Source of the DNA: Rhodoferax sp.
GTDB taxonomy: Bacteria > Pseudomonadota > Gammaproteobacteria > Burkholderiales > Burkholderiaceae_C
NCBI GenBank assembly: GCA_030645355.1
Contig: JAUSNJ010000033.1
Location: 1-46,891, forward strand
Reading direction: 5' to 3'
DNA length: 46,891 nucleotides
Shown here: positions 1 through 46,891 of the stretch, piece by piece
How the letters are laid out: each line of letters begins with the position of its first letter
Numbering within the stretch: the first letter of the stretch is position 1
Translations under genes and position numbers: made by a program
Notes under the pieces: generated by a model
What the model was told of the DNA's origin: nothing
Seen by the model: only the letters and a program-made list of their open reading frames with translations
Database searches by the model: none

Positions 1-160
1 CGACAAAGTCAAGGCGACCGAACTGTTTGCCAAGATGCAAGCCGTGGTGGACACCGTGGCTGACAAGGGCATCTTCCACAAGAACAAGGCAGCTCGCGAC
101 AAGAGCCGCCTGTCTACCAAGGTGAAAGCCCTGGCCGTCGCAGCTCAACCTGCAGCCTAA
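1..160 (+). CDS. rpsT: 30S ribosomal protein S20, C-terminal part
   Basis: The last 52 codons of a small basic protein; the first complete codon begins at base 2 and the gene runs off the left edge. The visible peptide contains [17 protein letters not shown], the conserved C-terminal helix region of S20, and ends in a short Ala/Pro tail before TAA. S20 is a primary 16S rRNA-binding protein of the small subunit. Two hairpins follow (178-195 and 227-255), fitting a single-gene transcript. The start, promoter and N-terminal half lie outside the window. Confidence 0.93.
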
Positions 161-177
161 AATTTAGGCACATCGCA

Positions 178-195
178 CAGACCTTTCGGGGTCTG
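178..195 (+). terminator. Hairpin after rpsT
   Basis: CAGACC (178-183) pairs with GGTCTG (190-195) around a six-base loop containing TTCG. It lies 18 bases after the rpsT stop. No T-tract follows, so it is probably an mRNA-end stabiliser or a helper of the stronger terminator at 227-255. Confidence 0.45.
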
Positions 196-226
196 CCGTT
201 TGCACCGGGTGCGCTGCCAGCAAAGC

Positions 227-255
227 AAAAAAGCCGTTCATTGAACGGCTTTTTT
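227..255. terminator. Bidirectional rho-independent terminator
   Basis: Six A, stem GCCGTTC (233-239), loop ATT, stem GAACGGC (243-249), then six T. The symmetry of the A and T runs means it can end transcription from both sides: rpsT from the left and the DUF3579 gene (stop at 275) from the right. Confidence 0.9.
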
Positions 256-274
256 GTTGGCATCGCCGATGGAA

Positions 275-598
275 TCAGGGCTTGACTGCGGCGGGCGCTG
301 TCTCAGGTCGCGTCTCGCTGACCTGCAATTCGTTGTCTTTGGCGAAGTTCAGGCAAAAATCCCAGGCCATGACGTCGTACTCGCGCAGATCACTGTGCAC
401 GATCACGCATTTGACATTGCCAATAGAGGTCGGCACGCACCACGGGGAATAGGCCAGATGGCTCCCCGGCTGCGGCCCACCCGGACGGAACTGGCTCATG
501 ACACCGGCCAGCCGCTCCGCCCAGTCGCTGGGACGAAACGTCTTGCCGCTTCGGGTTACTCCCAGAATGTAGATTTCTTTAAAGGACGTCAAAGGCAT
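275..598 (-). CDS. DUF3579 family protein
   Basis: A 107-residue soluble protein of unknown function. Near the N-terminus it reads ILGVTRSGKTFRPSDWAERL, followed by a GNVKCVIV segment and NFAKDNELQV near the C-terminus, the pattern I know as DUF3579, a family largely confined to Betaproteobacteria. I chose the ATG at 598 because the family normally begins a few residues before the FKEIYI segment; a GTG at 643 would add 15 residues. Neither start has a clear Shine-Dalgarno sequence. The gene is divergent from argD and ends at the shared terminator 227-255. The family name is confident, the function is not known. Confidence 0.75.
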   Translation of the reverse strand: MPLTSFKEIYILGVTRSGKTFRPSDWAERLAGVMSQFRPGGPQPGSHLAYSPWCVPTSIGNVKCVIVHSDLREYDVMAWDFCLNFAKDNELQVSETRPETAPAAVKP

Positions 599-784
599 GG
601 TCTTGGAGGCAACAGAGCTGCGGTACCCGATCTTCTGTTGCACCGCACAAGAATTCTATCTGAGCCGGGCCACCGGTTTGCTGACACGCCATCGCATCAC
701 TGTGATGCCAAATTGTCAAAGATGTGCCATGGGCCACCGCCTAAAATTGCGGCTCAACGGACCACACTACCCTGGAGCCCCTAC

Positions 785-1999
785 ATGACCACTGCCCCCG
801 CCGCGCCCTCTTCACCCCACGTGATGAACACCTATGGCCGTCTGCCCATCGCCCTGAGCCATGGCCGAGGCTGCCGTGTGTGGGACGTGAACGGCCGCGA
901 GTACCTGGACGCGCTCGGTGGCATCGCAGTCAACACGCTGGGCCACAACCACCCCAAGCTGGTGGCCGCCCTGCAGGACCAGGTCACCAAGCTGATCCAC
1001 ACCTCCAACTACTACCACGTGCCCTTGCAGGAAGAATTGGCCAAGCTGCTGGTGGAGCGCTCGGGCATGACCAATGTGTTCTTCTGCTCCACCGGGCTGG
1101 AAGCCAACGAAGCCGCCTTGAAACTGGCGCGCAAGTTCGGCCATGACAAGGGTATCGAACGCCCCGAGATCGTGGTCTACGAGAAGGCCTTCCATGGCCG
1201 CTCCATTGCCACATTGAGTGCCACTGGCAACCCCAAGGTGCAGGCCGGCTTTGGCCCGCTGGTGGAAGGCTTCATCCGTGTGCCCATCAACAACATCGAG
1301 CAATTGAAGGCGGCCACCGCCAACAACCCCAACGTGGTGGCGGTGTTCTTTGAGGCCATCCAGGGCGAAGGCGGCGTCAACCCCATGCACATGGACTACC
1401 TGCGCGATGTGCGCGCCCTGTGCGACGAACGCGATTGGCTGCTGATGATCGACGAGGTGCAGTGCGGCATGGGCCGCACCGGCAAGTGGTTTGCCCACCA
1501 GTGGGCCGGCATCAAGCCCGATGTCATGCCGCTGGCCAAGGGCCTGGGCTCCGGCGTGCCGGTGGGCGCGGTGGTGGCGGGCCCCAAGGCCGCCAGCATC
1601 TTTGCACCGGGCAACCACGGCAGCACCTTTGGCGGCAACCCGTTGGCCATGCGTGCCGGGGTGGAAACCATCCGCATCATGGAAGAACAGGGCCTGCTGG
1701 CCAACGCCGCCACCGTGGGTGCCCACCTCAAGGCCGGCCTGGAGCGCGCACTGGCGGCTGAACTGGCCAGCGGTGCGGTCAAGGAAATCCGCGGTCAGGG
1801 GTTGATGCTGGGCATTGACCTGTCCAAGCCCTGTGGCGTCCTGGTGCAGCGCGCGGCCGATGCCGGCCTGTTGATCAGCGTGACGGCCGACTCGGTGGTG
1901 CGCCTGGTGCCGTCGCTGATACTGACGGCGGCCGATGCCGACCAGATCGCGGCTATCCTGTGCCCCCTGATCTCCGCTTTGTTGAAAGAAACGCCATGA
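785..1999 (+). CDS. argD: Acetylornithine aminotransferase
   Basis: A 404-residue PLP-dependent class III aminotransferase. It transfers an amino group from glutamate to N-acetylglutamate semialdehyde to give N-acetylornithine in arginine synthesis, and may also serve lysine synthesis as succinyl-DAP aminotransferase. Visible motifs: STGLEANEAALKLAR (PLP phosphate side), EAIQGEGGV, LLMIDEVQCGMGRTG and the Schiff-base lysine in PLAKGLGSG (about Lys252). The start at 785 fits the family length; the same frame is open about 530 bases upstream but has no homology. The stop overlaps the argF start as ATGA, so translation is probably coupled. Confidence 0.95.
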   Translation: MTTAPAAPSSPHVMNTYGRLPIALSHGRGCRVWDVNGREYLDALGGIAVNTLGHNHPKLVAALQDQVTKLIHTSNYYHVPLQEELAKLLVERSGMTNVFFCSTGLEANEAALKLARKFGHDKGIERPEIVVYEKAFHGRSIATLSATGNPKVQAGFGPLVEGFIRVPINNIEQLKAATANNPNVVAVFFEAIQGEGGVNPMHMDYLRDVRALCDERDWLLMIDEVQCGMGRTGKWFAHQWAGIKPDVMPLAKGLGSGVPVGAVVAGPKAASIFAPGNHGSTFGGNPLAMRAGVETIRIMEEQGLLANAATVGAHLKAGLERALAAELASGAVKEIRGQGLMLGIDLSKPCGVLVQRAADAGLLISVTADSVVRLVPSLILTAADADQIAAILCPLISALLKETP

Positions 2000-2967
2000 A
2001 TCCCCTCAACGGCATTCCCAGCACCCTGCCAAAGGGCGCGCCGCCCGTGCGGCACTATTTGCAGTTCGCCGACTTCAGCACCGAGGAGTACCACTACCTG
2101 CTGGAGCGCGCGGCCTTCATCAAGGCCAAGTTCAAGACCTTTGTGCGCCACCACACGCTGGTGGACCGCACGCTGGCCATGATTTTCGAGAAAGCCTCCA
2201 CCCGCACCCGCGTGAGCTTCGAGGCCGGCATGTACCAGATGGGCGGCAGCGTGGTGCACCTGACCACCGGCGACAGCCAACTGGGCCGCGCCGAGCCGAT
2301 TGAAGACAGTGCCAAGGTCATCAGCCGCATGACCGACATCGTGATGATCCGCACCTATGAGCAGACCAAGCTGGAGCGCTTTGCGGCGCACTCGCGCGTG
2401 CCGGTTATCAACGGCCTGACCAACGAGTTCCATCCCTGCCAGATCCTGGCCGACATCTTCACCTACATCGAGCACCGCGGCCCCATCGCGGGCAAGACCG
2501 TGGTCTGGGTGGGCGACGGCAACAACATGGCCAACACCTGGCTGCAGGCCGCCGCCAGTCTGGGCTTTCACCTGCGCGTGAGCACCCCCAGCGGCTATGA
2601 GGTCGATGAGAAAGTGGCCGTTACCCCTCGTGGAATGGGCGCAGGTAGCTACAAAACTTATAGCAATCCATTGGAGGCTTGTGCGGGTGCCGATCTGGTC
2701 ACCACCGATGTCTGGACCAGCATGGGCTATGAGGCCGAGAACGAAGCCCGCCGCAAGGCCTTTGCCGCCTGGTGCGTGGATGCGCAGATGATGGCCGCCG
2801 CCAAGCCCGATGCCCTGTTCATGCACTGTCTGCCTGCACACCGCGGCGAAGAAGTGCAGGCCGACGTGATTGATGGCCCACAATCGGTGGTGTGGGACGA
2901 GGCAGAGAACCGCATGCATGTGCAAAAGGCTCTGATGGAATACCTGCTGCTGGGTCGCCAGAACTAA
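1996..2967 (+). CDS. argF: Ornithine carbamoyltransferase, with a repeat in its coding sequence
   Basis: A 323-residue cytoplasmic enzyme making citrulline from ornithine and carbamoyl phosphate. It shows the carbamoyl-phosphate motif STRTR (residues 68-72), HPCQ in NEFHPCQILAD, TTDVWTSMG and the catalytic HCLPAHRGEE. It overlaps argD by four bases (ATGA). It is somewhat longer than the roughly 300-310 residues I expect. Bases 2611-2667, codons 206-224, match the 57-bp dispersed repeat in reverse orientation, so the surface segment KVAVTPRGMGAGSYKTYSN appears to be repeat-derived. All catalytic motifs lie outside it and the frame is intact, so I expect a working enzyme. Confidence 0.95.
   Translation: MNPLNGIPSTLPKGAPPVRHYLQFADFSTEEYHYLLERAAFIKAKFKTFVRHHTLVDRTLAMIFEKASTRTRVSFEAGMYQMGGSVVHLTTGDSQLGRAEPIEDSAKVISRMTDIVMIRTYEQTKLERFAAHSRVPVINGLTNEFHPCQILADIFTYIEHRGPIAGKTVVWVGDGNNMANTWLQAAASLGFHLRVSTPSGYEVDEKVAVTPRGMGAGSYKTYSNPLEACAGADLVTTDVWTSMGYEAENEARRKAFAAWCVDAQMMAAAKPDALFMHCLPAHRGEEVQADVIDGPQSVVWDEAENRMHVQKALMEYLLLGRQN
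2611..2667 (-). repeat. 57-bp dispersed repeat, copy 1 (inside argF)
   Basis: In reverse complement it starts ATTGCTATAAG, has the partner arm GTAGC, and continues TTCCACGAGGGGTAACGGCC to end in CTTT. It has exactly the length of the copies at 13770, 16087, 19764 and 30010 and shares their hairpin and CACGAGGG core. It is translated in frame in argF. Confidence 0.8.
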
Positions 2968-2988
2968 GCCATCTACCGGAGTGTGCGC

Positions 2989-3183
2989 ATGAAGAAAAAC
3001 CCAAAAAACGAACCAAAAGTCTGGGTCACCGCTCTCAAGCTGGTGATAGGCGTGGTCGTGATTGTGGGTGGCGTGGGCCTTGCGCTGTGGTACGCCAAAG
3101 ACCTGGACAACGGCATGCCCAAAGCCCCGGGGAGCGACCCATGGGGAATCTCCAAGGACTCCCCGTCGCGCATGAAGCGCTAG
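2989..3183 (+). CDS. Small single-pass membrane protein
   Basis: A 64-residue protein of unknown function. A short basic N-terminus (MKKNPKNEPKVW) precedes one hydrophobic segment, about residues 14-34 (ALKLVIGVVVIVGGVGLALW), then a polar tail rich in Gly, Pro, Ser and Lys; the likely topology is N-in with an external tail. I chose ATG 2989 over GTG 2983 because CCGGAG lies about seven bases ahead. It follows argF by 21 bases and probably shares its transcript. Its TAG stop overlaps the TAG stop of the facing gene within CTAG at 3180-3183. Confidence 0.7.
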   Translation: MKKNPKNEPKVWVTALKLVIGVVVIVGGVGLALWYAKDLDNGMPKAPGSDPWGISKDSPSRMKR

Positions 3184-3422
3184 GCGTCCGTCTGCCCGGC
3201 GGCAATCCGCTCCCGCGCGTAGGCATAAGCCGCCAGCACCGCCTGCTCCTCACTGGGGTAGTCGTTGGGCACACGGTGGGGTGTCGTGGCATGGCCCTTC
3301 AACCGGGCAAAGTCCTCTCCGCGTTCAAAGTGCACCCAGGCCATCCAGCGACCGGTTGCCTCTCTTTTGGTTGTTACCGAGGCGCATTCGCCGTCTTGTT
3401 CGATCACGGGATATCCGGACAT
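3180..3422 (-). CDS. Hypothetical protein, about 80 residues
   Basis: A small soluble protein whose family I do not recognise. It begins MSGYPVIEQDGECASV, contains GRWMAWVHFERGEDFARL and ends in an Ala-rich helix (EEQAVLAAYAYARERIAAG). The ATG at 3422 is chosen because AAGGAG stands six bases ahead; the in-frame ATG at 3452 has no such site. There is no signal or membrane segment. It converges on the small membrane gene with overlapping TAG stops. Confidence 0.6.
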   Translation of the reverse strand: MSGYPVIEQDGECASVTTKREATGRWMAWVHFERGEDFARLKGHATTPHRVPNDYPSEEQAVLAAYAYARERIAAGQTDA

Positions 3423-3461
3423 TTTCAACTCCTTCGCAAGAGCAGCCACCATGTAACCTTA

Positions 3462-3482
3462 GCAAACCGGTGACGGGTTTGC
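3462..3482. repeat. Inverted repeat, 7-bp arms
   Basis: GCAAACC (3462-3468) pairs with GGTTTGC (3476-3482). Together with the hairpin at 3491-3509 it fills the gap between two minus-strand genes. No T-tract follows on either strand, so it is more likely an mRNA-end or spacer structure than a classic terminator. Confidence 0.45.
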
Positions 3483-3490
3483 AAATCTCT

Positions 3491-3509
3491 ATAGCCGCAC
3501 ACCGGCTAT
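3491..3509 (-). terminator. Hairpin overlapping the methyltransferase stop
   Basis: ATAGCCG (3491-3497) pairs with CGGCTAT (3503-3509) around CACAC; the TAG stop of the methyltransferase gene lies in the stem. A tandem hairpin follows at 3462-3482. The pair may protect or end the 6249-3506 operon mRNA. Without a T-tract the terminator call is tentative. Confidence 0.4.
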
Positions 3510-4117
3510 CCGGAAAACACACCGCTGGCGATGTAGGCGCCACCCCAAAGCTCCGTGCTCGCGTGCATCTCGCCGATGTGCTCGGCCAGCAGGCTCCAGG
3601 GCCGGTCCAGACCGTCAAACGACGTCACCGAGTACAGGGCCGCGCCCATGACGAAGCTGTTGACGGCCCAGTTCCAGGGGGAGGCCCATTGCAGACCCGC
3701 CGCTACGACCGTGGCGCCAGGCTTGAGGTGGTCCACCACATTGGCGACGGCATCCGGGTTGCGCAGAATATCGTGCGTGAAGTGAAACAGCGCGGCATCG
3801 ACCCGGCACGGTATCGGTGCGTTCTCGACGGCTGCCTGCAGCAGCGTCACATTGGTCCACCCGGCGTGCGCGACACGGGCGCGGGCCTGGTCCAGCATTT
3901 CCGGACATTGCTCGATGGCGACGATGCGCCCGCGCCGGCCAATCGCCTGCTGCAACACATCGAAGCTCAGGCCGGTGCCACAACCCACATCCAGCACCGT
4001 ATCGCCGCGCTTGAGTTTCAGGCGGGCGATGGCGCTGCGGCGGATGGGCTCGAACGCCGCCAGTTCCAGGTCGTAAACGCCGGCCCGTCTGCGGTATTGG
4101 TCCAGCGCGTCATTCAT
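3506..4117 (-). CDS. Class I SAM-dependent methyltransferase
   Basis: A 203-residue Rossmann-fold methyltransferase. Motif I is VLDVGCGTGLS (about residues 41-51), the acidic ribose-binding residue lies in IVAIEQCPEMLDQAR, and the post-motif reads HFTHDILRNPDAVANVV. The substrate cannot be told from sequence. I chose ATG 4117 over the TTG at 4138: GGGGA lies a few bases ahead, and this start overlaps the end of the upstream Bug-receptor gene by eight bases. It is the last gene of a three-gene operon with a flavin monooxygenase, which suggests methylation of a hydroxylated aromatic or quinone-like compound; that is inference. Confidence 0.75.
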   Translation of the reverse strand: MNDALDQYRRRAGVYDLELAAFEPIRRSAIARLKLKRGDTVLDVGCGTGLSFDVLQQAIGRRGRIVAIEQCPEMLDQARARVAHAGWTNVTLLQAAVENAPIPCRVDAALFHFTHDILRNPDAVANVVDHLKPGATVVAAGLQWASPWNWAVNSFVMGAALYSVTSFDGLDRPWSLLAEHIGEMHASTELWGGAYIASGVFSG

Positions 4118-5072
4118 TGCGAATCCCCAGACGCGCAATCACCCCACCCAACAGGGCCGCATCCGCGCGCATGCGATGGGCCAGCCCCTCGGGCGAGGAG
4201 CCCACTACCTGCCAGCCCTGGTTGAACAGGCGCTGGCGCATGTCCGCCGCGCGCACAGTCTCGCTGATCAACGCCGCGAGTCTGCTGATGACCGGTTGGG
4301 GCAGGCTGGCCGGTGCGGCCACGGCATTCCAGATCTCCAACTCAAAGCGCTCCATGCCCAGCGCCGCCAGGCTGGGCAACTCGGGCACCAGCGCACTGCG
4401 CCCGGCGGAAGTGACGCCAATGGCCTTGAGGCGGCCGGCGCGCACCTGCGCCATGGCCAGGCCCGGTGGCAACAAGGCCAGTTGAATCTGCCCGCCCAGC
4501 AAGGCATTGATGACCTGCGGGTTGCCGGGATAGGGCACGTGCACCGGCGCCAGGCCAGTCTGGGCATTCAGCAGTTCCATGCCCAGATGTGCAACCGTGC
4601 CCAGGCCTGGCGATCCATAGCTCCAGGTGTTGCCCGCACGCAGGCCGGCCGCCACGAAATCCTGGGCGGAACCGGCGTAGCTGGCGGGCACGGTCAGCAC
4701 CAGCGGGGCGGTGCCAATCAGCGACACCGGCGCCAGGTCCTTGAGCGGATCGTAGGGCGTCTTCGGGTTCAGCTGGCGTGCGATCGTCAGGTTGCCATTG
4801 ATCATCAGGCCCAGCGTGTGGTCGTCGCTGGCCTTGGCCACCATGTCGGCGGCAATGTTGCCGCTGGCTCCGGGACGGTTGTCGACGATGACGGGCTGGC
4901 CCAGCGCCCGGGACAAGGGCTCGGCCAGCGCCCGCGCGGTGAGGTCCGGGCTGGAGCCACCCGGAAACCCCACCAGGATGCGCACCGGTTTGCGGGGCCA
5001 AGGTGCCACGGCCGCCGATGCAGCCGATGCCGCCAACCCACCCCACAGCAGAAACTTGCGTCGTATCAACAT
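4110..5072 (-). CDS. Bug/TctC-family periplasmic binding receptor
   Basis: A 320-residue extracytoplasmic solute receptor of the tripartite tricarboxylate family. It has an N-terminal signal (MLIRRKFLLWGGLAASAASA), the Bug hallmark VRILVGFPGGSSPD, and DNRPGASGNIAADMVAKA in the first lobe. Such proteins bind carboxylates or aromatic acids in the periplasm. No tctA/tctB permease genes occur in the window, so it is an orphan receptor, a common state in Comamonadaceae. ATG 5072 is used because the signal peptide begins there; only four bases separate it from the upstream monooxygenase stop. Confidence 0.88.
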   Translation of the reverse strand: MLIRRKFLLWGGLAASAASAAVAPWPRKPVRILVGFPGGSSPDLTARALAEPLSRALGQPVIVDNRPGASGNIAADMVAKASDDHTLGLMINGNLTIARQLNPKTPYDPLKDLAPVSLIGTAPLVLTVPASYAGSAQDFVAAGLRAGNTWSYGSPGLGTVAHLGMELLNAQTGLAPVHVPYPGNPQVINALLGGQIQLALLPPGLAMAQVRAGRLKAIGVTSAGRSALVPELPSLAALGMERFELEIWNAVAAPASLPQPVISRLAALISETVRAADMRQRLFNQGWQVVGSSPEGLAHRMRADAALLGGVIARLGIRNE

Positions 5073-5076
5073 ACTT

Positions 5077-6249
5077 TTAAAAACGGTACAGCCAGGGCAC
5101 ATCCAGCAGGCGCTCACCCAGCAGGCGCATGGACTGGTCACGGCCCCAGCGCACCAGCCCTTGGGCATGGAAGATCTGCCCGTTACGGATCGAGCGGGCC
5201 TGCACCCGTGCGTTGCGCTTCCAGCGCTCCTTGGCATAGCGCTCCAGCCGCTGGGTCATGCTTAGCCCGGGCACCATCAACAGGCGCTCCAGACAAGCCG
5301 CATCCTCGATCGCCATGCCGGCGCCTTGCGCCATGTACGGGCGCATGGGGTGCGCGGCATCACCCAGCAGGGCCACCCGACCCCGTGCCTGCTCATGCGC
5401 GCCGGACATGGGCGGGCGGTCGCACAACGCCCACAGGCGCCAGTTGTGAATCGCACTGATCAGGTCCTGCAGGCGGTCACAGGTTTTGCCCATGGCAACC
5501 CGCAAATCACCGGCGTGCGTGGCATGGTCCCAGTCGTCCACCTCCCCCGTGACCGCACCGTGCACGATGGCCACCACGTTGAGCCAATGGCCTTTACGTA
5601 CCGGGTACTGCACCACATGCAGATTCGAACCCAGCCACACCGTGACCTGCTGGCTGCGCAGGTGGGCGGGCAGGTCCCGCTGCGCGATCAGTGCCCGGTA
5701 GGCCAGGTGCCCGGTCACCCGGGGTTCTGCGTCCTGCAGCAAGTGGTGGCGCACGGTGCTCCACAACCCGTCGGCACCAATCAGGGCCTGTCCTTCCAGG
5801 GCCGAGCCATCCAGTGTTTGCGCCTGCACGCCACTGCCACTGTCCACAAACGATTCCAGCCATTGACCCAGCACCAGTTTCACGTCGCTGCGCTGCTGCA
5901 CGGCCTTGTGCAACAGCGTGTGCAGGTCGGCCCGGTGTATCGTGGCATAGGGCGCGCCATAGCGCGTGCGCATGCGTTCGCCCAGGCGCAGCCGCGTCAA
6001 TTCCTCGCCATTGGCGGCCGAGCGTACCCGCAGCAGTTCGGGAAACGCCACCACCTCGTTGAGTTCCGGCTCCAGCCCCCAGGCAATCAGGCGCCGCATC
6101 ACATTGGGCCCCATCTGTATGCCCGCCCCCACCTCACCAAACTCGTGGGTGCGCTCCAGCAGCGTGACCGGCCAGCCCGCGCGGGAACAGGCCAGCGCGG
6201 CCGCCAGCCCGCCAATGCCGCCACCGGCTATCAGAATCTGTTCTTCCAT
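5077..6249 (-). CDS. FAD-dependent aromatic monooxygenase (salicylate/3-hydroxybenzoate hydroxylase type)
   Basis: A 390-residue group A flavoprotein monooxygenase. Motifs: the dinucleotide fold ILIAGGGIGGLAAALA (residues 5-20), the DG motif ALIGADGLWSTVR, and the second FAD motif VALLGDAAHPMRP followed by AQGAGMAIEDA. Relatives hydroxylate aromatic acids using NAD(P)H and O2. The substrate is unknown; salicylate 1-hydroxylase or 3-hydroxybenzoate 6-hydroxylase are closest by overall look. It heads an operon with a Bug receptor and a methyltransferase, suggesting uptake plus modification of an aromatic acid. It is divergent from trhP, 65 bases away. Confidence 0.85.
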   Translation of the reverse strand: MEEQILIAGGGIGGLAAALACSRAGWPVTLLERTHEFGEVGAGIQMGPNVMRRLIAWGLEPELNEVVAFPELLRVRSAANGEELTRLRLGERMRTRYGAPYATIHRADLHTLLHKAVQQRSDVKLVLGQWLESFVDSGSGVQAQTLDGSALEGQALIGADGLWSTVRHHLLQDAEPRVTGHLAYRALIAQRDLPAHLRSQQVTVWLGSNLHVVQYPVRKGHWLNVVAIVHGAVTGEVDDWDHATHAGDLRVAMGKTCDRLQDLISAIHNWRLWALCDRPPMSGAHEQARGRVALLGDAAHPMRPYMAQGAGMAIEDAACLERLLMVPGLSMTQRLERYAKERWKRNARVQARSIRNGQIFHAQGLVRWGRDQSMRLLGERLLDVPWLYRF

Positions 6250-6278
6250 GGCGCTATTGTGTTCCGATTAGGGCGGCA

Positions 6279-6307
6279 TTGTCACTGCCGGACGGGTGCG
6301 GGACAAT
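6279..6307 (+). promoter_or_regulatory. Sigma-70 promoter of trhP, probably leaderless
   Basis: -35 TTGTCA (6279-6284), 17-base spacer, -10 GACAAT (6302-6307). The trhP ATG is at 6315, only seven bases after the -10 box, so transcription should begin at or next to the start codon. Confidence 0.65.
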
Positions 6308-6314
6308 ACGGGGC

Positions 6315-7700
6315 ATGAGCCCCAAATCCCCCGAATTGCTACTGCCAGCCGGATCGCTGGACAAAATGCGCGCAGCCTTTGATTTTGGCGCCGACGCCAT
6401 CTACGCAGGCCAGCCCCGCTACTCCCTGCGCGCGCGCAACAACGAATTCAAGCTGGAGCAGATCCAGATTGGCATCGAAGAAGCCCACGCCCGCGGCAAG
6501 AAGTTTTTTGTCACCAGCAACCTGCTGCCGCACAACGACAAGGTGCGCACCTATTTGCGCGACATCGAACCCGTCATCGCGCTCAAACCCGACGCGCTGA
6601 TCATGGCCGACCCGGGCCTGATCATGATGGTGCGCGAAGGCATGGACAAGGGCAACTTTGCCGACGTGCCGATCCATCTGTCGGTGCAAGCCAATACGGT
6701 CAACTACGCGGCTGTGAAGTTCTGGCAAAAGGTCGGCGTGGCCCGCATCATCCTGTCACGCGAACTGAGCCTGGACGAGATTGAAAAGATCCGCCAGGAG
6801 TGTCCGGACATGGAGCTGGAGGTGTTTGTGCACGGCGCGCTGTGCATTGCCTATTCAGGCCGCTGCCTGCTGTCGGGCTACTTCAACCGGCGTGACCCCA
6901 ACCAGGGCACCTGCACCAATGCCTGCCGCTGGAATTACAGCACCCAGGACAGTGCCGTGGACCCCAACACCGGCGAAGCCATCGCCGTCAAGATGGAGGC
7001 CGGCTTCAATTTCAACGAAGCGCAAGAGGAAGCTGAACAATCCTTCGCCGCCTGCGGTGGCAGCGCCCGCCATCCCGCAGCCGACAACGTCTACCTGCTG
7101 GAAGAAGCCGGCCGCCCCGGCCAGTTGATGCCCATCATGGAAGACGAGCACGGCACCTACATCATGAACAGCAAGGACCTGCGCGCCGTGGAGCATGTGG
7201 AGCGCCTGGTCAAGATTGGCGTGGACTCGTTGAAGATCGAGGGCCGCACCAAGAGTCTGTACTACGTGGCCCGCACCGCGCAGACCTACCGCCGCGCCAT
7301 TGACGATGCCGTGGCCGGCCGCCCGTTCAACCCCACACTCATCACAGAACTGGAAGGCCTGGCCAACCGAGGCTTCACCAGCGGCTTCCTGGAGCGCCGC
7401 CCGTCGCAGGACTACCAGAACTACGAGACCGGCCACTCCGACATCGGCCACAGCCATTTTGTCGGCGAAGTGCGCACCGTGTCTGACGGTTGGGCCGAGG
7501 TGGAGGTCAAAAACAAGTTTCTGGTCGGCGACCAGATCGAGGTGATTCACCCCAGCGGCAACCACACCGTCACGCTGGAGCAGATGCGCAATCTGGACGG
7601 CGATGCCATCACCGTGGCACCGGGCAGCCCGCTGCAGGTGCGCATTCCGCTGGAGGCGCGCTATGCGGGCGCGTTGCTGGCGCGGCGCATAACCGCCTGA
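6315..7700 (+). CDS. trhP: Prephenate-dependent tRNA U34 hydroxylase (YegQ family, U32)
   Basis: A 461-residue U32-family protein matching E. coli YegQ/TrhP along its length. TrhP adds a hydroxyl to uridine 34 of certain tRNAs, the first step to (methoxy)carbonylmethoxyuridine. Visible: LLLPAGSLDKMRAAFDFGAD at the N-terminus, the U32 signature EVFVHGALCIAYSGRCLLSG, and cysteines in NQGTCTNACRW that fit an iron-sulfur site, then EDEHGTYIMNSKDLRA and LKIEGRTKS. ATG 6315 is chosen by alignment to YegQ and by the promoter seven bases ahead. It is transcribed alone. Confidence 0.9.
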   Translation: MSPKSPELLLPAGSLDKMRAAFDFGADAIYAGQPRYSLRARNNEFKLEQIQIGIEEAHARGKKFFVTSNLLPHNDKVRTYLRDIEPVIALKPDALIMADPGLIMMVREGMDKGNFADVPIHLSVQANTVNYAAVKFWQKVGVARIILSRELSLDEIEKIRQECPDMELEVFVHGALCIAYSGRCLLSGYFNRRDPNQGTCTNACRWNYSTQDSAVDPNTGEAIAVKMEAGFNFNEAQEEAEQSFAACGGSARHPAADNVYLLEEAGRPGQLMPIMEDEHGTYIMNSKDLRAVEHVERLVKIGVDSLKIEGRTKSLYYVARTAQTYRRAIDDAVAGRPFNPTLITELEGLANRGFTSGFLERRPSQDYQNYETGHSDIGHSHFVGEVRTVSDGWAEVEVKNKFLVGDQIEVIHPSGNHTVTLEQMRNLDGDAITVAPGSPLQVRIPLEARYAGALLARRITA

Positions 7701-7803
7701 CACACGGCGCATACCCCGCCAAGTTCCGCAGCAAAACCCTCAACTAAGGGTTGTTGCACCAAGCCGTTTGTGACAAGATGTAAACATATCACGAGAGACT
7801 GAT

Positions 7804-9039
7804 ATGAATACTAAGAAGGTCTCGATCGGTTTGTTGTTGGCCAGTGTGGCAATGCAATGTGCATCGCTGACCATTGGCCCGACGCGGGGAGCTGCCTGGA
7901 TTGGGCGGCCATTGGAATTGAGCATTCCGGTGGTTCATGACACGCTGTCCGGCATCGCTGCACTCTGTGTCCATGCGGACGTCTACTACGGAGAAACCCG
8001 GCAAGACGCATCTCGTGTTCACGTTCAGCAGGAGCCCACCGACCAGGCCGATACGGTGCGCCTGCGGGTGCGGTCCAGCTCCGCGATTGATGAGCCGGTG
8101 GTGACGGTCAACCTGCGCGTCGGCTGCGAGGACAAATCCCTAAGGCGCTTTGTGTTGCTGGCAGACTTTCCGACGGCGACTGAAATTCCGTCCGAGCGAG
8201 AGCTCCCAGAAGTGGCAACAGCCCTGGCAACGCCGTCCGACACGGAACCGTCCGCAGCGCAAGCACCGTCCGTCAGCCCTGCGCGTGAGGGGACGAATAC
8301 CGGCGCAACTGAAGTGCCCGCACGCCAGGCCCAGGTGGCCTCTGCAGCGCGTCCCACCCATCGGCAATCGGTGGCAGGGCGTTCCGCCACACCGGGCACG
8401 ACCCTAACGAAGGTCAAACCATCCGCCCCTGCGGCCAGGAAACCAACGGGACCTCCGCGCTCCCGCCTCCAACTGGACTCCGTGGACATTCTGCTGGAGC
8501 GCATCCAGACGCTGGAGGCCGCTGCCGCCATACCAGCACCCGTGGAGACCGTGAGCAAGGACTCCGAGCGCCTGCAAAAACTCGAAAGCGATCTTCGAAG
8601 CCTGCGGGAGCAAACCGCCAGGAACGGAGCCACCCTGCTCATCCTGCAAAAACAACTGGAACGCGCGGAGACCCAACGGGTATCGACGGAGTGGTTCTAT
8701 GGCTTGGTGGCGCTGGTGATGCTGTGCGCCATTGTCATGGTCATGCTCTGGCACCGTCGCCGTGCGCCGCAAGTCTGGAACGAGGGTCCGCCCTTTGAAC
8801 CCGACAGTGAGCCCGAGCCCTACGAGGCCCAGTTCCTGCGCAAGGCACCGGTCAACGAGCAATTTGCTACACCACCACCCCGTCAAGTGCCCTTCCCCAA
8901 GGCCGAGGTCACTCCCGACCCGGACCCGGACCCCGGGCCCGAACTCGAGCTGATTGACCTGCCGGTGGATGTGAACCTCGTGGAGTTCGACGAGCCGGCT
9001 TGGTCCAGTGCCAACAAAACGACAACTACCCACCCCTAG
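7804..9039 (+). CDS. FimV-like membrane protein, short form
   Basis: A 411-residue protein. A signal-like start (MNTKKVSIGLLLASVAMQC) leads into a periplasmic domain with IGRPLELSIPV, resembling the conserved N-terminal FimV motif (LGQPL.AEI). Then come a Pro/Ala/Thr-rich linker (about residues 125-220), a coiled coil (about 255-290), one membrane segment (WFYGLVALVMLCAIVMVML, about 299-317) and an acidic cytosolic tail with Pro-Asp repeats (about 375-385). The TPR-rich C-terminus of true FimV/HubP is missing. A polar or pilus role is only inferred. ATG 7804 follows GAGAG by about six bases. Confidence 0.6.
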   Translation: MNTKKVSIGLLLASVAMQCASLTIGPTRGAAWIGRPLELSIPVVHDTLSGIAALCVHADVYYGETRQDASRVHVQQEPTDQADTVRLRVRSSSAIDEPVVTVNLRVGCEDKSLRRFVLLADFPTATEIPSERELPEVATALATPSDTEPSAAQAPSVSPAREGTNTGATEVPARQAQVASAARPTHRQSVAGRSATPGTTLTKVKPSAPAARKPTGPPRSRLQLDSVDILLERIQTLEAAAAIPAPVETVSKDSERLQKLESDLRSLREQTARNGATLLILQKQLERAETQRVSTEWFYGLVALVMLCAIVMVMLWHRRRAPQVWNEGPPFEPDSEPEPYEAQFLRKAPVNEQFATPPPRQVPFPKAEVTPDPDPDPGPELELIDLPVDVNLVEFDEPAWSSANKTTTTHP

Positions 9040-9110
9040 AGCGCGCTGCCGTACGTCGAGCCTGCGGCATGGGCGAGAATCAGGGTTTTGTCCCGCTTTA
9101 GAAACCACCC

Positions 9111-9359
9111 ATGAACCCAGTCGATTCCCGTCCACCCTTGCCTGACCACCTGTCCACCGATGCGCGCAGCCCACATTTCAACGCCGCCGTTTTTGAGCAT
9201 GAAATCGGCATCCGCCTGAATGACAAGGAGCGCACGGACGTCGCTGAATACTGCATCAGCGAAGGCTGGGTGAAGGTTCCCGCCGGCAAGACAGTGGACC
9301 GCAAGGGCCAGCCGCTGATGATCAAGCTCAAAGGCCGGGTGGAAGCCTTCTACCGTTAA
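9111..9359 (+). CDS. DUF3297 family protein
   Basis: An 82-residue soluble protein. LPDHLSTDARSPHFN, GIRLNDKERTDVAEYCISEG and the closing LMIKLKGRVEAFYR fit DUF3297, small glutathione-peroxidase-associated or stand-alone proteins of unknown role. It covers the whole family length. No strong promoter or ribosome site is evident. It converges on the gene at 9382 across 22 bases. Confidence 0.8.
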   Translation: MNPVDSRPPLPDHLSTDARSPHFNAAVFEHEIGIRLNDKERTDVAEYCISEGWVKVPAGKTVDRKGQPLMIKLKGRVEAFYR

Positions 9360-9381
9360 CGGTCACCGCTGCGCGGTTTAT

Positions 9382-9693
9382 TCAATAGGTGATGCTCAGC
9401 GCATCGGCATCCACATTGATCACCGGCTTGCCCAGCACCGCGCTGGCCGCTTGGGCAAATGCCAGGGCCCATGCGGCGTCAGCAAACTTGGCGGGCCCAG
9501 CAGCCTGGGCCACCACCACCACGCGGTCGGCCATCAGCAGCTTGCCGGTGGCGCGCAGGGGTTCGCACTCCATCGCCGTGAACTGATCGTCCAGCCACTT
9601 GCGGGCGGCATCACGGTCCAGCGCCTGCTCGGGGCTGAGTTCGATGCGAACGGGTGCGGTGTTCTTGAAAGTGACGCTGACTTGGCTACGCAT
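9382..9693 (-). CDS. Hypothetical protein, 103 residues
   Basis: A soluble protein I do not recognise. It begins MRSQVSVTFKNTAPVRIELS, has an amphipathic helical middle (DRDAARKWLDDQF) and an Ala-rich helix (FADAAWALAFAQAASAVLG), and ends in a short strand-like tail (PVINVDADALSITY). A clear AGGAG lies seven bases before ATG 9693, so the start is well supported. No signal or metal motif is seen. It is divergent from the exported protein at 9795, about 100 bases away. Confidence 0.65.
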   Translation of the reverse strand: MRSQVSVTFKNTAPVRIELSPEQALDRDAARKWLDDQFTAMECEPLRATGKLLMADRVVVVAQAAGPAKFADAAWALAFAQAASAVLGKPVINVDADALSITY

Positions 9694-9794
9694 GGTTTTC
9701 TCCTGTTACAGCCATGATAAAACCAATTGGCGAGAGTCGTGCTGAAATAGGCCCCAGATCCCACTCCGTTTGACCTGCAGCAAAGGGCACCACC

Positions 9795-10460
9795 ATGCGA
9801 AGCGCTTTTGTCAAGGCAATGATGGCCGCCACCGCCGTGGCGTGCCTGGCACCCCCGGCCGCCTGGGCCCAGACCTCCAAGCCCGTTACGGTGCGCGCAG
9901 TCGTACACGACCTGACCGTCGAGCTGCGCCAGGTGAAGGACGGCGAGCAGGACAGCCCGAACGCATCGTCCGGCGCGTACACCGTAGGCACCGCCAACCG
10001 GGCGGTGGACTTTGTGCCCCAGCAGGTGCGGGTGCGCAGCGGCGAAAAAGCCAGCCTGCAGATCAACCAGTCCATGCCCATGCAGTGGGTGCAAAAAATC
10101 GAATCGCAAAGCGCCACGCTCAGTGCGGCCGGCTCCTCGGCCAGCAGCCAGTCCGGTGGCGTGACGCAGGCCGTTACCTGGATGGAGTCCGGCCAGAGCT
10201 TCACCGTCACGCCGCACTGGCCGGGTGGCAAGCGGGCGGTCAAGCTGGAGATTGAAGTGCAGTCGTCGGCGGTGGACGAGCGCACCAGTTCCGACCTGCC
10301 GGCCACGGCGCGCCAGCGCTACAGCACCACGGTGAGTGCGCCGTTGAACCAGTGGGTCACGATAGCCACCAGCGGCCGCTCCACCCGTGCGGGCAGCTAC
10401 AGCAGCAGCGGTACATCCGACGCGCGCCGCCTGCTGCAGATCCGCGTTACCGCGGACTGA
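9795..10460 (+). CDS. Exported beta-rich protein, unknown function
   Basis: A 221-residue protein with a good signal peptide (MRSAFVKAMMAATAVACLAP, cleavage about after AWA at residue 25). The mature part is Ser/Thr/Gln rich and shows alternating hydrophobic strands; VPQQVRVRSGEKASLQINQ and VTWMESGQSFTVTPHWPG resemble the strand pattern of the secretin/AMIN-type beta domain, but I am not sure of the family. It is probably periplasmic or outer-membrane associated. Its stop overlaps the end of the facing MFS gene by 14 bases. Confidence 0.6.
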   Translation: MRSAFVKAMMAATAVACLAPPAAWAQTSKPVTVRAVVHDLTVELRQVKDGEQDSPNASSGAYTVGTANRAVDFVPQQVRVRSGEKASLQINQSMPMQWVQKIESQSATLSAAGSSASSQSGGVTQAVTWMESGQSFTVTPHWPGGKRAVKLEIEVQSSAVDERTSSDLPATARQRYSTTVSAPLNQWVTIATSGRSTRAGSYSSSGTSDARRLLQIRVTAD

Positions 10461-11625
10461 TGCCGGCTGGTCGCAGCACGGCAAACGCGCCCATCGCCAC
10501 CAGCGACAGCAGCGCCGCCAGGCCAAACGCCAGCTCGGGTGCCACCGTCCACAACGCACCGGCGATCAGCGACGCGGGCAGGTAGATCAAACCCGTCACA
10601 AAGTTGTAGACCCCCATGGCGGTAGCGCGGCGGTCATGCTCCAGGTCGGCAATCAGGGCCTTGCTCTGCGAGTCTTCCACGGCATAGAACAGGCCGTAGC
10701 ACGCAAACACGGCAATGATTTCCCACTGGCTGCTGGCAAACACCAGTGCCAGGTTGATGGAGCCGTACAGCGCGTAGCCCAGCAGCACCACGCGGCTGCG
10801 CCCCACTGCGTCCCCCAGCTTGCCCGCCAGCGGCGCGACCACCACGCAGGTGGCGTTGAACAGCGCATACAGCAGCACGATCTGGCTGGCACTGAAGCCC
10901 GCCGCATGCGCCTTGAGTAGCAAAAAGCCCAGGCTGAAATAGCCCAGTGCAAAGATGCCGGCTGGCAGCAGGAAGCGCTTGAACTGCGGGCTCAGCAACT
11001 TCCAGTTCTCGCCCACGCTTTCATGTTCGCGGCTGATGCCGGGCTTGTCCTGGATGAAGCCCAGCACCACCACCGCCAGCACGGCCGGCACGAACGCCAC
11101 CCAGAACAGCATGCGATAGCCCTCGGGCGTTTCACCCAGCCACGACAGCAGCGCATAGGCCACCAGCGGACCGAGCACAGCACCGGCCTTGTCCAGCGCC
11201 TTGTGCACGCCAAAGGCATAGCCGCGCGTTTTTTGGGGCGCAATGGACGACAGCCAGGCATCGCGCGGCGGCCCACGAAACCCCTTGCCCAGGCGCTCAA
11301 TCACCCGAAACAGGCTCAGGCCCACGATGGAGGTGCTGACCAGCAGAATCGTCTTGGCCAGCGTGGAAAAGCCATAGCCCGCGATGGCGAAAATTTTGCG
11401 CTTGCCCCCACGGTCCGACAGCCAGCCCGCCAGGTAATTCAGCGACGAGGCCGAGAAATCGGCCAGCCCCTCGATCAGCCCCAGTAGCGACGCCGAGGCC
11501 CCGGCCACGGTGGTGAAGAAGATCGCAAACACCGAAAAAATCATCTCCGAACTCAGATCGGTCAGAAAGCTGACCAGGCCGAGCTTGAGGATGTCGGGGT
11601 GCAGGCGCGTGCGCTTAGCCACCAT
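10447..11625 (-). CDS. MFS transporter
   Basis: A 392-residue inner-membrane transporter with about 12 hydrophobic segments. The first loop is atypical but LFRVIERLGKGFRGPPRDAWLS and GVHKALDKAGAVLGPLVAY match a group of MFS permeases of unknown substrate seen in many proteobacteria. ATG 11625 is chosen because the first helix (LGLVSFLTDLSSEMIFSVF) follows it directly and it overlaps the end of the upstream zinc-ribbon gene by 11 bases. Its last 14 bases overlap the facing gene. Confidence 0.82.
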   Translation of the reverse strand: MVAKRTRLHPDILKLGLVSFLTDLSSEMIFSVFAIFFTTVAGASASLLGLIEGLADFSASSLNYLAGWLSDRGGKRKIFAIAGYGFSTLAKTILLVSTSIVGLSLFRVIERLGKGFRGPPRDAWLSSIAPQKTRGYAFGVHKALDKAGAVLGPLVAYALLSWLGETPEGYRMLFWVAFVPAVLAVVVLGFIQDKPGISREHESVGENWKLLSPQFKRFLLPAGIFALGYFSLGFLLLKAHAAGFSASQIVLLYALFNATCVVVAPLAGKLGDAVGRSRVVLLGYALYGSINLALVFASSQWEIIAVFACYGLFYAVEDSQSKALIADLEHDRRATAMGVYNFVTGLIYLPASLIAGALWTVAPELAFGLAALLSLVAMGAFAVLRPAGISPR

Positions 11626-11851
11626 CGCCCTTTCGTTTCTGTCTCTGGCGCTCCAACTCCTCAGCCTGGCGGGCGAGCTCCTTGCGGGTCTCGGCATTGC
11701 GCGCCTCATCCTCGGCCAGACGCGCCAGTTCGGCTGCGGTGAAGCGCAGCGCGACGGGCAAGCTCGCGTGGCAGGATTCACAAGTCGCCAGGCGCCTGTT
11801 GAAGACAGTGAATCCACAGGCCGGACAGCGGAAACGGATAGGGGGTGTCAT
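11615..11851 (-). CDS. Zinc-ribbon coiled-coil mini-protein
   Basis: A 78-residue protein. Two CxxC pairs (CPAC and CESC, residues about 10-28) form a zinc ribbon, followed by a long charged helix from about residue 35 to the end (ARLAEDEARNAETRKELARQ). Function unknown. ATG 11851 is used because the ribbon follows it directly. It overlaps the downstream MFS gene by 11 bases, so the two are co-expressed. It is divergent from the molybdoenzyme gene, 137 bases away. Confidence 0.65.
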   Translation of the reverse strand: MTPPIRFRCPACGFTVFNRRLATCESCHASLPVALRFTAAELARLAEDEARNAETRKELARQAEELERQRQKRKGDGG

Positions 11852-11988
11852 GCGAAATGCTTGCGGCCAAAAGAACGGCTGCAATCCACCGCATTGTGCA
11901 GCGCAAACGCGAGTCACCTGTGTTCTGGACAAGACTTGGTTGACATGCGTCAATGCACACCTCAACCGTTACGACCCATGAGGAGCCC

Positions 11989-14214
11989 ATGACAGACACC
12001 ACCACCCACCACCGCATTTGCCCCCTGTGCGAAGCCTGTTGCGGGCTGGAGATCAAGGTCCAGGCTGGCAAGGTCATCAGCATCCGCGGCCACGAGGCCG
12101 ATGTCTTCAGCGCTGGCTACATCTGCCCCAAGGGCGTGGCGCTGAAAGACCTGCACGAAGACCCGGACCGCCTGCGCACACCGCTGATCAAGCGCAACGG
12201 CGTGTTTGAAGAAGCGAGCTGGGACGAGGCCTATGCCGAAATCGCCCGGCGCCTGCCGCCGCTGATGGCGCAGCACGGACGCAACGCCACCGCCGTCGTC
12301 GTGGGCAACCCGTCGGCCCACAAGATCGGCCTGCTGACCTACTTTGGCAAGCTGGCCCGCGCACTGGGCACCAAAAACGTGTTCTCGGCCTCCACGCTGG
12401 ACCAGATGCCCAAGCAACTCTCCAGCGGCCTGATGTTCGGCCACTGGCTGTCCGTGGCCCTGCCCGATATCGCCCGCACCGACTATCTGCTGGTGCTGGG
12501 TGCCAATCCCCTGGTCAGCAACGGCAGCATGTGGACCGTGCCCGACTTCAAAGGCAAGGCCAAGGCGCTGCAGGCGCGGGGCGGCAAGCTGGTCGTTATC
12601 GACCCACGCCGCACCGAGACCGCCGCCGTGGCCGATGCCCACTTTTTTCTGCGCCCCAACTCCGATGTGTTCCTGCTGGCGGCCATGGTCCACACGCTGT
12701 TTGCCGAGGGCCTGGTGAAGCTGGGCAACGTCGCTGACTGGGTCAACGGAGTGACCGAAGTGCAACAGGCGGTGGCGCCCTTCACGCCCGAGGCCGTGGC
12801 CGCACGCTGTGGCATCAGCGCCGACACCATCCGCACCTTGACGCGTGACCTGGCCGGTGCACCCCGCGCCGCTGTCTATGCGCGCATCGGCACCTGCACA
12901 CAGGAGTACGGCACGCTGGCCAGTTGGCTCGTGGACGTGTTGAACACGTTGACCGGCAACCTGGACCGCGAAGGCGGCGCGCTGTTCGCCAAGTCGGCCG
13001 CGTTTGCGTCCAACACCGCAGGCAAGCCCGGCACCGGCAAGGGCGTCACGACCGGGCGCCACCACGCCCGCGTCAGCGGCGCGCCCGAGGTGTATGGCGA
13101 ACTGCCTATCACCTGCATGGCCGAAGAGATCGAGACCCCCGGCGAAGGCCAGATCCGCGCCCTGTTCACCGTGGCCACCAACCCCGTGCTGTCCAGCCCC
13201 AACGGCCCGCGCCTGGCGAAAGCGCTCGACACGCTGGACTTCATGGTCAGCATGGACATTTACCTGAACGAGACCACGCGCCATGCGGATGTGATCCTGC
13301 CCGGCGTGTCGCCGCTGGAGGACTTCCATTACGACGTGGCCTTCCCCCAACTCTCCTGGCGCAACCATGCGCGCTACAGCCCGCCGGTGCTGCCGGCCGC
13401 GCCCGGCCAGCCCGAGGAATGGCAGACGCTGCTGAAGCTGGCGGCCATCGCCCAGGGCAAGGGCGTGGACATCGACGCCAACGCGCTGGACGACGCCCAG
13501 TTTGCCGAAGACGCGCAGCGCTTGTTTGGCGAGCATGCTGGCGCCGTCATCGCGGCAACCCAGGGACTGAAAGGTCCACAGCGCACGTTGGAAGTCGCCT
13601 TGCGCACGGGCCCTTACGGCGATGGCTTTGGCCGCAAACCCGACGGCCTGACGCTGGCCAAGGTGCAGGCCTCCAACCCTACCGGCGGCATCGACCTGGG
13701 CGAACTGCAGCCCCGCATACCCGAAATGCTGCGCACGCCCAGCGGCAAGGTGGAGCTGGCGCCACCCAGTTTGCTACAAGATTTAAAGCGCGCTATTGAG
13801 GATGTACGGGGGCTAGCGCCCGATTTGGTCATCATCGGTCGGCGCGACGTGCGCACCAACAACAGCTGGATGCACAACCTGCCGGTGCTGGCCAAGGGCC
13901 CGTTCCGCTGCACCGCGCTGGTCCACCCGGTGGACGCAACACGGCTGGGATTGACGGACGGCACGCTAGCGACCATCCGCAGCGGCCCGCGCAGCGTGCA
14001 GGCGCAAGTCCATGTCAGCACGGAGATGATGCCCGGCGTGGTCAGCCTGCCGCACGGCTGGGGCCACAACGCTCCGGGTGCGCAACTGCGCGTGGCCGCC
14101 GAGCGCCCCGGTGCCAACATCAACGCGCTGCTGGACGACCAGCTGCGTGATCCCCTATCGGGCAACGCGGTGCTGGGTGGGGTGGCGATCACGATGCAGG
14201 CTGTGGTGGCCTGA
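11989..14214 (+). CDS. Molybdopterin oxidoreductase (formate-dehydrogenase-like), substrate unknown
   Basis: A 741-residue cytoplasmic enzyme with no Tat signal. The N-terminal 4Fe-4S site is C11-x2-C14-x3-C18 plus the Cys in GYICPKG; next come the molybdopterin domains (LLVLGANPLVSNGS, VVIDPRRTETAAVADAHFF) and the C-terminal cofactor-binding domain (RRDVRTNNSWMHN, SLPHGWGHN). At the usual metal-ligand site I see SASTLDQMP rather than a clear Cys or SeCys. GAGGAG sits just before ATG 11989. Codons 594-613, in the linker before the C-terminal domain, come from the 57-bp repeat (13770-13826). No partner subunit or cofactor gene is nearby. Confidence 0.85.
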   Translation: MTDTTTHHRICPLCEACCGLEIKVQAGKVISIRGHEADVFSAGYICPKGVALKDLHEDPDRLRTPLIKRNGVFEEASWDEAYAEIARRLPPLMAQHGRNATAVVVGNPSAHKIGLLTYFGKLARALGTKNVFSASTLDQMPKQLSSGLMFGHWLSVALPDIARTDYLLVLGANPLVSNGSMWTVPDFKGKAKALQARGGKLVVIDPRRTETAAVADAHFFLRPNSDVFLLAAMVHTLFAEGLVKLGNVADWVNGVTEVQQAVAPFTPEAVAARCGISADTIRTLTRDLAGAPRAAVYARIGTCTQEYGTLASWLVDVLNTLTGNLDREGGALFAKSAAFASNTAGKPGTGKGVTTGRHHARVSGAPEVYGELPITCMAEEIETPGEGQIRALFTVATNPVLSSPNGPRLAKALDTLDFMVSMDIYLNETTRHADVILPGVSPLEDFHYDVAFPQLSWRNHARYSPPVLPAAPGQPEEWQTLLKLAAIAQGKGVDIDANALDDAQFAEDAQRLFGEHAGAVIAATQGLKGPQRTLEVALRTGPYGDGFGRKPDGLTLAKVQASNPTGGIDLGELQPRIPEMLRTPSGKVELAPPSLLQDLKRAIEDVRGLAPDLVIIGRRDVRTNNSWMHNLPVLAKGPFRCTALVHPVDATRLGLTDGTLATIRSGPRSVQAQVHVSTEMMPGVVSLPHGWGHNAPGAQLRVAAERPGANINALLDDQLRDPLSGNAVLGGVAITMQAVVA
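13770..13826 (+). repeat. 57-bp dispersed repeat, copy 2 (inside the molybdoenzyme gene)
   Basis: Starts TTTGCTACAAG and ends GGGGGCTAGCGCCCGATTT, matching in length and in both ends the copies at 30010 and 16087 (reverse). It is translated in frame as LLQDLKRAIEDVRGLAPDL. The middle is more diverged than in the intergenic copies, as expected if it has adapted to coding. Confidence 0.7.
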
Positions 14215-14248
14215 TTCCGGGGCGACAGGGTTTGGGATCGGGGCCGAA

Positions 14249-16036
14249 TCACCCCACCGCAGGCCCGTCAAACTGGTAACCGTCTGCCGGGTGCAGCTCC
14301 CATGCGCCAGCCCCCACCAACCGCAGCACATGCGTATGGTGGCGCAGCACCGCAGGGCGGTGGGCGATGCTGATGACGGTGGTGCCGGCGCTGCGCAGGC
14401 GTTCGTACAGCGCGTTCTCGTTGCTGCTGTCCAGTGCGCTGGTGGCTTCGTCCAGGATGACGATGCTGGGTTGGCGCACCAGCACGCGCCCAAAGGCCAG
14501 GCGCTGCTGCTCCCCGACTGACAGCAGCTTCTCCCAGTCCTGCACGGCATCCAGCCCGCCCACGCGTTCGGCCAACTCTTCCATATGCACCTCGTCCAAT
14601 ATTTCGAGCAATCGCTCGTCACCCAGGCTGGTCTCCAGGCTGGGGTAAATGAGTTGGCTGCGCAAACTGCCCAGTTGCATATACGGCTGCTGCGGCAGGA
14701 AGAAGACGTCTTCAATCGGTGGCTGGCGGATCACCCCCGTGCCAGAGCGCCACAAACCCGCGATGGCGCGCAGCAACGAACTTTTGCCACAGCCGCTGTC
14801 ACCGGTGATCAGCAGCCCATCCCCCGGCTTCAATGCCAGCGTCAGTTCCTTCACCAGCATGCGCTCGTATTGGGGCGTATACAGCGTGACCGCATCCAGC
14901 GCGAGATGATCGCCCACTTCGGTCTGAATGAGTGGATGCTGGTCGTTGGGTGCTTCGGGTTGCGACGTGGGGTCGGTCAACACCAGTTTCGACAAGGCCT
15001 GCAGCCGGTCTATGCCTGCCACGAACCGGCTCAGGCTCTCGAAGTTGTCGACAATCAGCGCCACCGCACCGAGCACCGCGACAAACGCACCGGTCGCCTG
15101 CACCGCCCGGCCGACTTCCATCTCGCCCGACAACACCGCATTGGCCAGAATCACGCTGGGCAATACGATGGTGAGCTGGTTGAAGCCACGCTGAAAGATA
15201 TTGAGCGCGCGCTGCTGCTTGATGAGTCTCGCAAAATTGGTGAACACCTTGCCGAATTTGTTGTCGATCTGTGCGCGCTCCTGTGCCTCACCGCGGTAGA
15301 ACGCGATGGACTCCGCGTTTTCCCGCAGGCGCATCAAACCGAATCGGAAGTCCGCTTCGCGCCGCAGCTGCCAGAAGTTCAACTGGATCAGCGGCTTGCC
15401 GAAAAAGTAAAGCGCCACGAAAGTGCCCACCAGCGCGTACACCGCCAGCACCGCGACCAACAGGTGCGAGATCGACCACAGCACCGTGCTGAAGGCCACC
15501 AACTGCATCAGCGAGCCCAGGAATATCAGCAGGAAGTGGATGGACCTGCCGGTGAAGGTGTTGATGTCTTCGCTGATGCGTTGGTCCGGGTTGTCGATCT
15601 CGCCCTCGGAGCCCAGCGCATAGTACTTGCGGTCGCGCAGGTAACCATCCAGAAAGCGGCCGGTGAGCCAGCGCCGCCACTGGTTGGCAAACGCGTCGCG
15701 CATGTAGTAGTAGAAGGCGTAGATCGGCACCGCAAATGCCAGGATGCCCAGGCACGCGTAGACCGAATTCCAGAAACGATCCGCCTCCCTGCCCGCGAGT
15801 GCAGACGCCATTTCACCGCTCTGGTCGTTGAGCATCACGGCAAATTTCGTCTCGGCCAGCATCAGGACGATCAGCAGCGCCAGCAATGTCCATGCGGCTT
15901 TCTTCTGGTCGCCCAACCAGTAAGGCTTGGCCACATGGACGAATTGCTTCCAGGCTGCCAAAGAGAACGGGGATGGACGCCGCCGCGATGTGACGGGTCC
16001 GTCATCCGGTGGGGCAGCGGTTGCGGAGTGTTGCAT
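14249..16036 (-). CDS. SbmA/BacA-like ABC transporter, fused permease and ATPase
   Basis: A 595-residue membrane protein like E. coli YddA. The SbmA/BacA-type membrane domain (about residues 25-345) contains the signature region NPDQRISEDINTFTG (149-163). The ATPase domain has Walker A GDSGCGKS (412-419), signature LSVGEQ (505-510) and Walker B SIVILDE (524-530). Relatives move peptides or very-long-chain fatty acids across the inner membrane; the substrate here is unknown. It converges on the molybdoenzyme gene across 34 bases and lies downstream of the sensor operon, separated by repeat copy 3. Confidence 0.88.
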   Translation of the reverse strand: MQHSATAAPPDDGPVTSRRRPSPFSLAAWKQFVHVAKPYWLGDQKKAAWTLLALLIVLMLAETKFAVMLNDQSGEMASALAGREADRFWNSVYACLGILAFAVPIYAFYYYMRDAFANQWRRWLTGRFLDGYLRDRKYYALGSEGEIDNPDQRISEDINTFTGRSIHFLLIFLGSLMQLVAFSTVLWSISHLLVAVLAVYALVGTFVALYFFGKPLIQLNFWQLRREADFRFGLMRLRENAESIAFYRGEAQERAQIDNKFGKVFTNFARLIKQQRALNIFQRGFNQLTIVLPSVILANAVLSGEMEVGRAVQATGAFVAVLGAVALIVDNFESLSRFVAGIDRLQALSKLVLTDPTSQPEAPNDQHPLIQTEVGDHLALDAVTLYTPQYERMLVKELTLALKPGDGLLITGDSGCGKSSLLRAIAGLWRSGTGVIRQPPIEDVFFLPQQPYMQLGSLRSQLIYPSLETSLGDERLLEILDEVHMEELAERVGGLDAVQDWEKLLSVGEQQRLAFGRVLVRQPSIVILDEATSALDSSNENALYERLRSAGTTVISIAHRPAVLRHHTHVLRLVGAGAWELHPADGYQFDGPAVG

Positions 16037-16086
16037 GGTGGCGCTTTCAACATGAGGCTTCGGGAGCCAGAGAGTACTCGCAAGGC

Positions 16087-16143
16087 AAATCGCCCGCTAG
16101 CCCTCGTGGAATATATCTTGAAAGCTACTAAAAAAGTAGCAAA
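16087..16143 (-). repeat. 57-bp dispersed repeat, copy 3
   Basis: In reverse complement it starts TTTGCTACTTT, has the partner arm AGTAGC (a perfect hairpin GCTAC...GTAGC), then ATTCCACGAGGGCTAGCGGG and ends in ATTT. It lies in the gap between the HD-GYP regulator end and the ABC transporter start. Confidence 0.85.
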
Positions 16144-16164
16144 CCAGCGATGTTCAGGATGAAG

Positions 16165-17232
16165 TCAACCGCCGAGTGAAGGTGACAGCAGATACCCGTC
16201 AACTTCAAACAAATGCAGGCACACACCGCACACGTCAGGGTCGTAGAGGCGGCCCGCGCCGTGGCGAATCTCGTCCAGGGCCCTGTCTATGCCCAGTGCC
16301 GCGCGATAGGGGCGGTGCGTGGCCATGGCCTCCACCACATCGGCCACGGCGATTATGCGGGCCTCCAGCAGGATTTCGTCACCGCGCAGTCCCTTGGGGT
16401 AACCACTGCCATCCGTGCGCTCGTGGTGCTGGAGGATCATGTCCATCACCGGCCAGGGAAATTCCACCTGGCGCAGGATGTCCCCAGCGACCTCGGGATG
16501 GCTCTTCACCAACAGGAACTCTACGTCCGTGAGACGGCCAGGGCGGGTCAAAATCTCCGCAGGCACGCTGATTTTGCCCAGGTCATGGATCATGCCGCCC
16601 AGCCGTATGCCGTCGATCTGATCCGGCGGCAGGCCCAGTTTCTGCGAAATAGTGACGGCCAGTCTTGAGACACGTGCCTGGTGTCCGGCGGTGTAGGGGT
16701 CGCGCTTCTCGATGGTGATGGCGATGGCCTGGATGGTCTGCTCCAGCATGCGCCGGTATTGACCCTGGCTCTCCCGCAGGGCATCACAGGTGACGCGCAG
16801 TTCGGCGGTGCGATCTGCCACCTGGCTTTCCAGCTGGCGTTGCATGTGGTGAAGCTGCAGGTGGGTCCGCACCCGGGCCAGGACTTCCTCGGCTTGAAAG
16901 GGCTTGGACACATAGTCCACGCCGCCCGCGCGAAATGCCGCCAGCTTGTCGGCGGTTTCCGTCAAGGCACTGATGAAGACCACCGGGATGTCGCGGGTCA
17001 CCGCATCGGCCTTGAGGCGCCGGCAGGTCTCGTAGCCGCCCATGCCGGGCATGCGGATGTCCAGCAGGATCAGATCCGGCGCACTGGCGGCAATGGCACG
17101 CAGCGCAATTTCACCGCTCAAAGCCTGGCGCACCTTGAACCCGGCATGCTGCAGAATGCCGCTGAGCACCTGCAGGTTGTTCGGATTGTCATCGACGATA
17201 ACAATGCCGCCTTGGCTGTTGTTGTTACTCAT
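16165..17232 (-). CDS. Response regulator with HD-GYP domain
   Basis: A 355-residue two-domain regulator. The receiver domain has acidic residues VDDN (13-16) and phospho-acceptor Asp58 in LILLDIRMPG. A coiled linker (about 128-165) leads to an HD-GYP domain with HDLGK (216-220) and HHERTDGSGYP (269-279), the residues expected of an active c-di-GMP phosphodiesterase. ATG 17232 overlaps the kinase stop as ATGA, so the two are coupled and very likely partners. Phosphorylation probably controls c-di-GMP breakdown; the target behaviour is not visible. Confidence 0.9.
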   Translation of the reverse strand: MSNNNSQGGIVIVDDNPNNLQVLSGILQHAGFKVRQALSGEIALRAIAASAPDLILLDIRMPGMGGYETCRRLKADAVTRDIPVVFISALTETADKLAAFRAGGVDYVSKPFQAEEVLARVRTHLQLHHMQRQLESQVADRTAELRVTCDALRESQGQYRRMLEQTIQAIAITIEKRDPYTAGHQARVSRLAVTISQKLGLPPDQIDGIRLGGMIHDLGKISVPAEILTRPGRLTDVEFLLVKSHPEVAGDILRQVEFPWPVMDMILQHHERTDGSGYPKGLRGDEILLEARIIAVADVVEAMATHRPYRAALGIDRALDEIRHGAGRLYDPDVCGVCLHLFEVDGYLLSPSLGG

Positions 17233-19556
17233 GGCGAACCTTTCGGGCTTGCGCACAGGGCGACGATTTGATCATAGCGATAGGCCCGAACCCATTCTTC
17301 GAGTTCACTGGCCAGGCGGGAGTCAGTTGCACGGATGCGATCAATGGCGCGCTGGGTGGCCTCCTCGTCCAGGATTCCCGCCGCACGACAGAGTTCTTCG
17401 CGCAGGTCTGCTGGCAAACCAGCCAGATCCACCCCGCTGTCCAAGGCGGAAGTGCTCGCCTGGGATGGCTCTGCGTAGCGGTAGCGCAACCCCAGCAATC
17501 GCTCCATGGCAGAGAACAATTGTTCTTCATTGATCGGTTTGGACAGCACATCGTCGCAACCGGCCCCGAGGATGGCGCCGCGATCCTCGCGGAACGCGCT
17601 TGCGGTGAGGGCCACAATCTTTACCTCCAGGCCACCCGGCAATGCGCGGATGCGGCGGGTGGCTTCGTAACCATCCATGACCGGCATGCGCATATCCATC
17701 CAGATGAAGTGCGGCTGCCAGGCCTCAAAGGCTTCCAACGCGTCCTGGCCGTTGGCGGCGATGCGGGTTTCCAGTCCGACCTGCTCCAGCAACTGCGCCA
17801 GCAAGAGCTGGTTGTCCTCCTGGTCCTCGACCACCAGTATCCGCTTGGACGCCTGTCCCTCAGCCAAAGCAACCACGCGACGGTGTGGCGGCAAGGCAGC
17901 CATCGCATCGGCCACATTGACCGGCAGGCGCAGCGTAAAGGCAGAACCCTGGTCCACCACGCTCCCCACCGCCAATTCGCCGCCCAGGAGTTGCGCGAAC
18001 TGCCGCGCAATGGTCAGGCCCAGCCCGGTTCCCTCACCCGCGAGAATGCCCTGCTCGGTCTGGTAGAACGGCTGGAAGATGCGATCGAGCTCTTCCTGCG
18101 CAATGCCGATACCCGTGTCGCGCACGACGAAGTCCAGTCTCAGCCGGGTCGATTGGCCGTCCCAGTCCGATGTGCTCACGTCGAAATCGATTCCGCCATG
18201 GACCGTGAACTTGACCGCGTTGGACAACAGATTGATCAGTATCTGGCGCAGCTTGCCGGGGTCGGTGCTGACGTACTTGGGCACGTCGTCGCCCACATGC
18301 ACATTAAGCTCCAGCCCTTTCTGGCGCGCCCTCAGTTCCATGGCCTCGACGATGGCTTCCATCAGCTCATGCAAGTCGCAGACCTGAATCTGTGTGGTCA
18401 GCCGTCCGGCCTCGATCTTGGAGAGATCGAGGATGTCGTTGATCAGCGTCAGCAAATGGCGGCCGCTGCGGTTGATGGTGTTGAGATTGCGTTTTTGGGC
18501 CTGCGGAATGTTGTCGTCATGTGCCATCAATTCCGCAAAGCCGAGGATGGCGTTGAGCGGCGTACGCAATTCGTGGGACATATTGGAGAGGAAGACGCTC
18601 TTGGCGCGGTTGGCGGCCTCGGCGGCCTCCAGCGCGGCGCGCAGATCCCGATCCGCCCGGTCCATGCGGCGCATCAGGAACCACAGCAATATCCCGATCA
18701 GGGAGAGCCCTATCACGCCCACCAGGGTGTTGCGCATGGCGGCTGCCAGGACTCTGCTGGTAATGGATTTTGTAGGAACCCCCGAGAAGGCAATCCAGTT
18801 GGCCTCGGGGATGGAGACGAAAGCATAGTGCCGGCCCACACCGTCCGTGCCAACGGTCTCGGCGTCGCCATCCCGGATTTCAAGTGCCAGTTTTGGTCCC
18901 GCCTGGTCACCCACGTACTTGCCAATGAGCTGCTCCTCGTCGGCATTGCGCCAAATCAAGATGCCGTCTGCGGAAATGAAGCCAAAACGCGTGCCTTCGG
19001 GCAGAGAGTCGGTGGGAATGCGCGGGTTGAAACGTTCCAGGTCCAGTGGCAGGCCCAGAAAGCCGCGCAGTTGCTGGTTCTCGCCCCACACCGGCTCCAC
19101 CAGTACCGATACCAGCTTGCCCGTGATAGGGCCGATGAAGGGCTTGCCAACCACGAAGCGCTTCTCCGCCAGGGCCCGTTGGAACCACTCGGTCTTCGCC
19201 ACCGACACCGGCTTGCCTCCCGGCTGGGGGACGGCGGAACACGGGGCTGTGCCATTCAAATCCACCGTTGCCACATTGGCAAATTCGGGAAACATGGTGC
19301 GCAAATCCGCAAACAGGGTGCCGCACTGGGCCGGGTCCATGGCCTGAACCTCCGCTCGCCGGTTGACGCCCAACATGCGCTCCCGGTTGCGCTCCAGCAG
19401 AACTTCGGTGTTGTTGGCAATCAGGGTGCTCAGGGTCCGCAGCCGCCCCCTCTCCTGGTCCACGGCATTGTTGAAATCGGAATAGAGCGTAAAGCCCAGC
19501 ATGCCAATGAGGGAGGCCACCACCACGGCCGCAAGGGCAAACAGGTAGTTTTTCAT
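17229..19556 (-). CDS. Hybrid sensor histidine kinase
   Basis: A 775-residue membrane kinase. A transmembrane segment (about 5-25), a periplasmic dCache-like sensor (about 30-270) and a second segment (about 277-296) precede HisKA with His328 in NMSHELRTPLN, the ATPase boxes NLLSNAVKF (442-450), DTGIG (480-484) and GTGLGL (509-514), and a C-terminal receiver with Asp621 in WMDMRMPVMDG. The tail has no clear Hpt domain. ATG 19556 is chosen because the first membrane helix starts there. Ligand unknown; the partner is the coupled HD-GYP regulator. Confidence 0.9.
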   Translation of the reverse strand: MKNYLFALAAVVVASLIGMLGFTLYSDFNNAVDQERGRLRTLSTLIANNTEVLLERNRERMLGVNRRAEVQAMDPAQCGTLFADLRTMFPEFANVATVDLNGTAPCSAVPQPGGKPVSVAKTEWFQRALAEKRFVVGKPFIGPITGKLVSVLVEPVWGENQQLRGFLGLPLDLERFNPRIPTDSLPEGTRFGFISADGILIWRNADEEQLIGKYVGDQAGPKLALEIRDGDAETVGTDGVGRHYAFVSIPEANWIAFSGVPTKSITSRVLAAAMRNTLVGVIGLSLIGILLWFLMRRMDRADRDLRAALEAAEAANRAKSVFLSNMSHELRTPLNAILGFAELMAHDDNIPQAQKRNLNTINRSGRHLLTLINDILDLSKIEAGRLTTQIQVCDLHELMEAIVEAMELRARQKGLELNVHVGDDVPKYVSTDPGKLRQILINLLSNAVKFTVHGGIDFDVSTSDWDGQSTRLRLDFVVRDTGIGIAQEELDRIFQPFYQTEQGILAGEGTGLGLTIARQFAQLLGGELAVGSVVDQGSAFTLRLPVNVADAMAALPPHRRVVALAEGQASKRILVVEDQEDNQLLLAQLLEQVGLETRIAANGQDALEAFEAWQPHFIWMDMRMPVMDGYEATRRIRALPGGLEVKIVALTASAFREDRGAILGAGCDDVLSKPINEEQLFSAMERLLGLRYRYAEPSQASTSALDSGVDLAGLPADLREELCRAAGILDEEATQRAIDRIRATDSRLASELEEWVRAYRYDQIVALCASPKGSP

Positions 19557-19763
19557 GGAAACAGTGTTGGTCGGCGCGGTGTCTTGACCCTCTACACCTT
19601 GCACGCGATATGGCACGACAGCACTCCCAAAACACACAGCAATTCAATCCCTGTGCGACGCAGTGTGACACGCCCTATTGCAGCTTCGATTGTCGAAAGT
19701 CAAGAATGTGGCACTTACGCGCATCACCCGGTGGCCTGATGGCCAGCGCCGAAGTTTTGAGAA

Positions 19764-19820
19764 AAATCAGCCTCTAGCCCTCGTGTGTATTGGCTAAGCC
19801 GCTATTGTTTGTATAGCAAT
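19764..19820 (-). repeat. 57-bp dispersed repeat, copy 4 (at the tetR stop codon)
   Basis: In reverse complement it starts ATTGCTATACA, has the arm ATAGC, then ACACGAGGGCTAGAGGC and ends in ATTT. Its first base, on the minus strand, is the last base of the TetR gene's TGA stop. It occupies the end of the 263-base gap between the kinase start and the repressor, in which I see no gene. Confidence 0.85.
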
Positions 19821-20443
19821 CAGGCGGCAGGACCGCCCAGCCCGGCCAGGTAGGCATCCAGCGCCTGGTTGCCTACCACCTCCAGATCAAACGACTCGGG
19901 GTGCAGCAACCAGTTGTGCATCAGGCCATCAATCAGTGCGTGCAGTGCAATGGCCGCCGGGCGCACGGAAGTGCCCTTGGGCAATTGCCCGCAGTCCACG
20001 GCCAGCGACACCTGGCGTTGCAGGTCGCCCATGCACTGGTCGCGCTCGGCGATGTGGCGCTCACGCAGAGTCAGCAACTCGTCCACGTACTCGACCTTGT
20101 GCGAGGCGATCTCAAACACCCTTTGCACCTGCTGGTCGTGCACGGTCTGGTGGAAGGCGGATGCCACATTGCGGCGCAGATGCTCCAAGGGCTCGGCAGC
20201 CTCGTCTGCGGATTGGTCGTTGAACCGGGTGGTCATGGGCAGCGTCACGCGCCGCAGCATGGCGTCAAACACGTCGGCCTTGTTGTCAAAATGCCAGTAA
20301 ATGGCGCCGCGCGTCAACCCCGCCTCTTGCGCTATCTCCTGCAGCGACGTGCGCGAAACACCCCGGCGCTGGAACACGCGCTCGGCCGCGTCCAGGATCA
20401 GGTCGCGGGTCACTAGGGCGTCTTCTTTGGTGCGTCTGGCCAT
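19820..20443 (-). CDS. TetR-family efflux repressor (AcrR/TtgR type)
   Basis: A 207-residue repressor. The N-terminal helix-turn-helix reads TSLQEIAQEAGLTRGAIYWHF, with the GAIYWHF signature typical of AcrR, TtgR and MtrR; the rest is the helical ligand-binding domain. ATG 20443 is chosen because MARRTKEDALVTR is the usual family start. It is divergent from the efflux operon at 20618 and should bind the 24-bp palindrome between them, repressing the operon until an efflux substrate binds. Confidence 0.9.
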   Translation of the reverse strand: MARRTKEDALVTRDLILDAAERVFQRRGVSRTSLQEIAQEAGLTRGAIYWHFDNKADVFDAMLRRVTLPMTTRFNDQSADEAAEPLEHLRRNVASAFHQTVHDQQVQRVFEIASHKVEYVDELLTLRERHIAERDQCMGDLQRQVSLAVDCGQLPKGTSVRPAAIALHALIDGLMHNWLLHPESFDLEVVGNQALDAYLAGLGGPAA

Positions 20444-20483
20444 ATCTTTCTTGCAATCAGGGTTTTTTACAGAACGTTCACAA

Positions 20484-20507
20484 TATACATTCATCGATGT
20501 ATGTATA
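20484..20507. promoter_or_regulatory. TetR/AcrR-type operator palindrome
   Basis: A 24-bp inverted repeat: arms TATACAT (20484-20490) and ATGTATA (20501-20507) around CATCGATG (20492-20499). Only one symmetric pair (20491/20500) fails to match. The half-sites resemble the AcrR operator of E. coli (TACATACATT... ATGAATGTATG). A -10-like TATACT starts inside the right arm (20504-20509) reading toward the efflux operon, so binding would block RNA polymerase. Confidence 0.85.
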
Positions 20508-20617
20508 CTAATTCAAATTCCTAGAAATGCCACCCTTGGTTGATGCCAGTTTGCGCTGGCTCAACACCCATCTCCCTCTGGCACCTGCCAGACATCTCCA
20601 AGAAAAAAGGATTTTTC

Positions 20618-21886
20618 ATGTCCTCATTGCGCGCTTTTGCCCATCAGCCGACTCCTGGCGTTTCCCTGCGCCGCATGGCTCTGGTGCTCACACCACTGGC
20701 CCTCCTCCTCGCCGCCTGCGGTGCCAAGGATGCAGCACCCGGCGCAGGTGGTGCTGGTGGTGGAGCAGGCGGCCCGCCCCCTGCCACCGTGGGCGTGGTC
20801 ACCGTCGCCAATGAGGCCGTGGCCTTGCAGACCGAGCTGCCCGGCCGCGTCAGCGCCGTGCGCGTGGCCCAGGTGCGCGCCCGCGTGAATGGCGTGGTGC
20901 AGAAGCGCCTGTTCCGCGAGGGCAGCGAGGTCAAAGCCGGGCAAGCCCTGTACCAGATCGACCCCGCCCCCTACAAGGCCGCGCTGGACAGCGCCCAGGC
21001 CAGCCTTGCCAAGGGCCAGGCCAATCTGGCGCAGGCAGCAGCCCAGGTAGAACGCTACAAGCCGCTGGTGGAGGCCAATGCCATCAGCAAGCAGGAATTC
21101 ACCACGCTGGTGACAGCCGAGAAGCAGGCGCAGGCCGATGTAGCCACCGCCAAGGCCGCCGTGCAGACCGCGCAGATCAATCTGGATTACGCAGCAGTCA
21201 GCGCCCCCATCTCCGGCCGCATTGGCCAGGCCCTGGTAACCGAAGGCGCGCTGGTCAGCGCGGCCGAGGCCACACAGCTGGCCGTCATCCAGCAGACCGG
21301 CACCATGTATGTGAACTTCACGCAATCCAGCACCGACGTGCTGCGCCTGCGCAAGGCCCTGGCCACCAAGCAATTGCGCGCGTCCGGTGACGGCTCCGTG
21401 CCCGTGCGCGTGGTGCTGGAAGACGGCACCGAGCTGCCCAAGCCCGGCAAGTTGCTGTTCACCGACCTGACGGTGGACGCCACCTCCGGCCAGATCACGC
21501 TGCGCGCCGAAGTGCCCAACCCCGACGGCCTGCTGCTGCCCGGCCAGTACGTGCGCGTGCGCCTGTCGCAGGCCGAGCTGCCAGCCGGCATGCTGCTGCC
21601 CCAACAGGCCGTGACCCGCACCAACCAGGGCGACACCGTGCTGGTGGTGGGTGCCGATGGCAAGCCCGGCCCACGCCCGGTCAAGATCGGCAATGCCCAG
21701 GGCAACCAGTGGCTGGTTCTCAGTGGCCTGAAGCCCGGCGAGCAGGTCATCGTCGACGGCTTCCAGAAGATGATGGTGCCCGGCGCACCGGTCAAGACCG
21801 TGCCCTGGACGCCCGGTGGCGCAAGTGCCGCACCCGCAGCACCCGCCAGCGCGGCATCAGCGCCCGCCAGTGCGGCCAGCAAATAA
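20618..21886 (+). CDS. acrA: RND efflux periplasmic adaptor lipoprotein (AcrA/MexA type)
   Basis: A 422-residue membrane-fusion protein. The signal ends in the lipobox LAAC with Cys34; then come a Gly/Pro-rich spacer, a lipoyl half (ELPGRVSAVRVAQVRARVNG), an alpha-helical hairpin (about 115-185), the second lipoyl half (ISGRIGQALVTEGALV) and beta-barrel domains, ending in an Ala/Pro/Ser-rich tail. It links the inner-membrane pump to the outer-membrane channel. AAAAAAGGA stands before ATG 20618. It is first in the operon with acrB- and oprM-like genes. Confidence 0.92.
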   Translation: MSSLRAFAHQPTPGVSLRRMALVLTPLALLLAACGAKDAAPGAGGAGGGAGGPPPATVGVVTVANEAVALQTELPGRVSAVRVAQVRARVNGVVQKRLFREGSEVKAGQALYQIDPAPYKAALDSAQASLAKGQANLAQAAAQVERYKPLVEANAISKQEFTTLVTAEKQAQADVATAKAAVQTAQINLDYAAVSAPISGRIGQALVTEGALVSAAEATQLAVIQQTGTMYVNFTQSSTDVLRLRKALATKQLRASGDGSVPVRVVLEDGTELPKPGKLLFTDLTVDATSGQITLRAEVPNPDGLLLPGQYVRVRLSQAELPAGMLLPQQAVTRTNQGDTVLVVGADGKPGPRPVKIGNAQGNQWLVLSGLKPGEQVIVDGFQKMMVPGAPVKTVPWTPGGASAAPAAPASAASAPASAASK

Positions 21887-21898
21887 GGGGCACCCTAC

Positions 21899-24800
21899 AT
21901 GGCCCAGTTCTTTATCAACCGCCCCATCTTTGCATGGGTGATTGCCCTCTTCATTCTGGTGATGGGCGGCACAGCCATCACGCAGCTGCCCATCGCGCAA
22001 TACCCGCCGGTGGCGCCGCCTTCCATCGTCATCACGGCGGGCTACCCCGGTGCCTCGGCCCAGATTCTCGAAGACAGCGTGCTCTCCGTCATCGAGCGCG
22101 AAATGAATGGCTCGCCCGGCATGATCTACATGGAGTCGGTGGCGCAGGCCAATGGCACCGGCACCATCACCATCAGCTTTGAGCCTGGCACCAGCCCCGA
22201 TCTGGCGCAGGTGGATGTGCAAAACCGCCTGGCGCGTGCGACCCCCCGTCTGCCCGCTGCGGTCACGCAGGCGGGCGTGCGGGTAGACAAGGCCCGGTCC
22301 AACTTCCTGCTGTTCACGATGTTGTCGTCGGACAACCCGGACATTGACATCGTGGCCCTGGGCGACTACGCCTCGCGCAACGTGCTGCCCGAAATCCAGC
22401 GCCTGCCCGGCATCGGCCAGGCCCAGCTGTTCGGCACCGAGCGCGCCATGCGCATCTGGATAGACCCGGCCAAGCTCAACGGCTACAACCTGTCCGCCGC
22501 CGAGGTGAACGCCGCCATCCGCTCGCAAAACGCCCAGGTATCACCCGGCTCCATTGGCGAGCTGCCCAATATTGCCGGCCAGACCGTCGCCGCCACCGTG
22601 GTGGTGGACGGCCAGCTCAGCGACACCACGCAGTTTGGCAACATCGTGCTGCGCGCCAATACCGATGGCTCCACCGTAAGGCTCAAAGATGTGGCCCGCA
22701 TTGAACTCGGTGCCCAGACCTACGCCACATCGGCCCGCCTGAATGGCAAGCCGGCCGCCGGCATGGGCGTGCAACTCGCGCCCAGCGGTAATGCGCTGGC
22801 AGCGGCCAAGGCTGTGCGCGAGCGCATGGCCGAGCTGGAACCCTACTTCCCCAAGGGCGTGAAGTGGACCATCCCCTACGATGCCTCGCGCTTCGTCAAG
22901 ATTTCCATCTCGCAGGTGGCCGAGACCCTGGTCATCGCCGTGATTCTGGTGTTCCTGGTGATGTATCTGTTCCTGCAGAACTTCCGCTACACCATCATCC
23001 CCACCATCGTCGTACCGGTGGCCCTGCTGGGCACGTTTGCGATGCTGATGGCAATGGGCTTTTCCATCAACGTGCTGACCATGTTCGGCATGGTGCTGGT
23101 GATCGGCATCGTGGTGGACGACGCCATCGTGGTCGTGGAAAACGTCGAGCGCATCATGAGCGAAGAGGGCCTGCCCCCGTTGCAGGCCACGCGCAAGGCC
23201 ATGGGCCAGATCTCGGGAGCCATCATCGGCGTGACCGTGGTGCTGATTGCGGTGTTTGTGCCACTGGCGTTCTTCAAGGGCTCGGTGGGCAATATCTACC
23301 GCCAGTTCTCGGCAGTCATGGTCTGCTCGATTGGCTTCTCGGCCTTCATGGCGCTGTCCCTGACCCCTGCGCTGTGCGCCACCTTGCTGAAGCAGGTGGA
23401 GGCCGGGCACCACCATGCCAAGACCGGATTCTTTGGCTGGTTCAACCGGGGCTTCTCCAGCACCGCCAAGAACTACGAGAGCCTGGTGGCCCGCATTCTC
23501 CAGCGCGCCGGCCGCTACCTGCTCATCTATGGCGCCATCATTGCTGTGGTCGGCGTGATGTATATGCGTCTGCCCACCTCCTTCCTGCCCAATGAAGACC
23601 AGGGCACCATGCTGGTCAATATCCAGCTGCCCCCCGGCGCCACCCGGGAACGCACGCAAAACGTCATGGAGCAGGTGGAGGCCTTCATCCTGAAGCAGCC
23701 CGAAGTGCAGAGCATGGTGGGCGTGATGGGCTTCAGCTTCTCGGGCCAGGGACAGAACGCCGCGCTGGCCTTTGTGACGCTGAAAGACTGGTCTGAGCGC
23801 GCCGGCGAAGAACACTCCGCCCAGGCACTGGCGGGTCGCGCCTTTGGCGGGTTGATGGGCATACGCGATGCCTTCATCTTCCCGCTGAGTCCGCCCTCCA
23901 TTCCTGAGCTGGGCACCGCCTCAGGCTTCACCTTCCGCCTGCAGGACCGCGGTGGCAAGGGCCACGACGCGCTGGTGGCGGCGCGCAACCAGCTGCTGGG
24001 CATGGCCTCCAAGAGCAAGGTGCTCACGCAAGTGCGCCCCGACGGCCTGGAAGACGCCCCGCAGCTGCAGATTGACATCGACCGCGACAAGGCCAGCGCC
24101 CTGTCGGTGAACTTTGACTCCATCAACAGCACCATTTCCACGGCGCTGGGCTCGGCCTACATCAACGACTTCCCCAACCAGGGCCGCCTGCAGCGCGTGG
24201 TGGTGCAGGCCGACGCCACGGCACGCATGCAGCCAGACGATATCCTGAAGCTGACCACGCCCAATGCGCGGGGCGTGCCGGTGCCACTGTCGGCCTTTGC
24301 CAGCACCCGCTGGATCAAGGGCGCCATGCAGACCGTGCGCTACAACGGCTACCCCGCCATGCGCATAGGCGGCAGTGCTGCAACGGGTTACAGCACCGGG
24401 GACGCCATGCTTGAAATGGAAAAGCTCGCCGCCCAATTGCCCGAAGGCTTTGCCTTTGAGTGGACCGGCCTCTCGCGCGAGGAAAAGCTGGCCGGCTCCC
24501 AGGCCATGGTGCTGTATGGCTTTGCCATCCTGGCAGTCTTCTTGTGCCTGGCCGCGCTGTACGAGAGCTGGTCCATCCCCATGGCTGTGATTCTGGTGGT
24601 GCCGGTGGGCGTGCTGCTGGCCACCGTATTGCGTGGCTACTCCAATGACGTGTACTTTCAGGTCGGGCTGATCACCATCATCGGCCTGTCCGCCAAGAAC
24701 GCGATTCTGATCATCGAGTTTGCCAAGGACCTGCAGGCCCAGGGCAAGACTGCCGTGGAAGCGGCACTGGCGGCGGCGCACATGCGCTTTCGCCCCATCC

Positions 24801-25045
24801 TGATGACGTCCATGGCCTTCATGCTGGGTGTGCTGCCGCTGGCGATTTCCAGCGGTGCGGGCTCGGCCAGCCAGCGCGCCATCGGCACCGGCGTGATTGG
24901 TGGCAGCTTGGTCGGAACCATCCTCGCGGTCTTCTTCGTGCCCATCTTCTTCGTGATCGTGCGCAGCATCTTCAAGGGCAGCGAACGCCAGCACCAGTTT
25001 GACGCCGAGCACGGCCACCAGATCGGAGTCGATAGCCATGAATAA
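21899..25045 (+). CDS. acrB: RND multidrug efflux pump, HAE1 family (AcrB type)
   Basis: A 1048-residue inner-membrane proton antiporter, full length for AcrB. N-terminal MAQFFINRPIFAWVIALFI is typical of the family. The proton-relay pair Asp407-Asp408 (GIVVDDAIVVVENV) keeps E. coli numbering, and the relay lysine lies in GLSAKNAILIIEFAK. It exports hydrophobic drugs, detergents or dyes through the partner channel. It begins 12 bases after acrA and overlaps the outer-membrane gene by eight bases, so all three are co-translated. Repression by the upstream TetR protein is likely. Confidence 0.96.
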   Translation: MAQFFINRPIFAWVIALFILVMGGTAITQLPIAQYPPVAPPSIVITAGYPGASAQILEDSVLSVIEREMNGSPGMIYMESVAQANGTGTITISFEPGTSPDLAQVDVQNRLARATPRLPAAVTQAGVRVDKARSNFLLFTMLSSDNPDIDIVALGDYASRNVLPEIQRLPGIGQAQLFGTERAMRIWIDPAKLNGYNLSAAEVNAAIRSQNAQVSPGSIGELPNIAGQTVAATVVVDGQLSDTTQFGNIVLRANTDGSTVRLKDVARIELGAQTYATSARLNGKPAAGMGVQLAPSGNALAAAKAVRERMAELEPYFPKGVKWTIPYDASRFVKISISQVAETLVIAVILVFLVMYLFLQNFRYTIIPTIVVPVALLGTFAMLMAMGFSINVLTMFGMVLVIGIVVDDAIVVVENVERIMSEEGLPPLQATRKAMGQISGAIIGVTVVLIAVFVPLAFFKGSVGNIYRQFSAVMVCSIGFSAFMALSLTPALCATLLKQVEAGHHHAKTGFFGWFNRGFSSTAKNYESLVARILQRAGRYLLIYGAIIAVVGVMYMRLPTSFLPNEDQGTMLVNIQLPPGATRERTQNVMEQVEAFILKQPEVQSMVGVMGFSFSGQGQNAALAFVTLKDWSERAGEEHSAQALAGRAFGGLMGIRDAFIFPLSPPSIPELGTASGFTFRLQDRGGKGHDALVAARNQLLGMASKSKVLTQVRPDGLEDAPQLQIDIDRDKASALSVNFDSINSTISTALGSAYINDFPNQGRLQRVVVQADATARMQPDDILKLTTPNARGVPVPLSAFASTRWIKGAMQTVRYNGYPAMRIGGSAATGYSTGDAMLEMEKLAAQLPEGFAFEWTGLSREEKLAGSQAMVLYGFAILAVFLCLAALYESWSIPMAVILVVPVGVLLATVLRGYSNDVYFQVGLITIIGLSAKNAILIIEFAKDLQAQGKTAVEAALAAAHMRFRPILMTSMAFMLGVLPLAISSGAGSASQRAIGTGVIGGSLVGTILAVFFVPIFFVIVRSIFKGSERQHQFDAEHGHQIGVDSHE

Positions 25046-26486
25046 GCGGCCCATGCAAACACCACGCATCTTTCACCTGGCCAGCCTGACGACGGCCCTG
25101 CTGGCCCCGCTGGCCCCACTGGCATTGACCGGCTGCAGCTTCATACCCACCTATGAGCGCCCGGCCGCGCCGGTGGCCGCCACCTATGCGCCCGAGTTGA
25201 CCAGCACCACTGCCAGCGACCGCGCGAGCCCGGCCGCTGCTGAACTGGATTGGCAGGACTTCTTCAAGGACGCGCGCCTCAAGCGGCTGATTGCGCTGTC
25301 CCTGCAAAACAACCGCGACCTGCGCGTGGCCGTGCTCAGCATCGAGCAGACCCGTGCCCAGTTGCGCCTGCGCCAGGCAGACCAGTTGCCCACGGTGAAT
25401 GCCGGCATCACCGGCACCCGCGGCCCTGTGAGTTCGGGCGCCATCACCGCCACCTATACCGCGGGCTTCAGCGTCACCGCCTACGAGCTGGATTTCTTTG
25501 GCCGCGTCGCCGCCCTGAGCCAGGCCGCCCAGGCCCAGTTGCTGGCCAGTGAGGAGGCCCGCAAGACCGTGCAGATCAGCTTGATTGCCTCCGTTGCCAA
25601 CACCTACCTGGCCCTGCTGGCCGATGACGAGCTGCTGCGCGTAACGCGCGAGACCGTGTCCACGCGCCAGGAGTCCCTGCGCCTGACCCAGCTCAAGTTT
25701 GATAACGAGGCGGCCTCCAAGATCGAACTGAGTCAGTCCCAGTCCCTGCTCGAAGGTGCCAAGGCCGCGCTGGCACAGGCCCAGCGCCAGCGCGTGCTGG
25801 ACGAAAACGCCCTGGTGCTCTTGGTGGGCCAACCCTTGCCCGCCGATCTGCCCGCCGGCCTGCCGGTCACCGCCCAGGGCATGCTGCCCGATCTGCCGGC
25901 TGGCCTGCCGTCTGACCTGCTGACGCGCCGTCCCGATGTGCGCCAGGCCGAACAACAGCTGCTCGCCAACAACGCCAACATCGGCGCCGCGCGGGCGGCC
26001 TACTTCCCGCGCATCACGCTGACCGGCAGCGCCGGTGTGGTCAGCAGCGATCTGGACAACCTGTTCCGCAACGGCACCACCGCCTGGACCTTTGCGCCGC
26101 AACTGCTGGTGCCGCTTTTTGACTTTGGCCGCACCCAGGCCAATGTGGAATCCGCAAAAGTAGCCCGCGACATCGCCGTGGCCCAGTACGAAAAGGCCAT
26201 CCAGACGGGCTTTCGCGAGGTGTCCGACGCCCTGGCCGGCCGTGCCACGCTGGGTGAGCAACTGCGCGCCCAGAACGCCCAACTGGCCGCCGAGCAGACC
26301 CGCATGCAGCTCACCGACCTGCGCTTCAAGCATGGCGCGTCCAATGCGTTTGATGTGCTGGACGCCCAGCGCTCACTGTTTGCCGCGCAACAGGCGGCGC
26401 TGCAGGTTCAGGTGCAGCAGGCGCAGAACCTGGTGACGCTGTACAAGGTGCTGGGCGGGGGCTGGAAGCCGCCGGTCAACCAGTAA
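25038..26486 (+). CDS. oprM: Outer-membrane efflux lipoprotein (OprM/NodT type)
   Basis: A 482-residue TolC-like channel lipoprotein. The signal ends at the lipobox LTGC (Cys about 33), followed by two repeated outer-membrane-efflux domains, recognisable by LDWQDFFKDARLKRLI, YELDFFGRVAAL and LLTRRPDVRQAEQQLLANNANIG cut in two repeats (the first ends about residue 245). ATG 25038 overlaps the end of acrB as ATGAATAA. It completes the tripartite pump. The convergent gene at 26492 starts its stop codon five bases later. Confidence 0.93.
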   Translation: MNKRPMQTPRIFHLASLTTALLAPLAPLALTGCSFIPTYERPAAPVAATYAPELTSTTASDRASPAAAELDWQDFFKDARLKRLIALSLQNNRDLRVAVLSIEQTRAQLRLRQADQLPTVNAGITGTRGPVSSGAITATYTAGFSVTAYELDFFGRVAALSQAAQAQLLASEEARKTVQISLIASVANTYLALLADDELLRVTRETVSTRQESLRLTQLKFDNEAASKIELSQSQSLLEGAKAALAQAQRQRVLDENALVLLVGQPLPADLPAGLPVTAQGMLPDLPAGLPSDLLTRRPDVRQAEQQLLANNANIGAARAAYFPRITLTGSAGVVSSDLDNLFRNGTTAWTFAPQLLVPLFDFGRTQANVESAKVARDIAVAQYEKAIQTGFREVSDALAGRATLGEQLRAQNAQLAAEQTRMQLTDLRFKHGASNAFDVLDAQRSLFAAQQAALQVQVQQAQNLVTLYKVLGGGWKPPVNQ

Positions 26487-26491
26487 GTAGC

Positions 26492-26995
26492 TCAGGCCTG
26501 CAACGGCGTGCGCGACAGCGCCTTTAGAAAGAGAAAGGCGTTGTCGAAGGAATTGGCCTCTGGCGACCGCGGCCACAGATGCTCGGGCGGCAGCGCACCA
26601 AAATAGGTCAAATAGTCCGCCTCCAACAGGCGCACCTTGTCACGCATCTTCTCGGCGGAGCGTATCTGCGCCTCAATGTCGCCGCTGGCCACCTCGGGCA
26701 CGTGGTGGATAAACCCGCCGGTCAGGTCGTGGCAAAACCGCGCGTAGTCCTTGGTAAACAGAATGAAGGTGTGCCACAGTTCGTCCACTTGGCCGCCCGT
26801 CGCGTACGTCTTCTCGGGGTGCAAGGCACACAGGGTGAACCAGCGCTTGAGTTCCAGCAAGGTCTCCGCGGCCAGCTGCGGCGACACGCCGCTGTCCTTG
26901 ATGTACCGGCCAAAGACCTTTCCAAAGTCAAACCGGGAAATCTTGTCGAACAAAAGTTGGGATTGCTCGATGGCAGGGCTGGTTGCAGGCGTCAT
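26492..26995 (-). CDS. Glycine-rich-domain-protein-like (GRDP-like) protein
   Basis: A 167-residue soluble protein. The segment VDELWHTFILFTKDYARFC followed by GGFIHHVPE matches the conserved VDELWH...FC...HH motif of GRDP-like/DUF1399 proteins; its role in bacteria is not known. The Cys/His residues might bind a metal, which is inference. ATG 26995 is preferred to an upstream start at 27019: a -10-like TAAGAT ends eight bases before it, again suggesting a leaderless mRNA. It is divergent from the borosin operon, 150 bases away. Confidence 0.6.
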   Translation of the reverse strand: MTPATSPAIEQSQLLFDKISRFDFGKVFGRYIKDSGVSPQLAAETLLELKRWFTLCALHPEKTYATGGQVDELWHTFILFTKDYARFCHDLTGGFIHHVPEVASGDIEAQIRSAEKMRDKVRLLEADYLTYFGALPPEHLWPRSPEANSFDNAFLFLKALSRTPLQA

Positions 26996-27145
26996 GGCTG
27001 TGCATCTTACGCCGCCCATTGCATGCGCAGGAGCCGGGGCGGGGGTGGCTCTTTTATCGCCAGATACAACTTGTAACGTGGGCTATAGAATCCGCCGTGG
27101 ACTGAAAGTCTTCGTCCCCCTCTTATACCAATCAAAGGAATTGCC

Positions 27146-27367
27146 ATGTCGAAACTCTTGGGTTACCTCAATCTCCTGGACACTGACTCCGAGGCACGCG
27201 CAGCGCACGCGGCGGACCCCAAGGCGGCAATGACGCAATTTGGCCTGAGCGATGCCGAACATGAAGCCGTGTTGTCCGGGGACAAAACGGCGATATCAAA
27301 GCTGGCGGGCGTTGATCTAAAGGACGGACTCACCTCACAAGGAAGCTGTGTCGAAGAGACAAAGTGA
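27146..27367 (+). CDS. Candidate split-borosin precursor peptide
   Basis: A 73-residue peptide. Residues about 1-55 form a helical leader with LLDTDSEARAAHAADPKAAM and FGLSDAEHEAVLSGDKTAI, the pattern (acidic helix, DP..AM...GL....AVLSGD) I know from split-borosin precursors such as Shewanella SonA, often misnamed LigA-like. The tail from about residue 56 (VDLKDGLTSQGSCVEETK) would be the core that the methyltransferase N-methylates. AAAGGA stands eight bases before the ATG. It heads an operon with a GGDEF gene 21 bases on and the methyltransferase at 29151. The family call is strong; the core boundary is a guess. Confidence 0.82.
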   Translation: MSKLLGYLNLLDTDSEARAAHAADPKAAMTQFGLSDAEHEAVLSGDKTAISKLAGVDLKDGLTSQGSCVEETK

Positions 27368-27388
27368 GATAAGGTCCGCACGAATGCG

Positions 27389-29173
27389 ATGGTGATGGGC
27401 AAGCGCATCAGAGCCATTGCCTTGCTGGTGTGCGCACTGGGCTGCTGCAGCCTGGCGCTTGCCGACGCGCCAAACGCAGTGGACGCTTTGCTGGACGAGT
27501 CACTGGCACTGATTATTTCGACACCAGAGAAGGCGTCGGTTCCGTTCGCCAAACTGCAGGCTCTGCGGGGCACCTTTACGCCGGCGCAGAACCATCGCTA
27601 CCACGCGCACTATGCAAAGTACCTGGGCTGGCAGGGTCGGCATGAAGAGCGCATCGCGTTGGTTCAGTCCATCATTGGCCAGGTGACATCACCATCAAGG
27701 CGGGCCTCGCTGCTTTACGATCTGGTGGATGGCAACCGCGCCTTGGGCCACTACGAGAGTGCCCTTCAGGCAATGAATGAATCCATTCTCTTGCTGCCAT
27801 CCATCGACAGTATCAACGCCAAGGCATTGGTGCTCAACGGCGCCGTATCCTTGTTGACTACCCTGCGCGCCTATGACGAAGCCCTGGTGTTTGCTGAGCG
27901 CATCATCGCCCTGGAACCGGACAAAACTGGAACCCGCACACAGTGCCACGGCCTAATTAACAAGGTAGAACTGAATTACAAACTGGGCAACAGACAACTG
28001 GCTGAGTCCCTGGTGCCCGAAACCGTGCTGGCCTGCGATGCCAGCAAGGAACATATGACTACCCTGCTCGTGAAGAGCCTTGCTGCCATTGATTTGATCG
28101 ATTCGGGGCAATACGCAAAAGGCATCACCACCAGCCTGCCCCTGGTACAACAATTTCAAACGGTGGGCACGGGTTCCAACTGGCTGGCGGCCGTGGAAGA
28201 AGCGCTGGCCCGCGCCTACCTGAAGACGGGCGATATGGAGCGCGCTGAGTACTTTGGCACACAGGCCTACCAACGTGCGCAGGCGGCAAAAGATCTGGAC
28301 TGGCAGGAAAAGACCAGCGAAACCATGGCGGCGGTCAAACGCGCCCAGGGCCAATTGACCGCGGCCATTGGCTTTTATGAGATCAATCTGGCATTCAAAA
28401 AGAAGGCCTTTGACGACCAGCAGCAAAAGAATTTGGCCTACCAACGCGTCAAATTCGAGAACCAGGACAAGGCCAACCAGATGGCCCTGCTGGAACAAAA
28501 GAACAAGAACCTCAACACCGAGAAAGCCCTGCAGCACGGCAAGTACCAAAACCTGGTGCTGCTGCTGACGCTGGGCCTGGTGGCCCTGGCGATACTCGGC
28601 GCGAGCCTGGTCCGAACGCTGCGGCAAAAAAACAGCTTCCGCAAATCCGCACAAATCGACGGCTTGACCCAGGTGAGCAACCGGGCGCACTTTACCGAGT
28701 GTGCGCAAAAGGCGTTCAACAACAAGGACAGCGTGGTGAGCCTGGTCCTGTTTGATATGGATTTCTTCAAAAAAATCAACGACACCTATGGCCATGCGAC
28801 GGGTGACTGGGTGCTGAAGACCGTCTGCCATACGGTCAAGCGCAGGCTGCCCAAGGACGCCTGTATGGGTCGCATGGGTGGCGAAGAGTTCGCCATCTGC
28901 CTGCCCACTTTTTCAGCCGAGGAAACCCGGGCGGTGGCAGAGCGCTGCCGCAAAGCCATTGCCACGGTGGACAGCCGCCACAGCGGCTTCAACTTTCAGA
29001 TGACCGCCAGCTTTGGCATCGCGACGCGCGACGCCAATGGGTCATTCAGCTTTGAGCAAGCGCTGGCCGCAGCGGACAAGGCCTTGTATTTTTCCAAGAA
29101 CGAAGGACGCAACCGCGTCACCGTGTACCAACATTCAGATGCCTTCAACCATGACGCAGCCCAGGCCCGGTAA
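27389..29173 (+). CDS. TPR-containing membrane diguanylate cyclase (GGDEF)
   Basis: A 594-residue sensor enzyme. A signal peptide or anchor (residues 4-26) is followed by a helical TPR-like region (about 70-335), a Lys/Gln-rich coiled coil (about 335-385), a membrane segment (about 388-409) and a GGDEF domain with LFDMDFFKKINDTYGH and the active-site GGEEF (497-501). No RxxD inhibitory site is visible in the usual place. It should make c-di-GMP in response to a periplasmic signal. The start is uncertain (ATG 27389 or 27395; no good ribosome site). It lies between the borosin precursor and methyltransferase genes and overlaps the latter by 23 bases. Confidence 0.85.
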   Translation: MVMGKRIRAIALLVCALGCCSLALADAPNAVDALLDESLALIISTPEKASVPFAKLQALRGTFTPAQNHRYHAHYAKYLGWQGRHEERIALVQSIIGQVTSPSRRASLLYDLVDGNRALGHYESALQAMNESILLLPSIDSINAKALVLNGAVSLLTTLRAYDEALVFAERIIALEPDKTGTRTQCHGLINKVELNYKLGNRQLAESLVPETVLACDASKEHMTTLLVKSLAAIDLIDSGQYAKGITTSLPLVQQFQTVGTGSNWLAAVEEALARAYLKTGDMERAEYFGTQAYQRAQAAKDLDWQEKTSETMAAVKRAQGQLTAAIGFYEINLAFKKKAFDDQQQKNLAYQRVKFENQDKANQMALLEQKNKNLNTEKALQHGKYQNLVLLLTLGLVALAILGASLVRTLRQKNSFRKSAQIDGLTQVSNRAHFTECAQKAFNNKDSVVSLVLFDMDFFKKINDTYGHATGDWVLKTVCHTVKRRLPKDACMGRMGGEEFAICLPTFSAEETRAVAERCRKAIATVDSRHSGFNFQMTASFGIATRDANGSFSFEQALAAADKALYFSKNEGRNRVTVYQHSDAFNHDAAQAR

Positions 29174-29978
29174 ATTGATCTGTGTGGGCACCGGCATGCG
29201 CATGGCCGGGCAACTGACACCCTTGGCGCGCAGCTATATCGAGACGGCGGACGTGGTCGTGGCGGCCGTGCCCAACCGCTTTGCACGCAAGTGGTTGCAG
29301 GACATTGCCAAGGAATACATATGCCTGCTGGACTACTACGCGGACTGCGATATTGAGGGCAAGAATCGCCACGACACCTACAGACGCATGTCGGCCACGA
29401 TCCTGGAAGAAGTTCGATCGGGCAAAACGGTCTGTGCCGCTTTTTATGGGCACCCGGGCATCTTTGCCTGCATTGCGCACATGGCGATCAAGGCCGCGCG
29501 CGCCGAAGGTTACGACGCAGAAATGTTGCCCGGCATCTCGGCCGAAGATTGCCTGGTGGCCGATATCGGCATTGACCCCGGTGCCACCGGGATGCAGTCG
29601 ATGGAAGCCACTCAGTTCATGATGTTCGAGCGCAAGCTCGATCCCACCGCTTTGCTGGTTCTGTGGCAGCCCTATATCGCCGGTGACCTGACCCGCAAAC
29701 GTTTCGACACCACAGCGGCCCGCCTGCAGGTGCTGGTGGACAAGCTGGCGCGCGACTACCCGCTGGACCACCCAGTCATCCTGTACGAAGCGGCGACCAA
29801 TCCCCTGGAAACGCCGCGCATGGACACCATCGCGCTGCGCGACCTGCCCAACGCCGTGTTGAACGGCATCACCACGCTGGTGATCCCGGCGGCCTATAAC
29901 TTGAAGCGGGATCAGGCGGTCGTCGACCAATTGAATGCCTTGCCAGAGGCGCTGCCCGAACTGGCGCAGACAGCCTGA
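29151..29978 (+). CDS. Borosin-type peptide alpha-N-methyltransferase
   Basis: A 275-residue tetrapyrrole-methylase-fold enzyme. It opens GKLICVGTGMRMAGQLTP and contains FYGHPGIFACIAHMAI (98-113) and MLPGISAEDCLVADIGIDP (125-143), nearly identical in pattern to the fungal borosin enzyme OphMA and bacterial SonM. Residues for amide activation are present: Tyr62/63, Arg73 and Tyr77 in DYYAD...NRHDTY. Unlike OphMA it carries no core peptide at its end, so it should act in trans on the peptide from 27146, N-methylating backbone amides with SAM. ATG 29151 overlaps the GGDEF gene by 23 bases. Confidence 0.88.
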   Translation: MTQPRPGKLICVGTGMRMAGQLTPLARSYIETADVVVAAVPNRFARKWLQDIAKEYICLLDYYADCDIEGKNRHDTYRRMSATILEEVRSGKTVCAAFYGHPGIFACIAHMAIKAARAEGYDAEMLPGISAEDCLVADIGIDPGATGMQSMEATQFMMFERKLDPTALLVLWQPYIAGDLTRKRFDTTAARLQVLVDKLARDYPLDHPVILYEAATNPLETPRMDTIALRDLPNAVLNGITTLVIPAAYNLKRDQAVVDQLNALPEALPELAQTA

Positions 29979-30009
29979 TCACGCGGCGTTTGCGTTGGCG
30001 CGCTTCACG

Positions 30010-30066
30010 TTTGCTATCGAATAGATAGCTACAGACGCTTATTTCACGAGGGCTAGAGGCCAATTT
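30010..30066 (+). repeat. 57-bp dispersed repeat, copy 5
   Basis: Starts TTTGCTATCGA with partner arm GATAGCTAC, then CGCTTATTTCACGAGGGCTA and GAGGCCAATTT. This best-preserved copy lies between the convergent methyltransferase gene and parC, where it might act in mRNA-end formation for either. Confidence 0.88.
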
Positions 30067-30079
30067 AACCAATAGACTT

Positions 30080-32467
<2,388 letters not shown>

Positions 32468-32473
32468 AGGGGA

Positions 32474-33268
32474 TCAATTCAATACGTCTGTAGGGACCTG
32501 GGTGCCGTGAAACTCGCCACGCACACGTGCGATCTGCAGCGAAGCGCCTGCGTGCGCCGCCTGTGGATTCAGCCGGTTGTACAGGTGCATCACGGAACGC
32601 ACGTAGTTTTGGGTTTCTTTGTAATTGGGTATGCGGTTGCCGGCCTTTTGCACGGCACCCTCCCCGGCGTTGTAGGCCGCAACGGCCAATTCCAACTGAC
32701 CCGGAAACATCTTGATCAGGTCGCGCAGGTAGCGGGCGCCGGTGTTGATATTGGTCCGCGGGTCGGCAAGCTTGGTGGCCACGGAGCCGCCACGGTCGCT
32801 GGCCAAGCCATAGCGCTCACCGGTCGCGGGCATCACCTGCATCAGCCCCACGGCGCCCTTGGGCGACACCGCAGACGGATCAAAGCCGGACTCTGTGGCA
32901 ATGACCGCCTGCAACAGGGCCATATCGAGCTGGTTGGCATCGGCTGCCGTACGCAAATACGGCTTGATGGCCATAAATGCCGGCGACAACTCCAGACTGG
33001 CCACACTACGCCCGGCACCGCCGATCGGTGCAAAGCGGGCCACGGTGGTGACGGTACCGCTGTCGGACTGGCCCGCCGCATCGGGCGCAGGCACGCCGCG
33101 AAACATCAGCTTGTACCGCGCATCCAAACGGCTGGAGGCGAAGTGCTTGACGCCGCGCGCATCCACATAGGTCCACATGTCGGCATGGGCCAGGTGCAGG
33201 GAACACAGCAACGCGGCCCCCAGCAGGGGCGCCCGGAACGCCCGGGCCTTCAACAACAACGAAACCAT
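32474..33268 (-). CDS. Lytic transglycosylase (SLT domain) inside the parE-parC operon
   Basis: A 264-residue exported peptidoglycan lyase. A signal sequence (about 1-30) precedes a DUF4124-like segment (WTYVDARGVKHFASS), a linker and the SLT domain with the catalytic Glu in AVIATESGFDP, then VGLMQVMPATGERYG and LAVAAYNAGEGAV. It cleaves the glycan strand without hydrolysis. Its ATG shares one base with the parE stop (TGATG), so it is coupled to parE. Its place between the two topoisomerase IV genes is unusual in bacteria generally; I believe related Burkholderiales share it, but cannot check. Confidence 0.9.
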   Translation of the reverse strand: MVSLLLKARAFRAPLLGAALLCSLHLAHADMWTYVDARGVKHFASSRLDARYKLMFRGVPAPDAAGQSDSGTVTTVARFAPIGGAGRSVASLELSPAFMAIKPYLRTAADANQLDMALLQAVIATESGFDPSAVSPKGAVGLMQVMPATGERYGLASDRGGSVATKLADPRTNINTGARYLRDLIKMFPGQLELAVAAYNAGEGAVQKAGNRIPNYKETQNYVRSVMHLYNRLNPQAAHAGASLQIARVRGEFHGTQVPTDVLN

Positions 33269-35250
33269 CAAATGTCTACCTCTACGGAGTCGCCATGCAG
33301 CTCCATCAATTCACGCCGCGCGGCGGCCTCGCCCTTGCCCATGAGCTTGGTGATCAGTGCCTCGGTATCGCCAAAATTGATGGCGCCCAGCGTGACCGGT
33401 AGCAGGCGGCGGGTGTCGGGGTTGAGCGTGGTGTCCCACAGTTGCTCGGCATTCATTTCACCCAGACCTTTGAAGCGGCTGATGCTCCAGGCGGCTTCGC
33501 GTACGCCTTCTTTGCGCAATTTGTCGAGAATAGCTGTCAACTCGCCTTCATCCAGCGCATACGCCTTGGACGCAGGTTTTTTGCCACGGGCCGGCGCATC
33601 GACGCGGAACAGCGGGGGACGAGCCACATACACATGGCCAGTCTCAATGAGTTTGGGGAAATGGCGGAAAAACAGCGTCAGCAGCAACACCTGGATGTGG
33701 GAGCCGTCCACGTCGGCATCGCTGAGGATGCAAACCTTGCCATAGCGCAGGCCAGACATGTCGGGCGAGTCGTTGGGGCCATGCGGATCAACACCAATGG
33801 CGACCGAGATGTCGTGAATTTCGGTATTGGCGAACAGGCGGTCGCGGTCGACCTCCCAGGTATTGAGCACCTTGCCGCGCAGGGGAAGGATGGCCTGGTT
33901 TTCCTTGTCGCGGCCCATCTTGGCACTACCGCCGGCCGAGTCGCCCTCGACCAGGAAAACTTCGTTGTAGGCAATGTCTTTGCTTTCACAGTCGGTCAGC
34001 TTGCCGGGCAGCACAGCGACGCCCGAGCTTTTGCGCTTCTCCACCTTTTGGCCGGCTTTTTGTCGGCTTTGGGCGGCTTTGATCGCCAACTCCGCCAATT
34101 TCTTGCCATATTCCACATGCTGGTTCAGCCAAAGTTCGAGCGCGGGACGCACAAAGCTGGACACCAGGCGCACCGCGTCGCGGGAATTGAGCCGCTCCTT
34201 GATCTGGCCCTGGAATTGCGGGTCCAGCACCTTGGTCGACAGCACATAGCTGGCGCGGGCGAACACGTCTTCGGGCATCAGCTTCACGCCCTTGGGCAGC
34301 AACGAATGCAGTTCGATGAAACTCTTGACCGCCGTGAACAGGCCGTCGCGCAGGCCGCTTTCGTGCGTGCCGCCGGCGCTGGGGGGAATCAGGTTGACAT
34401 AACTCTCGCGCACCGGCTGGCCGTCTTCGGTAAAGGCCACGGCCCAGGCGGCGCCCTCACCTTCGGCGAAGTTGTCACTCTGGCTGTCGGCAAAGCCTTC
34501 GCCTTCGAACAGCGGAATGACCGGGTCGCCGGTCAGAGTCTGCGTCAAATAGTCGCGCAGGCCGCCCTTGTAGAGCCAGGTCTGGGTTTCTTTGGTCTTC
34601 TCAACGAGCAGCGAGACGCTGACGCCGGGCATCAGGACCGCCTTGCTGCGCAGCAAGTGCGTCAGCTCGTTCATCGGCAGAACTGCCGACTCGAAATACT
34701 TGGCGTCTGGCCAGACCCGGATCGTGGTGCCGGATTTGCGGTCGCCCTCGGCTATCTTGCGGGTTTGCAGCGCCTGGGTTACATCGCCGTTCTCAAACAC
34801 CAGTGCGGCCACCATGCCCTCGCGGTATGAAGTGGCCTCCAGCCGTTTGGCCAGGGCATTGGTCACGCTGACACCTACGCCGTGCAGGCCGCCGGAAAAG
34901 CTGTAGGCACCGCCCTTGCCCTTGTCGAACTTGCCACCGGCGTGCAGCCGGGTGAACACCAGCTCGATGACCGGGGCCTTTTCTTCGGGGTGCATGCCAA
35001 ACGGGATGCCGCGGCCATCGTCTTCAATGGTGACGGAGCCGTCGGTGTGGACGGTGACCTTGATCTTTTTGCCGAATCCGCCGAGGGATTCATCGGCCGC
35101 GTTGTCCAGCACTTCCTGGATGACGTGCAGTGGATTGTCGGTGCGGGTGTACATGCCCGGACGCTGTTTGACGGGCTCCAGGCCCTTGAGAACGCGAATG
35201 GAGCCTTCGGAGTATTCGGGGGTGGAGGATGCTGGGGGTTTAGCTGACAT
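33268..35250 (-). CDS. parE: DNA topoisomerase IV subunit B
   Basis: A 660-residue ATPase subunit. GHKL ATP site: VLDNAADESLGGF, DDGRGIPFGMHP and GGLHGVGVSVTNALA; the TOPRIM domain shows EGDSAGGSAKMGRD and ILSDADVDGSHI. The size and lack of the GyrB-type insert fit ParE. A -10-like TACAAT lies eight bases ahead of ATG 35250, and a LexA-like palindrome (35284-35299) overlaps the expected -35 area. It is the first gene of parE-slt-parC. Confidence 0.93.
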   Translation of the reverse strand: MSAKPPASSTPEYSEGSIRVLKGLEPVKQRPGMYTRTDNPLHVIQEVLDNAADESLGGFGKKIKVTVHTDGSVTIEDDGRGIPFGMHPEEKAPVIELVFTRLHAGGKFDKGKGGAYSFSGGLHGVGVSVTNALAKRLEATSYREGMVAALVFENGDVTQALQTRKIAEGDRKSGTTIRVWPDAKYFESAVLPMNELTHLLRSKAVLMPGVSVSLLVEKTKETQTWLYKGGLRDYLTQTLTGDPVIPLFEGEGFADSQSDNFAEGEGAAWAVAFTEDGQPVRESYVNLIPPSAGGTHESGLRDGLFTAVKSFIELHSLLPKGVKLMPEDVFARASYVLSTKVLDPQFQGQIKERLNSRDAVRLVSSFVRPALELWLNQHVEYGKKLAELAIKAAQSRQKAGQKVEKRKSSGVAVLPGKLTDCESKDIAYNEVFLVEGDSAGGSAKMGRDKENQAILPLRGKVLNTWEVDRDRLFANTEIHDISVAIGVDPHGPNDSPDMSGLRYGKVCILSDADVDGSHIQVLLLTLFFRHFPKLIETGHVYVARPPLFRVDAPARGKKPASKAYALDEGELTAILDKLRKEGVREAAWSISRFKGLGEMNAEQLWDTTLNPDTRRLLPVTLGAINFGDTEALITKLMGKGEAAARRELMELHGDSVEVDI

Positions 35251-35280
35251 AGGGCGGCATTGTAATCGGCTAGCCCCGGC

Positions 35281-35302
35281 AGGCTGTACGTAAATACAGC
35301 CT
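35281..35302. promoter_or_regulatory. LexA-like palindrome between parE and an MFS gene
   Basis: AGGCTGTA (35281-35288) and TACAGCCT (35295-35302) form a perfect 8-bp inverted repeat. The inner part, CTGT-N8-ACAG (35284-35299), fits the LexA box of beta- and gammaproteobacteria. It overlaps the predicted -35 region of parE, so the position suits repression. The flanking bases and half AT-rich centre differ from the best SOS boxes; another regulator of the MFS gene is possible. Confidence 0.45.
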
Positions 35303-35364
35303 CACAATGGGATGGCATTGCCCAAGGCTCGGCAACGGGCTCCCGGATTGGCGACAATCCGGCC

Positions 35365-36591
35365 ATGCGCGCATCTTCCACATCCCTGTCGACCCTGCAA
35401 GTCCTGGCCTGCGGTGCCACCATCGTCACGCTGTCCATGGGTATTCGCCACGGTTTTGGCCTGTGGCTGCAGCCCATCACCCAGGATCAGGGCTGGACCC
35501 GTGAAACCTTTGCGCTGGCCATCGCCATCCAGAACCTGGCCTGGGGCATTTCCGGCATCTTCGCGGGCATTGCGGCGGACCGGTTTGGCGCCTTCAAGGT
35601 CATTGTGGTGGGCTCGTTGCTCTATGCGCTGGGACTGGTCGGCATGGCCTACGCGAGCACGCCGCTGCTGTTTTCGCTCAGCACCGGGGTGCTGATCGGC
35701 ATGGCACAGGCCGGCACCACCTACGCCGTCATCTATGGCGTGATCGGCCGCAACGTCAGCGCCGACAAGCGTTCCTGGGCCATGGGCGTGGCCGCGGCAG
35801 CCGGCTCGTTCGGGCAATTCCTGATGGTGCCGACCGAAGGCTTTCTGATCAGCCACTTTGGCTGGCAACAGGCGCTGGTGCTGCTGGGCATGGCGGCCCT
35901 GCTGATGATTCCCCTGTCGTGGGGGCTGCGCGAACCCGGCTTTGCAGGCGGCAGCGCCCCGGCGCGGGACCAGAGCATTGGCCAAGCCCTGCGTGAGGCC
36001 TTCAAATACCCCAGCTTCCAGTTGCTGATGGCGGGCTACTTTGTCTGCGGCTTCCAGGTGGTGTTCATTGGCGTGCACATGCCCAGCTACCTCAAGGACA
36101 AGGGCCTGTCACCTCAGGTGGCCAGCTATGCCCTGGCACTGATCGGCCTGTTCAATGTGTTTGGCACCTATGCGGCCGGCGCACTGGGCCAAAAGATCGC
36201 GAAGAAAAACATCTTGGCCTTTATCTACCTGGCCCGCGCCATCGCCATCAGCCTGTTCTTGCTGGTGCCGCTGTCACCGGCCAGCGTGTATGTGTTCTCG
36301 TCCGTCATGGGGCTGCTGTGGCTGTCCACCGTACCGCCCACCAATGCCACCGTGGCGCAGATATTCGGCGTGGCGCATCTGTCCATGCTGGGTGGATTCG
36401 TCTTTTTCAGCCACCAGATCGGCTCTTTCATGGGCGTGTGGCTGGGCGGCTATCTGTATGACAAGACTGGCAGCTACGACATCGTCTGGTACATCGCCAT
36501 TGCCCTGGGCATAGCCGCAGCCTTGATTAACCTGCCCGTCAAAGAGGCGGCCATCGTCCGCAGCATGCCCCGGGGCACGGTGACGCCATGA
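35365..36591 (+). CDS. MFS transporter, OFA (oxalate/formate antiporter-like) family
   Basis: A 408-residue inner-membrane carrier with 12 predicted helices. MGIRHGFGLWLQPITQDQGWTR cut at the second helix (residues about 25-46), AIQNLAWGISGIFAGIAADRFG and GLSPQVASYALALIGLFNV resemble the OFA/monocarboxylate-porter branch, which carries small carboxylates; the substrate is not known. ATG 35365 lies six bases after GACAAT. Its stop overlaps the next small gene as ATGA. Confidence 0.8.
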   Translation: MRASSTSLSTLQVLACGATIVTLSMGIRHGFGLWLQPITQDQGWTRETFALAIAIQNLAWGISGIFAGIAADRFGAFKVIVVGSLLYALGLVGMAYASTPLLFSLSTGVLIGMAQAGTTYAVIYGVIGRNVSADKRSWAMGVAAAAGSFGQFLMVPTEGFLISHFGWQQALVLLGMAALLMIPLSWGLREPGFAGGSAPARDQSIGQALREAFKYPSFQLLMAGYFVCGFQVVFIGVHMPSYLKDKGLSPQVASYALALIGLFNVFGTYAAGALGQKIAKKNILAFIYLARAIAISLFLLVPLSPASVYVFSSVMGLLWLSTVPPTNATVAQIFGVAHLSMLGGFVFFSHQIGSFMGVWLGGYLYDKTGSYDIVWYIAIALGIAAALINLPVKEAAIVRSMPRGTVTP

Positions 36592-36713
36592 CCCAGCGCA
36601 GCCGCCTGTTGATCGCGGCACTGGCCGTCGGGGTGCTCGCCGGCGTCTTTCTCTTGTACACCCAACCTGACTTCATGGTGCAAATGGCCAATCAGCTGTG
36701 GTCCTGCTTTTGA
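36588..36713 (+). CDS. 41-residue membrane mini-protein
   Basis: A very small open frame starting in the ATGA overlap with the MFS stop. It encodes one hydrophobic helix, about residues 7-24 (LLIAALAVGVLAGVFLLY), and a short tail ending QLWSCF. Tight coupling to the transporter at both ends (it also overlaps the methyltransferase start) argues that it is translated. It could be a transporter accessory or a plain small membrane protein; I do not know a family. Confidence 0.5.
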   Translation: MTQRSRLLIAALAVGVLAGVFLLYTQPDFMVQMANQLWSCF

Positions 36714-37258
36714 ATCCCTCGCCCTGGATCGTTCGCTGGTCGCACCTGCTGGAGCCGCACGCCACGGTGTTGGATATTGCCTGTGGAAGTGGTCGCCACC
36801 TGGCATGGTTTGCGGCGCGCCACCATGCGGTCACCGGTATTGACCGGGACACCAATCAAGCCCGGTTGCAGGCGCCCTCTGCAGAACTGCTGTGCGCCGA
36901 CATTGAAAACAACCCCTGGCCCTTCCAGACGGACGGTGTCCTGCGCACCTTTGGCGCGGTGGTGGTGACCAACTACCTGTGGCGACCCTTGCTCGAAACG
37001 GTGGTCAACAGTGTGGCACCGGGCGGGGTGCTGCTGTATGAAACCTTCGCAGCCGGCAATGAAACGCTGGGGCGCCCGTCACGGCCGGATTTTCTATTGC
37101 AGCCCGGTGAATTGCTGCAAGCCTGTGCCGGACTGGAGGTCGTAGCCTACGAAAACGGCACCCTGCAGGACCCGCCCCGGGTTGTGCAGCGCATTGCCGC
37201 CGTTCGCGCGCCTGCCGATCACCGCAGGCTCCCGGAAATCTGGCGCCTGGCACTCTAG
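36698..37258 (+). CDS. Class I SAM-dependent methyltransferase (UbiE/TehB-like)
   Basis: A 186-residue cytoplasmic methyltransferase. Motif I VLDIACGSGRHLAWFAARHH (residues about 24-43), acidic motif II GIDRD, LLCADIENNPWPF and the later VVVTNYLWRPLLE and PGGVLLYETFAAGNE show the SAM fold. Substrate unknown. The start is uncertain: GTG 36698 or TTG 36710, the latter overlapping the mini-protein stop. It probably belongs to the MFS transcript; dapA follows in 24 bases with its own -10-like site. Confidence 0.75.
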   Translation: MVLLLNPSPWIVRWSHLLEPHATVLDIACGSGRHLAWFAARHHAVTGIDRDTNQARLQAPSAELLCADIENNPWPFQTDGVLRTFGAVVVTNYLWRPLLETVVNSVAPGGVLLYETFAAGNETLGRPSRPDFLLQPGELLQACAGLEVVAYENGTLQDPPRVVQRIAAVRAPADHRRLPEIWRLAL

Positions 37259-37282
37259 GTAAAATAATCGATTACCGAACAA

Positions 37283-38185
37283 ATGATTGACATGAACTCA
37301 CCTCAAGGCCCAATCAAAGGCAGCATCGTGGCGCTGATCACCCCGATGCTGGAAGATGGCTCCGTGGACTACCCGGCGCTGCGCAAGCTGATCGATTGGC
37401 ACATCGCCGAAGGGACCGATTGCATCGGCGTCGTGGGCACTACGGGGGAGTCGCCAACCGTCAACGTTGAAGAGCATTGCGAGATCATCCGCGTGTCAGT
37501 GGAGCAGTCCGCTGGACGGGTGCCCATCATGGCGGGCTGCGGCGCGAATTCGACCGCCGAAGCGATTGAGTTGGCGCGGTTTGCAAAAAAGGTAGGTGCG
37601 GACTGCCAGTTGCAGGTGGTCCCCTATTACAACAAGCCCACACAGGAAGGGCAGTACCTGCACTTCAAGGCGATTGCTGAGGCAGTGGATTTGCCGCTGG
37701 TGCTGTACAACGTACCCGGACGTTCCGTCGCCGATATGGCGCACGACACGGTCATGCGTCTGGCCAAGGTCCCTGGCATTGTTGGCATCAAGGAAGCCAC
37801 CGGCAATATCGAACGCGCGCAGTGGCTGATCAAGGATGCTCCGCAGGGCTTTGCGATCTACTCGGGGGATGACCCTACCGCTGTCGCCCTGATGCTGTGT
37901 GGCGGTCATGGCAACGTGAGCGTGACAGCGAATGTGGCTCCGCGACTGATGCACGAGCTGTGCATGGCGGCCATAGCTGGTGATGTGAAACGCGCTATGG
38001 AAATTCAATTGCGTTTGTTGCCGCTGCACAAGGCACTTTTCGTAGAATCCAACCCCATCCCTGTCAAATGGGCCGCAGCCCGAATGGGACTGTGTAAAGA
38101 TGCGCTTCGCCTGCCGTTGACCATTTTGACCGAAGACAATAGGCCAACGCTGGAGCGCGCCATGCGCGCCACCGGCTTGATCTGA
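37283..38185 (+). CDS. dapA: 4-hydroxy-tetrahydrodipicolinate synthase
   Basis: A 300-residue class I aldolase joining pyruvate and aspartate semialdehyde, the first committed step of lysine and diaminopimelate synthesis. Motifs: [16 protein letters not shown] (52-57), the catalytic Tyr in LYNVPGR (about 142) and the Schiff-base Lys170 in [11 protein letters not shown]. Starts at ATG 37283 or 37292 are both possible. A TAAAAT hexamer (37260-37265) lies 17 bases ahead. It is followed after 27 bases by bamC, the usual dapA-bamC (dapX) pairing. Confidence 0.95.
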
Positions 38186-38212
38186 GTCCCTTTTTCCATT
38201 TCGAGGATTTCT

Positions 38213-39319
38213 GTGAACCCTTTCTTCAAATTGACGCTGGTTAGCGCAGCGATATCACTGTCGGCCTGTACCGTTCTGCAAGCCGACAAGGTGGACTATC
38301 GCAGCGCCAGCAACGTCAAGGTTCCTACGCTGGATGTTCCGCCCGACCTGACGCAGCTGTCCAAGGACACACATTACGCGGTGGTGGGCGGTGCAGTGTC
38401 CGCGTCGAGCCTCAAGGCGGGTCAACCAACCACCGCAGCAACAGCCCCGACTGTTGCAGTGGCTGCATTGGGCGATGTACGCATTGAACGCGCCGGAAAC
38501 CAGCGCTGGCTGGTGGTGAATCGACCCGCCGACAAGCTGTGGGACCCGGTAAAAGATTTTTGGCAGGAAAACGGCTTCCTCCTGGCCATGGACCAAAACA
38601 CGCTGGGCATCATGGAAACCGATTGGGCTGAGAACCGGGCCAAGATTCCACAGGACTTCATCCGCTCCTCGATCGGCAAGTTGTTTGACTCCCTGTATTC
38701 AACGGCAGAGCGCGACAAGTTTCGTACACGCCTTGAGCGCAACGCCAACGGTGAGACCGAGATCTTTATCAGCCATCGCGGCATGATTGAAACGGTCACC
38801 ACCAAGTCCAGCCAGGAGGCTGGCAACACGATGTGGCAACCCCGCGCCGCAGACCCGGAACTCGAAGCCGAGTTCCTGCGTCGCCTGATGGTCAAGTTGG
38901 GGGTGAGCGAGCCGCAAGCCAAGGCCCTGGTAGCCGGTGCCGCCCCGGTCAAGAAGACGGCAGACGTTGCCACCGAAAACGGCCAGCCCGTGGTGCGCAT
39001 GGAAGAAGGGTTTGACAGCGCTTGGCGCCGCGTGGGCCTGGCATTGGATCGCACCGGCTTCACCGTTGAAGACCGTGACCGCAAGCAAGGGATCTACTTT
39101 GTGCGCTACGTACCGCTCAATGCCGACAAGTCAGAACCCGGCTTTTTCAGCAAGCTGTTCAGCAGCTCGGACAAGAACTCGGATGCCGCCAAGTTTCAAA
39201 TCGCCGTGCGCAGCGTGGCCAACGTGACGACCGTATCGGTACTGGACTCCAAAGGCGTACCTGAAACTTCGGTGTCCGCTCAGCGCATCGTGAAAGTGAT
39301 TGCCGACGATATCAAATAG
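38213..39319 (+). CDS. bamC: Outer-membrane assembly lipoprotein BamC
   Basis: A 368-residue lipoprotein of the Bam complex, which folds beta-barrel proteins into the outer membrane. The signal ends in the lipobox LSAC (Cys about 19), followed by YRSASNVKVPTLDVPPDLTQL, the unstructured BamD-binding segment, and two helix-grip domains, the second beginning near MEEGFDSAWRRVGLALD. Start is GTG 38213 with GAGGAT six bases ahead. It is cotranscribed with dapA and ends before the terminator at 39374. Confidence 0.92.
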   Translation: MNPFFKLTLVSAAISLSACTVLQADKVDYRSASNVKVPTLDVPPDLTQLSKDTHYAVVGGAVSASSLKAGQPTTAATAPTVAVAALGDVRIERAGNQRWLVVNRPADKLWDPVKDFWQENGFLLAMDQNTLGIMETDWAENRAKIPQDFIRSSIGKLFDSLYSTAERDKFRTRLERNANGETEIFISHRGMIETVTTKSSQEAGNTMWQPRAADPELEAEFLRRLMVKLGVSEPQAKALVAGAAPVKKTADVATENGQPVVRMEEGFDSAWRRVGLALDRTGFTVEDRDRKQGIYFVRYVPLNADKSEPGFFSKLFSSSDKNSDAAKFQIAVRSVANVTTVSVLDSKGVPETSVSAQRIVKVIADDIK

Positions 39320-39373
39320 GCAGACGCGCGGCTGTTTCCCGGAGGCTTCGCGGCCTTCGCGGATGTTGCGGAC

Positions 39374-39403
39374 AAAAAAAAGCCACCTTGCGGTGGCTTT
39401 TTT
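39374..39403. terminator. Bidirectional rho-independent terminator
   Basis: Eight A, stem AGCCACC (39381-39387), loop TTGC, stem GGTGGCT (39392-39398) and six T. It ends dapA-bamC from the left and can also end the small lipoprotein gene from the right. Confidence 0.92.
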
Positions 39404-39417
39404 CTTGCGGCCAAGAA

Positions 39418-39621
39418 TTACGACTTGGCTGGCGCGGAAGCTGCAGCAGCTGGAGCAGATGCGTCTGCAGCAGGTGCGGAAGCTGCGGGAGCAGGAGCAG
39501 CAGCTGGTGCGGGAGCAGCAGCAGCGGGGGCAGCTACTGGAGCTGGAGCTTCTTCTTTCTTACCGCAAGCGGCCAAGGCAGCGGCAGCGATAACAGCTGC
39601 CAAGACGAGTGATTTGTTCAT
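39418..39621 (-). CDS. Small Ala/Pro-rich lipoprotein
   Basis: A 67-residue peptide with a signal (MNKSLVLAAVIAAAALAAC) and lipobox LAAC (Cys19), then GKKEEAPAPVA and an almost pure Ala/Pro/Ser tail. It should be lipidated and sit in a membrane facing the periplasm. The tail is encoded by a low-complexity GC-rich stretch whose opposite strand is also open. It probably has its own promoter (perfect TTGACA at 39664-39669, minus strand) and an operator-like palindrome. Function unknown. Confidence 0.7.
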   Translation of the reverse strand: MNKSLVLAAVIAAAALAACGKKEEAPAPVAAPAAAAPAPAAAPAPAASAPAADASAPAAAASAPAKS

Positions 39622-39639
39622 TTTTAAAAACTAGAGTGA

Positions 39640-39669
39640 GTTAACGAAACAATTTTTGGAAATTGTCAA
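39640..39669 (-). promoter_or_regulatory. Lipoprotein-gene promoter with operator-like palindrome
   Basis: On the minus strand a perfect -35 TTGACA (39664-39669) is followed after 18 bases by a weak -10, GTTAAC. A perfect inverted repeat, ACAATTT (39649-39655) and AAATTGT (39660-39666), lies in the spacer and reaches into the -35 box, where a repressor would block transcription. Confidence 0.5.
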
Positions 39670-39778
39670 AGCAGCAGGCCGCCCGGACTCAGACAAAAAG
39701 CATTCGATCTCTTTTTGCCTAACCCCCGAGTATACAGAAAATCGTCCTGAAAACGCGGGAAAACCCTCTCATCCGTTG

Positions 39779-40282
39779 CTACAAACCCAAAGTCGTGGCG
39801 GAAAACCCCGGTGAACTCTGCCGGCGGCACTCGTCCAATTCCTCTTTCAGCAAGACCCGCCGCGCTGGCTCCAGGTCCGCCACGCCGGTCGATCGCACCA
39901 AATCCAGGCGCCGCATCGCCCAGTGGGGGCTCCACAGCGCACTCGGAACCTCACTGGCGTCCAGGTTCTTGCACAGGCGGCACTCGATGATGTGGTCCCA
40001 GGTTTTGCGCCAGCTGACGAAGCGCGGCTTGTAGCGTATCAGCGCGTCATAGCGGTGTGCCAACAACACCAAGTGGCGGCCACTGCGCGCCCAGGTCTGC
40101 AGGGATTCAGTCACAACCCGTTCACCCAGGGGCCAGTCCTCAAAGGTCGGGTCACTCCAGACCATTGCCGGCCATCCCTCGTCGGCTGCGCGGACCAGTG
40201 CGGCGCGCACCATTTGTGCGAATTCCGTAGGCCCGGAAAACGCCCCCGACAGTCTGTCACTGGTATCTTCATTGTTCGACAT
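39779..40282 (-). CDS. Hypothetical protein, possibly DUF7931
   Basis: A 167-residue soluble protein. FSGPTEFAQMVRAALVRAADEG cut at its start, WSDPTFEDWPLGERVV and LLAHRYDALIRYKPRFVSWR give the look of a domain I think is DUF7931; role unknown. It seems to be a small domain acting on phospholipid-like or regulatory targets only by guess, so I assign no function. It overlaps the roxA-like gene by 14 bases and is the second gene of that operon. Confidence 0.55.
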   Translation of the reverse strand: MSNNEDTSDRLSGAFSGPTEFAQMVRAALVRAADEGWPAMVWSDPTFEDWPLGERVVTESLQTWARSGRHLVLLAHRYDALIRYKPRFVSWRKTWDHIIECRLCKNLDASEVPSALWSPHWAMRRLDLVRSTGVADLEPARRVLLKEELDECRRQSSPGFSATTLGL

Positions 40283-41402
40283 GGATCCACCCCGCTTCGC
40301 ACCAATCTAACAGCAAAGCCCGCGCCGGTCCACTCAACCGCTTGACGGCAGCCGTATCAAGGGCCCGCGTGTCCGCCAGTGTGCGCATCAACTGGGCGTC
40401 GCGCCCAGAGGCAAGAAAGCTTTCCCCATTCACAAATACGTGCTGGGCGTCGTACATCATGCGGGTACGCCTGTCCAGCGAGAGCGCGCCATGCAGTGCG
40501 GTAACCTCGGTGGCATCAAAACTGACATGCCCCTTGGGTTCAGTAAAGTATTCACCCAAAACCCGTCGCAAGGCCAGCGGATCACCCAGGGCGTCTTCCA
40601 GTGCGGTACGGGCAAACTCGACCAATGTGTCCGGTATTTCGCCACTGTTCGCGACCGCGGCTTGCTTGGCGTCGCGGTAGAGCGCGTTGCCCGCCGCGTC
40701 CATCGCATCTTCCGCCAAGCGTTGCAACAACTCGCCCGCCAGTTCACCCCGGCCCGGCGCGCGAAAGCCTATCGAATACGTCATGCACTCACCAACCGCG
40801 ACGCCGTCGTGCGCATAGCGCGGGGGTAGGTACAGCATGTCGCCAGGTTCCAGCACAAACTCCATTTCGGGTTCGAAGTGGGCCAAAATCTTGAGAGGCA
40901 TATCCGGTTGCAGACCCAGGTCCTTCTGCCGCCCGATGCGCCAGCGTCGCTGGCCATGGGCCTGCAATAAGAACACGTCGTAGCTATCAAAGTGTGGCCC
41001 TACGCCGCCGCCATCAGTGGCATAGCTAACCATCACATCGTCCAGCCGCGCATCGGGCACAAAGCGAAACTGGTTCATCAATGCGTGAACCCGGTCATCC
41101 AGAAGGTCAACCCCCTGCACCAGCAACGTCCATCCCGGCTGTTTGAAGGCCGGCAGCGCCTTGCGCGCAAACGGACCATGCCGAAAACGCCAAGGCTTTG
41201 CACCATCCGCGCTGGGCTGCACCACCAGGCGCGATTGCACGTCCTCCTGGGCCGCCAGGTCGAGCAGATCCGAGCGGTCGAGCACCGGTTTGAAACCGGG
41301 AATGGCCTGTCGGATGAGCAGTGGCTTTTTCTGCCAGTGGCGTTGCATAAAGGCCTTGGCGGTCAGTCCGCCCAGAAGTTGCAGGGGTTCATGGATGTTC
41401 AT
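40269..41402 (-). CDS. roxA: Cupin/JmjC ribosomal oxygenase (RoxA/YcfD-like)
   Basis: A 377-residue Fe(II)/2-oxoglutarate oxygenase. YcfD hydroxylates an arginine of ribosomal protein L16. Iron ligands His137 and Asp139 (GPHFDSYDVF) and His198 (YLPPRYAHDG) fit the JmjC facial triad, and LLGGLTAKAFMQRHWQKKPL opens the protein as in YcfD. The C-terminal winged-helix part is present. The start is ATG 41402, only 16 bases from the start of the divergent FKBP gene, with CAGAAT as a -10 six bases ahead. Confidence 0.85.
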   Translation of the reverse strand: MNIHEPLQLLGGLTAKAFMQRHWQKKPLLIRQAIPGFKPVLDRSDLLDLAAQEDVQSRLVVQPSADGAKPWRFRHGPFARKALPAFKQPGWTLLVQGVDLLDDRVHALMNQFRFVPDARLDDVMVSYATDGGGVGPHFDSYDVFLLQAHGQRRWRIGRQKDLGLQPDMPLKILAHFEPEMEFVLEPGDMLYLPPRYAHDGVAVGECMTYSIGFRAPGRGELAGELLQRLAEDAMDAAGNALYRDAKQAAVANSGEIPDTLVEFARTALEDALGDPLALRRVLGEYFTEPKGHVSFDATEVTALHGALSLDRRTRMMYDAQHVFVNGESFLASGRDAQLMRTLADTRALDTAAVKRLSGPARALLLDWCEAGWIHVEQ

Positions 41403-41418
41403 GGGACAATTCTGCCTT
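41403..41418. promoter_or_regulatory. Overlapping divergent -10 elements
   Basis: This 16-base gap separates two start codons on opposite strands. Plus strand: GACAAT (41405-41410), eight bases before ATG 41419. Minus strand: CAGAAT (reverse of 41409-41414), six bases before ATG 41402. The two hexamers share two bases, so polymerases may exclude each other. No clear -35 boxes at 17 bases. Confidence 0.5.
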
Positions 41419-41952
41419 ATGGAAATCACTCAACAATGCGTCGTTGCCCTGACCTGGACGCTGAAAGACACTTTGGGCGAAACACTGGACGTTTTGGACG
41501 AGCCGGTGGAGTTTTTGGTGGGCGGCAATGATTTGCTGCCGGTGCTGGAGGCAGCACTGCAGGGTTACAGCGCGGGCTCCAGCCTGCAACTGCAGATTGA
41601 GCCCGAACAGGCTTTTGGTGACTTCAAGGACCAGTTGCTGTTTCTGGAACCCCGTCACCTCTTCCCCGATGACCTGCAGGAAGGCCTGACCATGGAAGGC
41701 AGCGCCCTGCCCGAAGGCTGCCATCCGGACGCCCCTCGGGACACGCTGTACACCGTTACCGATATCTACCCGGACCACATCGTGCTGGATGGCAACCATC
41801 CGCTGGCCGGGATCGCCATTCGCATTAGCCTGCAGGTCGAAGCGGTACGCGAAGCGACCGAGGAAGAAGTGGGACGCGGCAGTTGCGGAACCGGTTTCTT
41901 CAAGCTGCAGGTGGCGTCCGACGAAGTGCCGCCCGGCGGCCTTCTGCACTGA
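41419..41952 (+). CDS. FKBP-type peptidyl-prolyl isomerase (SlyD-like)
   Basis: A 177-residue cytosolic isomerase. VVALTWTLKDTLGETLD, PVEFLVGGNDLLPVLEAALQG, and IEPEQAFGDF fit the FKBP domain with a SlyD-type IF insert (residues about 70-120). It lacks the His-rich metal tail of E. coli SlyD, ending near DEVPPGGLLH with a C-terminal SCGTGFFKLQ stretch. It should assist proline isomerisation and folding. Divergent from the roxA-like gene. Confidence 0.85.
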   Translation: MEITQQCVVALTWTLKDTLGETLDVLDEPVEFLVGGNDLLPVLEAALQGYSAGSSLQLQIEPEQAFGDFKDQLLFLEPRHLFPDDLQEGLTMEGSALPEGCHPDAPRDTLYTVTDIYPDHIVLDGNHPLAGIAIRISLQVEAVREATEEEVGRGSCGTGFFKLQVASDEVPPGGLLH

Positions 41953-41993
41953 TAGTCTCTGCTTGAAGTACGCCTGCAAAAAAAAACGAACAG

Positions 41994-42440
41994 TTAGTGC
42001 TTTCCCGTCGACCCGTAGCCGCCTTCGCCTCGCTGGCTGGCCGGGAAATCGGTCACCAGGTTGAACTGCGCCTGCACCACCGGCACGATGACCAGTTGCG
42101 CGATGCGCTCCATGGGCGCTATCGTGAAAGTCACATCACTGCGATTCCAGGCACTGACCATCAGTTGGCCCTGGTAGTCGCTGTCAATCAGGCCCACCAG
42201 ATTGCCCAGCACGATGCCGTGCTTGTGGCCCAGCCCGGAGCGCGGCAGGATCAGCGCGGCAAAGCCGGGGTCTTGCAGATGGATGGCCATCCCGGTGGGC
42301 ACCAGTTGCCAGGCGTTGGGTTCCAGTGTCAGCGGCTCGGTCAGGCAGGCACGTAGGTCCAGTCCGGCGCTGCCCGGCGTGGCATAGGCCGGCATCTGGT
42401 CATTCAGGCGGCTATCGAGGATCTTGACGTCAATTTTCAT
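41994..42440 (-). CDS. dut: Deoxyuridine triphosphate nucleotidohydrolase
   Basis: A 148-residue dUTPase converting dUTP to dUMP and diphosphate. All five motifs are seen: [38 protein letters not shown] and [12 protein letters not shown]. It starts within the coaBC stop (ATGA), the usual coaBC-dut order. A run of nine A (41978-41986) just beyond its stop reads as a T-tract on its strand but has no good hairpin. Confidence 0.95.
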
Positions 42441-43663
42441 TTTTTTAAAGCGGTAGGTAGGCGCCGGGCAATCTCGGCCACCAGTTGGCGGGCCAGGTGC
42501 AATTTGCTGGCATGGGGGAGTTCCTTTGTGCCATTGGCGTCAACCAGCAGCAAGGCGTTGTCATCTTTTCCAAAGGTGGCCGGGCCGATATTGCCCACCA
42601 GCAAGGGCACGCCTTTTCGCACGCGCTTGGCGGTGGCGTGGGCCAGCAAATCATGGCTCTCGGCGGCAAAGCCCACGCAGAACAAATCACCTGACAGGGC
42701 CTGAGCCGACCGCGCCAATGTGGCCAGGATGTCGGGGTTTTCCACAAAAGCCAGCGTGGGCGTCTGGCCCGACCCGTCCTTCTTGATTTTCTGGTCGGAG
42801 GCCTGCGCCGGGCGCCAGTCCGCCACCGCCGCAGTGGCTACGAAAATGTTCGCGGCTGGAGCATGTTCCACGCAGGCCTGCAGCATGTCTGTTGCGGACT
42901 GCACGTCGATGCGCTGCACCCCGCGTGGCGTGGCCAGTGCCACCGGTCCGGCCACCAGCGTGACCTGCGCACCGGCCTCGTGCGCCGCACGGGCGACGGC
43001 AAAGCCCATCTTGCCGCTGGAACGGTTGGTGATGCCACGCACTGGGTCAATGGCCTCAAACGTCGGGCCAGCCGTGACCAGCATTCGCCGCCCCGCGAGG
43101 ACCTTGGGATGGAAGAACGTAATCACGTCGGCCAATAGCTCCTCGGGTTCCAGCATACGGCCATCCCCGGTTTCACCACAGGCCTGAAAACCACTGCCAA
43201 CACCCAGGATCGTGGCGCCATCGGCTGCCAACTGCACTAAATTGCGTTGGGTGGCCGGATGCGCCCACATCTCGCGGTTCATCGCCGGGGCCAGCAGCAG
43301 CGGGACTTTGTCAATGGGGCGCGCCAGGCACATCAGACTGAGGAGTTCGTCAGCACCGCCATGCAGCAGTTTGGACATGAAATCGGCGCTACAGGGCGCG
43401 ACCAGGATGGCATCGGCCTCGCGGCTCAGGTTGATCTGCGCCATGTTGTTGGGTTCGCGGGCATCCCACTGCGAGCCATAGACCGGCCGGTTGGAGAGCG
43501 CCTGCATGGTCACCGGCGTGATGAACTGCGTCGCCGCTTCGGTCATCACTACCTGCACGGTGGCGCCTTCCTTGATCAGGGCGCGGCACAGCTCGGCCGC
43601 CTTGTAACAGGCGATTCCACCGGTGAGCCCCAGAACAATGTGTTTTCCAGCTAGATCATTCAT
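42437..43663 (-). CDS. coaBC: Bifunctional phosphopantothenoylcysteine decarboxylase/synthetase
   Basis: A 408-residue coenzyme A enzyme. N-terminal CoaC (flavin decarboxylase) shows [12 protein letters not shown] and APAMNREMW with the active-site Cys in GETGDGRM; C-terminal CoaB shows [20 protein letters not shown] cut at the CTP-binding loop, then DWRP and KIKK. ATG 43663 is chosen by the normal family start; TACATT lies seven bases ahead. It is divergent from pyrG, 76 bases away, and overlaps dut. Confidence 0.93.
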
Positions 43664-43691
43664 GGGGGGCAATGTAGCAGAGCGTGCCCCG

Positions 43692-43697
43692 TATAAT
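43692..43697 (+). promoter_or_regulatory. -10 box of pyrG
   Basis: A perfect TATAAT lies 42 bases before the pyrG ATG. A matching -35 box at 17 bases is not convincing, so sequence upstream may be needed for activation. Confidence 0.5.
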
Positions 43698-43718
43698 CTC
43701 GCTTTACCACCTCCCTGA

Positions 43719-45407
<1,689 letters not shown>

Positions 45408-45408
45408 C

Positions 45409-46266
45409 ATGAAGTTGTGTGGATTTGATGTTGGACTCGCACACCGCTTCTTTTTGATCGCAGGGCCTTGCGTCGTCGAATCCGAGCAACTGCAAATGGA
45501 TACAGCCGGGACGCTAAAGGAAATCACCTCCAGTCTGGGCATTCCCTTCATTTTTAAGAGTAGTTTTGACAAAGCCAACCGAACCAGCGAAACGGCCTAC
45601 CGGGGCCTGGGGATGGAAAAAGGGCTTGAGATTCTTGCGAAGGTCAGGCGCGAGATAGGTGTCCCCGTGCTCACGGACATCCATCGCGAAGACCAGATCG
45701 CTCACGTCGCGCCGGTAGTAGACGTGCTGCAAACGCCGGCCCTACTCTGCCGTCAGACCGATTTCATCCACGCGGTGGCCTTGTCCGGCAAGCCCGTGAA
45801 CATCAAAAAGGGGCAATTCATGGCCCCCGGCGACATGAAGAACGTCATCGTCAAAGCCCGCGCCGCTGCAAAAGCAGCAGGCTTAAGCGAAGACAACTTC
45901 ATGGCCTGTGAGCGCGGTGCCAGCTTTGGCTACAACAATTTGGTGAGTGACATGCGCTCACTGGCCATCATGCGCGACACGGGAGCACCCGTCGTGTTTG
46001 ATGCAACCCATTCGGTGCAATTGCCCGGTGGCCAAGGTACTAGCAGCGGCGGCGTTCGCGAAATGGTGCCGGTGTTGGCACGCGCAGCCGTTGCAGTAGG
46101 CGTCGCAGGTCTGTTCATGGAAACCCACCCCGACCCAGCCAATGCGCTGTGTGACGGCCCCAACGCAGTACCTTTGAAACACATGAAAGCGCTGCTGGAA
46201 ACCCTGGTAGCTCTGGATCAGGTGACCAAGAAGAATGGTTTTCTGGAAGACCATTTTTCTGCCTGA
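45409..46266 (+). CDS. kdsA: 2-dehydro-3-deoxyphosphooctonate aldolase (KDO-8-phosphate synthase)
   Basis: A 285-residue enzyme joining arabinose-5-phosphate and phosphoenolpyruvate in lipopolysaccharide inner-core synthesis. Motifs: [13 protein letters not shown] with Cys21, [20 protein letters not shown] and CDGPNAVPL. Cys in GPC, where E. coli has Asn (GMN), is typical of the metal-dependent class II enzymes. ATG 45409 begins one base after the pyrG stop; a TTG three codons earlier is unlikely. Confidence 0.95.
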
Positions 46267-46360
46267 CCTGAATGGTTACCAATGGAGAACAATCGGTCCA
46301 ACCGCACGTCCCAGGTCACCAAGCCATGCAAAAATCGCCCGCAACCGTTTTTTAACTTAG

Positions 46361-46891
<531 letters not shown>

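What the first reader, a model, noticed from the sequence alone, without database searches (positions are those of the whole stretch)
27146..29978. Split-borosin RiPP operon with a diguanylate cyclase between precursor and methyltransferase
Seen: a 73-codon peptide gene, a TPR-TM-GGDEF gene 21 bases on, and a methyltransferase overlapping it by 23 bases, in one direction. The methyltransferase carries YGHPG and MLPGISAEDCL..DIGIDP plus Tyr62/63, Arg73 and Tyr77, as in borosin enzymes (OphMA, SonM). Known: split borosins use a separate small precursor with a helical binding domain, which this peptide resembles. Inference: the product is a backbone N-methylated peptide, and c-di-GMP signalling controls or is controlled by it. 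I know of no described borosin operon containing a GGDEF sensor.
Basis: partly seen in the sequence, partly recalled or inferred. Interest (0 to 1): 0.92.

Follow-up and report, generated by a model that had tools for sequence, protein, structure and literature searches.

The report
Split-borosin operon with paired TPR sensor
This is a small operon predicted to make a backbone-methylated peptide together with a membrane sensor that produces the bacterial signal c-di-GMP; the same pairing recurs in many bacteria, including the model borosin system, and suggests that these peptides of unknown purpose act as signals read by the neighbouring sensor.

Summary
The operon is a type IV (SonM/SonA-like) split borosin: the enzyme's best PDB hit is SonM (E 2e-82, 51% identity), four SonM active-site residues are present, and the precursor's predicted fold matches SonA's binding domain.

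The supposedly unique part, the GGDEF gene, recurs. A signal peptide-TPR-membrane helix-GGDEF gene follows the precursor in relatives across Burkholderiales and other Gammaproteobacteria, including the locus with 100% SonM. In 11 loci the same TPR module carries a hybrid histidine kinase instead. Of 105 loci examined, 94 have such a sensor (83 GGDEF, 11 kinase). In a Shewanella-like genus the sensor is in 20 of 20 enzyme-positive and 0 of 10 enzyme-negative genomes tested.

What stays constant is precursor plus secreted TPR domain; the output changes. I propose that the methylated peptide is the sensor's ligand, a pheromone-like circuit (0.45). Many gammaproteobacterial operons add an acetyltransferase (32 loci) and a pepsin-like protease (20 loci), fitting a processed peptide; the window has neither. 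Methylation, export, binding and signalling were not shown. A 2024 figure legend already names GGDEF among borosin architectures, and three key borosin papers were not read, so priority is uncertain.

The parts
27146..27367 (+). Borosin precursor (73 aa): residues 1-~57 helical borosin-binding domain, ~58-73 disordered C-terminal core region (GVDLKDGLTSQGSCVEETK)
   Evidence: all 7 PDB rows are SonA entries, best E 0.011; AF2 model on the SonA binding domain, rmsd about 1 A over about 53 residues; core dN 0.56 vs 0.10 for residues 1-55 against L002
27389..29173 (+). Membrane sensor diguanylate cyclase (594 aa): signal peptide ~1-26, TPR ~27-345 (predicted periplasmic), coiled coil, membrane helix ~388-408, GGDEF 421-576 (GGEEF; I-site RxxD lost)
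29151..29978 (+). SonM-type peptide alpha-N-methyltransferase (275 aa), start overlaps the sensor gene by 23 bp

Best explanation
A type IV split-borosin operon in which the peptide is the message and the TPR-GGDEF protein its receiver. The precursor docks on the methyltransferase through its helical binding domain; the enzyme N-methylates backbone amides near the C-terminus (inferred from homology). The methylated core is cut free by a protease (in relatives a pepsin-like or M14 enzyme encoded beside the operon is the candidate; for the window none is known) and reaches the periplasm (inferred; backbone methylation is reported to favour membrane permeability, and I found no dedicated exporter). 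There it binds the secreted TPR domain and, through membrane helix and coiled coil, alters the GGDEF domain and so the c-di-GMP level (inferred). Shown: anatomy, family membership, near-obligate co-occurrence of enzyme and TPR sensor, precursor-sensor adjacency, swap of the output domain. Not shown: methylation, cleavage, export, binding, signalling.
Against: Precursors carry no export signal (2 of 96 have a hydrophobic N-terminal stretch) and no peptide exporter is among the 14 largest neighbour families, so how the peptide meets a periplasmic domain is open. Precursor covaries more with the enzyme (0.38) than with TPR (0.14). TPR structural and profile matches are partly generic; peptide binding does not follow. 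11 of 104 TPR sensors lack a recognised precursor upstream. 6 of 93 GGDEF sensors lack the GG[DE]E motif searched. 7 of 23 loci of the broad draws have no sensor. Kinase-type sensors lack the Cys pair. The processing genes are absent at the window and at many loci, and fit a secreted natural product as well. The window's core is hydrophilic.
Confidence: 0.45

Rival explanations
1. The sensor is upstream: it reads some other periplasmic cue, and c-di-GMP or phosphorelay then controls making or releasing the borosin, which is the effector (for example an antimicrobial or a metal-related metabolite).
For: Same operon and near-obligate co-occurrence fit a dedicated regulator as well; GGDEF and kinase are ordinary regulatory outputs; acetyltransferase and protease genes beside the operon fit a natural-product pathway.
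Against: Precursor gene and sensor gene stay adjacent in every order seen and multiply together (L004, L155), which a regulator of the whole operon does not need; no peptide exporter or immunity family among the 14 largest neighbour clusters; no promoter match in 26900-30150 and no Rfam match in the window (weak tests).
Confidence: 0.3
2. The precursor-enzyme complex acts inside the cell directly on the sensor's cytosolic part; the methylated precursor is an intracellular modulator of the cyclase or kinase, not a released peptide.
For: Precursors lack export signals; in L021 GGDEF and methyltransferase are one polypeptide, which puts the enzyme on the cytosolic side.
Against: The part shared by cyclase and kinase sensors is the TPR module with membrane helix and coiled coil, not a cytosolic domain; protease genes at many loci suggest that the peptide is cut free; L021 is a single case at a contig end.
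Confidence: 0.15
3. Plain gene neighbourhood without functional link between borosin and cyclase.
For: GGDEF genes are common: 77 in the window's genome, 2-77 in 23 genomes.
Against: Of 23 loci in broad draws, 13 have a TPR-GGDEF within 1 kb against 0.97 expected for any GGDEF gene (loci not independent); co-occurrence in the two genera sampled.
Confidence: 0.03
4. The enzyme is an ordinary tetrapyrrole methylase and the small ORF is not a precursor.
For: Pfam calls the enzyme TP_methylase, the superfamily that also holds borosin enzymes.
Against: NCBIfam: best model YabN 35 bits against a cut-off of 525; corrin and siroheme models 12-29 bits against cut-offs of 93-400. SonM scores 280 bits; the precursor model folds onto SonA.
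Confidence: 0.01

Closest known systems
Type IV split borosin SonM/SonA (Shewanella oneidensis), PMC8429565
   Same: Separate SonM-type enzyme (51% identity), four active-site residues, SonA-type binding domain; and, seen here, a TPR-GGDEF gene that starts right after the sonA stop codon in the locus with 100% SonM (L105)
   Different: Gene order precursor-sensor-enzyme instead of enzyme-precursor-sensor; core hydrophilic with a Cys; sensor I-site lost. The passages and sections that I read do not mention the sensor (GGDEF does not occur in the main text; supplement not seen)
Borosin architecture scheme, Fig. 1 of PMC11395268 (legend read; figure not held)
   Same: The legend names a GGDEF domain among the borosin types, so some borosin-GGDEF association is in print
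   Different: Which type, and whether fused or neighbouring, could not be seen; the text passages found do not discuss it
TPR peptide-pheromone receptors (Rap, NprR; the group name RRNPP is recalled)
   Different: Here the TPR part is predicted periplasmic and membrane-anchored, with GGDEF or kinase output; the peptide is a predicted N-methylated RiPP
Bacterial pepsin homologues (shewasins), PMC4814920 (abstract and passages), PMC2761423 (passages)
   Same: DTGSS-type aspartic protease without evident signal peptide, as in 20 relatives' loci; shewasin D is reported mainly cytoplasmic
   Different: A neighbour in relatives, absent at the window; neither paper's main text holds the words operon, acetyltransferase, methyltransferase or GGDEF

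Membership tests
Type IV split borosin | Stand-alone alpha-N-methyltransferase homologous to SonM/OphMA with the conserved Tyr/Arg active-site residues | tested here: met
   (SonM E 2e-82, OphMA about 7e-44); residues aligned with SonM Y58, R67, Y71, Y93 and invariant in A1
Type IV split borosin | Separate short precursor with borosin-binding domain | tested here: met
Type IV split borosin | Backbone alpha-N-methylation of the C-terminal core | not testable with these tools
   Needs co-expression and LC-MS/MS; the core is hydrophilic
Diguanylate cyclase | GGDEF domain with GG[DE]EF motif and metal/GTP residues | tested here: met
   (GGEEF present; conserved catalytic columns kept); activity not tested
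Diguanylate cyclase | I-site RxxD (product inhibition; optional for the family) | tested here: not met
   Window reads PKDA at the site; the pattern is present in 69 of 93 GGDEF sensors
RRNPP-type TPR pheromone receptor | TPR superhelix | tested here: met
   (Pfam TPR_12 just under its cut-off)
RRNPP-type TPR pheromone receptor | Cytosolic protein with HTH or phosphatase-type part (recalled) | tested here: not met
   Signal peptide, membrane helix and GGDEF instead; so not a member, at most works like one
RRNPP-type TPR pheromone receptor | Binds the peptide encoded next to it | not testable with these tools
   Binding assay needed; adjacency and weak covariation only

The most novel reading that the evidence does not exclude
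SonM-type split borosins of Proteobacteria are the ligand half of a peptide-receptor signalling family: each N-methylated peptide, in many species also acetylated and cut out by a cytoplasmic pepsin homologue encoded in the same row of genes, is read by the secreted TPR sensor encoded directly after it, with the output wired to c-di-GMP or to a hybrid histidine kinase. It would be a Gram-negative counterpart of TPR pheromone receptors using a ribosomal, backbone-methylated peptide, and would give bacterial pepsins a substrate.
Probability: 0.38. Interest if true: 0.93.

Novelty: new variant of a known kind. Interest (0 to 1): 0.74.

Why it matters
The 2021 discovery paper states that no type IV borosin pathway is yet tied to a final natural product (PMC8429565, discussion passage). 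A near-obligate third gene, a membrane TPR sensor with swappable output, gives these pathways a concrete, testable role: does the methylated peptide set c-di-GMP or kinase activity? The test can be made in Shewanella oneidensis, whose SonM and SonA are already purified and crystallised. If right, backbone N-methylation would serve signalling, c-di-GMP would gain a class of ribosomal peptide inputs, and the cytoplasmic bacterial pepsins would gain a candidate substrate.

Tried and rejected
Tetrapyrrole methylase: rejected on scores. LigA and NHLP-type hits of the precursor are below the curated cut-offs; the structure match is to SonA and, lower down, to OphMA-type chains and LigA. The 50 rows of the first fold search of the whole sensor were GGDEF proteins; the TPR comparison comes from the second look. 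L153's kinase was first counted as a sensor but is a dCache-HAMP kinase on the other strand and was dropped: 95 became 94 loci. Promoter and Rfam scans gave no match. The covariation test was weak (80 loci). My first neighbour clustering (before the Shewanella-like and f189 loci were fetched) led me to write that no protease is conserved; the wider one showed that to be wrong and it is mended here. For that reason I moved the odds of the two main rivals (sensor as regulator 0.27 to 0.30, intracellular reading 0.20 to 0.15) and left the best reading at 0.45.

Literature (10 of 10 searches used): borosin 32 papers, 30 listed; borosin + GGDEF 1; split borosin or diguanylate cyclase, top 5 listed; borosin + c-di-GMP 0; SonM/SonA/Shewanella 7; SO_1478-1480 1; a five-term RiPP/TPR/diguanylate cyclase/quorum-sensing search 0; a broad search whose 10 listed papers do not hold borosin; pepsin homologue searches (of the 10 papers listed only one is about a pepsin homologue). 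Imani 2022 and Lee 2024 are not held; Cho 2022 was not looked up and is not in the listing. What these three say on GGDEF neighbours is unknown to me.

Caveats on counts: the 105 loci are not a random sample: 20 chosen as relatives of the window's enzyme, 20 from one genus, 40 from one family, the window, one further locus of its family, 23 from broad draws. The precursor profile was iterated on position-selected candidates and seeded in part from the same loci, so 93 of 104 is partly circular (88 candidate ORFs matched in the first round). L035 and L036 repeat L017 and L012 and were left out. The 20 sensor-negative genomes are the first 20 of 141, several incomplete; the 20 enzyme-positive genomes are a hand-taken part of 67, and 8 of them gave rows to the profile used. 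TPR was called by Pfam for only part of the sensors; for the rest it rests on the profile match.
Full report
OBSERVATION. All three genes are present as described: precursor 27146-27367, TPR-GGDEF 27389-29173 (21 bp gap), methyltransferase 29151-29978 (23 bp overlap), one strand. The enzyme is a TP_methylase by Pfam, stays far below all NCBIfam cut-offs of corrin, siroheme and YabN models, and its best solved relatives are SonM (279.8 bits) and then OphMA-type enzymes (about 149-165 bits). SonM Y58, R67, Y71 and Y93 (roles from passages of PMC8429565) correspond to Y63, R73, Y77 and Y99 here, invariant in 22 aligned relatives. The precursor finds only SonA entries in the PDB by sequence (7 rows, best E 0.011). 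Its AF2 model (mean pLDDT 79.5; residues 61-73 below 50) matches the SonA binding domain at about 1 A over about 53 residues; the first 28 rows are SonA chains, followed mostly by OphMA-type chains and once by LigA (E-values 0.05 and above because the domain is tiny). By the features tested this is a type IV split borosin; methylation is untested.

WHO ELSE HAS IT. A scan of named genomes gave 20 relatives. All 18 close ones (Rhodoferax, Undibacterium, Solimicrobium and less precisely named MAGs) have precursor, GGDEF ORF of 577-632 aa and enzyme in this order on one strand; Rheinheimera has enzyme-precursor-GGDEF; a Lysobacterales contig has GGDEF and enzyme in one ORF that begins at the contig end. 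Draws: enzyme in 2 of 299 family genomes (E 1e-20), 3 of 399 order, 10 of 369 class and 15 of 398 phylum genomes (E 1e-30), the window's own included each time. The class and phylum draws hold 23 distinct loci besides the window's, all read: 13 have a GGDEF sensor within 1 kb (12 on the enzyme's strand; in L066 precursor and sensor lie together on the other strand), 3 a TPR-kinase, 7 neither. From the GGDEF counts, 0.97 loci with any GGDEF gene within 1 kb are expected (the loci are phylogenetically linked).

THE MODEL SYSTEM HAS IT TOO. There the sonA gene is followed, with no base between, by a 596-aa GGDEF ORF. Of 20 loci taken from this genus, 19 show the sensor; the twentieth (L123) runs into a contig end and holds the start of one.

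THE SENSOR, NOT c-di-GMP, IS THE CONSTANT. In 11 loci the protein after the precursor is signal peptide-TPR-membrane helix-HisKA-HATPase-receiver, most with Hpt; Pfam was run on all 11. All 93 GGDEF sensors and all 11 kinase sensors match one TPR profile over 200 or more columns; profile against profile the two classes align over 376 columns, E 2.8e-38 (repeats inflate such scores). Of 105 loci, 94 carry a sensor whose output domain begins at residue 385-460 (83 GGDEF, 11 kinase), one (L021) is the fusion, one (L123) is cut, nine have none, L153 among them. On the enzyme tree the three states need 4 changes (shuffled mean 19.4); 98 of 105 enzymes form one group (support 80) that holds all sensor-linked ones, while seven no-sensor enzymes (L040, L041, L042, L044, L045, L046, L074) fall outside it (quick tree, midpoint root).

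OBLIGATE PAIRING. A strong match to the TPR profile (E below 1e-40) is in 20 of 20 enzyme-positive and 0 of 10 enzyme-negative genomes of the Shewanella-like genus; two of the ten have weak partial matches (E about 1e-18 and 1e-19). Of 149 relatives of the window's genome 8 have the sensor, its own included, all in its genus. The other 7 all have the enzyme, 20 sensor-free genomes tested have none, and precursor, sensor and enzyme stand in this order in all seven (L200, L201, L203 and L205 repeat the contigs of L002, L006, L007 and L010). L199 holds two sets in tandem, one with two sensors.

PRECURSOR AND SENSOR GO TOGETHER. A small ORF matching the precursor profile lies within 350 bp upstream of 93 of 104 TPR sensors, within 60 bp for 85 of them. 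Of the 11 misses L157 and L181 have an unrecognised small acidic ORF there, eight are further sensors in loci that have another one, and L038 has a precursor match about 3 kb from its enzyme. L004 and L155 have two precursor-sensor pairs and one enzyme in the stretch read. Cores differ by clade: 'LPxIxV'-like in most Burkholderiales, hydrophobic followed by an acidic tail in many Gammaproteobacteria. The window, L002 and the second set of L199 share a hydrophilic variant with one Cys. Against L002 the core changes faster than the binding domain (dN 0.56 vs 0.10; few sites).

PROCESSING GENES IN RELATIVES. Clustering of neighbours within 6 kb over the 105 loci (the 14 largest families read) shows a GNAT acetyltransferase in 32 loci (38 genes, all on the enzyme's strand, mostly within 300 bp; Pfam on 2), a pepsin-like aspartic protease in 20 loci (all on the enzyme's strand and upstream; Pfam on 1; D[TS]GS motif in 18 of 20, the other two being incomplete ORFs), both only at GGDEF-type loci, and an M14 carboxypeptidase upstream of the precursor on the same strand in 10 of the 18 close loci (Pfam on 1; directly upstream in nine, in L003 before the first of two sensors). 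Shewasin D, a bacterial pepsin homologue, is reported mainly cytoplasmic (PMC4814920, abstract and passages). None of the pepsin or GNAT proteins finds a match in the window, and the window is not in the M14 family's list. Of the other large families shown, one is histidine kinases of mixed kinds and the rest are neighbourhoods of single groups.

MECHANISM. The facts that discriminate are the swap of output with retention of the TPR sensor, the precursor-sensor adjacency, and the doubling of pairs. They favour the peptide as input of the sensor (0.45) over the sensor as regulator of the peptide (0.30) or an intracellular contact (0.15). Processing genes fit both readings with a released peptide. 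The weak points are the route to the periplasm and the modest covariation (precursor-TPR 0.14, precursor-enzyme 0.38, precursor-GGDEF -0.06).

KNOWN OR NEW. Parts and pathway type are known. A figure legend of PMC11395268 names GGDEF among borosin architectures. In the library searched, borosin with c-di-GMP gives no paper. Three central papers were not read, so I claim only that the sensor pairing, the kinase swap, the co-occurrence and the pepsin link were not found in what I could search.

Noticed in passing
L118:2517-4349 and 19 further loci: Pepsin-like aspartic proteases (bacterial pepsin homologues, shewasin kind) stand on the same strand upstream of GNAT and borosin methyltransferase genes; a candidate pathway for a protease family for which the two papers looked into (passages) name no operon.
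   Followed up: partly
L046:7075-7842 (+), also L022:575-1342: A multi-core borosin precursor (255 aa; repeats of the PQIYPQVHPQLVIH kind) next to a SonM-like enzyme in a genome of the window's family, without a sensor nearby: a different borosin type.
   Followed up: no
L021:1-1740 (+): GGDEF and borosin methyltransferase in a single ORF (Lysobacterales contig, cut at its start), preceded by a membrane helix and coiled coil.
   Followed up: partly
L074:5454-8978 (-): SonM-like domain at residues ~66-326 of an 1174-aa ORF with no other Pfam match; possibly a fused borosin of another type.
   Followed up: no
L040, L042, L044 around the methyltransferase: Sensor-less borosin enzymes share a neighbouring 440-470-aa protein family (L040:10030-11379 and 11373-12755; L042:5764-7173; L044:3704-5029); a different borosin context.
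   Followed up: no
L163, L179, L180, L181, L199: Two borosin methyltransferases at one sensor locus, or two complete sets in tandem.
   Followed up: no
window 21899-26486 (+): RND efflux pump (AcrB family) and outer-membrane channel upstream of the operon, also beside it in a few near relatives; taken as genus neighbourhood, not as exporter.
   Followed up: partly
window 26492-27019 (-): 175-aa ORF with no Pfam match at E 0.001, divergent from the operon.
   Followed up: no
L071:8762-10615 (-); also L120, L122, L177, L182: Sensors whose GGDEF motif does not fit the pattern although precursor and enzyme are kept; may bind rather than make c-di-GMP.
   Followed up: no
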